This document shows, in pieces, positions 1 through 38,784 of a stretch of 38,784 bases of DNA. The notes beneath the pieces were generated by a model. That model did not search any database and was not told the DNA's origin. It worked only from the letters and a program-made list of their open reading frames with translations. This stretch comes from Oscillospiraceae bacterium (GTDB taxonomy: Bacteria; Bacillota; Clostridia; Oscillospirales; CAG-272). The stretch lies in contig SVSJ01000024.1 in NCBI GenBank assembly GCA_015064355.1, forward strand, positions 1 through 38,784, given 5' to 3'. The position numbers were made by a program, and so were the translations under genes. The first letter of the stretch is position 1. The number at the start of each line of letters is the position of its first letter.

Positions 1-87
1 ATGCTGTTTGAAGAAGAACAACACCTTGGAGATTGTATTGTAAACGAGAGGTTTGCAAATACATCTCGCAATCCTCTCGTATTTTGA
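1..87 (+). CDS. Possible C-terminal end of an upstream gene
   Basis: Frame 1 is open from the first base to a TGA at 85-87, giving 28 residues ending in NPLVF. An ATG happens to lie at position 1, but with no upstream sequence it cannot be told whether this is a start or an internal codon. It is more likely the tail of a gene cut by the window edge, on the same strand as the acetyltransferase that follows 27 bases later. No family is recognisable from so short a piece, and it may not be coding. Confidence 0.25.
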   Translation: MLFEEEQHLGDCIVNERFANTSRNPLVF

Positions 88-114
88 GCGTCACAACTAT
101 GAAAGGATTTAAAA

Positions 115-768
115 ATGGAAAACTTGACGATACGTTTAGAGACAGAAAATGACTACAGAGCCGTAGAAGAACTGACCCGCGAGGCATTTTGGAACGTCTA
201 CAAGCCCGGTGCTGACGAGCACTACTTCGTTCACATGATGCGAAATCACCCCGATTTCATTCCCGAGCTTGCCTTTGTGCTGGAGAAGGACGGAGAGATC
301 GTGGGCAACATCATGTACACCAAAGCTTGGCTTGATGATGAGAACGGAAACCGGAAGGAGATCCTTTCCTTCGGACCGCTTTGCGTTGCGCCGAAATATC
401 AAAGGCAGAAACTCGGCAAAATGCTGATCGAGCATTCCTTTGAGGTCGCACGAAAGATGGGATATGACGTGAATATCAACTTCGGCAATCCGGGCAATTA
501 TGTCAGCCGTGGGTTCGTGAGCTGCAAAAAGAAGAATGTGAGCTTTGTGGTGAATGGCAACTTCCCGACGGCGCTTCTCGTTTGCGAGCTTGTTCCGAAC
601 GCGCTTGACGGCAAAAAGTGGATGTATATCCCCTCTACTGCCGCCGATTGCTGCGAGGACGTTGCAGCAGTTGAGGCATTTGATGCGACTTTTCCTCCCA
701 AGGAAAAGAAGTGGATGCCGAGCCAAGAAGAATTCTATATTTATAGTCATTCATCGGTAGTCAGATAA
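115..768 (+). CDS. GNAT family N-acetyltransferase
   Basis: A 217-aa protein of the Gcn5-related acetyltransferase fold, which moves an acetyl group from acetyl-CoA to an amine of a small molecule or protein; the substrate cannot be told. Residues 5-130 carry the GNAT core: a beta strand at GEIVGNIMYTKAW, then the acetyl-CoA pyrophosphate-binding motif PKYQRQKLGKML (Q/R-x-x-G pattern) and the following helix, ending at NYVSRGF. The C-terminal 80 residues are less typical and probably fold over the core, as in the YhbS-like group. An AAAGGA ribosome site sits about 8 bases before the ATG. It is probably monocistronic or last in its operon, because a strong terminator follows 10 bases after the stop. 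Confidence 0.85.
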   Translation: MENLTIRLETENDYRAVEELTREAFWNVYKPGADEHYFVHMMRNHPDFIPELAFVLEKDGEIVGNIMYTKAWLDDENGNRKEILSFGPLCVAPKYQRQKLGKMLIEHSFEVARKMGYDVNINFGNPGNYVSRGFVSCKKKNVSFVVNGNFPTALLVCELVPNALDGKKWMYIPSTAADCCEDVAAVEAFDATFPPKEKKWMPSQEEFYIYSHSSVVR

Positions 769-778
769 ACGTAAAAAA

Positions 779-818
779 GCCGCTGAGGTGGAGTGATCCA
801 TCTCAGCGGCAATTTTTA
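779..818. terminator. Bidirectional intrinsic terminator
   Basis: A 14-bp stem (GCCGCTGAGGTGGA with one G-U pair against TCCATCTCAGCGGC, loop GTGA) spans 779-810. It is followed by a T-run on the plus strand and preceded by an A-run at 773-778, so it can end both the acetyltransferase and the convergent regulator gene. Confidence 0.9.
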
Positions 819-1580
819 TCTTTTCTTATAAATGACAAGTTCGGGATTTTCGCCGTTTTCCTCATAGGTGCAGATGAGGATGAAGTCCAAATTAGCGACG
901 ACTCCGAAGCATCGGTCACCACCGAATTCGCATTCGAGCTGATTGCCAAGATAGGTGGCGTTATCATCAAGGAATTTGACGGTCTTGCCGTTAGGAAGAC
1001 GGTATTCCAGATTGACGTAACCGCCCACAAGAGCATTGAGTTTTTCAACCTTCGGCATACCTTCCACCCCAAGGGCGTTGATCTCTTCGATCAGTTTACA
1101 CTTGAATTCTTCAAACTTTCCGCCATCGTCAAGATTTTTATATTGCTTCCAATAGTCGAGTTTGGGGAGCATTTCCTTCAAATAGGCGCGAGCCTGCTCC
1201 GAGGAGAAGGCTTCGCTTGCCATATTCGCTACGCAGACCTCGATCAAATCGTCCATATCGTGATACATATACTCGCCGTCGGCATAGCACCACTTGCAAT
1301 AATCTTCGTTGAAGATCCCGTCCTTCTCTTTGCTTATGCTGCTATCATCAAGCGGCATACCACAGCATTGACAGATAAGTTCTCTCGGTGAGCCGAGGAG
1401 TGTGTTGATCGAAACGTCGAAGAGTTTGGAGAGAAGTTTAAGCGTTTCGGTGTTGGGTACCGTTTCGCCATTCTCCCAACGGCTGACAGCTTGACGGGTG
1501 ACAAATACCTTTTCGGCAAGCTCCTCCTGGGAGAGCCCATGTTTTGTTCTGAGTTCCAGTATAATATCTTTCGTTTCCAT
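816..1580 (-). CDS. XRE-family regulator with zinc-ribbon domain
   Basis: A 254-aa protein in three parts. Residues 1-62 are a Cro/CI-type helix-turn-helix (LSQEELAEKVFVTRQAVSRW). Residues 68-150 match the putative zinc-ribbon family often found in Firmicutes (CQCCGMPL ... YCKWCYADG, four or more cysteines able to bind Zn). Residues 178-254 are a separate small domain (GGYVNLEYRLPNGKTVKFLD onward) also seen as a stand-alone protein; I tentatively connect it to DUF6061 but am unsure. The regulator probably acts on its own promoter or on neighbours. An AAGGAGG site 6-8 bases before the ATG fixes the start. It is transcribed toward the acetyltransferase and shares a terminator with it. Confidence 0.85.
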   Translation of the reverse strand: METKDIILELRTKHGLSQEELAEKVFVTRQAVSRWENGETVPNTETLKLLSKLFDVSINTLLGSPRELICQCCGMPLDDSSISKEKDGIFNEDYCKWCYADGEYMYHDMDDLIEVCVANMASEAFSSEQARAYLKEMLPKLDYWKQYKNLDDGGKFEEFKCKLIEEINALGVEGMPKVEKLNALVGGYVNLEYRLPNGKTVKFLDDNATYLGNQLECEFGGDRCFGVVANLDFILICTYEENGENPELVIYKKR

Positions 1581-1611
1581 ATGTTTTACCTCCTTTTTTT
1601 ACTGTGGTTAT

Positions 1612-1640
1612 ATTATAACAGATTGCGAGGTGAATCACAA
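1612..1640 (-). promoter_or_regulatory. Sigma-A promoter of the XRE regulator
   Basis: On the minus strand TTGTGA and TATAAT are separated by 17 bases, with the -10 box about 30 bases before the start codon. Confidence 0.65.
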
Positions 1641-1774
1641 GCAACGCGCTGTTGCTCTCGCACCTTTTTCTTTGTTTACTGCGGTGAAACTGTTGATATC
1701 CATATGGGCTAACCTGTTAGCGCACATGGAAATGATCGGGACTGTAGCAAAAATCGGAACAATTCGAAAAGGTC

Positions 1775-1803
1775 TTGAAAGATGAGCATGATTATGCTAT
1801 ACT
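1775..1803 (+). promoter_or_regulatory. Sigma-A promoter of the 304-aa gene
   Basis: TTGAAA and TATACT are separated by exactly 17 bases. An AAGGAGG site at 1821-1827 and the ATG at 1835 follow. Confidence 0.75.
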
Positions 1804-1834
1804 GTAAGTGTAAAATCATCAAGGAGGTTCTGTT

Positions 1835-2749
1835 ATGCTTGAAATGAAAGAGTGCTGTAAAGTACCGTTTCCGGAAAAGCTTTTTGAAGGTTACAAAGTA
1901 AAGGATACTGCTATTTATACGAATGTAAACGCTTCAAAAGTCGTTGATATGATGAAGCGTTTTATTGAAATGCATAACGAGCCTATGTTTTTTATTCTGG
2001 AGCTTCCTTGCAAAAACGAGGATGGGATCACGTCAGAAAAGACCATTACAAACGCAAACGACGACTATGACGTCTATTTTATCGATGGTCTTGATACCAA
2101 ACAGGCACTCGATTGTCTGAATTCACTCGGTAGTTTTCTCGTCAAGGATGGAATGAATAATTTCGGCTTCGGTTGCCACGAATCTCACGAGGAGATCCTG
2201 CTCGGTAAATACAACGTGATGACGATCTATACCAAAAGCGCAGATTCGTATCGTAAGTTTTTCAAGGAATTTGGGATTAAAAAGGTTAAAAATCTCATAA
2301 CCGCATGGGATACGTTTGATCCTTTACATCCGGGGGAATGTGAACGGTGCGTTTCTAAAGAAACGGGAAAAACCATTTACGACATTCCCGAAATGTATAA
2401 AGAATATGGAATGTATTTATACGAGGCTCGAAAAGAATATTACGAAGAAACGGAGAAAGAAATCACATTCGATGAGTTGATCGGTAAAGTTCTTTTGGTT
2501 GGAATCACATATTACACCCACGACAATGAATACATCGAGCGAAAGCAGTTTTATGGAACGGTCACGGAAGTAACCGAGGATTTAATCCGTGTCAAGCAGA
2601 AGGACGGAACGGATTTCACTCTTCCCCCAGATTTAAGCTCAACCAAGCGTGCTCGTCAAGGCGAATACAAGCTTCGTTCCACGGGCGAGGTTGTAGTGAA
2701 TCCCGACTTTCTTGCAACCTGGAATTTGAACAGAGCTAAAGAAGACTAA
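1835..2749 (+). CDS. Uncharacterised 304-aa protein
   Basis: I do not recognise a characterised family. The protein is soluble, with no signal peptide or membrane segment, and acidic. It seems to have two parts. Residues 1-200 form a mixed alpha/beta region with a HPGECERCVSKETG stretch near residue 165 that could hold a metal or disulfide. Residues 215-304 form a compact beta-rich domain (GKVLLVGITYYTHDNEYIE, then LPPDLSS and LRSTGEVVVNPDF) resembling a module seen at the end of many hypothetical bacterial proteins. The start is fixed by AAGGAGG 7 bases upstream. It has its own promoter and terminator, so it is monocistronic. It lies just left of a tRNA remnant and could be island cargo. Confidence 0.75.
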   Translation: MLEMKECCKVPFPEKLFEGYKVKDTAIYTNVNASKVVDMMKRFIEMHNEPMFFILELPCKNEDGITSEKTITNANDDYDVYFIDGLDTKQALDCLNSLGSFLVKDGMNNFGFGCHESHEEILLGKYNVMTIYTKSADSYRKFFKEFGIKKVKNLITAWDTFDPLHPGECERCVSKETGKTIYDIPEMYKEYGMYLYEARKEYYEETEKEITFDELIGKVLLVGITYYTHDNEYIERKQFYGTVTEVTEDLIRVKQKDGTDFTLPPDLSSTKRARQGEYKLRSTGEVVVNPDFLATWNLNRAKED

Positions 2750-2758
2750 CAGCAATGT

Positions 2759-2800
2759 TCCCCCGAGATGTTTTTCATCGTTTCGGGGGAGTATTTTATT
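2759..2800 (+). terminator. Intrinsic terminator
   Basis: TCCCCCGA (2759-2766) pairs with TCGGGGGA (2783-2790), with GATG/CATC extending the stem inward; a T-rich tail follows. Confidence 0.85.
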
Positions 2801-2889
2801 GACCACAGTTTATTCCATTTACACGGACGGTGTACACGGAAACAATGAAGATAAAATGGCAGAAAACGAGTTAAAAACGGTACCCGTAA

Positions 2890-2933
2890 CGTTTGGGATC
2901 ACGATGTCGCGGGTTCAAATCTTGTCATTCCGA
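2890..2933 (+). pseudogene. 3' half of a tRNA-Pro(UGG) gene; probable att scar
   Basis: The stretch reads like the second half of a proline tRNA. It has a TTTGGGA anticodon loop (anticodon TGG), then GTCGCGGG, the T-loop TTCAAAT, CTTGT and the 3' acceptor strand CATTCCG plus discriminator A. The 5' half is missing: the preceding bases do not pair with the anticodon stem, and no CGGAATG-type acceptor strand lies upstream. The T stem pairs only with several G-U pairs, so it is decayed. Such 3' tRNA fragments are typical of the att site left at one end of an integrated element. The upstream 90 bases (2800-2889) hold nothing I recognise. Confidence 0.7.
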
Positions 2934-2941
2934 TAAATTTT

Positions 2942-2990
2942 AATAATCCGAACATTCTCATCTTTGTAGAGTTGTTCGGATTATTTGTTT
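2942..2990. terminator. 13-bp hairpin terminator
   Basis: AATAATCCGAACA (2942-2954) pairs perfectly with TGTTCGGATTATT (2973-2985). It could be the original terminator of the tRNA-Pro gene, or serve the aconitase X operon that ends at 3029 on the other strand. The T-tracts are short on both sides. Confidence 0.65.
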
Positions 2991-3028
2991 ATTCAATTAT
3001 GATGCCGCTGGAAATTATACTCTCAGTA

Positions 3029-3472
3029 TTACTCTACCTCAACAACACCGTCAGGCTTTACGGTAATCTTCATTCCATCTTTTACGTAATTGAGGAATTC
3101 ATCGCCGAGAGAATCAACAACAGGCATAGTCACGCCGTCTACCCAAACGTCTGCCAGTACTGCGCCGGCTGCTGCGAGGGAGTCGATGTGGTTGGCAAAC
3201 AGCATGCAGGCCGGATTTTTCTGCATTGAGCAAGCGCAATAAAGCACAAGTCCGCCTGTAGTGGAGCCAATTGTTTGGGGCAGACAAAGTGCCTTACCAA
3301 GGAGCGGCTTTCCGTAAAGCTCTGTATTGCTCTGGTCTCCACATTTTACTTCCTTATCGCCAAACTGCAATGCCATCTGAAGCGAGGCAAGTGTGTTAAA
3401 ACCTTCTTTAGTTACAACCGCTTCGGCAGTTACTTCACCGGGTGTAACAACTCTTCCCTGAAACTTTTTCAT
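3029..3472 (-). CDS. Aconitase X swivel-domain (small) subunit
   Basis: A 147-aa protein of the DUF126/AcnX swivel family, the mobile domain that closes over the active site of aconitase X. The family hallmark is seen around residues 63-80: LPQTIGSTTGG, with the GS-x2-G loop that supplies the catalytic serine, followed by LFANHIDSLAAAGAVLADV. AcnX enzymes dehydrate small hydroxy acids; known members act on cis-3-hydroxy-L-proline or on mevalonate 5-phosphate. The start overlaps the stop of the large subunit in a TAATG arrangement, so the two are translationally coupled and surely form one enzyme. Length is normal for the split form. It is the last gene of a three-gene operon. Confidence 0.88.
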   Translation of the reverse strand: MKKFQGRVVTPGEVTAEAVVTKEGFNTLASLQMALQFGDKEVKCGDQSNTELYGKPLLGKALCLPQTIGSTTGGLVLYCACSMQKNPACMLFANHIDSLAAAGAVLADVWVDGVTMPVVDSLGDEFLNYVKDGMKITVKPDGVVEVE

Positions 3473-4746
3473 TAGTTTTTACCTCCAGTGATTATTGTGA
3501 GTATTTCCGCATCAGTATAATATCTTGAGCTTGTATAAGTGCGAAGCTTATTTGAGGATGTAATAACAGGCATCTTCTTACAAAGAGGGTTATTCATATA
3601 CATCAGAGGGCAAATATACGATGTGATAACGCCGGTTGCCTTAAGTCTTGCTGCAAATTCGGTCTTCTCAAACGCTTCAAGCACGGCAGGAGCTGCGGTG
3701 AATACAGTCTTGACTGCAACCTTGTTCTTGCCGTTCTTTTTAAGCTCTGACTCAAGGTTAAGAGTCCAGTCCTTGAGCTGCTCAAGTGAGAGGTGAGGAC
3801 AGCCTACGAAGCAAAGCTTGGGAGCTGCATCAGGATTCTTCCAGATAACAGGATAGTTTTTCTGCACTCTCTCAAGTTCGGCGTCGTCAATGATATATTC
3901 CTTTGCCCCTTCTGCAATAAGGCTTTCCCCAAGTTCCACAGCTTCGGGAGTAAGGTTTGCTATATGATAAAGACCAACAGCACCGTTGGATGCGGTTGCA
4001 GCACCAAAGTCCTTGAGATATGCACAAGCTGAATCGTTCAACTCGTTGCCGATCCACTTGTCGAGACCTACAACATAAGGAACGTCCTCCATTACCTTCA
4101 TGCCGATAGCCGAGCCGAGGAGCTGTGCTTCGGGCTTTTTGGTAGTTTTTACCTTAACAACCCAAGTAGCACGTCTGCCTTCGTCGGTGAGAAGTCCAAA
4201 GTAAGGTACGTAACCAACGATGGAGCCCATTATGTCAATAATGCCTGAGTTACGGTTACATCTTGCTCCAAGCACAGAGTTAGCATAAACAACTGCGCTG
4301 GACTCTGCCCAAGAAAGCACGTCACCCTTCTGTGGCTTGTTCCCTACCTCGTCCATGTAACAGGTGCAGGTAAAAGCGTTCTTATCCATAAGTCCGAGCT
4401 TACCAAGCTGGTCCTCGTAGAAACTCTGCTTCGTATACATAAATTTGTTGAAAACAAGGTTTTGCAAGATATTGGCAGGCACATTTTTATCAAGAGGACG
4501 GGGGTCAACTGAGAATTTCTGCTCAGAGCATACACCCGCATCAAGAAGCTGCTGCATAAGATCGTAAACAGGTGCCATAACCTTGAGGCCGAATGAAGTT
4601 ACAAGGTGGTTATACTTCGAGGTGATGGGAACGAGTTTTTCAGCTTCAAATGCATCGCCGTACATCACAAGTGTTTTCATTACTTTGGCAAGGGTTTCCC
4701 CTTTTTCGCCGTCAAGGATCGCCTGCTGTTCTTTTGTTAGTATCAT
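3472..4746 (-). CDS. Aconitase X catalytic (large) subunit
   Basis: A 424-aa DUF521/AcnX catalytic subunit. It opens with the family signature (LTKEQQAILDGEKGETLAKV) and has the conserved WAESSAVVYANSVLGAR segment. Three cysteine sites matching the Fe-S ligands of the family are present: TCTCY, VGCPH and YICPL. The start is set at the ATG preceded by AGGAGA 7 bases away, not at an upstream TTG that lies between the previous stop and this ribosome site. The reaction is expected to be removal of water from a small hydroxy acid in the cytoplasm. The neighbour upstream is an enoate-reductase-like flavoenzyme, which suggests dehydration followed by reduction of the new double bond. The substrate is unknown. 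Confidence 0.9.
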   Translation of the reverse strand: MILTKEQQAILDGEKGETLAKVMKTLVMYGDAFEAEKLVPITSKYNHLVTSFGLKVMAPVYDLMQQLLDAGVCSEQKFSVDPRPLDKNVPANILQNLVFNKFMYTKQSFYEDQLGKLGLMDKNAFTCTCYMDEVGNKPQKGDVLSWAESSAVVYANSVLGARCNRNSGIIDIMGSIVGYVPYFGLLTDEGRRATWVVKVKTTKKPEAQLLGSAIGMKVMEDVPYVVGLDKWIGNELNDSACAYLKDFGAATASNGAVGLYHIANLTPEAVELGESLIAEGAKEYIIDDAELERVQKNYPVIWKNPDAAPKLCFVGCPHLSLEQLKDWTLNLESELKKNGKNKVAVKTVFTAAPAVLEAFEKTEFAARLKATGVITSYICPLMYMNNPLCKKMPVITSSNKLRTYTSSRYYTDAEILTIITGGKN

Positions 4747-4767
4747 ATTACTTTCTCCTCTCAAATT

Positions 4768-6837
4768 TTACAGTTTCATACAGATATTCCATGCGCCCCA
4801 GATAACCGTGCGAAGGTTGCCTACCTTTGCGGCATCACCGATCACGTGGATATGTCTTCCGCCAGTGGCAACAGGTGCGGGATTATAGCCTACTGAAAGG
4901 ATCACGGAATCAGTTTGAACAGTAAATGTCTCCCCGTCTTTGTCCTTGAGTGTAACGCTTCCGTCGTTGATTTCGGAAAGTGAGGTTTCAAGATATACGG
5001 GAACTTTGTTAGTCTTGAAGAAATCGCGGAGATAGCTTGTGTTAGCAAGGCAAATACCCTTTGTGGTGATAAGGTCATCCTGCATTTCTACAATTACAGG
5101 CTTTTTGCCCTTGAGATACAGATCGTATGCGATCTCGCATCCAGTAAGACCGCCACCGATTACAACAACATTGTCACCGACAGTCTTGTTACCAAGCAAA
5201 TAGTCGACTGCTTCAACGGCAGTTTCCGCACCCTTGACAGGGATTCTCTTTGCAACAGCACCGGTTGCCACGATAATCTCGTCAGCATCAAGAGATTTCA
5301 CGTCCTTGATCTCTGTGTTCAAATTTACGGTAATGGAATACTTCTTAAGCTCGCGAATGTACCAGGCAATAAGCGCTCTGTCTTTTTCCTTGAATGAAGG
5401 GGCTGCTGCTGCGATAAACACGCCGCCAAGCTTGTCGGATTTTTCGTAGAGTGTTACGCTGTGTCCGCGCTTTGCACAAACAATGGCTGCTTCCATACCA
5501 CCGATACCACCGCCGATAATTGCGATCTTCTTCTTTTTCTTTGCAGGCTCAATATGATATTTACCCGACTGCATTGTTTCGGGATTAAGGGCGCAACGTG
5601 CAAGTCCCATTGTGTCGGTCAGATCCTGGGTGTTAGCGTGACCCTTGGAGGAGGAGAAGTTGAAGCAACCGCTATGGCAGCAGATACAAGGCTTGATGTC
5701 TTCAAGTCGGTCTTCAATAAGCTTTGTGATCCATTCGGGGTCAACGAGGAACTGGCGTGCAACGCCAACCGCGTCGATTCTTCCCTCTGCAACAGCTTTT
5801 GCGCCTACCTCTGCGTCCATTCTGCCGGCACATACTACAGGAATGTCAACGAATTTCTTAATATGTGCTACGTCGTCAAGGTTGCAGTTTTTGGGCATAT
5901 ACATCGGCGGATGCGCCCAATACCAAGAATCGTATGTACCGTTGTCAGCGTTGAGCATATCGTAGCCTGCATCCTGAAGATATTTTGCCGCTTTCTCTGA
6001 TTCTTCCATAGAGCGACCAACCTCGGTATATTCTTCGCCGGGCATAGCACCCTCGCAAAAGCCCTTCATCTTTGATTCAACAGAATAACGGAGGGAAACG
6101 GGATAATCCTTGCCGCACGCTTCCTTGATTGCCTCAACTACCTCTCGAGCAAAGCGATAGCGGTTTTCAAAGCTTCCACCGTATTCATCAGTACGCTTGT
6201 TGAAGAATTCAATAGAGAACTGGTCAAGGAGATATCCTTCGTGCACAGCGTGAACCTCAACACCGTCTACACCGGCTTCTTTACAGAGCTTTGCTGTCTT
6301 GGCAAAAGCCTCGATGATCTCGTGGATCTGCTCTTTGGTCATCTCCGGACATTCGATGTCGTGTGCCCAACGAGAAGGCTGAGGTGAGGGGGATGCAAGC
6401 TCGTGACTTGTGTCTAAAATAGGCTTAACGATGGCGCGGGTGAACTTATTTTTATGGAGAGGCGCAACAAGTTCGGTGATCGCCCAAGAGCGTCCCATAC
6501 CGGCTGTAAGCTGAACAAAAAGTTTGGCACCGGTCTTATGGATCTCGTCCATAAACACCTTAAGGTCCTTGAACATCTTTTCGTTTTGCCAGAGCCATTT
6601 ACCCCAGAAGGTATCGCGCAGGGGGGCTATGCCGGGAATAATTAGGCCGACGTTATTTTTTGCTCTTTCCAAAAACAGTTTTGCTGCTTCCTTGTCAAAG
6701 TGACATCCCGTAAGCTCAAACCAGCCAAACAGTGATGTACCGCCCATAGGACACATTACGATTCGGTTTTTGATCTCCACGTTGCCTATTTTCCAAGGCG
6801 TGAATAAGGCTTCGTACTTTTCATCGATCTTGTTCAT
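4768..6837 (-). CDS. Enoate reductase / 2,4-dienoyl-CoA reductase-type flavoprotein
   Basis: A 689-aa three-cofactor flavoprotein. Residues 1-360 form an Old Yellow Enzyme FMN barrel (ALFTPWKIGNVEIKNRIV; VHAVHEGYLLDQF; EYGGSFENRYRFAREVV). A 4Fe-4S cluster motif follows (CICCHSGCF, then ARCALNPE). The C-terminal half has FAD and NAD(P)H Rossmann motifs (IAIIGGGIGGMEAA and VVVIGGGLTGCEIA). Relatives include clostridial 2-enoate reductase, E. coli FadH and BaiCD/BaiH; which substrate applies cannot be told. The size fits the family (about 640-690 aa). It is first in an operon with the two aconitase X subunits: its stop lies 21 bases before the next ATG. GGAGG sits about 11 bases before the start, a little far. 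Confidence 0.88.
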   Translation of the reverse strand: MNKIDEKYEALFTPWKIGNVEIKNRIVMCPMGGTSLFGWFELTGCHFDKEAAKLFLERAKNNVGLIIPGIAPLRDTFWGKWLWQNEKMFKDLKVFMDEIHKTGAKLFVQLTAGMGRSWAITELVAPLHKNKFTRAIVKPILDTSHELASPSPQPSRWAHDIECPEMTKEQIHEIIEAFAKTAKLCKEAGVDGVEVHAVHEGYLLDQFSIEFFNKRTDEYGGSFENRYRFAREVVEAIKEACGKDYPVSLRYSVESKMKGFCEGAMPGEEYTEVGRSMEESEKAAKYLQDAGYDMLNADNGTYDSWYWAHPPMYMPKNCNLDDVAHIKKFVDIPVVCAGRMDAEVGAKAVAEGRIDAVGVARQFLVDPEWITKLIEDRLEDIKPCICCHSGCFNFSSSKGHANTQDLTDTMGLARCALNPETMQSGKYHIEPAKKKKKIAIIGGGIGGMEAAIVCAKRGHSVTLYEKSDKLGGVFIAAAAPSFKEKDRALIAWYIRELKKYSITVNLNTEIKDVKSLDADEIIVATGAVAKRIPVKGAETAVEAVDYLLGNKTVGDNVVVIGGGLTGCEIAYDLYLKGKKPVIVEMQDDLITTKGICLANTSYLRDFFKTNKVPVYLETSLSEINDGSVTLKDKDGETFTVQTDSVILSVGYNPAPVATGGRHIHVIGDAAKVGNLRTVIWGAWNICMKL

Positions 6838-6904
6838 AGTGATTCATTCCTCCAAAAATATTTTTAATAATAATTCTCTTATTAACGCTTGGGATTACAG
6901 GGAT

Positions 6905-6913
6905 ATTATAGCA
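6905..6913 (-). promoter_or_regulatory. Extended -10 promoter of the flavoprotein/AcnX operon
   Basis: TGCTATAAT on the minus strand is an extended -10 element about 70 bases before the start codon. No good -35 box is seen at 17 bases, which fits the extended -10 class. Confidence 0.55.
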
Positions 6914-7003
6914 TATAAAACAGAAAATATCTACACAAACATCTGAATATGTAGAGTAAAAATGTAAATTAATGCTTACTCTGCAGCAGACTATGCAAAA
7001 AAC

Positions 7004-7032
7004 TTGCAAATTTTACCGGGTTATGATAGAAT
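7004..7032 (+). promoter_or_regulatory. Sigma-A promoter of the DUF1653 gene
   Basis: TTGCAA and TAGAAT are separated by 17 bases. The TTG of the -35 box is in frame with the gene, so it could be mistaken for a start codon. Confidence 0.7.
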
Positions 7033-7069
7033 AAGAACACAAAAGCGTGGTAATTATCGGGAGGCGTCG

Positions 7070-7444
7070 ATGTTTAACATAGAATGCGGCGAATACTTAC
7101 ATTTCAAGGGAAAGCCTTATTTAGTTTACGGAACGGGTATGCTTGATAGCGAAGAATACGTTATCTACCGTCACGATTACGGTGCGCGTGAATTCTGGAT
7201 CAGACCGACTGCTATGTTCAAAGAAGTAATTGAGCGCGACGGCAAGGTTACAAAAAGATTCACTTGCGTGTCTGCTGTACCGGACGAAGATAGTCTTGGA
7301 CGACTTATAAAGATTTGGAGCGAGGGGATCTTCCCTCTCTATCACTCGGAAAGCCTTGAGGCTTATGAAATTGCGCGTATTGATGAAGTAACCGGCAAAA
7401 TAGATCTTGCCAAATCAGAAAGATACGAAAAAAAGGAGTCTTAA
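7070..7444 (+). CDS. DUF1653 domain protein
   Basis: A 124-aa protein. Residues 1-75 match DUF1653, a small beta-rich domain: FNIECGEYLHFKGKPYLV, then EYVIYRHDYG, the WIRP motif with AMFKEVI, and VTKRF. The function of this family is unknown. It is often a short stand-alone cytoplasmic protein, and here it has about 45 extra charged C-terminal residues. The start is the ATG behind GGGAGG; a longer reading from the upstream TTG would begin inside the -35 box and is rejected. The gene has its own promoter and terminator. Confidence 0.85.
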   Translation: MFNIECGEYLHFKGKPYLVYGTGMLDSEEYVIYRHDYGAREFWIRPTAMFKEVIERDGKVTKRFTCVSAVPDEDSLGRLIKIWSEGIFPLYHSESLEAYEIARIDEVTGKIDLAKSERYEKKES

Positions 7445-7460
7445 AACTCCTTTTTATTTT
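7428..7460. terminator. Bidirectional terminator overlapping the DUF1653 stop
   Basis: AAAAGGAGT (7431-7439) pairs with ACTCCTTTT (7446-7454), with the stop codon in the loop. T-runs follow on the plus strand and A-runs precede it, so it also ends the convergent phosphoglycerol transferase unit. Confidence 0.88.
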
Positions 7461-9065
7461 TTATTCGGCTGGAACGCCAGTATCAACGGGTTCTGTTTCA
7501 ACCACACGATCTGCAAGCTCCGGGCAGAACTCGTTAATATAGTAAGCCGAGAACTTTTGGATCTCAGTTTCAAGGTAATCAAATCCCAGCTCTTCGGCAA
7601 GGGTCGGAAGCCCGGAGAACATATTTGTGCCGAGGCCGAGACGTTCACCTCTGATCTCAAAACCCATTGCTGCGAGGGTTGAGGGAAACATATCGAATGC
7701 AGTCCAGGTTCTGCCGGTTTCGTATCCTGCAGCCGGCTCAACAGCAGAATTGATGAAGCAATTATAAACGGTGCGCTCCGCATAGGGGATCCGGCTAACA
7801 AGGTATATATCCATTCTGGGATGGTCACCGCTTATTACGATGACAGTATCCTCGTACCAAGGTTGCATTTTGCACCAGTCAACAAATTCGGCAACCTGTT
7901 TGTCGATACAAGTGATAACGTTGGCGGTTTGCGCGTGCTTTTCGGCCAAATAATCGTAATCGTCACCGCAGAGATCACAGATATAGCCTGCGTTATGGTG
8001 TGCATCAACGGTAAGCATTGTGAAGTTGAAGGGATCGTCTCCTGCTGCAAGTGAGGTGATCTGACGTTTTGCGATGTCAAATAGGATATTATCCTCAAAT
8101 CCCCAGAAGCCGTTATGATAATCTTTGGGAACGTCCCCGTTATTTCGTGCGGTTTCAAGGTCATAGATATCGTAGCTGCCGTGCTGGATGTAGTACTTGT
8201 CACGGCCACCGAACTCGATATTAGATCCGCACATAAATACTTGAGTGTAGCCCTTATCATGAAGAATATCTCCAAGAGTTGTAAGGCCGGAGGCAAAGTA
8301 TTTTTCCTTGCTCATGTTGTTGTTTCCGTTCTCACCCAGTGGGAATGAAAATGGAATACCGGATGAGGTAGCAAGAAGTGCGGCAACGGTCCAGCCTGTT
8401 CCTTGGGGACTGATAAATCCGCCGAGGTTTCCGTCAGTCTTTTCAGTAAAGGAAACATTGTCTTTAGCCATTACTGTTAGATAGGGCATATAATTTTCTT
8501 GCTGTCTGCCACCTTCTTCAACTGATGCATAGGTGCTTTCCATACTCTCGAGGTAAATGTATATAAGGTTCTTCGGTTTTCCCTCGGATACGATTTTCAC
8601 AGAATCGGGATCAACATAATATTCCTCGTAGAAGCTTGTCTCACCACCTGACAGAGCGATGTATTTGGGCAAACGGAAGGAATATACTGCGAAAACAAGT
8701 GAAAACACCAGAGAAAATACGCACAGAAGAGCCCCTGCTCTTTTCAGCCATTTTGCAGCTTTTGCGTTTGTGATGCTCACTTTACGTTCGATAAGAAGTA
8801 CGGCGATAACGTACACTATTGCTGCTGCGATCATAGGCGGCAGGCCTGCGGTAATGACCTCCTTTACGGTTTCGGCACCTGTTCCTTGGAGAGGAGATGA
8901 CATTACGTAAAGGAGAGCCTTGAACTCAAGGTCAAAGGTATTTTTATACCAAATACAAATGGCAACTCCTGCTACGCTTATGAGGAGCAAAAATCCGAAC
9001 ATAACATACAAAAGCACGCGGCCGATCTTATTACCGGTTCTCGTTTCGTTAATTTGTGGATTCAT
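7461..9065 (-). CDS. OpgB/LtaS-type phosphoglycerol transferase
   Basis: A 534-aa membrane-anchored sulfatase/alkaline-phosphatase-superfamily enzyme that transfers phosphoglycerol (or a related phospho group) from a lipid to a cell-surface glycan. Three membrane helices lie near residues 17-39, 76-92 and 110-130. An extracellular catalytic domain begins near 165 with LIYIYLESMESTY (metal-binding Glu173). The nucleophile is probably Thr226 in PQGTGWT, close to the OpgB signature; DAHHNAG and SGDHPRMD carry further metal ligands. It has fewer membrane spans than typical LtaS (five) and resembles the periplasmic-glucan enzyme OpgB more. A GAAAGGA site precedes the ATG. The gene follows a MATE exporter gene by 31 bases in the same direction. 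Confidence 0.85.
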   Translation of the reverse strand: MNPQINETRTGNKIGRVLLYVMFGFLLLISVAGVAICIWYKNTFDLEFKALLYVMSSPLQGTGAETVKEVITAGLPPMIAAAIVYVIAVLLIERKVSITNAKAAKWLKRAGALLCVFSLVFSLVFAVYSFRLPKYIALSGGETSFYEEYYVDPDSVKIVSEGKPKNLIYIYLESMESTYASVEEGGRQQENYMPYLTVMAKDNVSFTEKTDGNLGGFISPQGTGWTVAALLATSSGIPFSFPLGENGNNNMSKEKYFASGLTTLGDILHDKGYTQVFMCGSNIEFGGRDKYYIQHGSYDIYDLETARNNGDVPKDYHNGFWGFEDNILFDIAKRQITSLAAGDDPFNFTMLTVDAHHNAGYICDLCGDDYDYLAEKHAQTANVITCIDKQVAEFVDWCKMQPWYEDTVIVISGDHPRMDIYLVSRIPYAERTVYNCFINSAVEPAAGYETGRTWTAFDMFPSTLAAMGFEIRGERLGLGTNMFSGLPTLAEELGFDYLETEIQKFSAYYINEFCPELADRVVETEPVDTGVPAE

Positions 9066-9096
9066 ATTGTATCCTTTCGCAAAATGAATTTATGCG

Positions 9097-10455
9097 TTAA
9101 CGGTGTTGATTGGTATTACTGAGAAGCTTTTTCTGATAGAAGAAATAGGGTATCATTACAAACAGCAATGCGCCAACCCAGGCAAAAGGTTCAGCAACAA
9201 ACAGAGCGTCGCTGCCCATATAGTTTATAACAAACTTCGCCATTACAACTCTTGCGACAAGCTCGCCAAAGCCCGAAAGCATTGACCAGATGGATATTTC
9301 CATAGCCTGTAAGGCATTGCGAAAAACGTGAAGAAGAAACAAAATCACCAGGTACGCAACCATAATCGTGATATAATGTACTGCGACATCAAGGGCTTCC
9401 GGACCTCCGGCTTCAGTTTGGTCAAGGAAGAGACTCAAAAGCGGGCGTCTGCCAAGGTATGTGATTACAGAAACCGCCACGCCCATAATGACGACAATGC
9501 AGGTTGTAGTGACTACGCCGCGCTTTACTCTTTTATAGTTTCCTGCACCGTAATTCTGCGCAAGGAAAGTGCAAGAGGAAAGACCAACGGCAATAGCACT
9601 TGATTCGAGGAGACCGTACACCTTGTTTGTTGCTGTATATCCTGCGATAAATACACTTCCCTGCAAGTTAACGCTGGACTGGAGAATTATTCCACCTAGG
9701 GTTACTATAACAAACTGCAATGCAAGAGGAAATCCGAAAACGAACAGCTCTTTAAGCAAGGTGAAATCAAATTTCCAAATATCTTTGTCAAGTTTGACAC
9801 ATTCGATTTTTACAATCTTTAAAACGCAATAAACGAAAGAAACAAGCTGGGCTGTGACCGATGCTATTGCGGCACCGAAAATCCCCCATTTGAACACAAA
9901 TACAAAGAGACAGTCCAGTCCAATATTAAGAAGGGCGGCAATAATCATCGCAACGAGGGGAGACTTGCCGTCGCCGAATGCACGTAATATCGAGGAGGTC
10001 ATATTATAGAGTGTCACGATGACAGTGCCTGCAATCATTGTCATAAGATAGGTATACGCGCCGTCGAATATATCAGCGGGGGTTTTTAAAAGCGTCAACA
10101 GAGGACCTGCCGCAATCATACCGCCTGCCGTGAACACTATGCCGATCAGTATTGACAGCACGATAGACATAGCGATGGATTTATTTACAGCGCGGTAGTT
10201 TTTGTCACCGAAGAATCTGGAAACAAAGGTTGAAAAGCCTTGGGTCATGCCGGTAACTGACCAGAGAATAAGCCAGTAGCACCAGTCAGTTGCTCCGACA
10301 GCCGCAAGGGCTTTAACTCCAACGCCACGGCCAACTATAGCTGCGTCGGCGATCATATATAGCTGCTGTCCCATGTTAGTAAGGATCAGAGGAACAGCAA
10401 ATTTTAAGATATGCTTGGCAGGGCTGCCATAAGTCATATCGACAGTTTTGCTCAT
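9097..10455 (-). CDS. MATE family exporter (first of three)
   Basis: A 452-aa protein with about 12 hydrophobic helices arranged as two homologous halves, the pattern of multidrug and toxin extrusion proteins that expel organic cations or lipid-linked compounds using Na+ or H+ gradients. Conserved features include FAVPLILTNMGQQLYMIADA in helix 1 and the ILRAFGDGKSPL loop after helix 4. It heads a two-gene unit with the phosphoglycerol transferase, so it may move an envelope precursor rather than a drug. GGAG sits 5 bases before the ATG and a good promoter lies upstream. It is clearly distinct in sequence from the other two MATE genes nearby. Confidence 0.9.
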   Translation of the reverse strand: MSKTVDMTYGSPAKHILKFAVPLILTNMGQQLYMIADAAIVGRGVGVKALAAVGATDWCYWLILWSVTGMTQGFSTFVSRFFGDKNYRAVNKSIAMSIVLSILIGIVFTAGGMIAAGPLLTLLKTPADIFDGAYTYLMTMIAGTVIVTLYNMTSSILRAFGDGKSPLVAMIIAALLNIGLDCLFVFVFKWGIFGAAIASVTAQLVSFVYCVLKIVKIECVKLDKDIWKFDFTLLKELFVFGFPLALQFVIVTLGGIILQSSVNLQGSVFIAGYTATNKVYGLLESSAIAVGLSSCTFLAQNYGAGNYKRVKRGVVTTTCIVVIMGVAVSVITYLGRRPLLSLFLDQTEAGGPEALDVAVHYITIMVAYLVILFLLHVFRNALQAMEISIWSMLSGFGELVARVVMAKFVINYMGSDALFVAEPFAWVGALLFVMIPYFFYQKKLLSNTNQHR

Positions 10456-10491
10456 TTGGACTCCAATATAAAAGATAATAGACTAATTTAT

Positions 10492-10520
10492 ACTATACTA
10501 TTTCATTTACAGGAAGTCAA
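10492..10520 (-). promoter_or_regulatory. Sigma-A promoter of the MATE/phosphoglycerol transferase unit
   Basis: On the minus strand TTGACT and TATAGT are 17 bases apart, about 37 bases before the start codon. Confidence 0.75.
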
Positions 10521-10601
10521 GTGAGGTGGGTAATTTTCAAGCTTTTTATAACTAAAAAAACGCATTACACTCAAAAAATCAAGAACTCAGGTTGTTGTCG
10601 G

Positions 10602-10630
10602 TTGAAATTTTGGGAAATTTGTGATAAAAT
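10602..10630 (+). promoter_or_regulatory. Sigma-A promoter of the divergent MATE gene
   Basis: TTGAAA and TAAAAT are 17 bases apart. The -10 box overlaps an upstream in-frame GTG at 10621, which argues for the later GTG start at 10666. Confidence 0.72.
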
Positions 10631-10665
10631 GTAACAGACATAATTTTTATCGGAGATTTAATAAA

Positions 10666-12036
10666 GTGAGCTCAAGAAGCCTATCAAAGAACTTTACAGA
10701 GGGCAATATTCCAAAGCAGTTACTTCTGTTCACCTTGCCTTTTATGGCCTCAAATGCCCTCCTGGTGCTTTACAGCACTATAGATATGATAATCGTTGGT
10801 GAGTTTGTTGGAACACCGGGACTTTCCGCTGTTTCACAGAGCAGCCAGATCATAAATTTCGCAACCATGCTGTGCTTAGGCTTTTCCAATGCAGGACAGG
10901 TTCTTCTTTCACAAGCCCTCGGTGCCGGAAAACGCAAGGAAATGAACAACATAATCGGTACGCTGTTCGGGTTTATCACGATTCTTTCGCTGGTTCTCAC
11001 AGGGTTGATCCTTTCTATCAAGAGCTGGATACTTGATGTTATGAATATTCCCATCGAGTCTTATGATATGGCTATGGATTACCTTGTTATCTGCGCTGCC
11101 GGACTTGTTTTCACGGCAGGATACAATATGGTGTCCGCCGTGCTCCGCGGTATGGGAGATGCGCAAAGACCTCTTTTGTTTATCGGTATTGCTTCGGGAG
11201 TCAATCTTGTCCTTGACATAATCTTTACCGGACTTCTCAAATGGGGTGTTGCCGGAGCTGCGTGGGCTACGATCATCGGTCAGGCGGTTTCGTTTGTTTT
11301 CTCTCTGTACTATCTTTACAAGAGGCGCGAGGCCTTCGGCTTCGATTTCAAGCGTGAAAGCTTCATCATAAACGGCAAGTACGCTTCTATGATAGCCGGT
11401 ATTGGTACACCTATGGCGATACAATCTGGATTTATTAATCTCTCAATGCTTGTTGTCAACTCCATGATAAATGATATTAGTGTTGTTGCCTCTGCTACAT
11501 TTGGGGTTGGTGTTCGTATCGACGATATAGTCAACAAGATTTCCCAGGGAATCCAGTATGCTGCCGTTCCAATGGTCAGTCAGAATATCGGCGCGCGGCA
11601 AAACGACCGTGCAGTTAAAGTTGTCCGTTGGGCTTGGACATATTCAGCTGCCCTTACGGTATTCTTTATGGTTCTCTATATAGCATTCGGTAAAGAGCTG
11701 TTTATGATCTTCTCCGATGACGTTCTTGTTCACGAGATGTCCGGTGAGTTTATCCGTGCTATCCTCTTTATGTTCCCCGCCTTTGCTGTTATGCGAGGAA
11801 GCGGTGCGTTCATTCAAGGTATCGGCAATGCTAAACTAAGCATGGTTCTTGCACTTCTCGACGGTGTTGTACTCAGAATCGGGCTTAGCTGGCTGTTCGG
11901 CATATACCTTGGCTGGGGATTCTTCGGCTTTGTTCTCGGGTACGGTCTTGCGCCTTACGGATATGCGATTCCCAGTATGATATATTTCCTTGCAGGGCGT
12001 TGGAAGAAGAGAGGCGCACTTGCAGATAAGTTATAA
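10666..12036 (+). CDS. MATE family exporter (second)
   Basis: A 456-aa MATE transporter of the DinF/NorM-like fold with about 12 membrane helices. Visible motifs are GNIPKQLLLFTLPFMASNAL at the N-terminus, the VLRGMGDAQRPLLF loop and QGIQYAAVPMVSQNIGA at the start of the second half. Substrate unknown. I place the start at the GTG preceded by CGGAG 10 bases upstream; an earlier GTG at 10621 would begin inside the promoter. It is divergent from the first MATE gene and leads a short operon with a YjbR-type gene 17 bases downstream. Confidence 0.88.
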   Translation: MSSRSLSKNFTEGNIPKQLLLFTLPFMASNALLVLYSTIDMIIVGEFVGTPGLSAVSQSSQIINFATMLCLGFSNAGQVLLSQALGAGKRKEMNNIIGTLFGFITILSLVLTGLILSIKSWILDVMNIPIESYDMAMDYLVICAAGLVFTAGYNMVSAVLRGMGDAQRPLLFIGIASGVNLVLDIIFTGLLKWGVAGAAWATIIGQAVSFVFSLYYLYKRREAFGFDFKRESFIINGKYASMIAGIGTPMAIQSGFINLSMLVVNSMINDISVVASATFGVGVRIDDIVNKISQGIQYAAVPMVSQNIGARQNDRAVKVVRWAWTYSAALTVFFMVLYIAFGKELFMIFSDDVLVHEMSGEFIRAILFMFPAFAVMRGSGAFIQGIGNAKLSMVLALLDGVVLRIGLSWLFGIYLGWGFFGFVLGYGLAPYGYAIPSMIYFLAGRWKKRGALADKL

Positions 12037-12053
12037 TTACGAAAAGGTTAATT

Positions 12054-12431
12054 ATGAACAGAGAAGAATTCATAAGATACACTGAAGAGACCTACAGCGT
12101 CACCCACGATCACCCTTTTTCAGATGATAATTGCACCGCTGTATTTCGCCACAGTCAGAACAGAAAGTGGTTCGCTCTTGTTATGACTATTCCACAAAAC
12201 AAGCTGGGAATTGACGGAGATGAATTGGTTAGCGTCGTTAATTTGAAGTGCGACCCGGATATGAAATACTCTTTTATTGATGGAGTTGGGATATTCCCTG
12301 CGTATCACATGAGCAAGAGGCACTGGATAACTGCCATACTTGACGGGCGGGTTGAAGACGACAAGCTGAAGTGGCTTCTTGACGTGAGCTACGATCTCAC
12401 AGGAATTAAAAGGAAAAATGCCGTGAAATAG
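12054..12431 (+). CDS. MmcQ/YjbR family protein
   Basis: A 125-aa protein of the MmcQ/YjbR family, small cytoplasmic proteins with a CyaY-like fold sometimes annotated as DNA-binding; the biochemical role is unproven. The hallmark residues are visible: HPFSDDNCTAVFRH and KWFALVM near the N-terminus, VNLKCDP in the middle and the HMSKRHWITAIL segment with its conserved His-Trp. AAAGG lies 8 bases before the ATG. It is co-transcribed with the MATE gene upstream. The stop codon lies in the loop of the following terminator. Confidence 0.88.
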   Translation: MNREEFIRYTEETYSVTHDHPFSDDNCTAVFRHSQNRKWFALVMTIPQNKLGIDGDELVSVVNLKCDPDMKYSFIDGVGIFPAYHMSKRHWITAILDGRVEDDKLKWLLDVSYDLTGIKRKNAVK

Positions 12432-12442
12432 CGGCATTTTTT
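12413..12442. terminator. Bidirectional terminator
   Basis: AAAATGCCG (12415-12423) pairs with CGGCATTTT (12432-12440) around the YjbR-family stop codon; T-runs occur in both directions, so it also ends the convergent amidase gene. Confidence 0.9.
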
Positions 12443-12451
12443 GTCTGTTCT

Positions 12452-13159
12452 TCAGTTTTCCGGTACTATTATTGACCAGTCGAAAAGCTCGCCCGGGTCG
12501 GTTTTGGTGGGTGAATATTCTTCGTGGCCTATCACGTGGTCCCGGTCAAGGGGTATTCCGTATCTGGTTGAGAGGTCGTCCACCAGTAGCTTTAGAGATG
12601 CGTACTGCTCATCTGTGAATCCGATAAGCTCACCCGGAAGCTGGCTATATTCATAGGGTGACAGGTAGGGTGACATATCTGACTGCGAACCGATTGCGGC
12701 AATTTCTATACCGATGGAATATTTGTTCAATGAGTTCTCATACTTTTCGTCATCAAGCTCGCCTTTGCCTGCGTGCCAGGCAGCTCGTTCTTCAGGGATA
12801 TAGCACTTTACTCTGCCGTCGCGGAGGATTATGTAGTTGATGCTGACTCCGTTTTCTACAAACAGATTTCGCAAGTTCTCCTCGCCGTATGGGTCATCAC
12901 GGTGGTTAACAACAGCGCTGGTGAAATGTATTACTATGTACTCGGGTGCGTATTCCCTCTCCCAAGAGAAATCTTCAAGAGGAAGAAGATAATCCGCCTC
13001 CGCGTTCTCGTGAATCCAGCCGATCTCATCAATAGAATCCCAAGTAGTTTCCGTTTCGATCTGATCAGGCTTCGGTTCTTCATGAGGAATTGGTGCATCA
13101 CAAGACAAAAAGGCAGCCAACAATGCAATAAACAGTAACATTCCAAGTATTTTTTTCAT
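12452..13159 (-). CDS. N-acetylmuramoyl-L-alanine amidase lipoprotein (Amidase_2)
   Basis: A 235-aa zinc amidase that cuts the bond between muramic acid and L-alanine of peptidoglycan, anchored outside the membrane. Residues 1-20 are a lipoprotein signal ending in AAFLSC (lipidated Cys20). The Amidase_2/PGRP fold is seen as EYIVIHFTS (zinc His78), INYIILRDGRVKCYIPE, AAWHAGKG (His129), YSIGIEI, and GHEEYSPTKTDPGELFDW (zinc His212, Asp221, catalytic Lys219). The start is the second of two in-frame ATGs, since AAGGAG lies between them. A near-consensus promoter sits 60 bases upstream. It may serve in wall turnover or in degrading foreign muropeptides. Confidence 0.9.
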   Translation of the reverse strand: MKKILGMLLFIALLAAFLSCDAPIPHEEPKPDQIETETTWDSIDEIGWIHENAEADYLLPLEDFSWEREYAPEYIVIHFTSAVVNHRDDPYGEENLRNLFVENGVSINYIILRDGRVKCYIPEERAAWHAGKGELDDEKYENSLNKYSIGIEIAAIGSQSDMSPYLSPYEYSQLPGELIGFTDEQYASLKLLVDDLSTRYGIPLDRDHVIGHEEYSPTKTDPGELFDWSIIVPEN

Positions 13160-13192
13160 TTTGGCTCCTTTCATAATTCGACACTTTGTTAC

Positions 13193-13221
13193 AGTATAAC
13201 AAATTTTTTGCCCTGTGTCAA
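13193..13221 (-). promoter_or_regulatory. Near-consensus promoter of the amidase
   Basis: TTGACA and TATACT on the minus strand with a 17-base spacer. Confidence 0.82.
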
Positions 13222-13252
13222 ATGAGATAACAACTTATACACATTATTGTTA

Positions 13253-13281
13253 TAGAAAAGTTCACAGAATTAGGGTATAAT
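13253..13281 (+). promoter_or_regulatory. Promoter of the acyltransferase/PAP2 operon
   Basis: TAGAAA and TATAAT with a 17-base spacer, 42 bases before the start codon. Confidence 0.62.
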
Positions 13282-13323
13282 TGTTATTTACAAGCAATTA
13301 TTGGCAGAAGGGACTGTTCGTAA

Positions 13324-14091
13324 ATGAAGGAAAAGAAAAATAGAAAGATCAGCTCTGTGCTTTACGCTGTTTTTATATTTTTCGTGAGAATATTTTACCC
13401 AAAGTTTCAGATTGTTGGTAAGGAGATCCTTTCCGAGGAGCCTATGATAATCGTCGGAAATCACTCGCAGATGCACGGGCCTATTGCAAGTGAGCTGTAT
13501 TTCCCGAAAAACACCTACATATGGTGCGCGGGTCAGATGATGAACTTTAAAGAAGTTCCGTCTTACGCTTACAGCGATTTCTGGTCGCAGAAGTCTTGGT
13601 TCTCCCGTCCGTATTACAAGCTTCTTTCGTATCTTATTGCGCCTTTCAGCGTTATGATATTCAATAATGCGAGAACGATTCCTGTGCGTCGGGATCTGCG
13701 AATCGTCAGCACTTTCCGCACTTCTATGGCTCATCTTGCCAATGGGGATCACGTGATCATTTTCCCCGAGCACGATCAGAAACACAACAACATAGTCTAC
13801 GATTTTGAAGATCACTTTATTGATCTTGCGAGAATGTACTATAAGAAGAGTGGATGCGAGGTTTCATTCGTTCCGCTATATATTGCGCCGAACCTTAGAA
13901 AAATGTATCTTGGCAAGCCTATCAAGTTTGATTCTACTCTGCCAATTGAGGAAGAGCGCGGAAGGATTCGTGATTATTTGATGAATGAGATCACGGAAAT
14001 GGCTCGCTCTCTCCCGCGCCACAAGGTATATCCCTACAGAAATATACCGAAAAGGCTTTACCCATATAACAAAACAGAGGAGGTCAAATAA
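13324..14091 (+). CDS. PlsC-like lysophospholipid acyltransferase
   Basis: A 255-aa protein of the 1-acyl-glycerol-3-phosphate acyltransferase superfamily, expected at the inner face of the membrane. A hydrophobic segment near residues 12-25 probably anchors it. Block I reads GNHSQMHGPI: the catalytic His is there, but the Asp of the usual H-x4-D pair is replaced by Gly. Block III appears as FPEHDQ in place of the usual FPEG. These changes suggest a diverged subgroup with a different acyl acceptor or altered chemistry. Its stop overlaps the start of a PAP2 gene in a TAATG junction, pointing to a two-step lipid-modifying unit. Confidence 0.8.
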   Translation: MKEKKNRKISSVLYAVFIFFVRIFYPKFQIVGKEILSEEPMIIVGNHSQMHGPIASELYFPKNTYIWCAGQMMNFKEVPSYAYSDFWSQKSWFSRPYYKLLSYLIAPFSVMIFNNARTIPVRRDLRIVSTFRTSMAHLANGDHVIIFPEHDQKHNNIVYDFEDHFIDLARMYYKKSGCEVSFVPLYIAPNLRKMYLGKPIKFDSTLPIEEERGRIRDYLMNEITEMARSLPRHKVYPYRNIPKRLYPYNKTEEVK

Positions 14092-14765
14092 TGCGTGCCC
14101 CTGTTGTTGATTACAGAAAATTCAGATTATCAAAGCTAAAAGATCCGGAGTTTTCACACCTTCTCTATCTTCTTGGCTGGGTGGTATATTTCTCCCTATA
14201 TTTTCTGACAGAAAACCTTATACCGGCTGAAAACTGCACTCCAGTTCACTGCTGGCTTGATGAGATTATTCCATTTTGCGAGTATTTCATTATTCCCTAC
14301 GTTGGCTGGTATTTGCTTATCGTTGTGTCACTTCTGTATTTCGCTTTGTATAATCCAAAGAACTTCAAAAGATTACAGCTTTTCATTATCGTTACTCAGC
14401 TTGTGGCGATGTTTATCTACATTGTTTACCCAACGAGACAGGATCTCCGCCCCGACGTATTCCCGAGAGAAAACTTTTTTACTGACGTTATAAGCTTTCT
14501 CTACGCTTTTGACACGAACACCGGTGTTTGCCCCTCTCTTCACGTTGCTTATTCTATAGGAATCGCGTCTGTCTGGCTGAAGGAAAAGTCGGCGCGGTGG
14601 TACGTTAAGGCGCTTGTCGTTATCTTTGTTATTTTCGTTTGCCTGTCAACAATGTTCATCAAGCAGCATTCCGCTGTGGATATGTTCGCGGCTTTCCCCG
14701 TTTGTATTCTTGCGGAGATAATCGCTTGCGGATCGTACTGGAAAGAAAAATTCAAAAAAGCATAA
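14091..14765 (+). CDS. PAP2 superfamily membrane protein, AUR1-like
   Basis: A 224-aa integral membrane protein with about six helices. It has the PAP2 motifs in the form seen in the AUR1/inositol-phosphoceramide-synthase branch: a YPTRQDLRP block in place of the usual K-x6-RP, CPSLHVAYS in place of PSGH, and STMFIKQHSAVD matching S-x6-H-x3-D. Members either remove phosphate from a phospholipid or transfer a phospho-alcohol between lipids, with the active site on the outer face of the membrane. It is translationally coupled to the PlsC-like acyltransferase upstream, so the pair probably remodels a membrane lipid. A terminator follows directly. Confidence 0.85.
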   Translation: MRAPVVDYRKFRLSKLKDPEFSHLLYLLGWVVYFSLYFLTENLIPAENCTPVHCWLDEIIPFCEYFIIPYVGWYLLIVVSLLYFALYNPKNFKRLQLFIIVTQLVAMFIYIVYPTRQDLRPDVFPRENFFTDVISFLYAFDTNTGVCPSLHVAYSIGIASVWLKEKSARWYVKALVVIFVIFVCLSTMFIKQHSAVDMFAAFPVCILAEIIACGSYWKEKFKKA

Positions 14766-14768
14766 AAC

Positions 14769-14799
14769 AAAACTCCGGAGAGATCCGGAGCTTTTTTTG
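14769..14799. terminator. Bidirectional terminator
   Basis: CTCCGGA-GAGA-TCCGGAG (14773-14790) followed by CTTTTTTTG; an A-rich run precedes it, so it also serves the convergent MATE gene. Confidence 0.88.
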
Positions 14800-16182
14800 T
14801 TATGTAGTTTTATTCTCGAATGCTTTTGTCCAGTCGGAGCGAAGCAATGCGATGGTCAACACGATCGAGCTGAGGGCCCAGGTGAGTGGGTACGCCCAGG
14901 AGATCATTTCAAATCTGGGAATATAGTTCAAAATTGAGTTTACATACACAACTCTTACTCCGCACCAGAAAGCCAGCATTGTTGCCATCGGGATAAAGGA
15001 TTTACCAAGTCCGCGAAGTGCGCCTGCCACACAATGAGACAAGGCAAGGAGACAGTAGAACAATGACGTGGTTCTCATATGCAGTTGACCAAAGGACATT
15101 GATTCGGGGGACTCAACGAAAACTGCAAGAAGGGACGGCGCGAAATTGTAGATCAGAACTCCGAGAAGCTCCGCTGTGAGTATGCCGAATATAATTCCGA
15201 AAGCTGTGCCTTTTTTCGCGCGGCTATAATTCTTTGCACCGAGATTCTGGCTGACAAATGTGGGGAGAGACATTGACATACTCATGATCGGCATGAACAC
15301 CAGACCTTCGATCTTTGAGTATGCCCCAACACCTGCCATTGCAAACTCACCAAAGGAGTTGATGTTGGTCTGAACAGCAATATTACCGATGCTAATTACC
15401 GCGTTCTGTATGCCTGTTGGCAAGCCTTGCTTAATTACCTCGCCGAGTATCTTTTTATCAAACTTCATTTTCTTGATATCAAGTCTGGTGTAGTCGTCTA
15501 CTCTGAGCATACGGATAATACACAAAACAACGCTGAGTGCCTGAGATATGACCGTGGCTATGGCGGCACCTGCTACACCCCAATGGAATACCGCTACAAA
15601 CAGAAGGTCAAGAAGGATGTTTGTCAGCGAGGATACGATAAGATAGTACAGTGGCCGGATACTGTCTCCCAGGGAGCGCATTATAGACATACAGATGTTA
15701 TACATTATAACTGTGGAAACACCTGCAAAGTATATTCCGAAATATGTGAGTGACTGGGGCAAAACACTTGGAGGTGTGTTCATCCACTCGAGAATCTTTG
15801 GTACGATCAAAAGGCCTATTACCGTTGATGCGACAGACGAAACAACAGCAAAGAGGAAATTGTTGTGAATCGCGCGGACTACGTTTTCTTCATCTTTTGC
15901 GCCAAAGTATTTGGATATAATTACACCGCCACCAATGGATATACCATTGAACAGCCCAACTATGAGGAAAATTATATTTCCCGCAGAACTTACTGCCGCA
16001 AATGCGTTATCATCGGCAAACTGCCCGATAACCCAGGCGTCAGCCATATTATAAAGCTGCTGCAAAAGCTGTCCGATAAACAAGGGGAACGCAAACAGCA
16101 GCAAGCATTTACTAACCGAGCCCTCAAGTAGATTAACCGGCTTTGTTAATCCACCAACAACTGGTTTTGTGTTTTGATTCAT
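14800..16182 (-). CDS. MATE family exporter (third)
   Basis: A 460-aa MATE protein with about 12 membrane helices. Conserved segments are LLLFAFPLFIGQLLQQLYNM, the IMRSLGDSIRPLYYL loop, and SLPTFVSQNLGAKNYSRA opening the second half. It is closest in style to the NorM/DinF-like Firmicutes exporters; the cargo is unknown. The ORF could be read from a TTG at 16239, but that lies inside the promoter, so the start is set at the ATG for MNQNTK; the GAGGGG ribosome site is rather far (about 11 bases). It is transcribed alone. Confidence 0.87.
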   Translation of the reverse strand: MNQNTKPVVGGLTKPVNLLEGSVSKCLLLFAFPLFIGQLLQQLYNMADAWVIGQFADDNAFAAVSSAGNIIFLIVGLFNGISIGGGVIISKYFGAKDEENVVRAIHNNFLFAVVSSVASTVIGLLIVPKILEWMNTPPSVLPQSLTYFGIYFAGVSTVIMYNICMSIMRSLGDSIRPLYYLIVSSLTNILLDLLFVAVFHWGVAGAAIATVISQALSVVLCIIRMLRVDDYTRLDIKKMKFDKKILGEVIKQGLPTGIQNAVISIGNIAVQTNINSFGEFAMAGVGAYSKIEGLVFMPIMSMSMSLPTFVSQNLGAKNYSRAKKGTAFGIIFGILTAELLGVLIYNFAPSLLAVFVESPESMSFGQLHMRTTSLFYCLLALSHCVAGALRGLGKSFIPMATMLAFWCGVRVVYVNSILNYIPRFEMISWAYPLTWALSSIVLTIALLRSDWTKAFENKTT

Positions 16183-16216
16183 TAGGATTCTCGCCCCTCT
16201 CTGCCATAACGAGTAT

Positions 16217-16246
16217 ATTATAACTCTACTTTGTAACAAACTTCAA
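16217..16246 (-). promoter_or_regulatory. Promoter of the third MATE gene
   Basis: TTGAAG and TATAAT on the minus strand with an 18-base spacer. Confidence 0.65.
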
Positions 16247-16268
16247 GAGGTTAGGAGAATATTTTTCC

Positions 16269-17234
16269 CTATTCGTTAAAATATTCGATTTGGTCCTTAC
16301 ATTCGTGCGGGTTCATAGCAAAGCTTCTTAATTCGTCTGCATTTGCTAATTCCTCACTTAACTGCACGCATTTTATTCGGCGGCAGTTGTAGGTGGTGAA
16401 ATAATAAGCAGGCTCTTCAAGGTCAGCACAAGAAGTATAAACTGTGAGTACGTCTTTACCATCGTCTGTTTTGACGCAGCCTTTGGGAATAGATACTGTA
16501 TCCATAACATGAAAGAATCGGTTTACACAGGAGTCATCTTGTGTTGTGTGGTATTTCCCGAAAACTGCACGGACGAATCTTCCGTTTGACGAATAATCCC
16601 CAGGAAGACCAAGTCCACCCATGCCGCGGGAATATTCATTAAGGTCTATATCAGGGCACAAAGTATTTGGTCTCGAATACGAATCAAGACACATATAGTC
16701 TGCGGTTCGGAGCAGATGATACGTAAAAGGCGGGTTGTTTGTCATTACGCCAATTGTATTTTCGTATATTGCAAGCCCATCGCAGGTTTGCTCTACGGTT
16801 ATGGCGCGGGATTTATCTACAATCATCCAATGAAGAGGGGTTGGCGGAAGCTCCGAAGAAAAAGGAACGCTCGTAATGTTCGCGTTAAGAAGTAACCTTT
16901 CGGCATAATCGACTGTATCGCAAAGGGACAAGATCCACGGAATTAGCTCGAATGAAGCAATGTTATGTTTCCCCTCTGCCGGATCATAATAAACTGCATT
17001 CCCCGGAAAATTCAGCCCTGCTGCGGCAAGGCCTTTTTCGTTAATGCCGTCATACAGTAACGGATAGCCGTTTGCAATATGGGCAACGCCGATCATCGCG
17101 TGATGATTTCGTACTTTTTGTCCGCTGAATGTAAATTCATAGCTACGAGGAACTACTACAATTTTCTCATCGTAGGAGTATTCAAGGTCGAGAGTTCTGC
17201 CGAATAGATTATTGTCTCTGATTGCTGTGCACAT
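16269..17234 (-). CDS. Bile salt hydrolase / choloylglycine hydrolase family protein
   Basis: A 321-aa N-terminal-nucleophile hydrolase of the linear amide C-N hydrolase family, which cleaves conjugated bile salts or related amides such as penicillin V or N-acyl amino acids. After removal of Met1, Cys2 would be the nucleophile (MCTAIRDNN). Arg13 and Asp16 (GRTLDLE) match the conserved pair, and AGLNFPG places Asn75 where bile salt hydrolases have Asn82. VMTNNPPF and SSNGRFVRA match the remaining active-site Asn and Arg. Length fits (about 315-330 aa) and there is no signal peptide, as is usual. CGGAGG precedes the ATG. Bile salt preference is inferred, not shown. Confidence 0.87.
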   Translation of the reverse strand: MCTAIRDNNLFGRTLDLEYSYDEKIVVVPRSYEFTFSGQKVRNHHAMIGVAHIANGYPLLYDGINEKGLAAAGLNFPGNAVYYDPAEGKHNIASFELIPWILSLCDTVDYAERLLLNANITSVPFSSELPPTPLHWMIVDKSRAITVEQTCDGLAIYENTIGVMTNNPPFTYHLLRTADYMCLDSYSRPNTLCPDIDLNEYSRGMGGLGLPGDYSSNGRFVRAVFGKYHTTQDDSCVNRFFHVMDTVSIPKGCVKTDDGKDVLTVYTSCADLEEPAYYFTTYNCRRIKCVQLSEELANADELRSFAMNPHECKDQIEYFNE

Positions 17235-17285
17235 TTCTGCCTCCGAGATTTTTATTTATTATCCCCGTGGCAGCGCTGTAATATA

Positions 17286-17315
17286 CAAAAATACCCCCGC
17301 TTGACGGGAGTATTT
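17286..17315 (-). terminator. Intrinsic terminator of the HD-MalY-SDR-YitT operon
   Basis: On the minus strand ATACTCCCG pairs with CGGGGGTAT (one G-U pair, loop TCAAG) and is followed by TTTTTG. Confidence 0.85.
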
Positions 17316-17319
17316 ACGT

Positions 17320-18162
17320 TTAATAAACTTTTGGTTGATAGCGGATCTCGCTGACTGAATAAACGGTTACGAATGCTTTGGGATCAGTTTTGCGTATGAA
17401 ATCCATAAGCTTTCTGTATTCCTGCTTATCAACAATGGTGATCACTTCCTTGCGCACGGTTTTATCATATGCGCCGATGATCTCGTTCAAGGTTGCACCG
17501 CTGTGGAGATCGTTGAGGATGAATTGTACTATTTCATCAAGCTTCGGTGAGATAACGCACACGCGACGCTTAATGTTGAGGCCGAAGATAAAATAATCCA
17601 CGAAAATACCACCGAAATATGTACCAAGAACGCCGAGGACCACGTTTTTTGAATCGTAGCAGATGGCTGAAGACAATGCAACCGCCATTCCTGCGATTGC
17701 ACCGGCTTTCCCAATCTCGATCTTCAGAAATTTATTCATTATCTTGGCAACAATATCAAGACCACCGGAGGATGCGTTGCGGGAGAACAGGATCGCCATT
17801 GCAACACCCACTACGAGAATGTAGCAGACCGTGTCGATGAGCGGATCGTTGGTAAAGGAAGTAAAATTCGGGAAAAGAATCTCAAAAAGTCCCATTCCCA
17901 AAGGCACAACGATTGCGGTATACACGGTTTTAGCACCAAACTCCGGACCGATGAGGATGAACCCAAGTATCAAGAGGATAACGTTAATTAGCAAGGTTAT
18001 AACAGACACCGGGAGTGGTATGAAGTTGCTTAGAACCATTGCAAGAGCTGAGCCGCTTCCGATTGCAACCTTACTCGGCAGCATAAAGAAGAATATTGCG
18101 GCAGCAGCAAGGAGCGCTCCAAAGGTGATTATTATGTATTCTTTAAAAATACGCTTTATCAT
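17320..18162 (-). CDS. YitT family membrane protein
   Basis: A 280-aa protein of the YitT family common in Firmicutes: five or six membrane helices in residues 10-195 (DUF161) followed by a soluble C-terminal DUF2179 domain (residues 200-280, NIKRRVCVISPKLDEIVQFI onward) with a ferredoxin-like, PII-reminiscent fold. The transported or sensed molecule is not known. The NASSGGLDIVAKIMNKF stretch is typical of the family. AAAGGA lies 7-8 bases before the ATG. It is the last gene of a four-gene minus-strand run and starts 24 bases after the SDR gene ends. Confidence 0.88.
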   Translation of the reverse strand: MIKRIFKEYIIITFGALLAAAAIFFFMLPSKVAIGSGSALAMVLSNFIPLPVSVITLLINVILLILGFILIGPEFGAKTVYTAIVVPLGMGLFEILFPNFTSFTNDPLIDTVCYILVVGVAMAILFSRNASSGGLDIVAKIMNKFLKIEIGKAGAIAGMAVALSSAICYDSKNVVLGVLGTYFGGIFVDYFIFGLNIKRRVCVISPKLDEIVQFILNDLHSGATLNEIIGAYDKTVRKEVITIVDKQEYRKLMDFIRKTDPKAFVTVYSVSEIRYQPKVY

Positions 18163-18186
18163 TGCTTGTTCCTTTCGGTGTGGACA

Positions 18187-18978
18187 TTATTTGAGTATCT
18201 GGCGAATCGCAAACAGCTGCAACCTTTTGGGTAGGATATTAAGAAGTAGCAAGAGCGGATTGCGGTTGATTGAATACGCAAAGGCGGGACTTTTCTTTTT
18301 AAGAATAGCTGAAACTTTTTCTGCAATCTTTTGAGGTTTGATATTCCGCGCTTCTACTGTCTCGACGATTCTCTTGAATCGGTCGGCGTTGCATTTATAA
18401 AGCTTGGTGTTCGAGACGAACTTTTCGAGCTCATTCATTGATGTGCCGATCATTCCCGTGTCAACAGCGCCCGCACGCAAGACAGAGACCTTTATTCCGA
18501 GTAACTGAAGCTCCATTTTCAGAGAATAGGCGTACTTGTCAAGAGCGGATTTTGTCACGGCGTAGATTCCTGTAAAAGGAAGTGGGTCAAGAGGGGCAAG
18601 CTCGCTTGTAGTGATTACTACGCGGCTGTCAGATTTGAGCAGTGGCAAAAATGTTTTATTTACCAAGAAAGCTCCTTCAAGATTTATCTTTAAAATTCTC
18701 TCGAATTCCGATGTGCTCATTTCAACCAAAGAGTTAAGCATATAAATTCCCGCAAAGTGGATTATGGCAAAGAGCTCGTCGGTTACAAGGCTGATTTTAT
18801 CAAAGGCTTTATTGAGGCTCTCTTCGTCTGTAACATCAGCTTCAACGGGAATAATACCAGGCATATCTGGGGAAGTTTTTTTGTCAAGTGCAAACACGGT
18901 ATATCCGTTTTTGGACAGTAGCTCTGCGGTCGCTCTGCCCATTCCGCCGGATGCGCCTGTTACAAGTATGTATTTCAT
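18187..18978 (-). CDS. Short-chain dehydrogenase/reductase
   Basis: A 263-aa NAD(P)-dependent SDR. The cofactor-binding glycine motif TGASGGMG is at residues 7-14. The usual NNAG is replaced by HFAG near 74-77. The catalytic Tyr139 and Lys143 stand in YAVTK, with Ser125 as the third residue. LRAGAVDTGM is the usual segment after the core. The C-terminal tail (NPLLLLLNILPKRLQL) is hydrophobic and may touch the membrane, as in SDRs acting on lipids or retinol-like substrates. The ribosome site is weak, so it may depend on read-through from the MalY-type gene 17 bases upstream. Confidence 0.87.
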   Translation of the reverse strand: MKYILVTGASGGMGRATAELLSKNGYTVFALDKKTSPDMPGIIPVEADVTDEESLNKAFDKISLVTDELFAIIHFAGIYMLNSLVEMSTSEFERILKINLEGAFLVNKTFLPLLKSDSRVVITTSELAPLDPLPFTGIYAVTKSALDKYAYSLKMELQLLGIKVSVLRAGAVDTGMIGTSMNELEKFVSNTKLYKCNADRFKRIVETVEARNIKPQKIAEKVSAILKKKSPAFAYSINRNPLLLLLNILPKRLQLFAIRQILK

Positions 18979-18995
18979 ATTATAATTCTTTCAGA

Positions 18996-20204
18996 TTATT
19001 TCTTGTTGAACACGTATTTGTCCATTCTCTCGAAAGCTTCTTTAACTCTTGACAGAGGGAGCGCGAGATTCAGGCGAATATGTGTTGTTCCACCGTGCTG
19101 TGTGCCGTCCTGCCATGCAACTCCAACGTCCCAGCCCATTTTCAAGAGTTCAGGGAGGGTTGCATTGTGTTCGGTCATCCATCGCTCACAATCCATAAAC
19201 ACCATATACGTGCCCTGTGGCTTTGCGGCTGTAACACCGTCGAAGTGTGTATTGATGTACTCGCAAGCGAAATTGATGTTGCCAGTAAGCGTTTCGCAAA
19301 GCTCGTCTACCCACTCCTGCCCTTCGGATTTATATGCGCCGATTAGAGCGTGCATTGAAAGAACGTTCATTGAGTTATAGTGAGAGAGGGATGACTCCTT
19401 GTCAATGCGGTCACGGAGGCGTGAGTTATACACGATATGGTATGCGCCAATGAGACCTGCAAGGTTGAAGGTTTTTGAAGGAGCATACAAGGCTACAGTT
19501 CTGTGTTTTGCGTCCTCGCTTATGGACTGTGTGGGAATATGCTTGTGACCTGTGAGGATAATGTCGGACCATATCTCGTCAGACACAACGTACACGTCGT
19601 GCTTTTTATAGATCTCCATTGCTCGCTCGATCTCCCATTTTTCCCAAACGCGGCCTGTGGGATTATGAGGTGAGCAGAATATTGCAGCGTGGATCTTGTT
19701 TTCGACGATCTTCTTTTCCATATCCTCGAAATCCATTCGCCAGATCCCCTCACCGTCAAGAACAAGGGGGCTTTTAACGATATTATATCCGCTGTTGCCG
19801 AGGCACATGGTAAAGCCCATATAAACGGGCGAGTGGATGAGAACGTTATCTCCCTTGGAGCAGAATGTTCCTATTGCAGACAAAACGCCACCGAGAACTC
19901 CATTTTCATAGCCTATATGCTCGGGGAGAATGCCTTTGACACCATTGCGGGTCTTCTGCCAGTTTATTATGGATTCGTAATACTCGTCTCTGGGATCAAA
20001 GTATCCGAATGCCGGGTGTTTTGCCCTCTCTATGATCGACTCGCAGACGGTGGGGCACGTTGGAAAATTCATATCCGCTACCCACATTGGAATAGGATCA
20101 AATCCCTCTTTAGGCGCGCCGGGTGCCCAGCCTGTACCCAGTGCATCAACTGCTATGGCGTCCATGCCCCGTCTGTCCATTATAGATTCAAAATCGTACT
20201 TCAT
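18996..20204 (-). CDS. MalY/PatB family PLP-dependent C-S lyase/aminotransferase
   Basis: A 402-aa fold-type I PLP enzyme of the MalY/PatB family, which usually cleaves cystathionine or cysteine-type thioethers to a thiol, ammonia and an oxo acid. Visible hallmarks are PMWVADMNFPTCP near the N-terminus, SPHNPTGRVW, the VVSDEIWSDI segment with Asp209 for the pyridine nitrogen, and the Schiff-base Lys244 in APSKTFNLAG. A C-terminal Arg in THIRLNLALP binds the substrate carboxylate. Length matches the family (about 390-400 aa). It is second in the operon behind the HD phosphohydrolase. Confidence 0.9.
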   Translation of the reverse strand: MKYDFESIMDRRGMDAIAVDALGTGWAPGAPKEGFDPIPMWVADMNFPTCPTVCESIIERAKHPAFGYFDPRDEYYESIINWQKTRNGVKGILPEHIGYENGVLGGVLSAIGTFCSKGDNVLIHSPVYMGFTMCLGNSGYNIVKSPLVLDGEGIWRMDFEDMEKKIVENKIHAAIFCSPHNPTGRVWEKWEIERAMEIYKKHDVYVVSDEIWSDIILTGHKHIPTQSISEDAKHRTVALYAPSKTFNLAGLIGAYHIVYNSRLRDRIDKESSLSHYNSMNVLSMHALIGAYKSEGQEWVDELCETLTGNINFACEYINTHFDGVTAAKPQGTYMVFMDCERWMTEHNATLPELLKMGWDVGVAWQDGTQHGGTTHIRLNLALPLSRVKEAFERMDKYVFNKK

Positions 20205-20250
20205 TTGTAACGTCCTCTGACTATTCCGAAAATTGTTCGATTTGTTATGC

Positions 20251-20820
20251 TTATTTCTTCAGCTCTCGGTCCATTTTCTCTAGGGAATCCTGCTTGAGCA
20301 CGGCACGAAGCTCGCGGGTCCAGGGAGACCACTGACAGTTTTCTTCACCGTAGATAAGCTGCTCGGTCATTTCAAGGGGAATCCAGGTGGAAATGTCAGC
20401 TTCGTTATGAGAAACAACAACTTCGAGATTGTCAAGAGCTTTGAAAAGCTTTGCCTCAGGAGTTTCGAGGGATTCCATTTCGGCAAAAAGCTCAGTAAAC
20501 TCTGCGTCATAGTGGGGCGGCAGGTAATTAAGGAGCTTTTCCACAGCCACGTCTTCCTTGTCTTCGTCTGCGTCAGTTTTGTAGAATGAGGGGATATCTC
20601 CTGTTACTGCCTCACCAAAATCGTGGATAAGGCACATTTTGATAACCTTTTCCATATCGAGATCTGGATATTCATCGCGGCATAAGAGTGCCATAAGAGA
20701 AAGTCTCCAGCTATGCTCTGCTACGCTTTCACGTCTGCCGGTGGACGTCCAGGAATGGCGTGTATAGCACTTCAATTTTTCAACTTTTGCGAGAAAATCT
20801 ATTAATTCACGAGGTTTCAT
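20251..20820 (-). CDS. HD-domain phosphohydrolase (YfbR/HDDC2-like)
   Basis: A 189-aa HD-superfamily hydrolase. The metal ligands are visible: His36 in AEHSWRLS, the His66-Asp67 pair in CLIHDFGEAVTGDIPS, and a later Asp in FKALDNLE. The pattern and size fit the YfbR/HDDC2 group, which removes phosphate from deoxynucleoside 5'-monophosphates. RHSWTSTGRRESVAEH resembles the substrate-binding entry of that group. CAGGAG precedes the ATG. It is the first gene of the minus-strand operon with MalY-type, SDR and YitT genes. Confidence 0.87.
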   Translation of the reverse strand: MKPRELIDFLAKVEKLKCYTRHSWTSTGRRESVAEHSWRLSLMALLCRDEYPDLDMEKVIKMCLIHDFGEAVTGDIPSFYKTDADEDKEDVAVEKLLNYLPPHYDAEFTELFAEMESLETPEAKLFKALDNLEVVVSHNEADISTWIPLEMTEQLIYGEENCQWSPWTRELRAVLKQDSLEKMDRELKK

Positions 20821-20849
20821 CTTGTTCTCCTGTTTTTTGTGTTTTAGTT

Positions 20850-20878
20850 ATTATACCACAAGTTCATGCTAAAGTAAA
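20850..20878 (-). promoter_or_regulatory. Promoter of the HD-MalY-SDR-YitT operon
   Basis: TTTACT and TATAAT with a 17-base spacer on the minus strand; TGG just before the -10 gives an extended -10. Confidence 0.7.
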
Positions 20879-20887
20879 GCGGGGCAA

Positions 20888-20915
20888 CAAAAAAGCCCAC
20901 CGGGTCGGGTGAGCT
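20888..20915 (-). terminator. Intrinsic terminator
   Basis: On the minus strand AGCTCACC pairs with GGTGGGCT and runs into TTTTTTG; it ends the 142-aa gene. Confidence 0.88.
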
Positions 20916-20928
20916 TTATGTTTAGGTT

Positions 20929-21357
20929 TTAGTCTTTCAGATCGTTGTAGATATTTTCGTATGCGTGGATCATTTCCACAAGAGTTTGCTCCCTGCGTTG
21001 GAAGGTCATACAAACATATTCAATGGCTTCTTGTCTCTCGTCGCCATCCATGTCAATATCATTCTGGCAAATTGAATTTATGGCTTCAGTCATGTTGTTA
21101 AGTGAATTATTCCACGCTATATTTTCCTGAAGTTTAACGATCTGCTCAAATACTTCTCTTTTGGTGAGTGTTTTATTTTCTTCCATTTTATTTTCCTCCA
21201 AATATTGTTCCGGAGGACACGCAAGGCATATTTTGTTTTCACCAATGAAGCGTGCCCTGCCGTTTTTCACAAGACCTTTCGCCCGTTTCGGGTAGGTCGC
21301 CTCATATTCGTTTCCTTGCTCATCAACAACAATAACGTTTTTTTCGATGGGTGTCAC
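20929..21357 (-). CDS. Uncharacterised protein with a YPKRAKGLVKNGRARF-type domain
   Basis: A 142-aa protein. Residues 8-48 form a small basic domain (EYEATYPKRAKGLVKNGRAR, then ICLACPPE) that I have seen at the start of many short Clostridia proteins. Its Arg/Lys-rich helix with small beta strands suggests nucleic-acid contact, but no function is established. Residues 60-142 are charged and helical, probably a coiled coil (EVFEQIVKLQENIAW; EQTLVEMIHAYENIY). No ATG is available upstream; the GTG chosen has AAGGGG immediately before it with almost no spacer, which is unusual and leaves the start uncertain. The promoter is a perfect consensus, so expression is likely strong. Confidence 0.7.
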   Translation of the reverse strand: MTPIEKNVIVVDEQGNEYEATYPKRAKGLVKNGRARFIGENKICLACPPEQYLEENKMEENKTLTKREVFEQIVKLQENIAWNNSLNNMTEAINSICQNDIDMDGDERQEAIEYVCMTFQRREQTLVEMIHAYENIYNDLKD

Positions 21358-21427
21358 CCCCTTGCTTTGATTTGCTTTTAGTGAATTCTGTTTTTTCTTA
21401 TGGGTGCCGTCCCCTATTCACAGTATA

Positions 21428-21456
21428 ATTATAGTATATATTACGATTTTTGTCAA
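21428..21456 (-). promoter_or_regulatory. Perfect consensus promoter overlapping the upstream gene's stop
   Basis: TTGACA and TATAAT with a 17-base spacer on the minus strand. The TGA stop of the acetyltransferase gene is inside the -35 box. The leader of about 65 bases contains two similar motifs, GGGTGCCGTCCCC and GGGTGTCACCCCC (plus-strand reading). Confidence 0.85.
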
Positions 21457-21899
21457 GCGTTGTTTAAATCAAGCTTCATTTTGATGTGTTGGATCCCGTG
21501 GTCGAGAAACTCACCGGAAATCTGTTCAAATCCAAGCTTATCGTACATGCTTCTCACGTAGGTCTGGGCTTCGATCACAACACGGTCTGCGCCGAACTTT
21601 TCCCGTGCAACCTTGATTCCCTCTCGCATAAGTTTTGTGCCGATTCCTTTTCTGCGATCAAGGCACAATACTCTGCCGATAGCCACGTCGTCAAACACTA
21701 CACCGCGATCAAGAACACGAAGATATGCCACAAGCCTGTCTCCGTCTCTATAAAACACGTGGTATGCGCCGCGGTCACGTCCGTCTATTTCCTCGCAGGG
21801 GCAATTTTGCTCAACGATGAACACGTCGTGGCGTGCTTTCAGTATATCGTACACTTCGTCTCCAGTGAGATCCGAGAACTTTTTTACGTATAGTTGCAT
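21453..21899 (-). CDS. ElaA-type GNAT acetyltransferase
   Basis: A 148-aa acetyltransferase of the ElaA group. The opening signature is clear: ILKARHDVFIVEQNCPCEEI, then HVFYRDGDRLVAYLRVL. The acetyl-CoA loop is LDRRKGIGTKLM, followed by the usual EAQTYVRSMYDKLGF. Substrate unknown. GGAG lies 8 bases before the ATG. The final codons overlap the promoter of the next gene. Confidence 0.9.
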   Translation of the reverse strand: MQLYVKKFSDLTGDEVYDILKARHDVFIVEQNCPCEEIDGRDRGAYHVFYRDGDRLVAYLRVLDRGVVFDDVAIGRVLCLDRRKGIGTKLMREGIKVAREKFGADRVVIEAQTYVRSMYDKLGFEQISGEFLDHGIQHIKMKLDLNNA

Positions 21900-21924
21900 T
21901 TCTGTCTCCGTTATTTTTTTGTTT

Positions 21925-21953
21925 ATTATAGCACATAACTATTTAAATTTCAA
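21925..21953 (-). promoter_or_regulatory. Promoter of the ElaA-type gene
   Basis: TTGAAA and TATAAT with a 17-base spacer on the minus strand; TGC before the -10 box makes an extended -10. Confidence 0.78.
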
Positions 21954-21978
21954 TATACTACAAATAGCCAATTACATC

Positions 21979-22008
21979 TTGACAATGGGACGTTTGTTGT
22001 GATATAAT
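21979..22008 (+). promoter_or_regulatory. Promoter of tRNA-Gln
   Basis: TTGACA and TATAAT with an 18-base spacer, 11 bases before the mature tRNA 5' end. Confidence 0.82.
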
Positions 22009-22019
22009 CATTTAAGCCT

Positions 22020-22091
22020 TGGGGTATCGTCAAGCGGTAAGACACAGCACTTTGACTGCTGCATTCGTAGGTTCGAATCCTGCTACCCCAG
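22020..22091 (+). tRNA. tRNA-Gln(UUG)
   Basis: A full 72-base cloverleaf. The acceptor TGGGGTA pairs with TACCCCA, and the D arm is GTC-AAGCGGTAA-GAC. The anticodon arm is CAGCA-CTTTGAC-TGCTG with anticodon TTG, and the T arm is GTAGG-TTCGAAT-CCTGC. The discriminator base is G and the 3' CCA is not encoded. Confidence 0.96.
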
Positions 22092-22095
22092 TATG

Positions 22096-22126
22096 AAAAT
22101 CCAGGTCGCAAGGCTTGGATTTTTTG
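22096..22126 (+). terminator. Terminator after tRNA-Gln
   Basis: AAAATCCA (22096-22103) pairs with TGGATTTT (22116-22123), followed by a T-run. It separates the tRNA from the glycyl radical enzyme gene. Confidence 0.85.
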
Positions 22127-22156
22127 TCTATTCCCACTCTTTGAGGGAGGAAAGTT

Positions 22157-24286
22157 ATGGAATTCTATACTCAGAACGGTCGCGTTCGTCCTGTGCGTTT
22201 GTGTGATGAAACAAGAAAATTCGCACACGATTCTCTAAATAGAAAATACGGTCTCGATACTCTTCGAGTTGACAGCGTAGAACTTGATAATTTAGCAGGG
22301 CTTGACGAGATGTCTCTCCTTGAGAAATACGATGCCGCAATTCTTAATATCGCGAAAAATGCCCCAATACGCATTTGCGACGGAGAGAAACTAAGTGGTG
22401 CAGCAACTCTCGGGCTTGCTGTTCGCCACTGCGTACCTGCTACCTTTGGCGGCAATCCTATTTTTTTAGGAATCAGCCATCTTACTGTGGACTTTGAAAC
22501 AGTGGTGACAAAAGGTATTAACTACATAAAAGAAAAGGCAGAAAAGTACTACCGTATTCACAAGGCCACTGACCGAGAAGAGTTTTCAAAAAGCACTCTT
22601 AACTGCATCGCTGCCTTTGAAATCTGGCACAAGAGATACCTTGACGCTTTGGATGACAAGCCCGAATACAAGGCAAATTACGAGAACCTGAAGAGGGTTC
22701 CCTTTGAGCCTGCCACCAATTTTTACGAGGCAGTTCAGAGCATTTGGTTTACCTTTGCCTTTATCCGACTCTGCGGAAACTGGCCGGGAATCGGAAGAAT
22801 CGACTATTTACTGGGCGATTATCTGAAAAAAGATCTGTCCAACGGCACCATTACACTCGACGAAGCTCGAGAGATTTTGGCGCACTTTTTCATCAAGGGA
22901 TGTGAGTGGGTAAACGGTCAGTACATTGGCAGCGGAGATGCGCAGCATTATCAGAACCTTGTTATTTCGGGAATTGACGAAGACGGATGTGACGTTACAA
23001 ATGAGGTAACTTATCTCGTCCTCGACATTCTTGAGGAGCTTGGCATCAGCGATTTTCCTACTACGGTCAGAGTGAATCCGAATACTGACGAGAAGCTACT
23101 AAGACGGGTTGCCGAGGTTATGCGATACGGCGGCGGTATGCTTGCGATCTACAGCGAGGACGTTGTAATTGAATCCCTTGTGAAAGACGGATACACCCTA
23201 TCCGAGGCGAGAAAATTCGCCAACGACGGCTGCTGGGAGACTCAGGTTCCCGGTAAGACGTTCTTCATATACTCCCCGTTCGATGCTGTTCAGTTTCTGC
23301 AGCAGATGACCTTCGGTGCCTACAACAAGAAGCCAGAGTTTAAGTCATTCGACGAGCTTTACGACAAGTTTATCAGAGATCTTCGGACAACGGTCAACAA
23401 TTTTTACGAAGATAAGAAGCGTTTTTCCGTTCGTGACGATAGCGTGCCGGGCGGCTGGAGATGGACTCAACAATCCGCTTGCACTGTTGTTTCACTTTTT
23501 GAAGAAGGATGCATCGAAAAGGGATACTCCTATCAGGACGGCGGTCCCGTTTACAACATCAATGCGTTACACATTGGCGGACTTGCAGACACGGTAAATA
23601 GCCTTTACGCCATAAAGAAGCTGGTATTTGACGACGGGCTTGTGACTCTTGAACGTCTCTTTGAGATACTGAAAAACAACTGGGAGGGCGAGGAGGTTCT
23701 CAGACAGATCGCCTTGAACAGATACACCTACTACGGAAACGACAACGATGAGGTCGATTTGCTGTGTGCACGTATCCTTTCCGATTTCGCTGATATTTGC
23801 ACGTCTTATTACGGCAAATGCGGATACAAGCTTTCAGCAGGTGTCAGCACATTCGGCCGTCAGCTTGAGTGGTCTCCGCTTCGTTTGGCATCTCCTCACG
23901 GCAGACGCATTGGTGAAGTTCTTGCGGCAAATTGCTCCCCTACACCGAATACCGACAAAGAGGGTGCCACTGCTATTATTCGCTCCTACTGCAAGGCGGA
24001 TCATACGAAGATTCCCACAGGGGCAGCGCTGGATATCAAGCTTCTCCCTTCAAGCGTTGAGGGGGAGGAAGGACTCCAGGCACTTGTGGCGCTTATCCGC
24101 GGTTTTGTGGCTCTGGGCGGATTCTTTATGCAGCCCGACGTGGTTGACGCAAGTGTTCTTAAGTGTGCGCAAGAGCATCCGGAAGATTATCAAACCCTAT
24201 CAGTTCGTGTTTCAGGCTGGAATGCGCGTTTTATCACACTCGATAAAGAATGGCAGGATATGGTGATAGCACAAAATGAGCACTGA
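22157..24286 (+). CDS. Glycyl radical enzyme, substrate unassigned
   Basis: A 709-aa oxygen-sensitive glycyl radical enzyme. The thiyl-radical loop NDGCWETQ supplies Cys359 and, two residues on, Glu361, the general base seen in the diol dehydratase/lyase branch (G-C-x-E) rather than the Cys-Cys pair of pyruvate formate-lyase. The radical glycine is Gly687 in VRVSGWNARF. The usual Tyr after this Gly is Trp here. At 709 aa it is shorter than CutC, HypD or glycerol dehydratase types (about 780-850 aa). I cannot assign dehydration, decarboxylation or C-S/C-N cleavage. GGGAGG precedes the ATG, and the stop overlaps the activase start by 11 bases. No clear promoter was found between the tRNA terminator and the gene. 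Confidence 0.88.
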   Translation: MEFYTQNGRVRPVRLCDETRKFAHDSLNRKYGLDTLRVDSVELDNLAGLDEMSLLEKYDAAILNIAKNAPIRICDGEKLSGAATLGLAVRHCVPATFGGNPIFLGISHLTVDFETVVTKGINYIKEKAEKYYRIHKATDREEFSKSTLNCIAAFEIWHKRYLDALDDKPEYKANYENLKRVPFEPATNFYEAVQSIWFTFAFIRLCGNWPGIGRIDYLLGDYLKKDLSNGTITLDEAREILAHFFIKGCEWVNGQYIGSGDAQHYQNLVISGIDEDGCDVTNEVTYLVLDILEELGISDFPTTVRVNPNTDEKLLRRVAEVMRYGGGMLAIYSEDVVIESLVKDGYTLSEARKFANDGCWETQVPGKTFFIYSPFDAVQFLQQMTFGAYNKKPEFKSFDELYDKFIRDLRTTVNNFYEDKKRFSVRDDSVPGGWRWTQQSACTVVSLFEEGCIEKGYSYQDGGPVYNINALHIGGLADTVNSLYAIKKLVFDDGLVTLERLFEILKNNWEGEEVLRQIALNRYTYYGNDNDEVDLLCARILSDFADICTSYYGKCGYKLSAGVSTFGRQLEWSPLRLASPHGRRIGEVLAANCSPTPNTDKEGATAIIRSYCKADHTKIPTGAALDIKLLPSSVEGEEGLQALVALIRGFVALGGFFMQPDVVDASVLKCAQEHPEDYQTLSVRVSGWNARFITLDKEWQDMVIAQNEH

Positions 24287-25160
24287 TTGTAAATTTAAAG
24301 TAAGTGAGATACAGCGATTCTGTATGCACGACGGTCCCGGGATACGCACTACTGTGTTTTTCAAGGGTTGCCCTCTGAAATGCCCCTGGTGCCACAATCC
24401 CGAAAACCGAAAGATGCAGGCGGAGATGCTGTTCTATCAAAGCAAATGCATTGGATGCGGCTCTTGCACTTCATCTTGCAGCCGGTCTGCAATTCTCGCA
24501 GATGATACGAAGAGGATCGACCGTGAAAAATGCTCGGTATGCGGTATCTGCGGTGAAGTATGCCCTACAGGTGCGCTAAAGTTGTGTGGCGCGGAAATGA
24601 CGATCGAAGAGATCATCATCGAAGTCGAAAAAGATCGGGCGTTTTATGGGGAGCTTGGCGGAATCACCCTCTCCGGTGGCGAGCCTTTTGCTCAAGGGGA
24701 TGGAATTATTACCTTGCTTGAGGAATGCAAGAAATGTGGTATATCCACCGCTGTTGAGACCTGCGGCTATGCAGATCCCGAACTGATCAAGCGTGCCCTT
24801 CCCTATGTTGATTTATTCCTTTGGGATGTTAAGGACACAGACGATCAGAGGCACATCGAATACGTTGGTGCGTCAAACAAGCTTTGTCTTGAGAATCTGA
24901 TGATGATAAATGAGCTTGGAGCAAGAATAGAGCTTCGATGCATTCTCGTAAATGGTGTAAACACGGATTTGGATCACTATCGTTCCGTGGCTGAAATTGC
25001 ATCAAAGATAAACAATTTAGCAGCGGTGCGGGTGATTCCCTACCACGCCTACGGCGGCTGCAAAGCGGTGTTTATCGGCGGCGAGGACAACGGTCGAGTA
25101 GACTGGATACCAACAGACGAGCAGGTTAATGAGTTTGACAAGATCATCTCACAAATTTAA
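24276..25160 (+). CDS. Glycyl radical enzyme activase (radical SAM)
   Basis: A 294-aa activating enzyme that uses S-adenosylmethionine and a 4Fe-4S cluster to place the radical on the glycine of the preceding enzyme. The radical SAM motif is GCPLKCPWC (Cys32, Cys36, Cys39). An insert with two ferredoxin-like motifs, CIGCGSCTSSC and CSVCGICGEVCPTGA, follows; this insert is typical of activases for non-PFL glycyl radical enzymes. TLSGGEPFAQ is the SAM-binding GGE motif. The start overlaps the enzyme gene by 11 bases, so the two are translationally coupled. The next gene in the ancestral order was probably greA, now displaced by an insertion. Confidence 0.93.
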   Translation: MSTDCKFKVSEIQRFCMHDGPGIRTTVFFKGCPLKCPWCHNPENRKMQAEMLFYQSKCIGCGSCTSSCSRSAILADDTKRIDREKCSVCGICGEVCPTGALKLCGAEMTIEEIIIEVEKDRAFYGELGGITLSGGEPFAQGDGIITLLEECKKCGISTAVETCGYADPELIKRALPYVDLFLWDVKDTDDQRHIEYVGASNKLCLENLMMINELGARIELRCILVNGVNTDLDHYRSVAEIASKINNLAAVRVIPYHAYGGCKAVFIGGEDNGRVDWIPTDEQVNEFDKIISQI

Positions 25161-25183
25161 TCCTTATATCAAATGAAAATAAC

Positions 25184-25225
25184 AAGGAGATACTATGGCA
25201 CACGAGCTTACACAGGTTGAAATAG
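25184..25225 (+). repeat. Direct repeat copy 1 with truncated greA 5' end
   Basis: These 42 bases (ribosome site AAGGAGA, ATG at 25195 and ten codons MAHELTQVEI) are repeated almost exactly at 25968-26010, where they begin the intact greA. Here the frame runs into unrelated codons and stops at 25236, leaving a 13-residue stub. Confidence 0.92.
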
Positions 25226-25236
25226 CTTCGCTGTGA
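25195..25236 (+). pseudogene. 13-codon greA stub
   Basis: The reading frame gives MAHELTQVEIASL and then stop. The first ten residues equal the start of GreA. It still has a good ribosome site, so it is probably translated as a short peptide from the glycyl radical enzyme mRNA, but no function is implied. Confidence 0.8.
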
Positions 25237-25237
25237 A

Positions 25238-25266
25238 ATATTTGCTACACAAATGTGGGCAAATAT
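25238..25266 (+). terminator. Long hairpin at the left end of the inserted segment
   Basis: ATATTTGC (25238-25245) pairs with GCAAATAT (25259-25266), and CACA-AA-TGTG extends it inside. It is A+T-rich and followed by AATAATTTATTTTA, so it is a weak terminator candidate for the activase transcript or a structural end of the insert. Confidence 0.5.
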
Positions 25267-25326
25267 AATAATTTATTTTACTATCTCAAACTCAACTAAC
25301 GGTTAACTTTGAATATCACCCATTTA

Positions 25327-25355
25327 TTGACAACCATTCGAGCAAATGATATAAT
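25327..25355 (+). promoter_or_regulatory. Perfect consensus promoter of the inserted lipoprotein gene
   Basis: TTGACA and TATAAT with a 17-base spacer, 37 bases before the start codon. Confidence 0.85.
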
Positions 25356-25392
25356 TTAATTACTAATTCTTTACGAAAGAGATTCCTACTCT

Positions 25393-25863
25393 ATGAAATA
25401 CTCATTCAAAAAATTGTTGGTGCTGACGATTGCCTGTTTATCCTTGTGTTCATTTCTATCATGCGGTAACGGTATAAAAGATGACGAATCCCAAGCTTAT
25501 ATTAATGATTTCTTGGCGGCTATTGAAGCAGAAGATTATGATAAAGCCAAAGATTTTCTTCATCCGTGGCGTTACGGTGATTTAGAAGCTTATTTTCTTA
25601 GTACAGAACAAGAAAATAACGTAGATTTTCAGTCAGGCATAGAAATAGAAAAATGCACAGTCGTTTCCTCCACGTTGTATGACAGTACAGTGGGCGGGGA
25701 AAAATGTGTATTAACCATCCGAATGAAGGTAGGCGATGAGACTTTACACCTTACATTTGAAATCGTAAATAATAATGCCGGATACGGAATTTACAATATT
25801 TCTTACGATCTATATTCAGATACTGAATTATCCTTTAACAAGCACAGCACAATAGGAAATTAA
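25393..25863 (+). CDS. Small lipoprotein, NTF2-like candidate
   Basis: A 156-aa secreted lipoprotein. The signal segment ends in CSFLSC with the lipidated Cys at residue 24. The mature part starts with an acidic linker, then AYINDFLAAIEAEDYDKAKD, a helix pattern often seen in NTF2-like/DUF4878-type lipoproteins, followed by beta strands (EKCVLTIRMKVGDETLHLTF). I cannot name a family with certainty. The gene is more A+T-rich than its neighbours. It lies between two copies of the greA start, so it was probably acquired by an insertion. The ribosome site is weak. Confidence 0.72.
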   Translation: MKYSFKKLLVLTIACLSLCSFLSCGNGIKDDESQAYINDFLAAIEAEDYDKAKDFLHPWRYGDLEAYFLSTEQENNVDFQSGIEIEKCTVVSSTLYDSTVGGEKCVLTIRMKVGDETLHLTFEIVNNNAGYGIYNISYDLYSDTELSFNKHSTIGN

Positions 25864-25917
25864 GAACGCGTAAGCTATTAACTCCTAAAGATGATTTTCA
25901 ACCGTATATCATTCCCC

Positions 25918-25946
25918 TTGCAAATTAATTTAACTTGTGCTATAAT
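25918..25946 (+). promoter_or_regulatory. Promoter of greA
   Basis: TTGCAA and TATAAT with a 17-base spacer and an extended -10 (TGCTATAAT). It lies within the inserted segment, so the insertion brought greA its own promoter. Confidence 0.78.
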
Positions 25947-25967
25947 GCTTGTGTTAATTACTCTCAT

Positions 25968-26010
25968 AAGGAGATAACTATGGCACACGAGCTTACACAG
26001 GTTGAAATAG
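25968..26010 (+). repeat. Direct repeat copy 2 (start of intact greA)
   Basis: Same sequence as 25184-25225 with one extra A between the ribosome site and the ATG. Confidence 0.92.
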
Positions 26011-26477
26011 ACAAGATCAAAGAGGAGATTGCTCACCGACAGGCTGAGGTTACCCCCGCTTGTATTGCGGAGGTTCAGCGCACACGTGCTCTCGGCGACC
26101 TTTCGGAAAATGATGAATACCGCAGCGCAAAGCGTGAGCTTAACAGAAATTACTCACGTATCCGCTACCTCAAGGGACTTCTTGAGAATGCGAAAGTTGT
26201 CAGCTATTCTTCCACCGACGATACAGTTGGAATGTTTGACACGGTTACCCTCTACTACGAGGATGACGAAGAAGAGCGCACTATCACCCTGGTTACACCT
26301 TTGCGAAACGATATTCTAAACGGTAGGATCAGCAAGGAATCACCCCTTGGCAAAGCGATCATTGGCCACAAAGTTGGAGATCGCGTCGAGATTCAGGTGA
26401 ATGACAAGTATTCCTATTTCGTTGAGATCAAAGCCCTCACAAAAGGTACTGACGACGACACATTACGAATAAATTAA
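25980..26477 (+). CDS. greA: Transcription elongation factor GreA
   Basis: A 165-aa Gre factor that enters the secondary channel of stalled RNA polymerase and stimulates transcript cleavage. Residues 1-75 form the N-terminal coiled coil, whose tip carries GDLSENDEY (acidic Asp40 and Glu43). Residues 85-160 are the C-terminal FKBP-like domain (ISKESPLGKAIIGHKVGDRV). Length is typical. The start is the ATG behind AAGGAG; an in-frame TTG at 25935 lies between the -35 and -10 boxes and is rejected. A second greA-like gene may exist elsewhere, since many Clostridia have more than one. Confidence 0.9.
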   Translation: MAHELTQVEIDKIKEEIAHRQAEVTPACIAEVQRTRALGDLSENDEYRSAKRELNRNYSRIRYLKGLLENAKVVSYSSTDDTVGMFDTVTLYYEDDEEERTITLVTPLRNDILNGRISKESPLGKAIIGHKVGDRVEIQVNDKYSYFVEIKALTKGTDDDTLRIN

Positions 26478-26481
26478 AATT

Positions 26482-26505
26482 ACGGGAGTATATCTCCCGT
26501 TTTTA
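26482..26505 (+). terminator. Terminator of greA
   Basis: ACGGGAG-TATAT-CTCCCGT followed by TTTTTATTTTT. Confidence 0.9.
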
Positions 26506-26542
26506 TTTTTAAAGAATTTATATGATATTAATTATTTATTCA

Positions 26543-26571
26543 TTGATTTGCTTTTTGGGATATGATATACT
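26543..26571 (+). promoter_or_regulatory. Promoter of citrate synthase
   Basis: TTGATT and TATACT with a 17-base spacer; TGA before the -10 box makes an extended -10. Confidence 0.72.
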
Positions 26572-26607
26572 TTATTAAATTAGTGTTATAAAATAAAGGA
26601 GCAAGCA

Positions 26608-27969
26608 ATGAAAACATCATATTCAGAAATCACTCCGTACATAGAAGAGCTTGCAGCGAAATCCTGCGCCGGCAATCATATCGCTCCAGAAATGTACGCC
26701 TTTCACCAGGTAAACCGCGGATTACGTGATATGAACGGTAAGGGCGTTGTTACAGGACTTACCGAGGTTTCTGACATTACTGCAAAAAAGCTCGACGATG
26801 CCGGCAATCTTGTTCCCTGTGAAGGACGGCTCAGCTACCGCGGAGTAAACATAAAAGATTTGGTAAGCGGATTCAGAAAGGATGACCGCTTCGGTTTTGA
26901 AGAAACAGTATACTTGCTTCTTTTCTCAGAGCTTCCCAATGAAAAGCAGCTAAAAGATTTCCGTGCGCTTCTCTCCGATTACCGCTCGTTGCCGGATTCT
27001 TTTGTCCGTGATATGATCCTCAAAGCGCCCGGCAGAGATATGATGAATATTATCTCCCGATGTGTTCTTGCTCTTTATGCTTATGATGACAACCCGGACG
27101 ATATTTCGATCCCGAATGTGCTTCGCCAATGCCTCCAGCTTATTGCGATGTTTCCTCTTTTGTCGGTATATAGCTATCATTCATTCCAGCATTATCACCA
27201 GAAAAAGAGCCTATTCATTCACTTACCCAAGCCGGAATATTCAACAGCGGAAAATCTACTTCACCTCCTTCGCGAGGACGGAAAATTTACTTTCCTTGAA
27301 TCTGCAATTCTTGACCTTGCTATGGTTCTCCATGCAGAGCACGGCGGCGGTAACAACTCCACATTTACAACACACGTTGTAACCTCTTCCGGTACTGACA
27401 CATATTCCACCGTTGCAGCGGCACTTGGCTCTCTGAAAGGACCTCGCCACGGCGGTGCAAATGTAAAAGTTGTAAGAATGTTCGACGACATGAGGGAAAA
27501 CGTTAACACCAAGGATATGGGACAGGTAAAAGACTATCTTGTGAAGCTTCTGAACAAAGAAGCCTTTGACAAATCAGGTCTTATCTACGGTATGGGGCAC
27601 GCAGTTTACTCTCTCTCCGACCCAAGATCTGATATTTTGATGGAATGCGCAAAAATGCTCTCCGAAGAAAAAGGGCGTGAGGAAGAATACGAGCTTTACG
27701 AAGCTGTTGCAAAAATGGCACCAGAAATAATCGCAGAAAAGCGAAAAATGTATAAGGGCGTCAGTGCAAACGTGGACTTCTATTCTGGATTCATTTACAG
27801 AATGCTTGAGCTTCCATACGAGCTTTACACTCCTATCTTCGCCTGCTCGAGAATTGCAGGTTGGAGTGCCCACAGAATCGAGGAGATTCAGAACGCAGGA
27901 AAGATCATTCGTCCTGCCTACATCAATGTTAAAGAGCAGGTCAAGTACGTTCCTATGTCTGACAGATAA
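26608..27969 (+). CDS. Citrate/2-methylcitrate synthase
   Basis: A 453-aa citrate synthase that joins acetyl-CoA and oxaloacetate to citrate. The catalytic residues are visible: the first His in VLHAEHGGGNNSTF, the second in IYGMGHAVYSLSDPR, and the Asp in SANVDFYSGFIY. LKGPRHGGANVKV is the usual conserved loop. It is slightly longer than type II enzymes because of an N-terminal extension of about 60 residues (VVTGLTEVSDIT onward) common in the anaerobe form. AAGGAG precedes the ATG. No other TCA cycle gene is adjacent (the aconitase X operon 20 kb away acts on other substrates), so it probably feeds glutamate synthesis in a partial cycle. Confidence 0.92.
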   Translation: MKTSYSEITPYIEELAAKSCAGNHIAPEMYAFHQVNRGLRDMNGKGVVTGLTEVSDITAKKLDDAGNLVPCEGRLSYRGVNIKDLVSGFRKDDRFGFEETVYLLLFSELPNEKQLKDFRALLSDYRSLPDSFVRDMILKAPGRDMMNIISRCVLALYAYDDNPDDISIPNVLRQCLQLIAMFPLLSVYSYHSFQHYHQKKSLFIHLPKPEYSTAENLLHLLREDGKFTFLESAILDLAMVLHAEHGGGNNSTFTTHVVTSSGTDTYSTVAAALGSLKGPRHGGANVKVVRMFDDMRENVNTKDMGQVKDYLVKLLNKEAFDKSGLIYGMGHAVYSLSDPRSDILMECAKMLSEEKGREEEYELYEAVAKMAPEIIAEKRKMYKGVSANVDFYSGFIYRMLELPYELYTPIFACSRIAGWSAHRIEEIQNAGKIIRPAYINVKEQVKYVPMSDR

Positions 27970-27974
27970 TAATT

Positions 27975-28014
27975 TTACCGCTGTACTAATTTGGTATGGC
28001 GGTAATTTGTTTTG
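27975..28014 (+). terminator. Terminator of citrate synthase
   Basis: TTACCGC (27975-27981) pairs with GCGGTAA (27999-28005), followed by TTTGTTTTG. Confidence 0.72.
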
Positions 28015-28054
28015 TGAAATTGTTAATATTTTGTGTATATATTTTTAATAACTA

Positions 28055-28083
28055 TTGAAATATTATGAATTTTATGTTATAAT
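28055..28083 (+). promoter_or_regulatory. Promoter of the small membrane protein
   Basis: TTGAAA and TATAAT with a 17-base spacer. Confidence 0.75.
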
Positions 28084-28114
28084 ATAGAAAAATTGAGGTG
28101 TTAGGAGGGATTAC

Positions 28115-28342
28115 ATGAAAATATCGTCTGTTGTTCTGTTTGTCATCATGGTGATTATTTTGGCTGTTGGTGTGTGTGCTGACACTATAGTGATTGGTCC
28201 TGAGCCGACAGTTGAACCGTCCCTTCCACTTGGTCTCAGTCTTGATGCCCTTGTATTTTTTGTCTCAATGATCTGCACGTCCATTGTTGCTCTTCTTGCT
28301 CTCGTCGTAATTACTGCAAGAATTAAGAAAAACCGTAAATAG
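28115..28342 (+). CDS. Small two-helix membrane protein
   Basis: A 75-aa protein. Residues 4-22 are hydrophobic and end in VGVCAD, like a signal peptide. A short Pro-rich stretch (GPEPTVEPSLPLG) follows. Residues 44-66 form a membrane helix, and the C-terminus is basic (ARIKKNRK), so the loop would face outside. No family is recognised. GGAGG 6 bases before the ATG, a clear promoter and a clear terminator make it a real gene despite its size. It lies just upstream of the five-gene EEP cluster but is transcribed separately. Confidence 0.75.
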   Translation: MKISSVVLFVIMVIILAVGVCADTIVIGPEPTVEPSLPLGLSLDALVFFVSMICTSIVALLALVVITARIKKNRK

Positions 28343-28350
28343 CCACCATT

Positions 28351-28378
28351 GCGTATGAGTAATTCATACGCTTTTTTT
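28351..28378 (+). terminator. Terminator of the small membrane protein gene
   Basis: GCGTATGA-GTAAT-TCATACGC followed by seven T. Confidence 0.9.
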
Positions 28379-28431
28379 ACGTCATATTTAACAAAATCAA
28401 GTCTTCTGTTATGGTGCAAATGTAAGTCTTT

Positions 28432-28449
28432 AAGATGTCATCTTGACAT
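28432..28449 (+). promoter_or_regulatory. Palindromic operator candidate over the -35 box
   Basis: Two overlapping perfect inverted repeats are present: AAGATG-T-CATCTT (28432-28444) and ATGTCA-TCT-TGACAT (28435-28449). They cover the -35 box of the EEP cluster promoter, where a bound repressor would block RNA polymerase. The regulator is unknown. Confidence 0.5.
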
Positions 28450-28471
28450 TTGTCCTTATTGATAATATAAT
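28443..28471 (+). promoter_or_regulatory. Perfect consensus promoter of the EEP cluster
   Basis: TTGACA (28443-28448) and TATAAT (28466-28471) with a 17-base spacer. No other strong promoter or terminator is seen inside the cluster, so this probably drives all five genes. Confidence 0.88.
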
Positions 28472-28505
28472 TATTTTACAGATTATTTATCATCTTGGGG
28501 GATCT

Positions 28506-29741
28506 ATGAAGCGTTATATTATTTTTCTTTTTGCATTGATATTTTGCCTGTCCTGTGCTGTATCCTGCGGTAATAACACAAACGATGCTGATTCTAAGCC
28601 TGAAATCAAAATGTTACCCGGACAGGACGTTAAGGTTATCAGCATAAATCTACTTGTTGGCGACCTTTCAACACCTACTTTTAAGTTAAACGGACGAGAC
28701 GAGATAATGACTCCTCTCCTTCTTTCCTATGATGCTGACTCGATCGGAGTTCAGGAGTCTGTAGGCTGGGTCATTCCTCTTGACAATCAGCTTGAAGGAT
28801 ATGGCCGGGCCGGTTTTACCGTGCAAGGGGTTAGAGAACCTCGCAGTTCACACAGCGGCAATTACATCTACTACAAGAAGGACAAATACAATCTGATTGA
28901 AGATGGCATAATCTGGCTCAGCGACAGTCCTGATATGGTTGACGAAGGCTCCCGTACCTGCTGTTGGGCTATTCTTGAAAACAAGGAGACGGGCTTCAGA
29001 TACGTTCACATGAACACTCACCTGTTCCCCACCGACAGCAAGGTCAACGCAGCAGAAATGCCTGTTGTAAGAGATGCTATGGCACGGTTCATTGAGCTCG
29101 GATTCCCTGTTTTTACTACGGGAGATTTCAACACATCTCAAGGTTCTGACAACTATCAGATAATGCTGGAAAATGAGCTTATTAACGACAGCAAGGTAAT
29201 TGCAAAAGAATCAATGAACATGGGTACGTACAACGGAATGCGCGAGCAAGATCTTGAGGGCAAGAACCCAATCGACTATTGCTTTGTTTCACATGAGGTT
29301 ATGTCCGTTCAGAAATATGAGGTTATTAACACTAATGTAAACGGTGTGTTTGCCTCTGATCACAACGGTGTATTCGTTCATGCCACTGTAGGCTCCCTGC
29401 CCGACCAGTTCGGGTTGGAACACAATATTTCCGCTGAGGGGATTACGATCGAAGTTGCAAAAGCCCGTCCATCCATTCTTGATGTGACATTCACTCAGGC
29501 TACCGACTGCCATCTAATCGAGTCATACGAAGTTTCTGCTTATGATAAAAATGGTAACAAGGCTTATTCGACAAGTGTTCCCTCTTGCAGTGCACGAAAA
29601 GTAGTTCCCGATAAACTTGAGTGCACTTTGATTCGCCTCTCACCTGATACGGAATACACAATAATTGTTACGCCAATTTCAATAATTGATGTTAAGGGCA
29701 GCCCAACTCAAATTGATGCGAAAACCCCCGCACGCAATTAA
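28506..29741 (+). CDS. EEP-family phosphoesterase lipoprotein, paralog 1
   Basis: A 411-aa secreted lipoprotein (signal 1-20, lipidated Cys21 before GNN). Residues 42-295 form an endonuclease/exonuclease/phosphatase (DNase I-like) domain with all expected residues: VISINL (Asn47), SIGVQES (Glu84), NTHL (His172), TTGDFN (Asp207, Asn209), NPIDYCF (Asp257) and ASDHNGVF (Asp285, His286). Family members cut phosphodiesters or phosphomonoesters in nucleic acids, sphingomyelin or inositol phosphates; the substrate here is unknown. Residues 308-411 form a beta-rich Ig/FN3-like tail. The GGGGG ribosome site supports the ATG; an earlier in-frame TTG is the -35 box. First of five tandem paralogs, most like paralog 2. 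Confidence 0.88.
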   Translation: MKRYIIFLFALIFCLSCAVSCGNNTNDADSKPEIKMLPGQDVKVISINLLVGDLSTPTFKLNGRDEIMTPLLLSYDADSIGVQESVGWVIPLDNQLEGYGRAGFTVQGVREPRSSHSGNYIYYKKDKYNLIEDGIIWLSDSPDMVDEGSRTCCWAILENKETGFRYVHMNTHLFPTDSKVNAAEMPVVRDAMARFIELGFPVFTTGDFNTSQGSDNYQIMLENELINDSKVIAKESMNMGTYNGMREQDLEGKNPIDYCFVSHEVMSVQKYEVINTNVNGVFASDHNGVFVHATVGSLPDQFGLEHNISAEGITIEVAKARPSILDVTFTQATDCHLIESYEVSAYDKNGNKAYSTSVPSCSARKVVPDKLECTLIRLSPDTEYTIIVTPISIIDVKGSPTQIDAKTPARN

Positions 29742-29779
29742 TAATTCTTAAATGTATGAAATGATTTATGGGAGAAACT

Positions 29780-31018
29780 ATGAAGCGTTATTTTCTGTTG
29801 ATCTTGTCGGTTCTGATATGTATTTCCTGCTTTGTTTCCTGTGGTGACACTTCGACTCAAGCACCGGAAGAACCACCTGAAATAAGGATTCTTCCCGGAC
29901 AGGATGTTTCTGTACTCAGCATGAATCTGCTCACTTGTGTACCTGATGATGTTACACGCTCCCTCGACGGACGTGATGCCGTTATGCCGGGATTGCTCCT
30001 TTCTTATGATGTTGATTCTATAGGCGTCCAGGAATCATACGGGTGGGTAGAAATTCTCGACGAGAAGCTCGTAGGCTACGGCAGGACCGGATACTGTGCA
30101 AATGGCAGCACTGAATCTTATCCTTGGTGTGCTGGAAATTATATCTACTACAAGGAAGATAAATACAAGGTCATTGATTCAGGAATAATCTGGTTAAACG
30201 ATACCCCCGACCTTATTGAAGACTATGCCCAGAACTGCTCTTGGGCTATTCTCGAAAACAAGGAAACCGGGTTCAGATACGTGCATATGAACGTGCATCT
30301 TATTGCCGATGACCGGCAGATCAATGCACAACAAATGCCGATTATGCGTGACGCTATGGCTCGTTTTATCAAGCTTGGATTCCCCGTTTTCACAACAGGC
30401 GACTTCAATGCTTCTCAAGGTTCAGAAAATTATCTGATAATGATGAAAGAAGAATCTCTCCATGACAGTAAGCTTATAGCAAAAGAGTCGATGAATATGG
30501 GCACGTATCACGGAATGAGCACGAGAGATCTTACAGGTCACAATCCCATTGACTACTGTTTCGTTTCTCACGAGGTCATGGAAGTTAACAAGTACGAAGT
30601 TGTTGACACTTGTGTTAACGGAAAATTCGCAACCGACCACAACGGTGTTTACGTTCACGCCACAGTGGATTCCCTCCCCGACCAATACGCTCTGACTCCG
30701 GAGCTGTCAACAGACGGTATAACGATCAGTGTCAACCAGGTGCGTCCATATGTTGCTGAGCTAACGATAACTCAAGCGACTGACTGTTTCCACGTGAATT
30801 CTTACATGATTACTGCAACTGACGAGAACGGAAATATTGTCGAGTCCCGATACCTACCCTCACGAAATACCCACAAGAACATTCCCAAAGAGCTTTATTT
30901 CACTTTAAGCGGACTTTCTCCCGAGACAAAGTACGCGGTCAGAGTTTACCCGGCAAGTGTTATCGGCACTGTTGATGACTATGTGGAAATTGAGCTTGTC
31001 ACACCGGCACTTGATTAA
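29780..31018 (+). CDS. EEP-family phosphoesterase lipoprotein, paralog 2
   Basis: A 412-aa lipoprotein with the same plan as paralog 1: signal ending in CFVSC-GDT, an EEP domain and a C-terminal FN3-like tail. The catalytic set is complete (VLSMNLL, SIGVQES, MNVHL, TTGDFN, NPIDYCF, ATDHNGVY); the first motif has Met in place of Ile and the last has Thr in place of Ser. The RTCCW motif before the His strand is changed to QNCSW. The NMGTYHGM segment ahead of the Asp motif is shared with paralogs 1, 3 and (partly) 5. The second of two close ATGs is chosen because GGAGAA lies between them. It starts 38 bases after paralog 1. Confidence 0.88.
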   Translation: MKRYFLLILSVLICISCFVSCGDTSTQAPEEPPEIRILPGQDVSVLSMNLLTCVPDDVTRSLDGRDAVMPGLLLSYDVDSIGVQESYGWVEILDEKLVGYGRTGYCANGSTESYPWCAGNYIYYKEDKYKVIDSGIIWLNDTPDLIEDYAQNCSWAILENKETGFRYVHMNVHLIADDRQINAQQMPIMRDAMARFIKLGFPVFTTGDFNASQGSENYLIMMKEESLHDSKLIAKESMNMGTYHGMSTRDLTGHNPIDYCFVSHEVMEVNKYEVVDTCVNGKFATDHNGVYVHATVDSLPDQYALTPELSTDGITISVNQVRPYVAELTITQATDCFHVNSYMITATDENGNIVESRYLPSRNTHKNIPKELYFTLSGLSPETKYAVRVYPASVIGTVDDYVEIELVTPALD

Positions 31019-31040
31019 TGTTAGTAGAGGAAGATTAGAT

Positions 31041-32330
31041 ATGAAAAGATTGGTTTGTGTTTTACTTGCGATCATTGCCCTCTCCGGCAGTCTTATATTA
31101 TCCTCCTGCGGTAAAGATAACACAAACACTCCCGTTGCTACAGACGAGAGACAAAGCGAGCAGGTGGAGGGTGAGCCTGAAAAGGAAGTTGTAATGCTTC
31201 CCGCTGATGAGCTGAAAGTCGTCAGTATAAATGTTTATCTCAACAACCCCACTCCGAGAGCAAAAGGGCTGATAAGCATCATTCGAGATCTTGATCCCGA
31301 TTCTATTGGTGTCCAGGAGTTTATAGGTGGCTGGGTAGACGAATTCGACGGCAAAATGTCCGACTATGCTCATGCGGGATATGCCCACGATGCAAAAGAA
31401 GTTTCACGTTACGTTTATGCAAATTATATTTTCTACAAAAAAGACAAGTACGATCTTATAGACCACGGCATTCTTTGGCTTTCCGAGACTCCGTCTACCC
31501 CATCATCTCTCAACGGCAGTGATATTGCAATTGAGCGTCGTACTTGCTGTTGGGCGCTTCTCGAGAACAAAGAAACAGGCTTCCGTTACGTTCACGTAAA
31601 CTGCCACCTTGAGTCTGGCTCCGAGGAGGAAAGGCTCATCCAGGCTCCGATCGTCCGTGACCTTATCTTGCGCTTTGAGGCGCTTGGTTATCCTGTGTTT
31701 GCTACCGGTGACTATAATGCCCGTGAAGGAAGCGCGCCTTATGAGATCTTTGAAGCCGAAGACAAGATCGACGATCCAAAGTATATTGCCGAAGATACTA
31801 TGGATATGGGCACATACAACGGCTTCGGCGACTCTGACTACAAGAACAGCAAGCCCATTGACTTCTGCTTTGTTACCGGCGACAAGATGGCTGTTCATGA
31901 ATACAAAGTAGTTCCTACAGAATATGACGGTGAATATGTTTCTGACCACAATGCGGTATTTGTGAGAGCGACTGTTAATTCTCTGGAGAAGCAGACTGAT
32001 ATTCTTCCCGATTATTTGACTACTGACGGAATCACTTATGAGATCACAAGTGTCAGACCTTATGTAGCAGAGTTTACTTTTACCCAAGCTGATGATATTT
32101 TTCACACAGACACTTACAGAGTCTGGGCAGAAGATAAGGACGGCAACGAAGTTGTTGTCAGAACCATTCCCTCGAAGAATATTGACAAGAATTCTCCTGC
32201 AATTCTTACGTGCACTCTTGCAGGTCTCTCAGCAGATTCAGAGTACACTGTGTTCATTGCCCCGGCTACTATGACGGGTACTTATAATAACCGTATTTCA
32301 TTTACTGTAAAAACACCTGCAAACCAGTAA
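31041..32330 (+). CDS. EEP-family phosphoesterase lipoprotein, paralog 3
   Basis: A 429-aa lipoprotein (signal ending in LILSSC-GKD) with a long acidic linker (residues 30-55) before the EEP domain. Catalytic motifs are VVSINV, SIGVQEF, VNCHL, ATGDYN (Tyr in place of Phe), KPIDFCF and VSDHNAVF. RTCCW and MGTYNGF are present. The C-terminal 100 residues form the FN3-like tail (AEFTFTQADDIFHTDTYRV, ending FTVKTPANQ). It is more divergent than paralogs 1 and 2 and lies 22 bases after paralog 2. The start is the ATG behind AGAGGAAG; an upstream in-frame GTG inside paralog 2 is rejected. Confidence 0.88.
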   Translation: MKRLVCVLLAIIALSGSLILSSCGKDNTNTPVATDERQSEQVEGEPEKEVVMLPADELKVVSINVYLNNPTPRAKGLISIIRDLDPDSIGVQEFIGGWVDEFDGKMSDYAHAGYAHDAKEVSRYVYANYIFYKKDKYDLIDHGILWLSETPSTPSSLNGSDIAIERRTCCWALLENKETGFRYVHVNCHLESGSEEERLIQAPIVRDLILRFEALGYPVFATGDYNAREGSAPYEIFEAEDKIDDPKYIAEDTMDMGTYNGFGDSDYKNSKPIDFCFVTGDKMAVHEYKVVPTEYDGEYVSDHNAVFVRATVNSLEKQTDILPDYLTTDGITYEITSVRPYVAEFTFTQADDIFHTDTYRVWAEDKDGNEVVVRTIPSKNIDKNSPAILTCTLAGLSADSEYTVFIAPATMTGTYNNRISFTVKTPANQ

Positions 32331-32370
32331 ACTCGTGCATCTATTTTAGCGAAAGGCATGTTTGGTTCTG

Positions 32371-33660
32371 ATGAAAAGAATAATTACAATTATTCTCGCG
32401 CTTTTATCGGTGACTGCTTCTTTTATTGGATGCGGCAGTCAACCGAGCAATAATATAAGTGTGGATGAGACGTCCGGTGACATCGAAACGAGCCATGAGG
32501 CTGTAAACACACCAAATGAAGTTACAATGCTTCCCGCTGCCGAGATCCGCATAATGAGCATGAATATGTCATACGATGTGGAGCATATGCGTGAAAGAAG
32601 TGATATTGCAATTCCGCTGATTTTGTCGTACTCTCCCGACTCCATGGGGACACAGGAAAACGGCGGTCGCCCTGATTGGCCGTATTATCTGGAGAAGGGA
32701 CTGCCTGACTACAAATTTGTCGGACGTTTCAGTAATGGCAACCTCACTTGCAGCGATCATTATATGGTTGACAGATATCTTGGATACTATGTCTACAACA
32801 GCGCAAATTACATTTACTACAACGCAAAGAAATACAACTGCCTTGACTGGGATACTATTTGGCTGTCTGAGACACCGCATTTCAAGTCTCAGTACAAAGG
32901 TGGACTTCTCCGCACCTGCACCTGGGCAATATTTGAAAATAAGGAAAACGGGTTCAGATACGCTCACGTTAACTGCCACCTAGGATACGACACAGACGAG
33001 CTTAATATGTTTCAGATGAAGCTGGTTCGAGGTGTTGCCGAAAGGTTTGCAAATCTTGGGCTCCCCGTATTTATCACAGGCGACTTCAATACACGCGAAG
33101 GCGGCTCAAGCTATCAGATTATGACTTCGTCTCCGATTATCTTCGATTCAAAGTTTCTGGCGGAGTCAAAGAAAAATGCTCAGGGCACACCTATTGACTT
33201 TATATTTGTCTCTGATGCTATAGAGTCTGTTCATGAATACGAAGTGATCTATACAGACATTGACGGCTATGAGCTGTCTGACCACAACTGGGTATTTGCA
33301 AGAGCTACTGTGTCTTCCCTTCCGGATTCCTATAAAACTCCTGCGGATGTATCAAATTCCGGCATTAGTGTGATCGAATCTGACGCAAGAGTGTACGCCT
33401 GCGACCTGAAGTTCACTCAAGCCGTGGACATATATTTATTAGACTCATATTACATAGAACTTTTTGACAACACAGGCAAGCTTATACTTGAGAAAAAGAT
33501 TCCCACACGTCACCTTGATGCTGATACTGCAAAAGTGAAAAACTGTTCCCTGCACCCCCTTTCGCCGAATACAGAATATACCGTGAAGATATATGCGAAA
33601 AATCTTATCGGAACTATGTCAGAGCCTGTGGTGTATAGTTTCACTACCGCGGTAGACTGA
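32371..33660 (+). CDS. EEP-family phosphoesterase lipoprotein, paralog 4 (shortened loop)
   Basis: A 429-aa lipoprotein (signal ending in SFIGC-GSQ). Catalytic motifs are IMSMNMS, SMGTQENGG, VNCHLG, ITGDFN, TPIDFIF and LSDHNWVF. It lacks the MGTY-NG loop and about 15 residues before the Asp motif that the other four have, and carries a longer aromatic insert after SNGNLTC (HYMVDRYLGYYVYNSANY). The substrate pocket therefore probably differs. The start is uncertain: the ATG at 32371 is 14 bases from AAAGG, whereas an in-frame TTG at 32362 is 5 bases from it and would add three residues. Closest relative is paralog 5. Confidence 0.86.
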   Translation: MKRIITIILALLSVTASFIGCGSQPSNNISVDETSGDIETSHEAVNTPNEVTMLPAAEIRIMSMNMSYDVEHMRERSDIAIPLILSYSPDSMGTQENGGRPDWPYYLEKGLPDYKFVGRFSNGNLTCSDHYMVDRYLGYYVYNSANYIYYNAKKYNCLDWDTIWLSETPHFKSQYKGGLLRTCTWAIFENKENGFRYAHVNCHLGYDTDELNMFQMKLVRGVAERFANLGLPVFITGDFNTREGGSSYQIMTSSPIIFDSKFLAESKKNAQGTPIDFIFVSDAIESVHEYEVIYTDIDGYELSDHNWVFARATVSSLPDSYKTPADVSNSGISVIESDARVYACDLKFTQAVDIYLLDSYYIELFDNTGKLILEKKIPTRHLDADTAKVKNCSLHPLSPNTEYTVKIYAKNLIGTMSEPVVYSFTTAVD

Positions 33661-33684
33661 GTTAATTAACCTTTGGAGAAGATT

Positions 33685-34944
33685 ATGAATAAGCTTATTT
33701 TGTCGGTTATTGCTGCGATCATAATGTGTTGCGTTCTCCTGTCCTGCGGCAGTGAGAATTTGCCGGCTGAAACAGATATAGTAACCGCGCCTGTGGCTGA
33801 GCCTGCAGCGATCCCCGGGCAGGACATTCGTATCGTTAGCATAAACGTGGCTTATGATATTCAGAATATGAAAAAGCGCGGGGATCTTATGGTTCCGTTG
33901 CTTCTGTCATACTCGCCTGATTCAATCGGGACACAGGAGTGCGGCGGATATACCGACTGGGTTGACATATTCAGAGAGGGACTTTCTGGCTACGAGAGAG
34001 TTGGCAGGGTCTCAAACGGAGCACTCGAAACATCCGATCACTACAGCGGCAACTACATATACTACAATGCAGAAAAGTTTGAGTGCGTTGACTGGCAAAC
34101 CATTTGGGTTACAACCTCTCCTTACGGGATTTCCTCGTATAAAGATGCAATATTCCGCACCTGCACCTGGGCGGTTCTTCGTGATAAATCAACCGGTTTC
34201 AAATACGTTCACATCAACACACACCTGGCATTCGAGAATGATGAGATCAATGAGTTTCAGACTACTATGATCCGTGATCTTGCAATGCGGTTTGAAAAGT
34301 TAGGAGTACCTGTGTTTATAACAGGTGACTTCAACTCATCTGAAGGAAGCACCAGCTACAACATTATGACTCGGAGGAAAGTTATCTCCGACTCAAAGTA
34401 TCTTGCTGAGAAAACAATGTCAGCTGGTACATTCAGAGGATGGGATGATCGAGATCTCTCGGGTGGCTCACCTATAGATTTCTGTTTTGTCACAGGAGAG
34501 AGAATGGATGTACAAGAATACAGCGTTATCGACACATTCGTTGATGGCATCGCGCTGTCGGATCATCAAGGTATTTTCGTTCACGCTGCCTGCCACGATC
34601 AAACAGATTCTGATACACAGGCAAAGAGTGTTTCAACAGATGGAGTCACTGTATCGGAAGTATCCCGCAGAAGCTATGTGTATGAGTTTTCCTTTACCCA
34701 GGCCTCAGATATAGAGCTGATACACAAGTATATTGCTGAATTGGTTGACAACAATGGAGAGGTTATTGCAACACGGACTATACTGTCGCGACAGCTTGAC
34801 AGTGACCCACCCGGGGTACTATACTGCACTTTCTTCGCTCTCGTTCCCGGGAAGAAATACAATGTACGGATCTATGCTGTGGCTCTTGACGGTACTTATT
34901 CGGATCCCTTCACTTTTGAGTTTGTGTCAAAAGAATTAGAATAA
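33685..34944 (+). CDS. EEP-family phosphoesterase lipoprotein, paralog 5
   Basis: A 419-aa lipoprotein with a classic lipobox (VLLSC-GSE). EEP motifs are complete: IVSINVAYD, SIGTQECGG, INTHLAF, ITGDFN, SPIDFCF and LSDHQGIF. It shares the SYSPDSxGTQExGG and DW motifs with paralog 4 but keeps the GTFRGW loop that paralog 4 has lost. The tail is the FN3-like domain (FSFTQASDIELIHKYIAELV). TTGGAGAAG precedes the ATG; the in-frame TTG within it is not the start. It starts 24 bases after paralog 4 and is followed by the cluster's terminator. Confidence 0.88.
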   Translation: MNKLILSVIAAIIMCCVLLSCGSENLPAETDIVTAPVAEPAAIPGQDIRIVSINVAYDIQNMKKRGDLMVPLLLSYSPDSIGTQECGGYTDWVDIFREGLSGYERVGRVSNGALETSDHYSGNYIYYNAEKFECVDWQTIWVTTSPYGISSYKDAIFRTCTWAVLRDKSTGFKYVHINTHLAFENDEINEFQTTMIRDLAMRFEKLGVPVFITGDFNSSEGSTSYNIMTRRKVISDSKYLAEKTMSAGTFRGWDDRDLSGGSPIDFCFVTGERMDVQEYSVIDTFVDGIALSDHQGIFVHAACHDQTDSDTQAKSVSTDGVTVSEVSRRSYVYEFSFTQASDIELIHKYIAELVDNNGEVIATRTILSRQLDSDPPGVLYCTFFALVPGKKYNVRIYAVALDGTYSDPFTFEFVSKELE

Positions 34945-34948
34945 AAAC

Positions 34949-34985
34949 AACAGCCATACCGGTTTGGTAAGGCTGTTTTCTTTTA
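34949..34985. terminator. Bidirectional terminator closing the EEP cluster
   Basis: AACAGCC-A-TACC / GGTA-A-GGCTGTT stem followed by TTTTC on the plus strand; the A-rich run before it serves the convergent ECF gene. Confidence 0.8.
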
Positions 34986-35513
34986 ATTGATTCCTTCACG
35001 GGAATTCAGCTTTATAAGAAGTCTTGACAACGGGTAAACGAGAAGGCCCATTCCAATGTTGCCAATTCCGTGAAGCACATCGAAATAAAATCCAGCGGCT
35101 ATCCACTTTAGAGTAGTCGGGAAGTCATATTCGAACATCAATGCTTGAGCCGGGGCGTATAGGACTCCGAAGGAAAGACCAAACAGTCCGCAGACCAGGG
35201 GATACACGATCATGGCAACTTTTGGCGGCATATTCTTCGGAAGGATCATTGTCACCGCCCAAAGCACTGCCCAGACGTACAAATACGGTACCCACCAGGG
35301 CTGAAAGCCATAAAACGCGCCAAGTATAATAACGTAGATATATATGGGAATCAACGCATACTTTCTGTATGCAAGTGTGATTACCATAACAAGCATTCCA
35401 ACCGGATGTATGTTCGGCAAAGCTTCAAAGGCAATTTTCATAGCAAACAGCATTGCCCCAAACATGGCGAGAACTGCCATTCGCAGAATCTGCTTGTGAG
35501 ATTTCATAGGCAT
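34983..35513 (-). CDS. ECF transporter S component, probable cobalamin uptake
   Basis: A 176-aa membrane protein with about six hydrophobic helices, the size and profile of substrate-binding S components of energy-coupling-factor transporters. It reads AVLAMFGAMLFAMKIAFEAL at the first helix and ends LVYPLSRLLIKL. The shared ECF ATPase/T-component module is not in this window and must lie elsewhere. The start codon overlaps the lipoprotein gene's stop in a TGATG junction, so the two are coupled, and a cobalamin riboswitch stands upstream. Vitamin B12 or a precursor such as cobinamide is therefore the likely substrate, which is inference from context. Confidence 0.8.
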   Translation of the reverse strand: MPMKSHKQILRMAVLAMFGAMLFAMKIAFEALPNIHPVGMLVMVITLAYRKYALIPIYIYVIILGAFYGFQPWWVPYLYVWAVLWAVTMILPKNMPPKVAMIVYPLVCGLFGLSFGVLYAPAQALMFEYDFPTTLKWIAAGFYFDVLHGIGNIGMGLLVYPLSRLLIKLNSREGIN

Positions 35514-35917
35514 CAATAGACGGTGTAGGTAAGCTCGTAATGCTCGCCGTCCGCAATCTTTGTTCCGGATGCCCCGGACATGAGATACTCGCCCTCCTTG
35601 GATATTGCCCAGTATGAGCTATCAACGTTGAAGTCAGCAACCTCACCGTTCACGGCAGTAATTGTGTAACCGTATGTGTCGGTGTAGCCCTCAACCATAC
35701 CTGCTTCGATCAGAGCGTCAGCAAGATTTGTAGCCTTGGTGGTGATCTCACGCTCTGTGGTCTCGCCTGCTTTGTTTACAACGGCTACTGTGATTGTGAT
35801 CTCTTCTCCCAGCTTGTTCTCATCTTTGTCACCGCAGGCGACGAGAGAGAATGCCATAACCGCAATAAGCACGCAGAGGAAGAAGCTTTTTAGAATTATA
35901 AGATAATTTTTCTTCAT
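35513..35917 (-). CDS. DUF4430 (transcobalamin-like) lipoprotein
   Basis: A 134-aa lipoprotein (signal ending in FSLVAC-GDK). The mature part is a DUF4430 domain, the small beta-grasp-type module related to the C-terminal domain of transcobalamin. Visible marks are ATNLADALIEAGMVEG, YGYTITAVNGEVAD, SSYWAISKEGEYL and ADGEHYELTYTVY. It probably captures a corrinoid at the cell surface and hands it to the S component encoded next. AAGGAG precedes the ATG. Expression should be shut down by B12 through the riboswitch upstream. Confidence 0.88.
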   Translation of the reverse strand: MKKNYLIILKSFFLCVLIAVMAFSLVACGDKDENKLGEEITITVAVVNKAGETTEREITTKATNLADALIEAGMVEGYTDTYGYTITAVNGEVADFNVDSSYWAISKEGEYLMSGASGTKIADGEHYELTYTVY

Positions 35918-36007
35918 CCTTTTTCTCCTTAAAGTATTAAATTAGTTAATTAGCGAACCGTTTGTCAATCATTCTCTTTCGGTTAAGAACGCCGGATTAC
36001 GCGGCTG

Positions 36008-36175
36008 TGACACGTGTTGGGCAAGTATCCCGGCTCACGTCTGCTGCTTATTGCAAATACCCCTGTCCCTTCTCGGTTTCCCAATGGTTTCAGCTTGCGG
36101 TCGCTGCACACGGGTTTGTCAGACGTTTACGGTGACGGTCTCGCGCAGGACTCGCACCTGCTTCCAGTTTAAGCT
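36008..36175 (-). ncRNA. Cobalamin riboswitch
   Basis: The minus-strand RNA shows the conserved parts of a cobalamin riboswitch in order: GCAGGTGCGAGTCCTGC, CCGTCACCGTAA (the variant of the CCGCCACTGT block), CCATTGGGAAACCGAGAAGGG (split here as CCATTGGG and GAGAAGGG), and near the 3' end AGCCGGGATACTTGCC, with flanking ACGTG/CACGT pairing. It lies about 90 bases before the DUF4430 start. The remaining leader (35918-36007) is the expression platform; AACCG and CGGTT there can pair, but no clear terminator T-run is seen, so control may be at translation. Nothing else is visible in the 428-base gene-free stretch apart from the promoters. Confidence 0.9.
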
Positions 36176-36206
36176 CAATCATGAGCACCCATCATTCGCT
36201 TTGACT

Positions 36207-36235
36207 ATTATAACACATTGTGCCTTCAAAGGCAA
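36207..36235 (-). promoter_or_regulatory. Promoter of the riboswitch/cobalamin uptake unit
   Basis: TTGCCT and TATAAT on the minus strand with a 17-base spacer, about 35 bases before the riboswitch core. Confidence 0.72.
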
Positions 36236-36284
36236 CATTAAAATATTATTAATTTTTTCTTTTAAAATATTAACAATTTCGCGC

Positions 36285-36313
36285 TTTACTTTATTAATTA
36301 ATTGATGTATAAT
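36285..36313 (+). promoter_or_regulatory. Promoter of yerC and the methyltransferase
   Basis: TTTACT and TATAAT with a 17-base spacer, divergent from the riboswitch promoter. Confidence 0.62.
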
Positions 36314-36345
36314 ACTTAAATAAATTACACATTGGAGGCTATTTT

Positions 36346-36675
36346 ATGGCTAATCAGCGACGCGATCCGGCCAAGGATTATCTTTTTCAGGCTATTCTTA
36401 CCCTTGAGACTCTTGACGACTGCTACAACTTCTTTGATGATCTCTGTACCATAAAAGAGCTGGAAGAAATGGCAAAGCGTATGTGCGGCGCAAAAATGCT
36501 TGACGAAAACAAAGTTTACACGGAAATTACCGAAAAGACCCGACTCAGCACAGCAACTATCAGCCGTATTAACCGCTGTCTCAAATACGGTAGCGACGGA
36601 TATACCGAGATTCTCCGCAGACTTAGTGAGCGCGGTATCGACCGTCCCGAGCTCGGAGACAAATCGGATAATTAA
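36346..36675 (+). CDS. YerC/YecD family TrpR-related protein
   Basis: A 109-aa DNA-binding protein of the YerC/YecD family, related to the tryptophan repressor. It is all helical: LTLETLDDCYNFFDDLCTIK at the N-terminus and a helix-turn-helix at KVYTEITEKTRLSTATISRI, followed by NRCLKYGSDGY, the family signature. The regulated genes are not known. TTGGAGG lies 8 bases before the ATG. The methyltransferase gene starts 2 bases after the stop. Confidence 0.9.
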   Translation: MANQRRDPAKDYLFQAILTLETLDDCYNFFDDLCTIKELEEMAKRMCGAKMLDENKVYTEITEKTRLSTATISRINRCLKYGSDGYTEILRRLSERGIDRPELGDKSDN

Positions 36676-36677
36676 TT

Positions 36678-37436
36678 ATGTTTGACGGATATAGTGTTCT
36701 CGCCCCGGTTTATGACCGCCTGAACGGTACGGTTGACTACCGCACCTGGGCTCAATATATTGAAAATTGCTTTGGCAAATTTACTGATAAAAAGATCCGC
36801 TCCGTCCTTGACCTGGGATGCGGTACCGGAAGCATGACCCTTGAGCTTGCTGCTCGTGGGTATGATATGACAGGCATCGACCTTTCGGAGGATATGCTTT
36901 CTGTGGCTGACTCTCGTGTTCGCGAGGCCGGGCTTGATGATGTGCTTTTCATTTGCGGAAATATGGCTTCATTCGAGCTTTACGGCACAGTTGATGCTGT
37001 TGTATGCTGCCTCGACGGTATTAATCACCTACATAAGAAAGAGGATCTCCTCTCCTGTTTTTCCCTTGTGGCAAACTATCTTGAGGATGACGGGCTGTTT
37101 ATCTTTGATTTGAACACCCCGCACAAGTTCAGCACAGTTTACTCGAACAACGATTACATACTTGAGGATGACGGAATCATGTGCTGCTGGCGGAACAGAC
37201 TCTCGAAAAAAGGTGACGTTGTTGACTTTTATCTTACCGTTTATGAGGAGCAGGACGACGGTACCTGGCTTCGCAGTGACGGAATAGAGCGTGAGCGTGC
37301 TTACGGACTCCGCGCCATAGAAAACGCGCTGAACGCTTGCGGGCTTAAGCTTGTAGACGTTAGCTCCGGCTATGATTTCGAGCCAATTACAAAAAACACC
37401 GAAAGGTGGTATATTACCGCTAAAAAATCCCGCTGA
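36678..37436 (+). CDS. Class I SAM-dependent methyltransferase
   Basis: A 252-aa methyltransferase. Motif I is VLDLGCGTGSMTLELA (residues 43-58), followed by the acidic residue of motif II in MTGIDLSEDML and the motif IV region VDAVVCCLDGINHL. It resembles the YqeM/BSMA-like bacterial small-molecule or RNA methyltransferases; the target is unknown. There is almost no ribosome site of its own, and it is only 2 bases from yerC, so it depends on translation of that gene. Confidence 0.85.
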   Translation: MFDGYSVLAPVYDRLNGTVDYRTWAQYIENCFGKFTDKKIRSVLDLGCGTGSMTLELAARGYDMTGIDLSEDMLSVADSRVREAGLDDVLFICGNMASFELYGTVDAVVCCLDGINHLHKKEDLLSCFSLVANYLEDDGLFIFDLNTPHKFSTVYSNNDYILEDDGIMCCWRNRLSKKGDVVDFYLTVYEEQDDGTWLRSDGIERERAYGLRAIENALNACGLKLVDVSSGYDFEPITKNTERWYITAKKSR

Positions 37437-37500
37437 TCATCAGCTTTTGTACGAATTTTAATCTGAGATTTCACCTATTATCAGGAAGGTAGGTTTATTT

Positions 37501-37956
37501 ATGAAGTGTCCCGTTTGTTCTTCCCCCGAAAGCAAGGTTCTCGACACACGCCCTGTCGAAGAAAACAACAGCATCAGACGCAGAAGAGAGTGCCTTGACT
37601 GCCACGCAAGATTCACCACATACGAGATCGTAGACGTGCTTAACCCTATCGTTGTTAAGAAGGATGGCAGTCGCGAGCTCTTTGATAAGAACAAGCTTTT
37701 GAACGGTCTTCTCAAGGCTTGTCAAAAGCGTAACGTTGACGCTAAGGCTGTTGCTGACGAGATAGAGGCTGCTATACAGAGCTCTATGAAGTCCGAGATC
37801 ACGTCTCAGAAGATCGGCGAAATGGCTATGGACAAGCTGCGCCAGCTTGATGCAGTTGCTTACGTTAGATTTGCTTCCGTTCACCGTGAGTTCAAGGACA
37901 TTGACACATTTGCCCGTGAGATCTCCGAGCTTACTCTGAGCGAATCCAAAGAATGA
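37501..37956 (+). CDS. nrdR: Transcriptional repressor NrdR
   Basis: A 151-aa NrdR, the zinc/ATP-cone repressor of ribonucleotide reductase genes. The zinc ribbon uses Cys3, Cys6, Cys31 and Cys34 (MKCPVCSS ... ECLDCHARFTTYE). Residues 48-135 are the ATP-cone (VVKKDGSRELFDKNKLLNGL onward) that senses ATP and dATP. Length is typical (about 150 aa). Its stop overlaps the next start as ATGA. No ribonucleotide reductase gene or NrdR box pair is visible nearby. Confidence 0.95.
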   Translation: MKCPVCSSPESKVLDTRPVEENNSIRRRRECLDCHARFTTYEIVDVLNPIVVKKDGSRELFDKNKLLNGLLKACQKRNVDAKAVADEIEAAIQSSMKSEITSQKIGEMAMDKLRQLDAVAYVRFASVHREFKDIDTFAREISELTLSESKE

Positions 37957-38573
37957 TTCTCGTTTGTGATTCAGAGGTATCGGAAAGGGCCGTTGATTTA
38001 AGAAACGCTCTTTTAGATTTAGGCTCACCCGCTTGTGTTTCACCGATCAGCGATATTAAAAATCACACGCCATTTTGCCTTATCATTACCTTTTCTGATG
38101 TTTTCGGTGAGGTGAGACGAACGCCTTTTGATGAGGTTTTCGTTATTGCCATAGGTGAGGGTTTTATTAATACCGCTCTTAATGCAATCCAGGCGAAAAC
38201 CCAAGAATCCGCAATTTCAATGGCAAGGGATTATCTTCGTGTCAAGTATTGTGATAAGCACAATGGGGGATATTGTAATGGGGCCTTTGTTCCACCCTTC
38301 TACTTTTCGGAGCGATTCTTCGAAATTTACTCAAACATGGTGGCACCCACGGAAACCGAGTATCTGATATTCAAGTTTCTTGTGTTCTGCACCAAAAGTT
38401 CTGTTTACGCGGACGTCGGCTCGATTCGCGACTATTGCTTCTCCGGCAAGGGTGGAGACAGTAACGTTATAGCCGCTCACATTTCAAGTCTCAACAAGAA
38501 AATTCACGAGGCGTATGGGAAGAAGATAATCAAATCAAGACGATTTAAGGGATATTATATAGAGAAGATATAA
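37953..38573 (+). CDS. Pseudo-receiver / winged-helix regulator
   Basis: A 206-aa protein with two parts. Residues 1-100 have the strand-helix rhythm of a response-regulator receiver (MILVCDSEVSERAVDLRNAL, CLIITFSDVF), but there is no convincing phospho-acceptor Asp with its acidic pair and Lys. Residues 125-206 look like an OmpR-type winged helix (TETEYLIFKFLVF, IAAHISSLNKKIHEAYGKKI, SRRFKGYYIEKI). It is therefore probably an orphan, phosphorylation-independent DNA-binding regulator. The start overlaps nrdR by 4 bases, so the two are made together. A terminator follows 7 bases after the stop. Confidence 0.75.
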   Translation: MILVCDSEVSERAVDLRNALLDLGSPACVSPISDIKNHTPFCLIITFSDVFGEVRRTPFDEVFVIAIGEGFINTALNAIQAKTQESAISMARDYLRVKYCDKHNGGYCNGAFVPPFYFSERFFEIYSNMVAPTETEYLIFKFLVFCTKSSVYADVGSIRDYCFSGKGGDSNVIAAHISSLNKKIHEAYGKKIIKSRRFKGYYIEKI

Positions 38574-38580
38574 TAAATAT

Positions 38581-38606
38581 CCACCCGCATAGCGGGTGGT
38601 TTTTCA
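38581..38606 (+). terminator. Terminator of nrdR and downstream regulator
   Basis: CCACCCGC-ATA-GCGGGTGG followed by TTTTT. Confidence 0.92.
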
Positions 38607-38608
38607 TT

Positions 38609-38758
38609 TTCGGGCATAGCCCTATCTAAACTGGCTGCGTACAAGTACGCTGTTTTTGGACCTGTCAGTCATGCATTTTTTACTTGCTACCCGTAAACGG
38701 GCTGCTTTCTAAGCCTTCCTCCGGGAGGAAGGTGGCAGACGTAGTCTGACGGAAGGAG
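38609..38758. repeat. Chain of short palindromes, probable interspersed repeat
   Basis: After the terminator come several perfect small palindromes in about 150 bases: GGGC-ATA-GCCC, GCGTAC-AA-GTACGC, CCCGT-AA-ACGGG, CCTTCCTC-CGG-GAGGAAGG (38714-38732) and CAGAC-GTA-GTCTG (38736-38748), then GACGGAAGGAG. The last part resembles a repeat family I know from Oscillospiraceae-type genomes (paired hairpins ending in GACGGAAGG). No gene is seen to the window end. Confidence 0.6.
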
Positions 38759-38784
38759 CAGGCGTTACTTTGGGTTTGGATTAT

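Follow-up and report, generated by a model that had tools for sequence, protein, structure and literature searches.

A tandem array of five putative surface-anchored EEP phosphoesterases with FN3-type tails in a member of the Oscillospiraceae

The locus studied here raises the question of what a bacterium might gain from five adjacent genes for similar, apparently secreted EEP (DNase I-like) enzymes, and whether such an arrangement is already known. The genes lie in a window of 38,784 nucleotides, which is the whole stretch of DNA analysed (Oscillospiraceae bacterium, assembly GCA_015064355.1, contig SVSJ01000024.1). The tandem array reported in the initial annotation was found to be real. It consists of five open reading frames on the same strand, each coding for a lipoprotein-type EEP protein with an FN3 tail, separated by gaps of 38, 22, 40 and 24 bases. 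The array spans positions 28506-34944 and is framed by one strong promoter and one terminator. The protein lengths given below rest on the chosen ATG starts, and longer forms are possible from upstream TTG, ATG or GTG starts.

28432..28444, no strand assigned: palindrome AAGATG-T-CATCTT, read from the sequence, overlapping into the -35 hexamer
28443..28471, + strand: promoter TTGACA-17-TATAAT, matching the consensus at 12 of 12 positions
28506..29741, + strand: gene 1 (411 aa), FN3-tailed EEP lipoprotein, with the tail at 29430-29732
29780..31018, + strand: gene 2 (412 aa), FN3-tailed EEP lipoprotein, with the tail at 30707-31009
31041..32330, + strand: gene 3 (429 aa), FN3-tailed EEP lipoprotein, with the tail at 32022-32321
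32371..33660, + strand: gene 4 (429 aa), FN3-tailed EEP lipoprotein, with the tail at 33352-33651; loop B carries a long insertion and loop E a deletion
33685..34944, + strand: gene 5 (419 aa), FN3-tailed EEP lipoprotein, with the tail at 34633-34935
34949..34984, + strand: intrinsic terminator made up of a hairpin (34949-34977, -15.5 kcal/mol) and then a T-rich run

Judged by this anatomy, the five genes are predicted to be one transcription unit. The terminator hairpin (34949-34977) was not among the results of the initial promoter/terminator scan. The promoter is not a special feature of the array: 119 perfect TTGACA-17-TATAAT sites were counted in the genome, compared to one in a reversed control, and it is thus regarded as an ordinary strong promoter. 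The palindrome AAGATGNCATCTT is the sole exact match in the genome. It is a possible operator, but a role as a regulon site was rejected because a second exact copy is absent.

All five proteins match PF03372, four of them above the cut-off by hmmscan. The score of gene 2 was 23.6 compared to the cut-off of 24.5, and reached 25.6, above the cut-off, in a whole-genome search that included in-frame neighbours. Invariant residues (gene 1 numbering) are N48, Q83, E84, H172, D207, N209, D257, D285 and H286. The FN3/Ig signal stays under the Pfam cut-off in every single tail of the five, and a profile of 16 tails matched fibronectin in the PDB at E 2.9e-14, which identifies the tail as FN3 type. The five proteins have no match to PF00149 (calcineurin-like) or to the lamin tail domain (LTD), and a scan of the array proteins against NCBIfam gave none above the cut-off. 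A phage link was rejected, as three of the five proteins were scanned and gave no PHROGs match. The linker and tail of gene 3 (residues 307-401) gave weak hits to a model of CRISPR ring nucleases (E 0.001) and to CRISPR-associated chains (E 0.01 to 0.04), which were judged to be chance.

Based on their N-termini, the five proteins are probably secreted and membrane-anchored in the manner of lipoproteins. Of the shared lipoprotein signal proposed previously, signal peptides and a Cys invariant across the five are present. A simple lipobox pattern fits at this residue in genes 3, 4 and 5; in genes 1 and 2 the Cys at which it fits lies earlier. The aligned lipobox Cys is absent in the 10 proteins of three relatives (G009, G020, G021) that have an N-terminus; in one of them (G021:C124) a different Cys might take its place.

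Pairwise identity among the five paralogs ranges from 37 to 57%. Differences between copies are most frequent at third codon positions (0.33, 0.21 and 0.61 by codon position for genes 1 and 2), which fits purifying selection. Mean pairwise identity is 0.07-0.31 in five loop stretches, compared to 0.65-0.80 in the NTHL, GDFN, PID and SDH blocks, and one loop shows length differences of as much as 13 residues. These values, with the core kept and with an insertion and a deletion of gene 4's own, point to an old, diversified set rather than to recent amplification. An assembly artefact of one gene was ruled out, as the copies differ along their whole length. We conclude that the five genes are old, constrained paralogs from a true tandem expansion. 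Genes 4 and 5, which had been described as a pair, are closer to each other than to the rest of the array (45.7%), yet the tree does not join them as sisters.

A profile of the five proteins matched the solved structures 3mpr, 4c1r and 3g6s with E values between 5e-31 and 4e-30, and sphingomyelinases all failed to reach 0.01. With a wider profile (18 tailed and 6 tail-less proteins), the same three were found at about 1e-52, followed by nocturnin at about 1e-11 and, further down, by 3teb, CCR4-type enzymes (1e-8) and tyrosyl-DNA phosphodiesterases (from 1e-6). Sphingomyelinase-c and beta-hemolysin chains reached 1e-4 to 2e-3, and DNase I and inositol phosphatases were absent among the best 60 of 135 chains. 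By sequence, the EEP domains of the array are therefore placed nearest to the 4c1r/3mpr/3g6s group and far from sphingomyelinases. The name mannosyl-6-phosphatase for 4c1r is the depositors' own.

In a catalytic-domain tree of 77 rows (quick tree), the 20 tail-bearing EEP domains form one side of a branch (SH-aLRT 99). The 16 tailed EEPs of the genus cluster together (97/97). Both groupings rule out unrelated families standing side by side; the five domains fall in one tail-bearing clade, and tail-bearing EEPs have one origin in the set examined. The EEP core residues N, E, H, D, N, D, D and H are kept in 19-20 of the 20 domains. The earlier statement that all catalytic residues are kept is correct for this core, but does not extend to the GR...GE loop before the FY strand. 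Counting only EEP domains that cover most of the model, with duplicates dropped, the Arg of this loop occurs in 0/20 tail-bearing and 46/57 tail-less EEPs, and the Glu in 1/20 (not a window protein) and 46/57, respectively. Pocket chemistry may hence differ from that of the 4c1r group. A tail-bearing EEP clade with such an altered active-site loop appears to be new in the open-licence literature searched.

The tail itself is shared with a second kind of enzyme. At least 58 tail matches were found in 395 genomes of the family, with 16 following an EEP domain, 40 a calcineurin-like phosphoesterase, two being fragments and none following another domain; 390 other genomes of the class yielded at least three more (two EEP, one calcineurin-like). 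These counts are lower bounds, with 6 or 12 candidates scored per genome. Within the genus, 34 tail matches were listed, comprising 16 EEP, 15 calcineurin-like, two fragments and one unclassified (G016:C82). Six of the proteins found were used to build the calcineurin-like model, and a Pfam scan of 44 tail proteins, including all 40 calcineurin-like ones, served as an independent check. It gave Metallophos in 42, Exo_endo_phos in one and Laminin_G_3 in 26, and at least one of the 44 matched neither PF00149 nor PF03372 at 0.001. As a control, 40 generic FN3 places of the genus were listed, of which 17 lie outside the tail set, 12 had loci and 10 were scanned. These were GH43 and other kinds, with 0/10 EEP or Metallophos; fn3 reached 0.001 again in 8/10, and some of the 10 were clipped by the locus end. 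We conclude that this FN3 type goes with two unrelated phosphoesterase folds.

Among 25 genomes of the genus, five have EEP heads (one broken), nine have calcineurin-like heads and none was seen with both (about 0.08 by chance). The window genome has nine PF00149 matches, and all five of its tail matches sit in the array. The tail also occurs on calcineurin-like enzymes in other genera; the nearest solved relative of one calcineurin-like tail protein is Rv0805 (3e-4). Beyond the genus, LamG domains follow in the tailed EEPs L049 and L076. The tail tree did not fix the direction of domain exchange, as EEP tails in one group were not rejected (p-AU 0.62). The tail profile may partly mirror shared FN3 descent instead of a shared ligand.

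Two-gene arrays of tailed EEPs were found in three relatives (G009, G020 and G021; the Clostridia MAGs RUG11111, RUG12901 and RGIG3705). In RUG12901 and RGIG3705, two genes each occupy the same locus as in the window (G020:C266, G021:C62), and a third relative has one broken gene there, giving copy numbers of 5, 2, 2 and one broken. No array seen was longer than five genes, although contig ends might conceal further copies in G009 or G020. Other Clostridia have arrays of two or three EEP genes that lack the tail. No description of the five-gene array was found in the open-licence literature searched, in line with what had been suggested, but the arrangement is not unique to this genome. The neighbours in the window (GreA, citrate synthase, DUF4430, TrpR-like, methyltransferase, NrdR) include no glycan genes. 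Glycan-type neighbours were present at 2/7 places in the three relatives, namely a pullulanase-like one at G009:C82 and Gfo/Idh/MocA oxidoreductase and pectate-lyase-like ones at G021:C124; none was seen among the neighbours scanned at the remaining 5/7. All genomes compared are drafts, many less than 90% complete (window genome about 80%).

What, then, might the five enzymes do? Our favoured reading, held tentatively and at somewhat less than an even chance, is that they are surface-anchored putative phosphatases with diversified loops, which would scavenge phosphate (or sugar) from phosphorylated glycans, or polymers like them, outside the cell. In its favour are the EEP fold with its kept core, the nearest solved structures, the divergent loops, the association of the tail with phosphoesterases, and the glycan-type neighbours and LamG domains noted above; the absence of glycan genes beside the array, the altered loop and a possible shared FN3 descent weigh against it. 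Each protein consists of a lipoprotein-type signal, a short linker, the EEP domain and, directly after it, one FN3 domain. The enzymes would be located outside the membrane, with the FN3 domain keeping the catalytic head close to the cell surface or substrate. Metal-dependent hydrolysis would detach from the polymer either phosphate or a sugar or alcohol in phosphorylated form, and loop differences round the pocket would allow the five copies to jointly cover several substrates. The differing copy number at the locus between species is expected of such niche-dependent scavenging. Of the interpretation offered in the initial annotation, the tandem expansion stands and diversification is seen in the loops, whereas cleavage of sphingomyelin or inositol phosphates is not favoured. 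The superfamily is common to both of those activities, yet either is very improbable given the structure matches above.

An unlikely rival is that the proteins are surface polymer phosphodiesterases cleaving teichoic-acid-like or phospholipid-headgroup phosphodiesters, a role that has been proposed for surface calcineurin-like enzymes such as ShfP and PhoD. The same tail on calcineurin-like enzymes in 9/25 genus genomes and in other genera is consistent with this, the loss of Arg and Glu could suit an altered substrate class, and PMC11488536 describes surface calcineurin-like phosphoesterases that are likewise joined to FN3, with an N-terminal FN3 domain in the teichoate hydrolase PhoD. However, the EEP catalytic fold differs from that of ShfP and PhoD, and Glyphos_transf (PF04464) was unmatched in the window genome (about 80% complete) and in 5/7 relatives tested. 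Target polymers would thus mostly belong to other cells, and the cell's own poly-glycerolphosphate synthesis was rejected as target on this draft genome. Less probable are secreted nucleases feeding on extracellular DNA or RNA, a role that superfamily membership and the precedent of Shewanella ExeM (PMC6085458) would allow. A sugar-unspecific enzyme has no need of five paralogs with differing loops, and beyond the 4c1r group the PDB matches are 1e-11 or weaker. The Glu lost here presumably also aligns with DNase I Glu78. Slightly less probable still is a dosage effect, in which five copies do an identical job, kept as more enzyme helps, and loop differences are drift. The single promoter and the variable copy number at the locus would agree with it, but the divergence of the copies with their core kept, the loop-length range and the changes specific to gene 4 argue against it.

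Returning to the favoured scavenging of phosphorylated polymers, a wider joint reading is rather doubtful as a whole. The FN3 tail would be a putative phosphoesterase adaptor docking one kind of extracellular phosphorylated polymer, with interchangeable EEP and calcineurin-like heads kept apart by genome; the EEP domain would have joined once, with the Arg/Glu loss as a switch of substrate class, before the five-enzyme operon arose. The FN3 type predicts extracellular phosphoesterases of two folds. If the proposed function is true, the array offers five naturally occurring loop variants of a single scaffold with which the substrate choice of EEP enzymes could readily be mapped, and the shared tail is a testable handle on the binding targets of such gut enzymes.

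Compared to known systems, the arrays of RUG11111, RUG12901 and RGIG3705 encode the same protein kind, but with two genes instead of five and no Cys at the aligned lipobox position. The closest catalytic domains by sequence are 4c1r, 3mpr, 3g6s and 3l1w. In alignments, 4c1r and 3g6s show a GRDDG...GE stretch that the window proteins are without; the solved chains of this group have 257-298 residues and no match reaches the tail, whereas the window has five tailed proteins in tandem. No functional paper on the 4c1r-type group was found in the open-licence literature, including the available parts of PMC7562712 and PMC13339134. The surface calcineurin-like radiation of ShfP/YvnB and PhoD combines extracellular phosphoesterases with FN3, laminin G and other adhesion domains (PMC11488536). 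The calcineurin-like tail proteins found here are alike in architecture, while the EEP fold of the window proteins is unrelated; the main text of that source does not contain the words endonuclease, exonuclease, EEP or DNase I. ExeM, in which a lamin tail domain is joined to an EEP domain, carries LTD where the window proteins carry FN3, but the LTD-phosphoesterases provide a precedent for one domain going with both synaptojanin-type and calcineurin-like enzymes (PMC6085458).

Five co-directional genes occupy positions 28506-34944, encoding products of 411-429 aa and separated by intergenic gaps of 22-40 bases (gene starts are ATG codons chosen by us). The coordinates bear out the initial annotation of a tandem array behind a perfect promoter and ahead of a terminator-like hairpin; judged by this anatomy, genes 1-5 form one transcription unit. 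The features of the array and its flank are:

28432-28444: palindrome reaching into the -35 hexamer
28443-28471: perfect promoter, TTGACA-17-TATAAT
34949-34984: hairpin and T-rich run, 3' of the array
34983-35917, minus strand: membrane protein and DUF4430 lipoprotein, next to EEP genes also in the relatives G020 and G021, missing at the locus of the relative G005

In the draft genome (2.17 Mb, 57 contigs, 79.86% complete), perfect TTGACA-17-TATAAT sites number 119, compared to one for the reversed pattern used as control, and the array promoter is therefore strong yet ordinary. The palindrome has no second exact copy across the genome. An ORF for a small membrane protein of 75 aa (28115-28342, plus strand) lies directly ahead of the array, between a near-perfect promoter of its own (28055-28083) and a terminator-like site (28351-28371). 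At 22157-25160 (plus strand), the gene for a PFL-like glycyl radical enzyme precedes one for a radical SAM protein that probably activates it.

All five proteins match PF03372, with gene 2 scoring right at the cut-off; the EEP core residues N48, E84, H172, D207, N209, D257, D285 and H286 (gene 1 numbering) are common to the five. A profile of the five proteins matched the PDB entries 3mpr, 4c1r and 3g6s at 4e-30 to 5e-31, and more weakly 3l1w (8e-19) and nocturnin (4e-4); neither sphingomyelinase nor DNase I was among the 14 chains matched at 0.01. With a wider profile (18 proteins with and six without the C-terminal FN3 tail), the best 60 of 135 chains included 3mpr, 4c1r and 3g6s at about 1e-52, 3l1w at 1e-35, nocturnin and 3teb at about 1e-11, CCR4-type enzymes at 1e-8, tyrosyl-DNA phosphodiesterases from 1e-6, and sphingomyelinase-c and beta-hemolysin at 1e-4 to 2e-3. 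These values place the array domain close to the group of 4c1r, which was deposited under the name mannosyl-6-phosphatase.

The fetched loci yielded 77 distinct, near-complete EEP domains, 20 with and 57 without the tail. The initial claim that all catalytic residues are kept holds for the eight core residues (19-20 of 20 tailed and 54-57 of 57 tail-less domains); it fails for the Arg of GRDDG, found in 0/20 tailed vs 46/57 tail-less domains, and nearly so for the Glu of the GE ahead of the FY strand (1/20, the exception being G009:C8, vs 46/57). This Glu may be the counterpart of DNase I Glu78, the partner of the catalytic His. Another Arg five columns upstream of the lost one is present in 75% of tailed vs 2% of other domains, so the charge may have moved there. 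In a quick tree of catalytic domains all tailed domains lie on one side of a single branch (SH-aLRT 99). The Arg/Glu change may thus be one event, and Fisher values are not independent evidence.

FN3 in the tails stayed under the cut-off for single proteins and became clear once the tails were pooled. A profile of 16 tails, searched at E 1e-5, gave at least 58 matches across 30 of 395 genomes of the family: 16 directly behind EEP, 40 behind a calcineurin-like phosphoesterase and two fragments (the G005 remnant and one at a contig end), with no other catalytic kind among the 58. Pfam assigned Metallophos to 42, Exo_endo_phos to one and Laminin_G_3 to 26 of 44 tail proteins checked (the 40 calcineurin-like ones, three more calcineurin-like by our model and one EEP). 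Searching 391 genomes of the class, among them that of the window, added at least three matches (EEP in G607 and G670, calcineurin-like in G688). As a control, 10 of the 17 places in the genus with generic FN3 outside the tail set were scanned; GH43 occurred at four, a BNR-like match at three and other kinds at the remainder, with neither EEP nor Metallophos at any of the 10. The tail is thus an FN3 kind tied to phosphoesterases. In one control protein (L172, G007:C81, 1279-2361) FN3 precedes a tyrosine phosphatase domain (PF13350), which adds a third phosphatase fold to those combined with FN3 in the genus.

Calcineurin-like tail genes are likewise tandem in G008, G350, G376 and G434. In another genus, the loci L128 (G434:C153) and L135 (G350:C68) each hold four large calcineurin-like proteins in tandem, three with strong tails and one with a weak tail, in parallel to the EEP array. 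Single ORFs at L126 (G008:C130, 1766-4351) and L130 (G429:C18, 296-4519) contain two consecutive units of calcineurin-like head and FN3 tail. Within the window's genus, EEP heads were seen in five genomes, calcineurin-like heads in nine and both in none (33 of 34 matches classified), which is only suggestive of mutual exclusion (0.08 by chance, 25 draft genomes).

Pairwise identities among the five array proteins are 37-57%, and third codon positions diverge most between copies, a pattern that points to purifying selection; the paralogs are old. An assembly artefact is ruled out, since the copies differ along their whole length. The protein tree recovers the proposed pair of genes 1 and 2 (100/99), which gene 3 joins weakly (77/65). 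Genes 4 and 5, also taken for a pair, do not strictly form one, and split off successively (100/97, then 89/89) from the line to ten proteins found in relatives. Most of the variation falls in loops: five loop stretches have a mean pairwise identity of 0.07 (after N48), 0.22, 0.23, 0.21 and 0.31, against 0.73, 0.65, 0.80 and 0.66 for the NTHL, GDFN, PID and SDH blocks. Gene 4 also carries a long loop insertion and, in a different loop, a deletion. Since they adjoin catalytic motifs in sequence, the loops probably rim the catalytic pocket.

Tailed EEPs occur in five of 25 genomes of the genus; in one of these the gene is broken. The suggested search of relatives for arrays of two or more EEPs returned tandem tailed pairs in G009, G020 and G021; five consecutive genes were found only in the window among the genomes compared. 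Contigs end at two of the G009 genes and at one G020 gene, and a G009 tail fragment sits at another contig end, so longer arrays are possible in both. In G020 and G021 the pair is flanked as in the window, by GreA before (75% and 74% identity) and the membrane protein and DUF4430 lipoprotein after (61-68%); the window has citrate synthase in between GreA and the array. No Pfam entry matches the membrane protein, which could be read as an ECF-transporter S component. The pair in G009 adjoins EF-G, and two further genes are present. The most similar neighbours among the compared loci are those of G005 (GreA 84%, citrate synthase 84%, NrdR 97%), in the order GreA, citrate synthase, broken tailed EEP gene, TrpR-like, methyltransferase, NrdR; neither the membrane protein nor the DUF4430 lipoprotein is encoded at this locus. 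There, at L035 (G005:C25, 4500-7000), the single tailed gene lies in separate pieces with unrelated DNA in between, indicating that its function is dispensable in G005. Other Clostridia have tail-less EEP arrays of two or three genes; the loci were chosen for clustered matches and hence give no frequency. Three-gene arrays are L042, L054 and L073. At L042 (G077:C6, 6065-9854) three consecutive genes carry five EEP domains (two, two and one), a further tail-less expansion within the same taxonomic order.

The array proteins carry predicted signal peptides and EEP heads with an intact core and an altered loop. All five would be secreted and anchored to the membrane via the signal Cys, which is better supported for genes 3-5, where they would hydrolyse external phosphoesters, each enzyme possibly with different substrates. 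Phosphorylated glycans or sugar phosphates are our tentative choice of substrate, at slightly below even chances. This choice draws on the name of the closest enzyme, on LamG domains in two tailed EEPs from outside the genus and on neighbours of glycan type at two of seven places in relatives; neither the other five places, where part of the neighbours was scanned, nor the window showed such neighbours. The second choice is teichoic-acid-like or headgroup phosphodiesters, since calcineurin-like enzymes bear the same tail and are similar in architecture to the surface radiation reported with ShfP (PMC11488536).

The FN3 type shared by two phosphoesterase folds, the tailed EEP clade with its changed loop and its five-gene operon did not come up among the open-licence papers listed by literature searches and appear, within that scope, to be new. 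One domain shared by EEP and calcineurin-like enzymes is already known in kind: the LTD domain accompanies synaptojanin-type EEP as well as calcineurin-like enzymes, providing a precedent for a single domain on both folds (PMC6085458).
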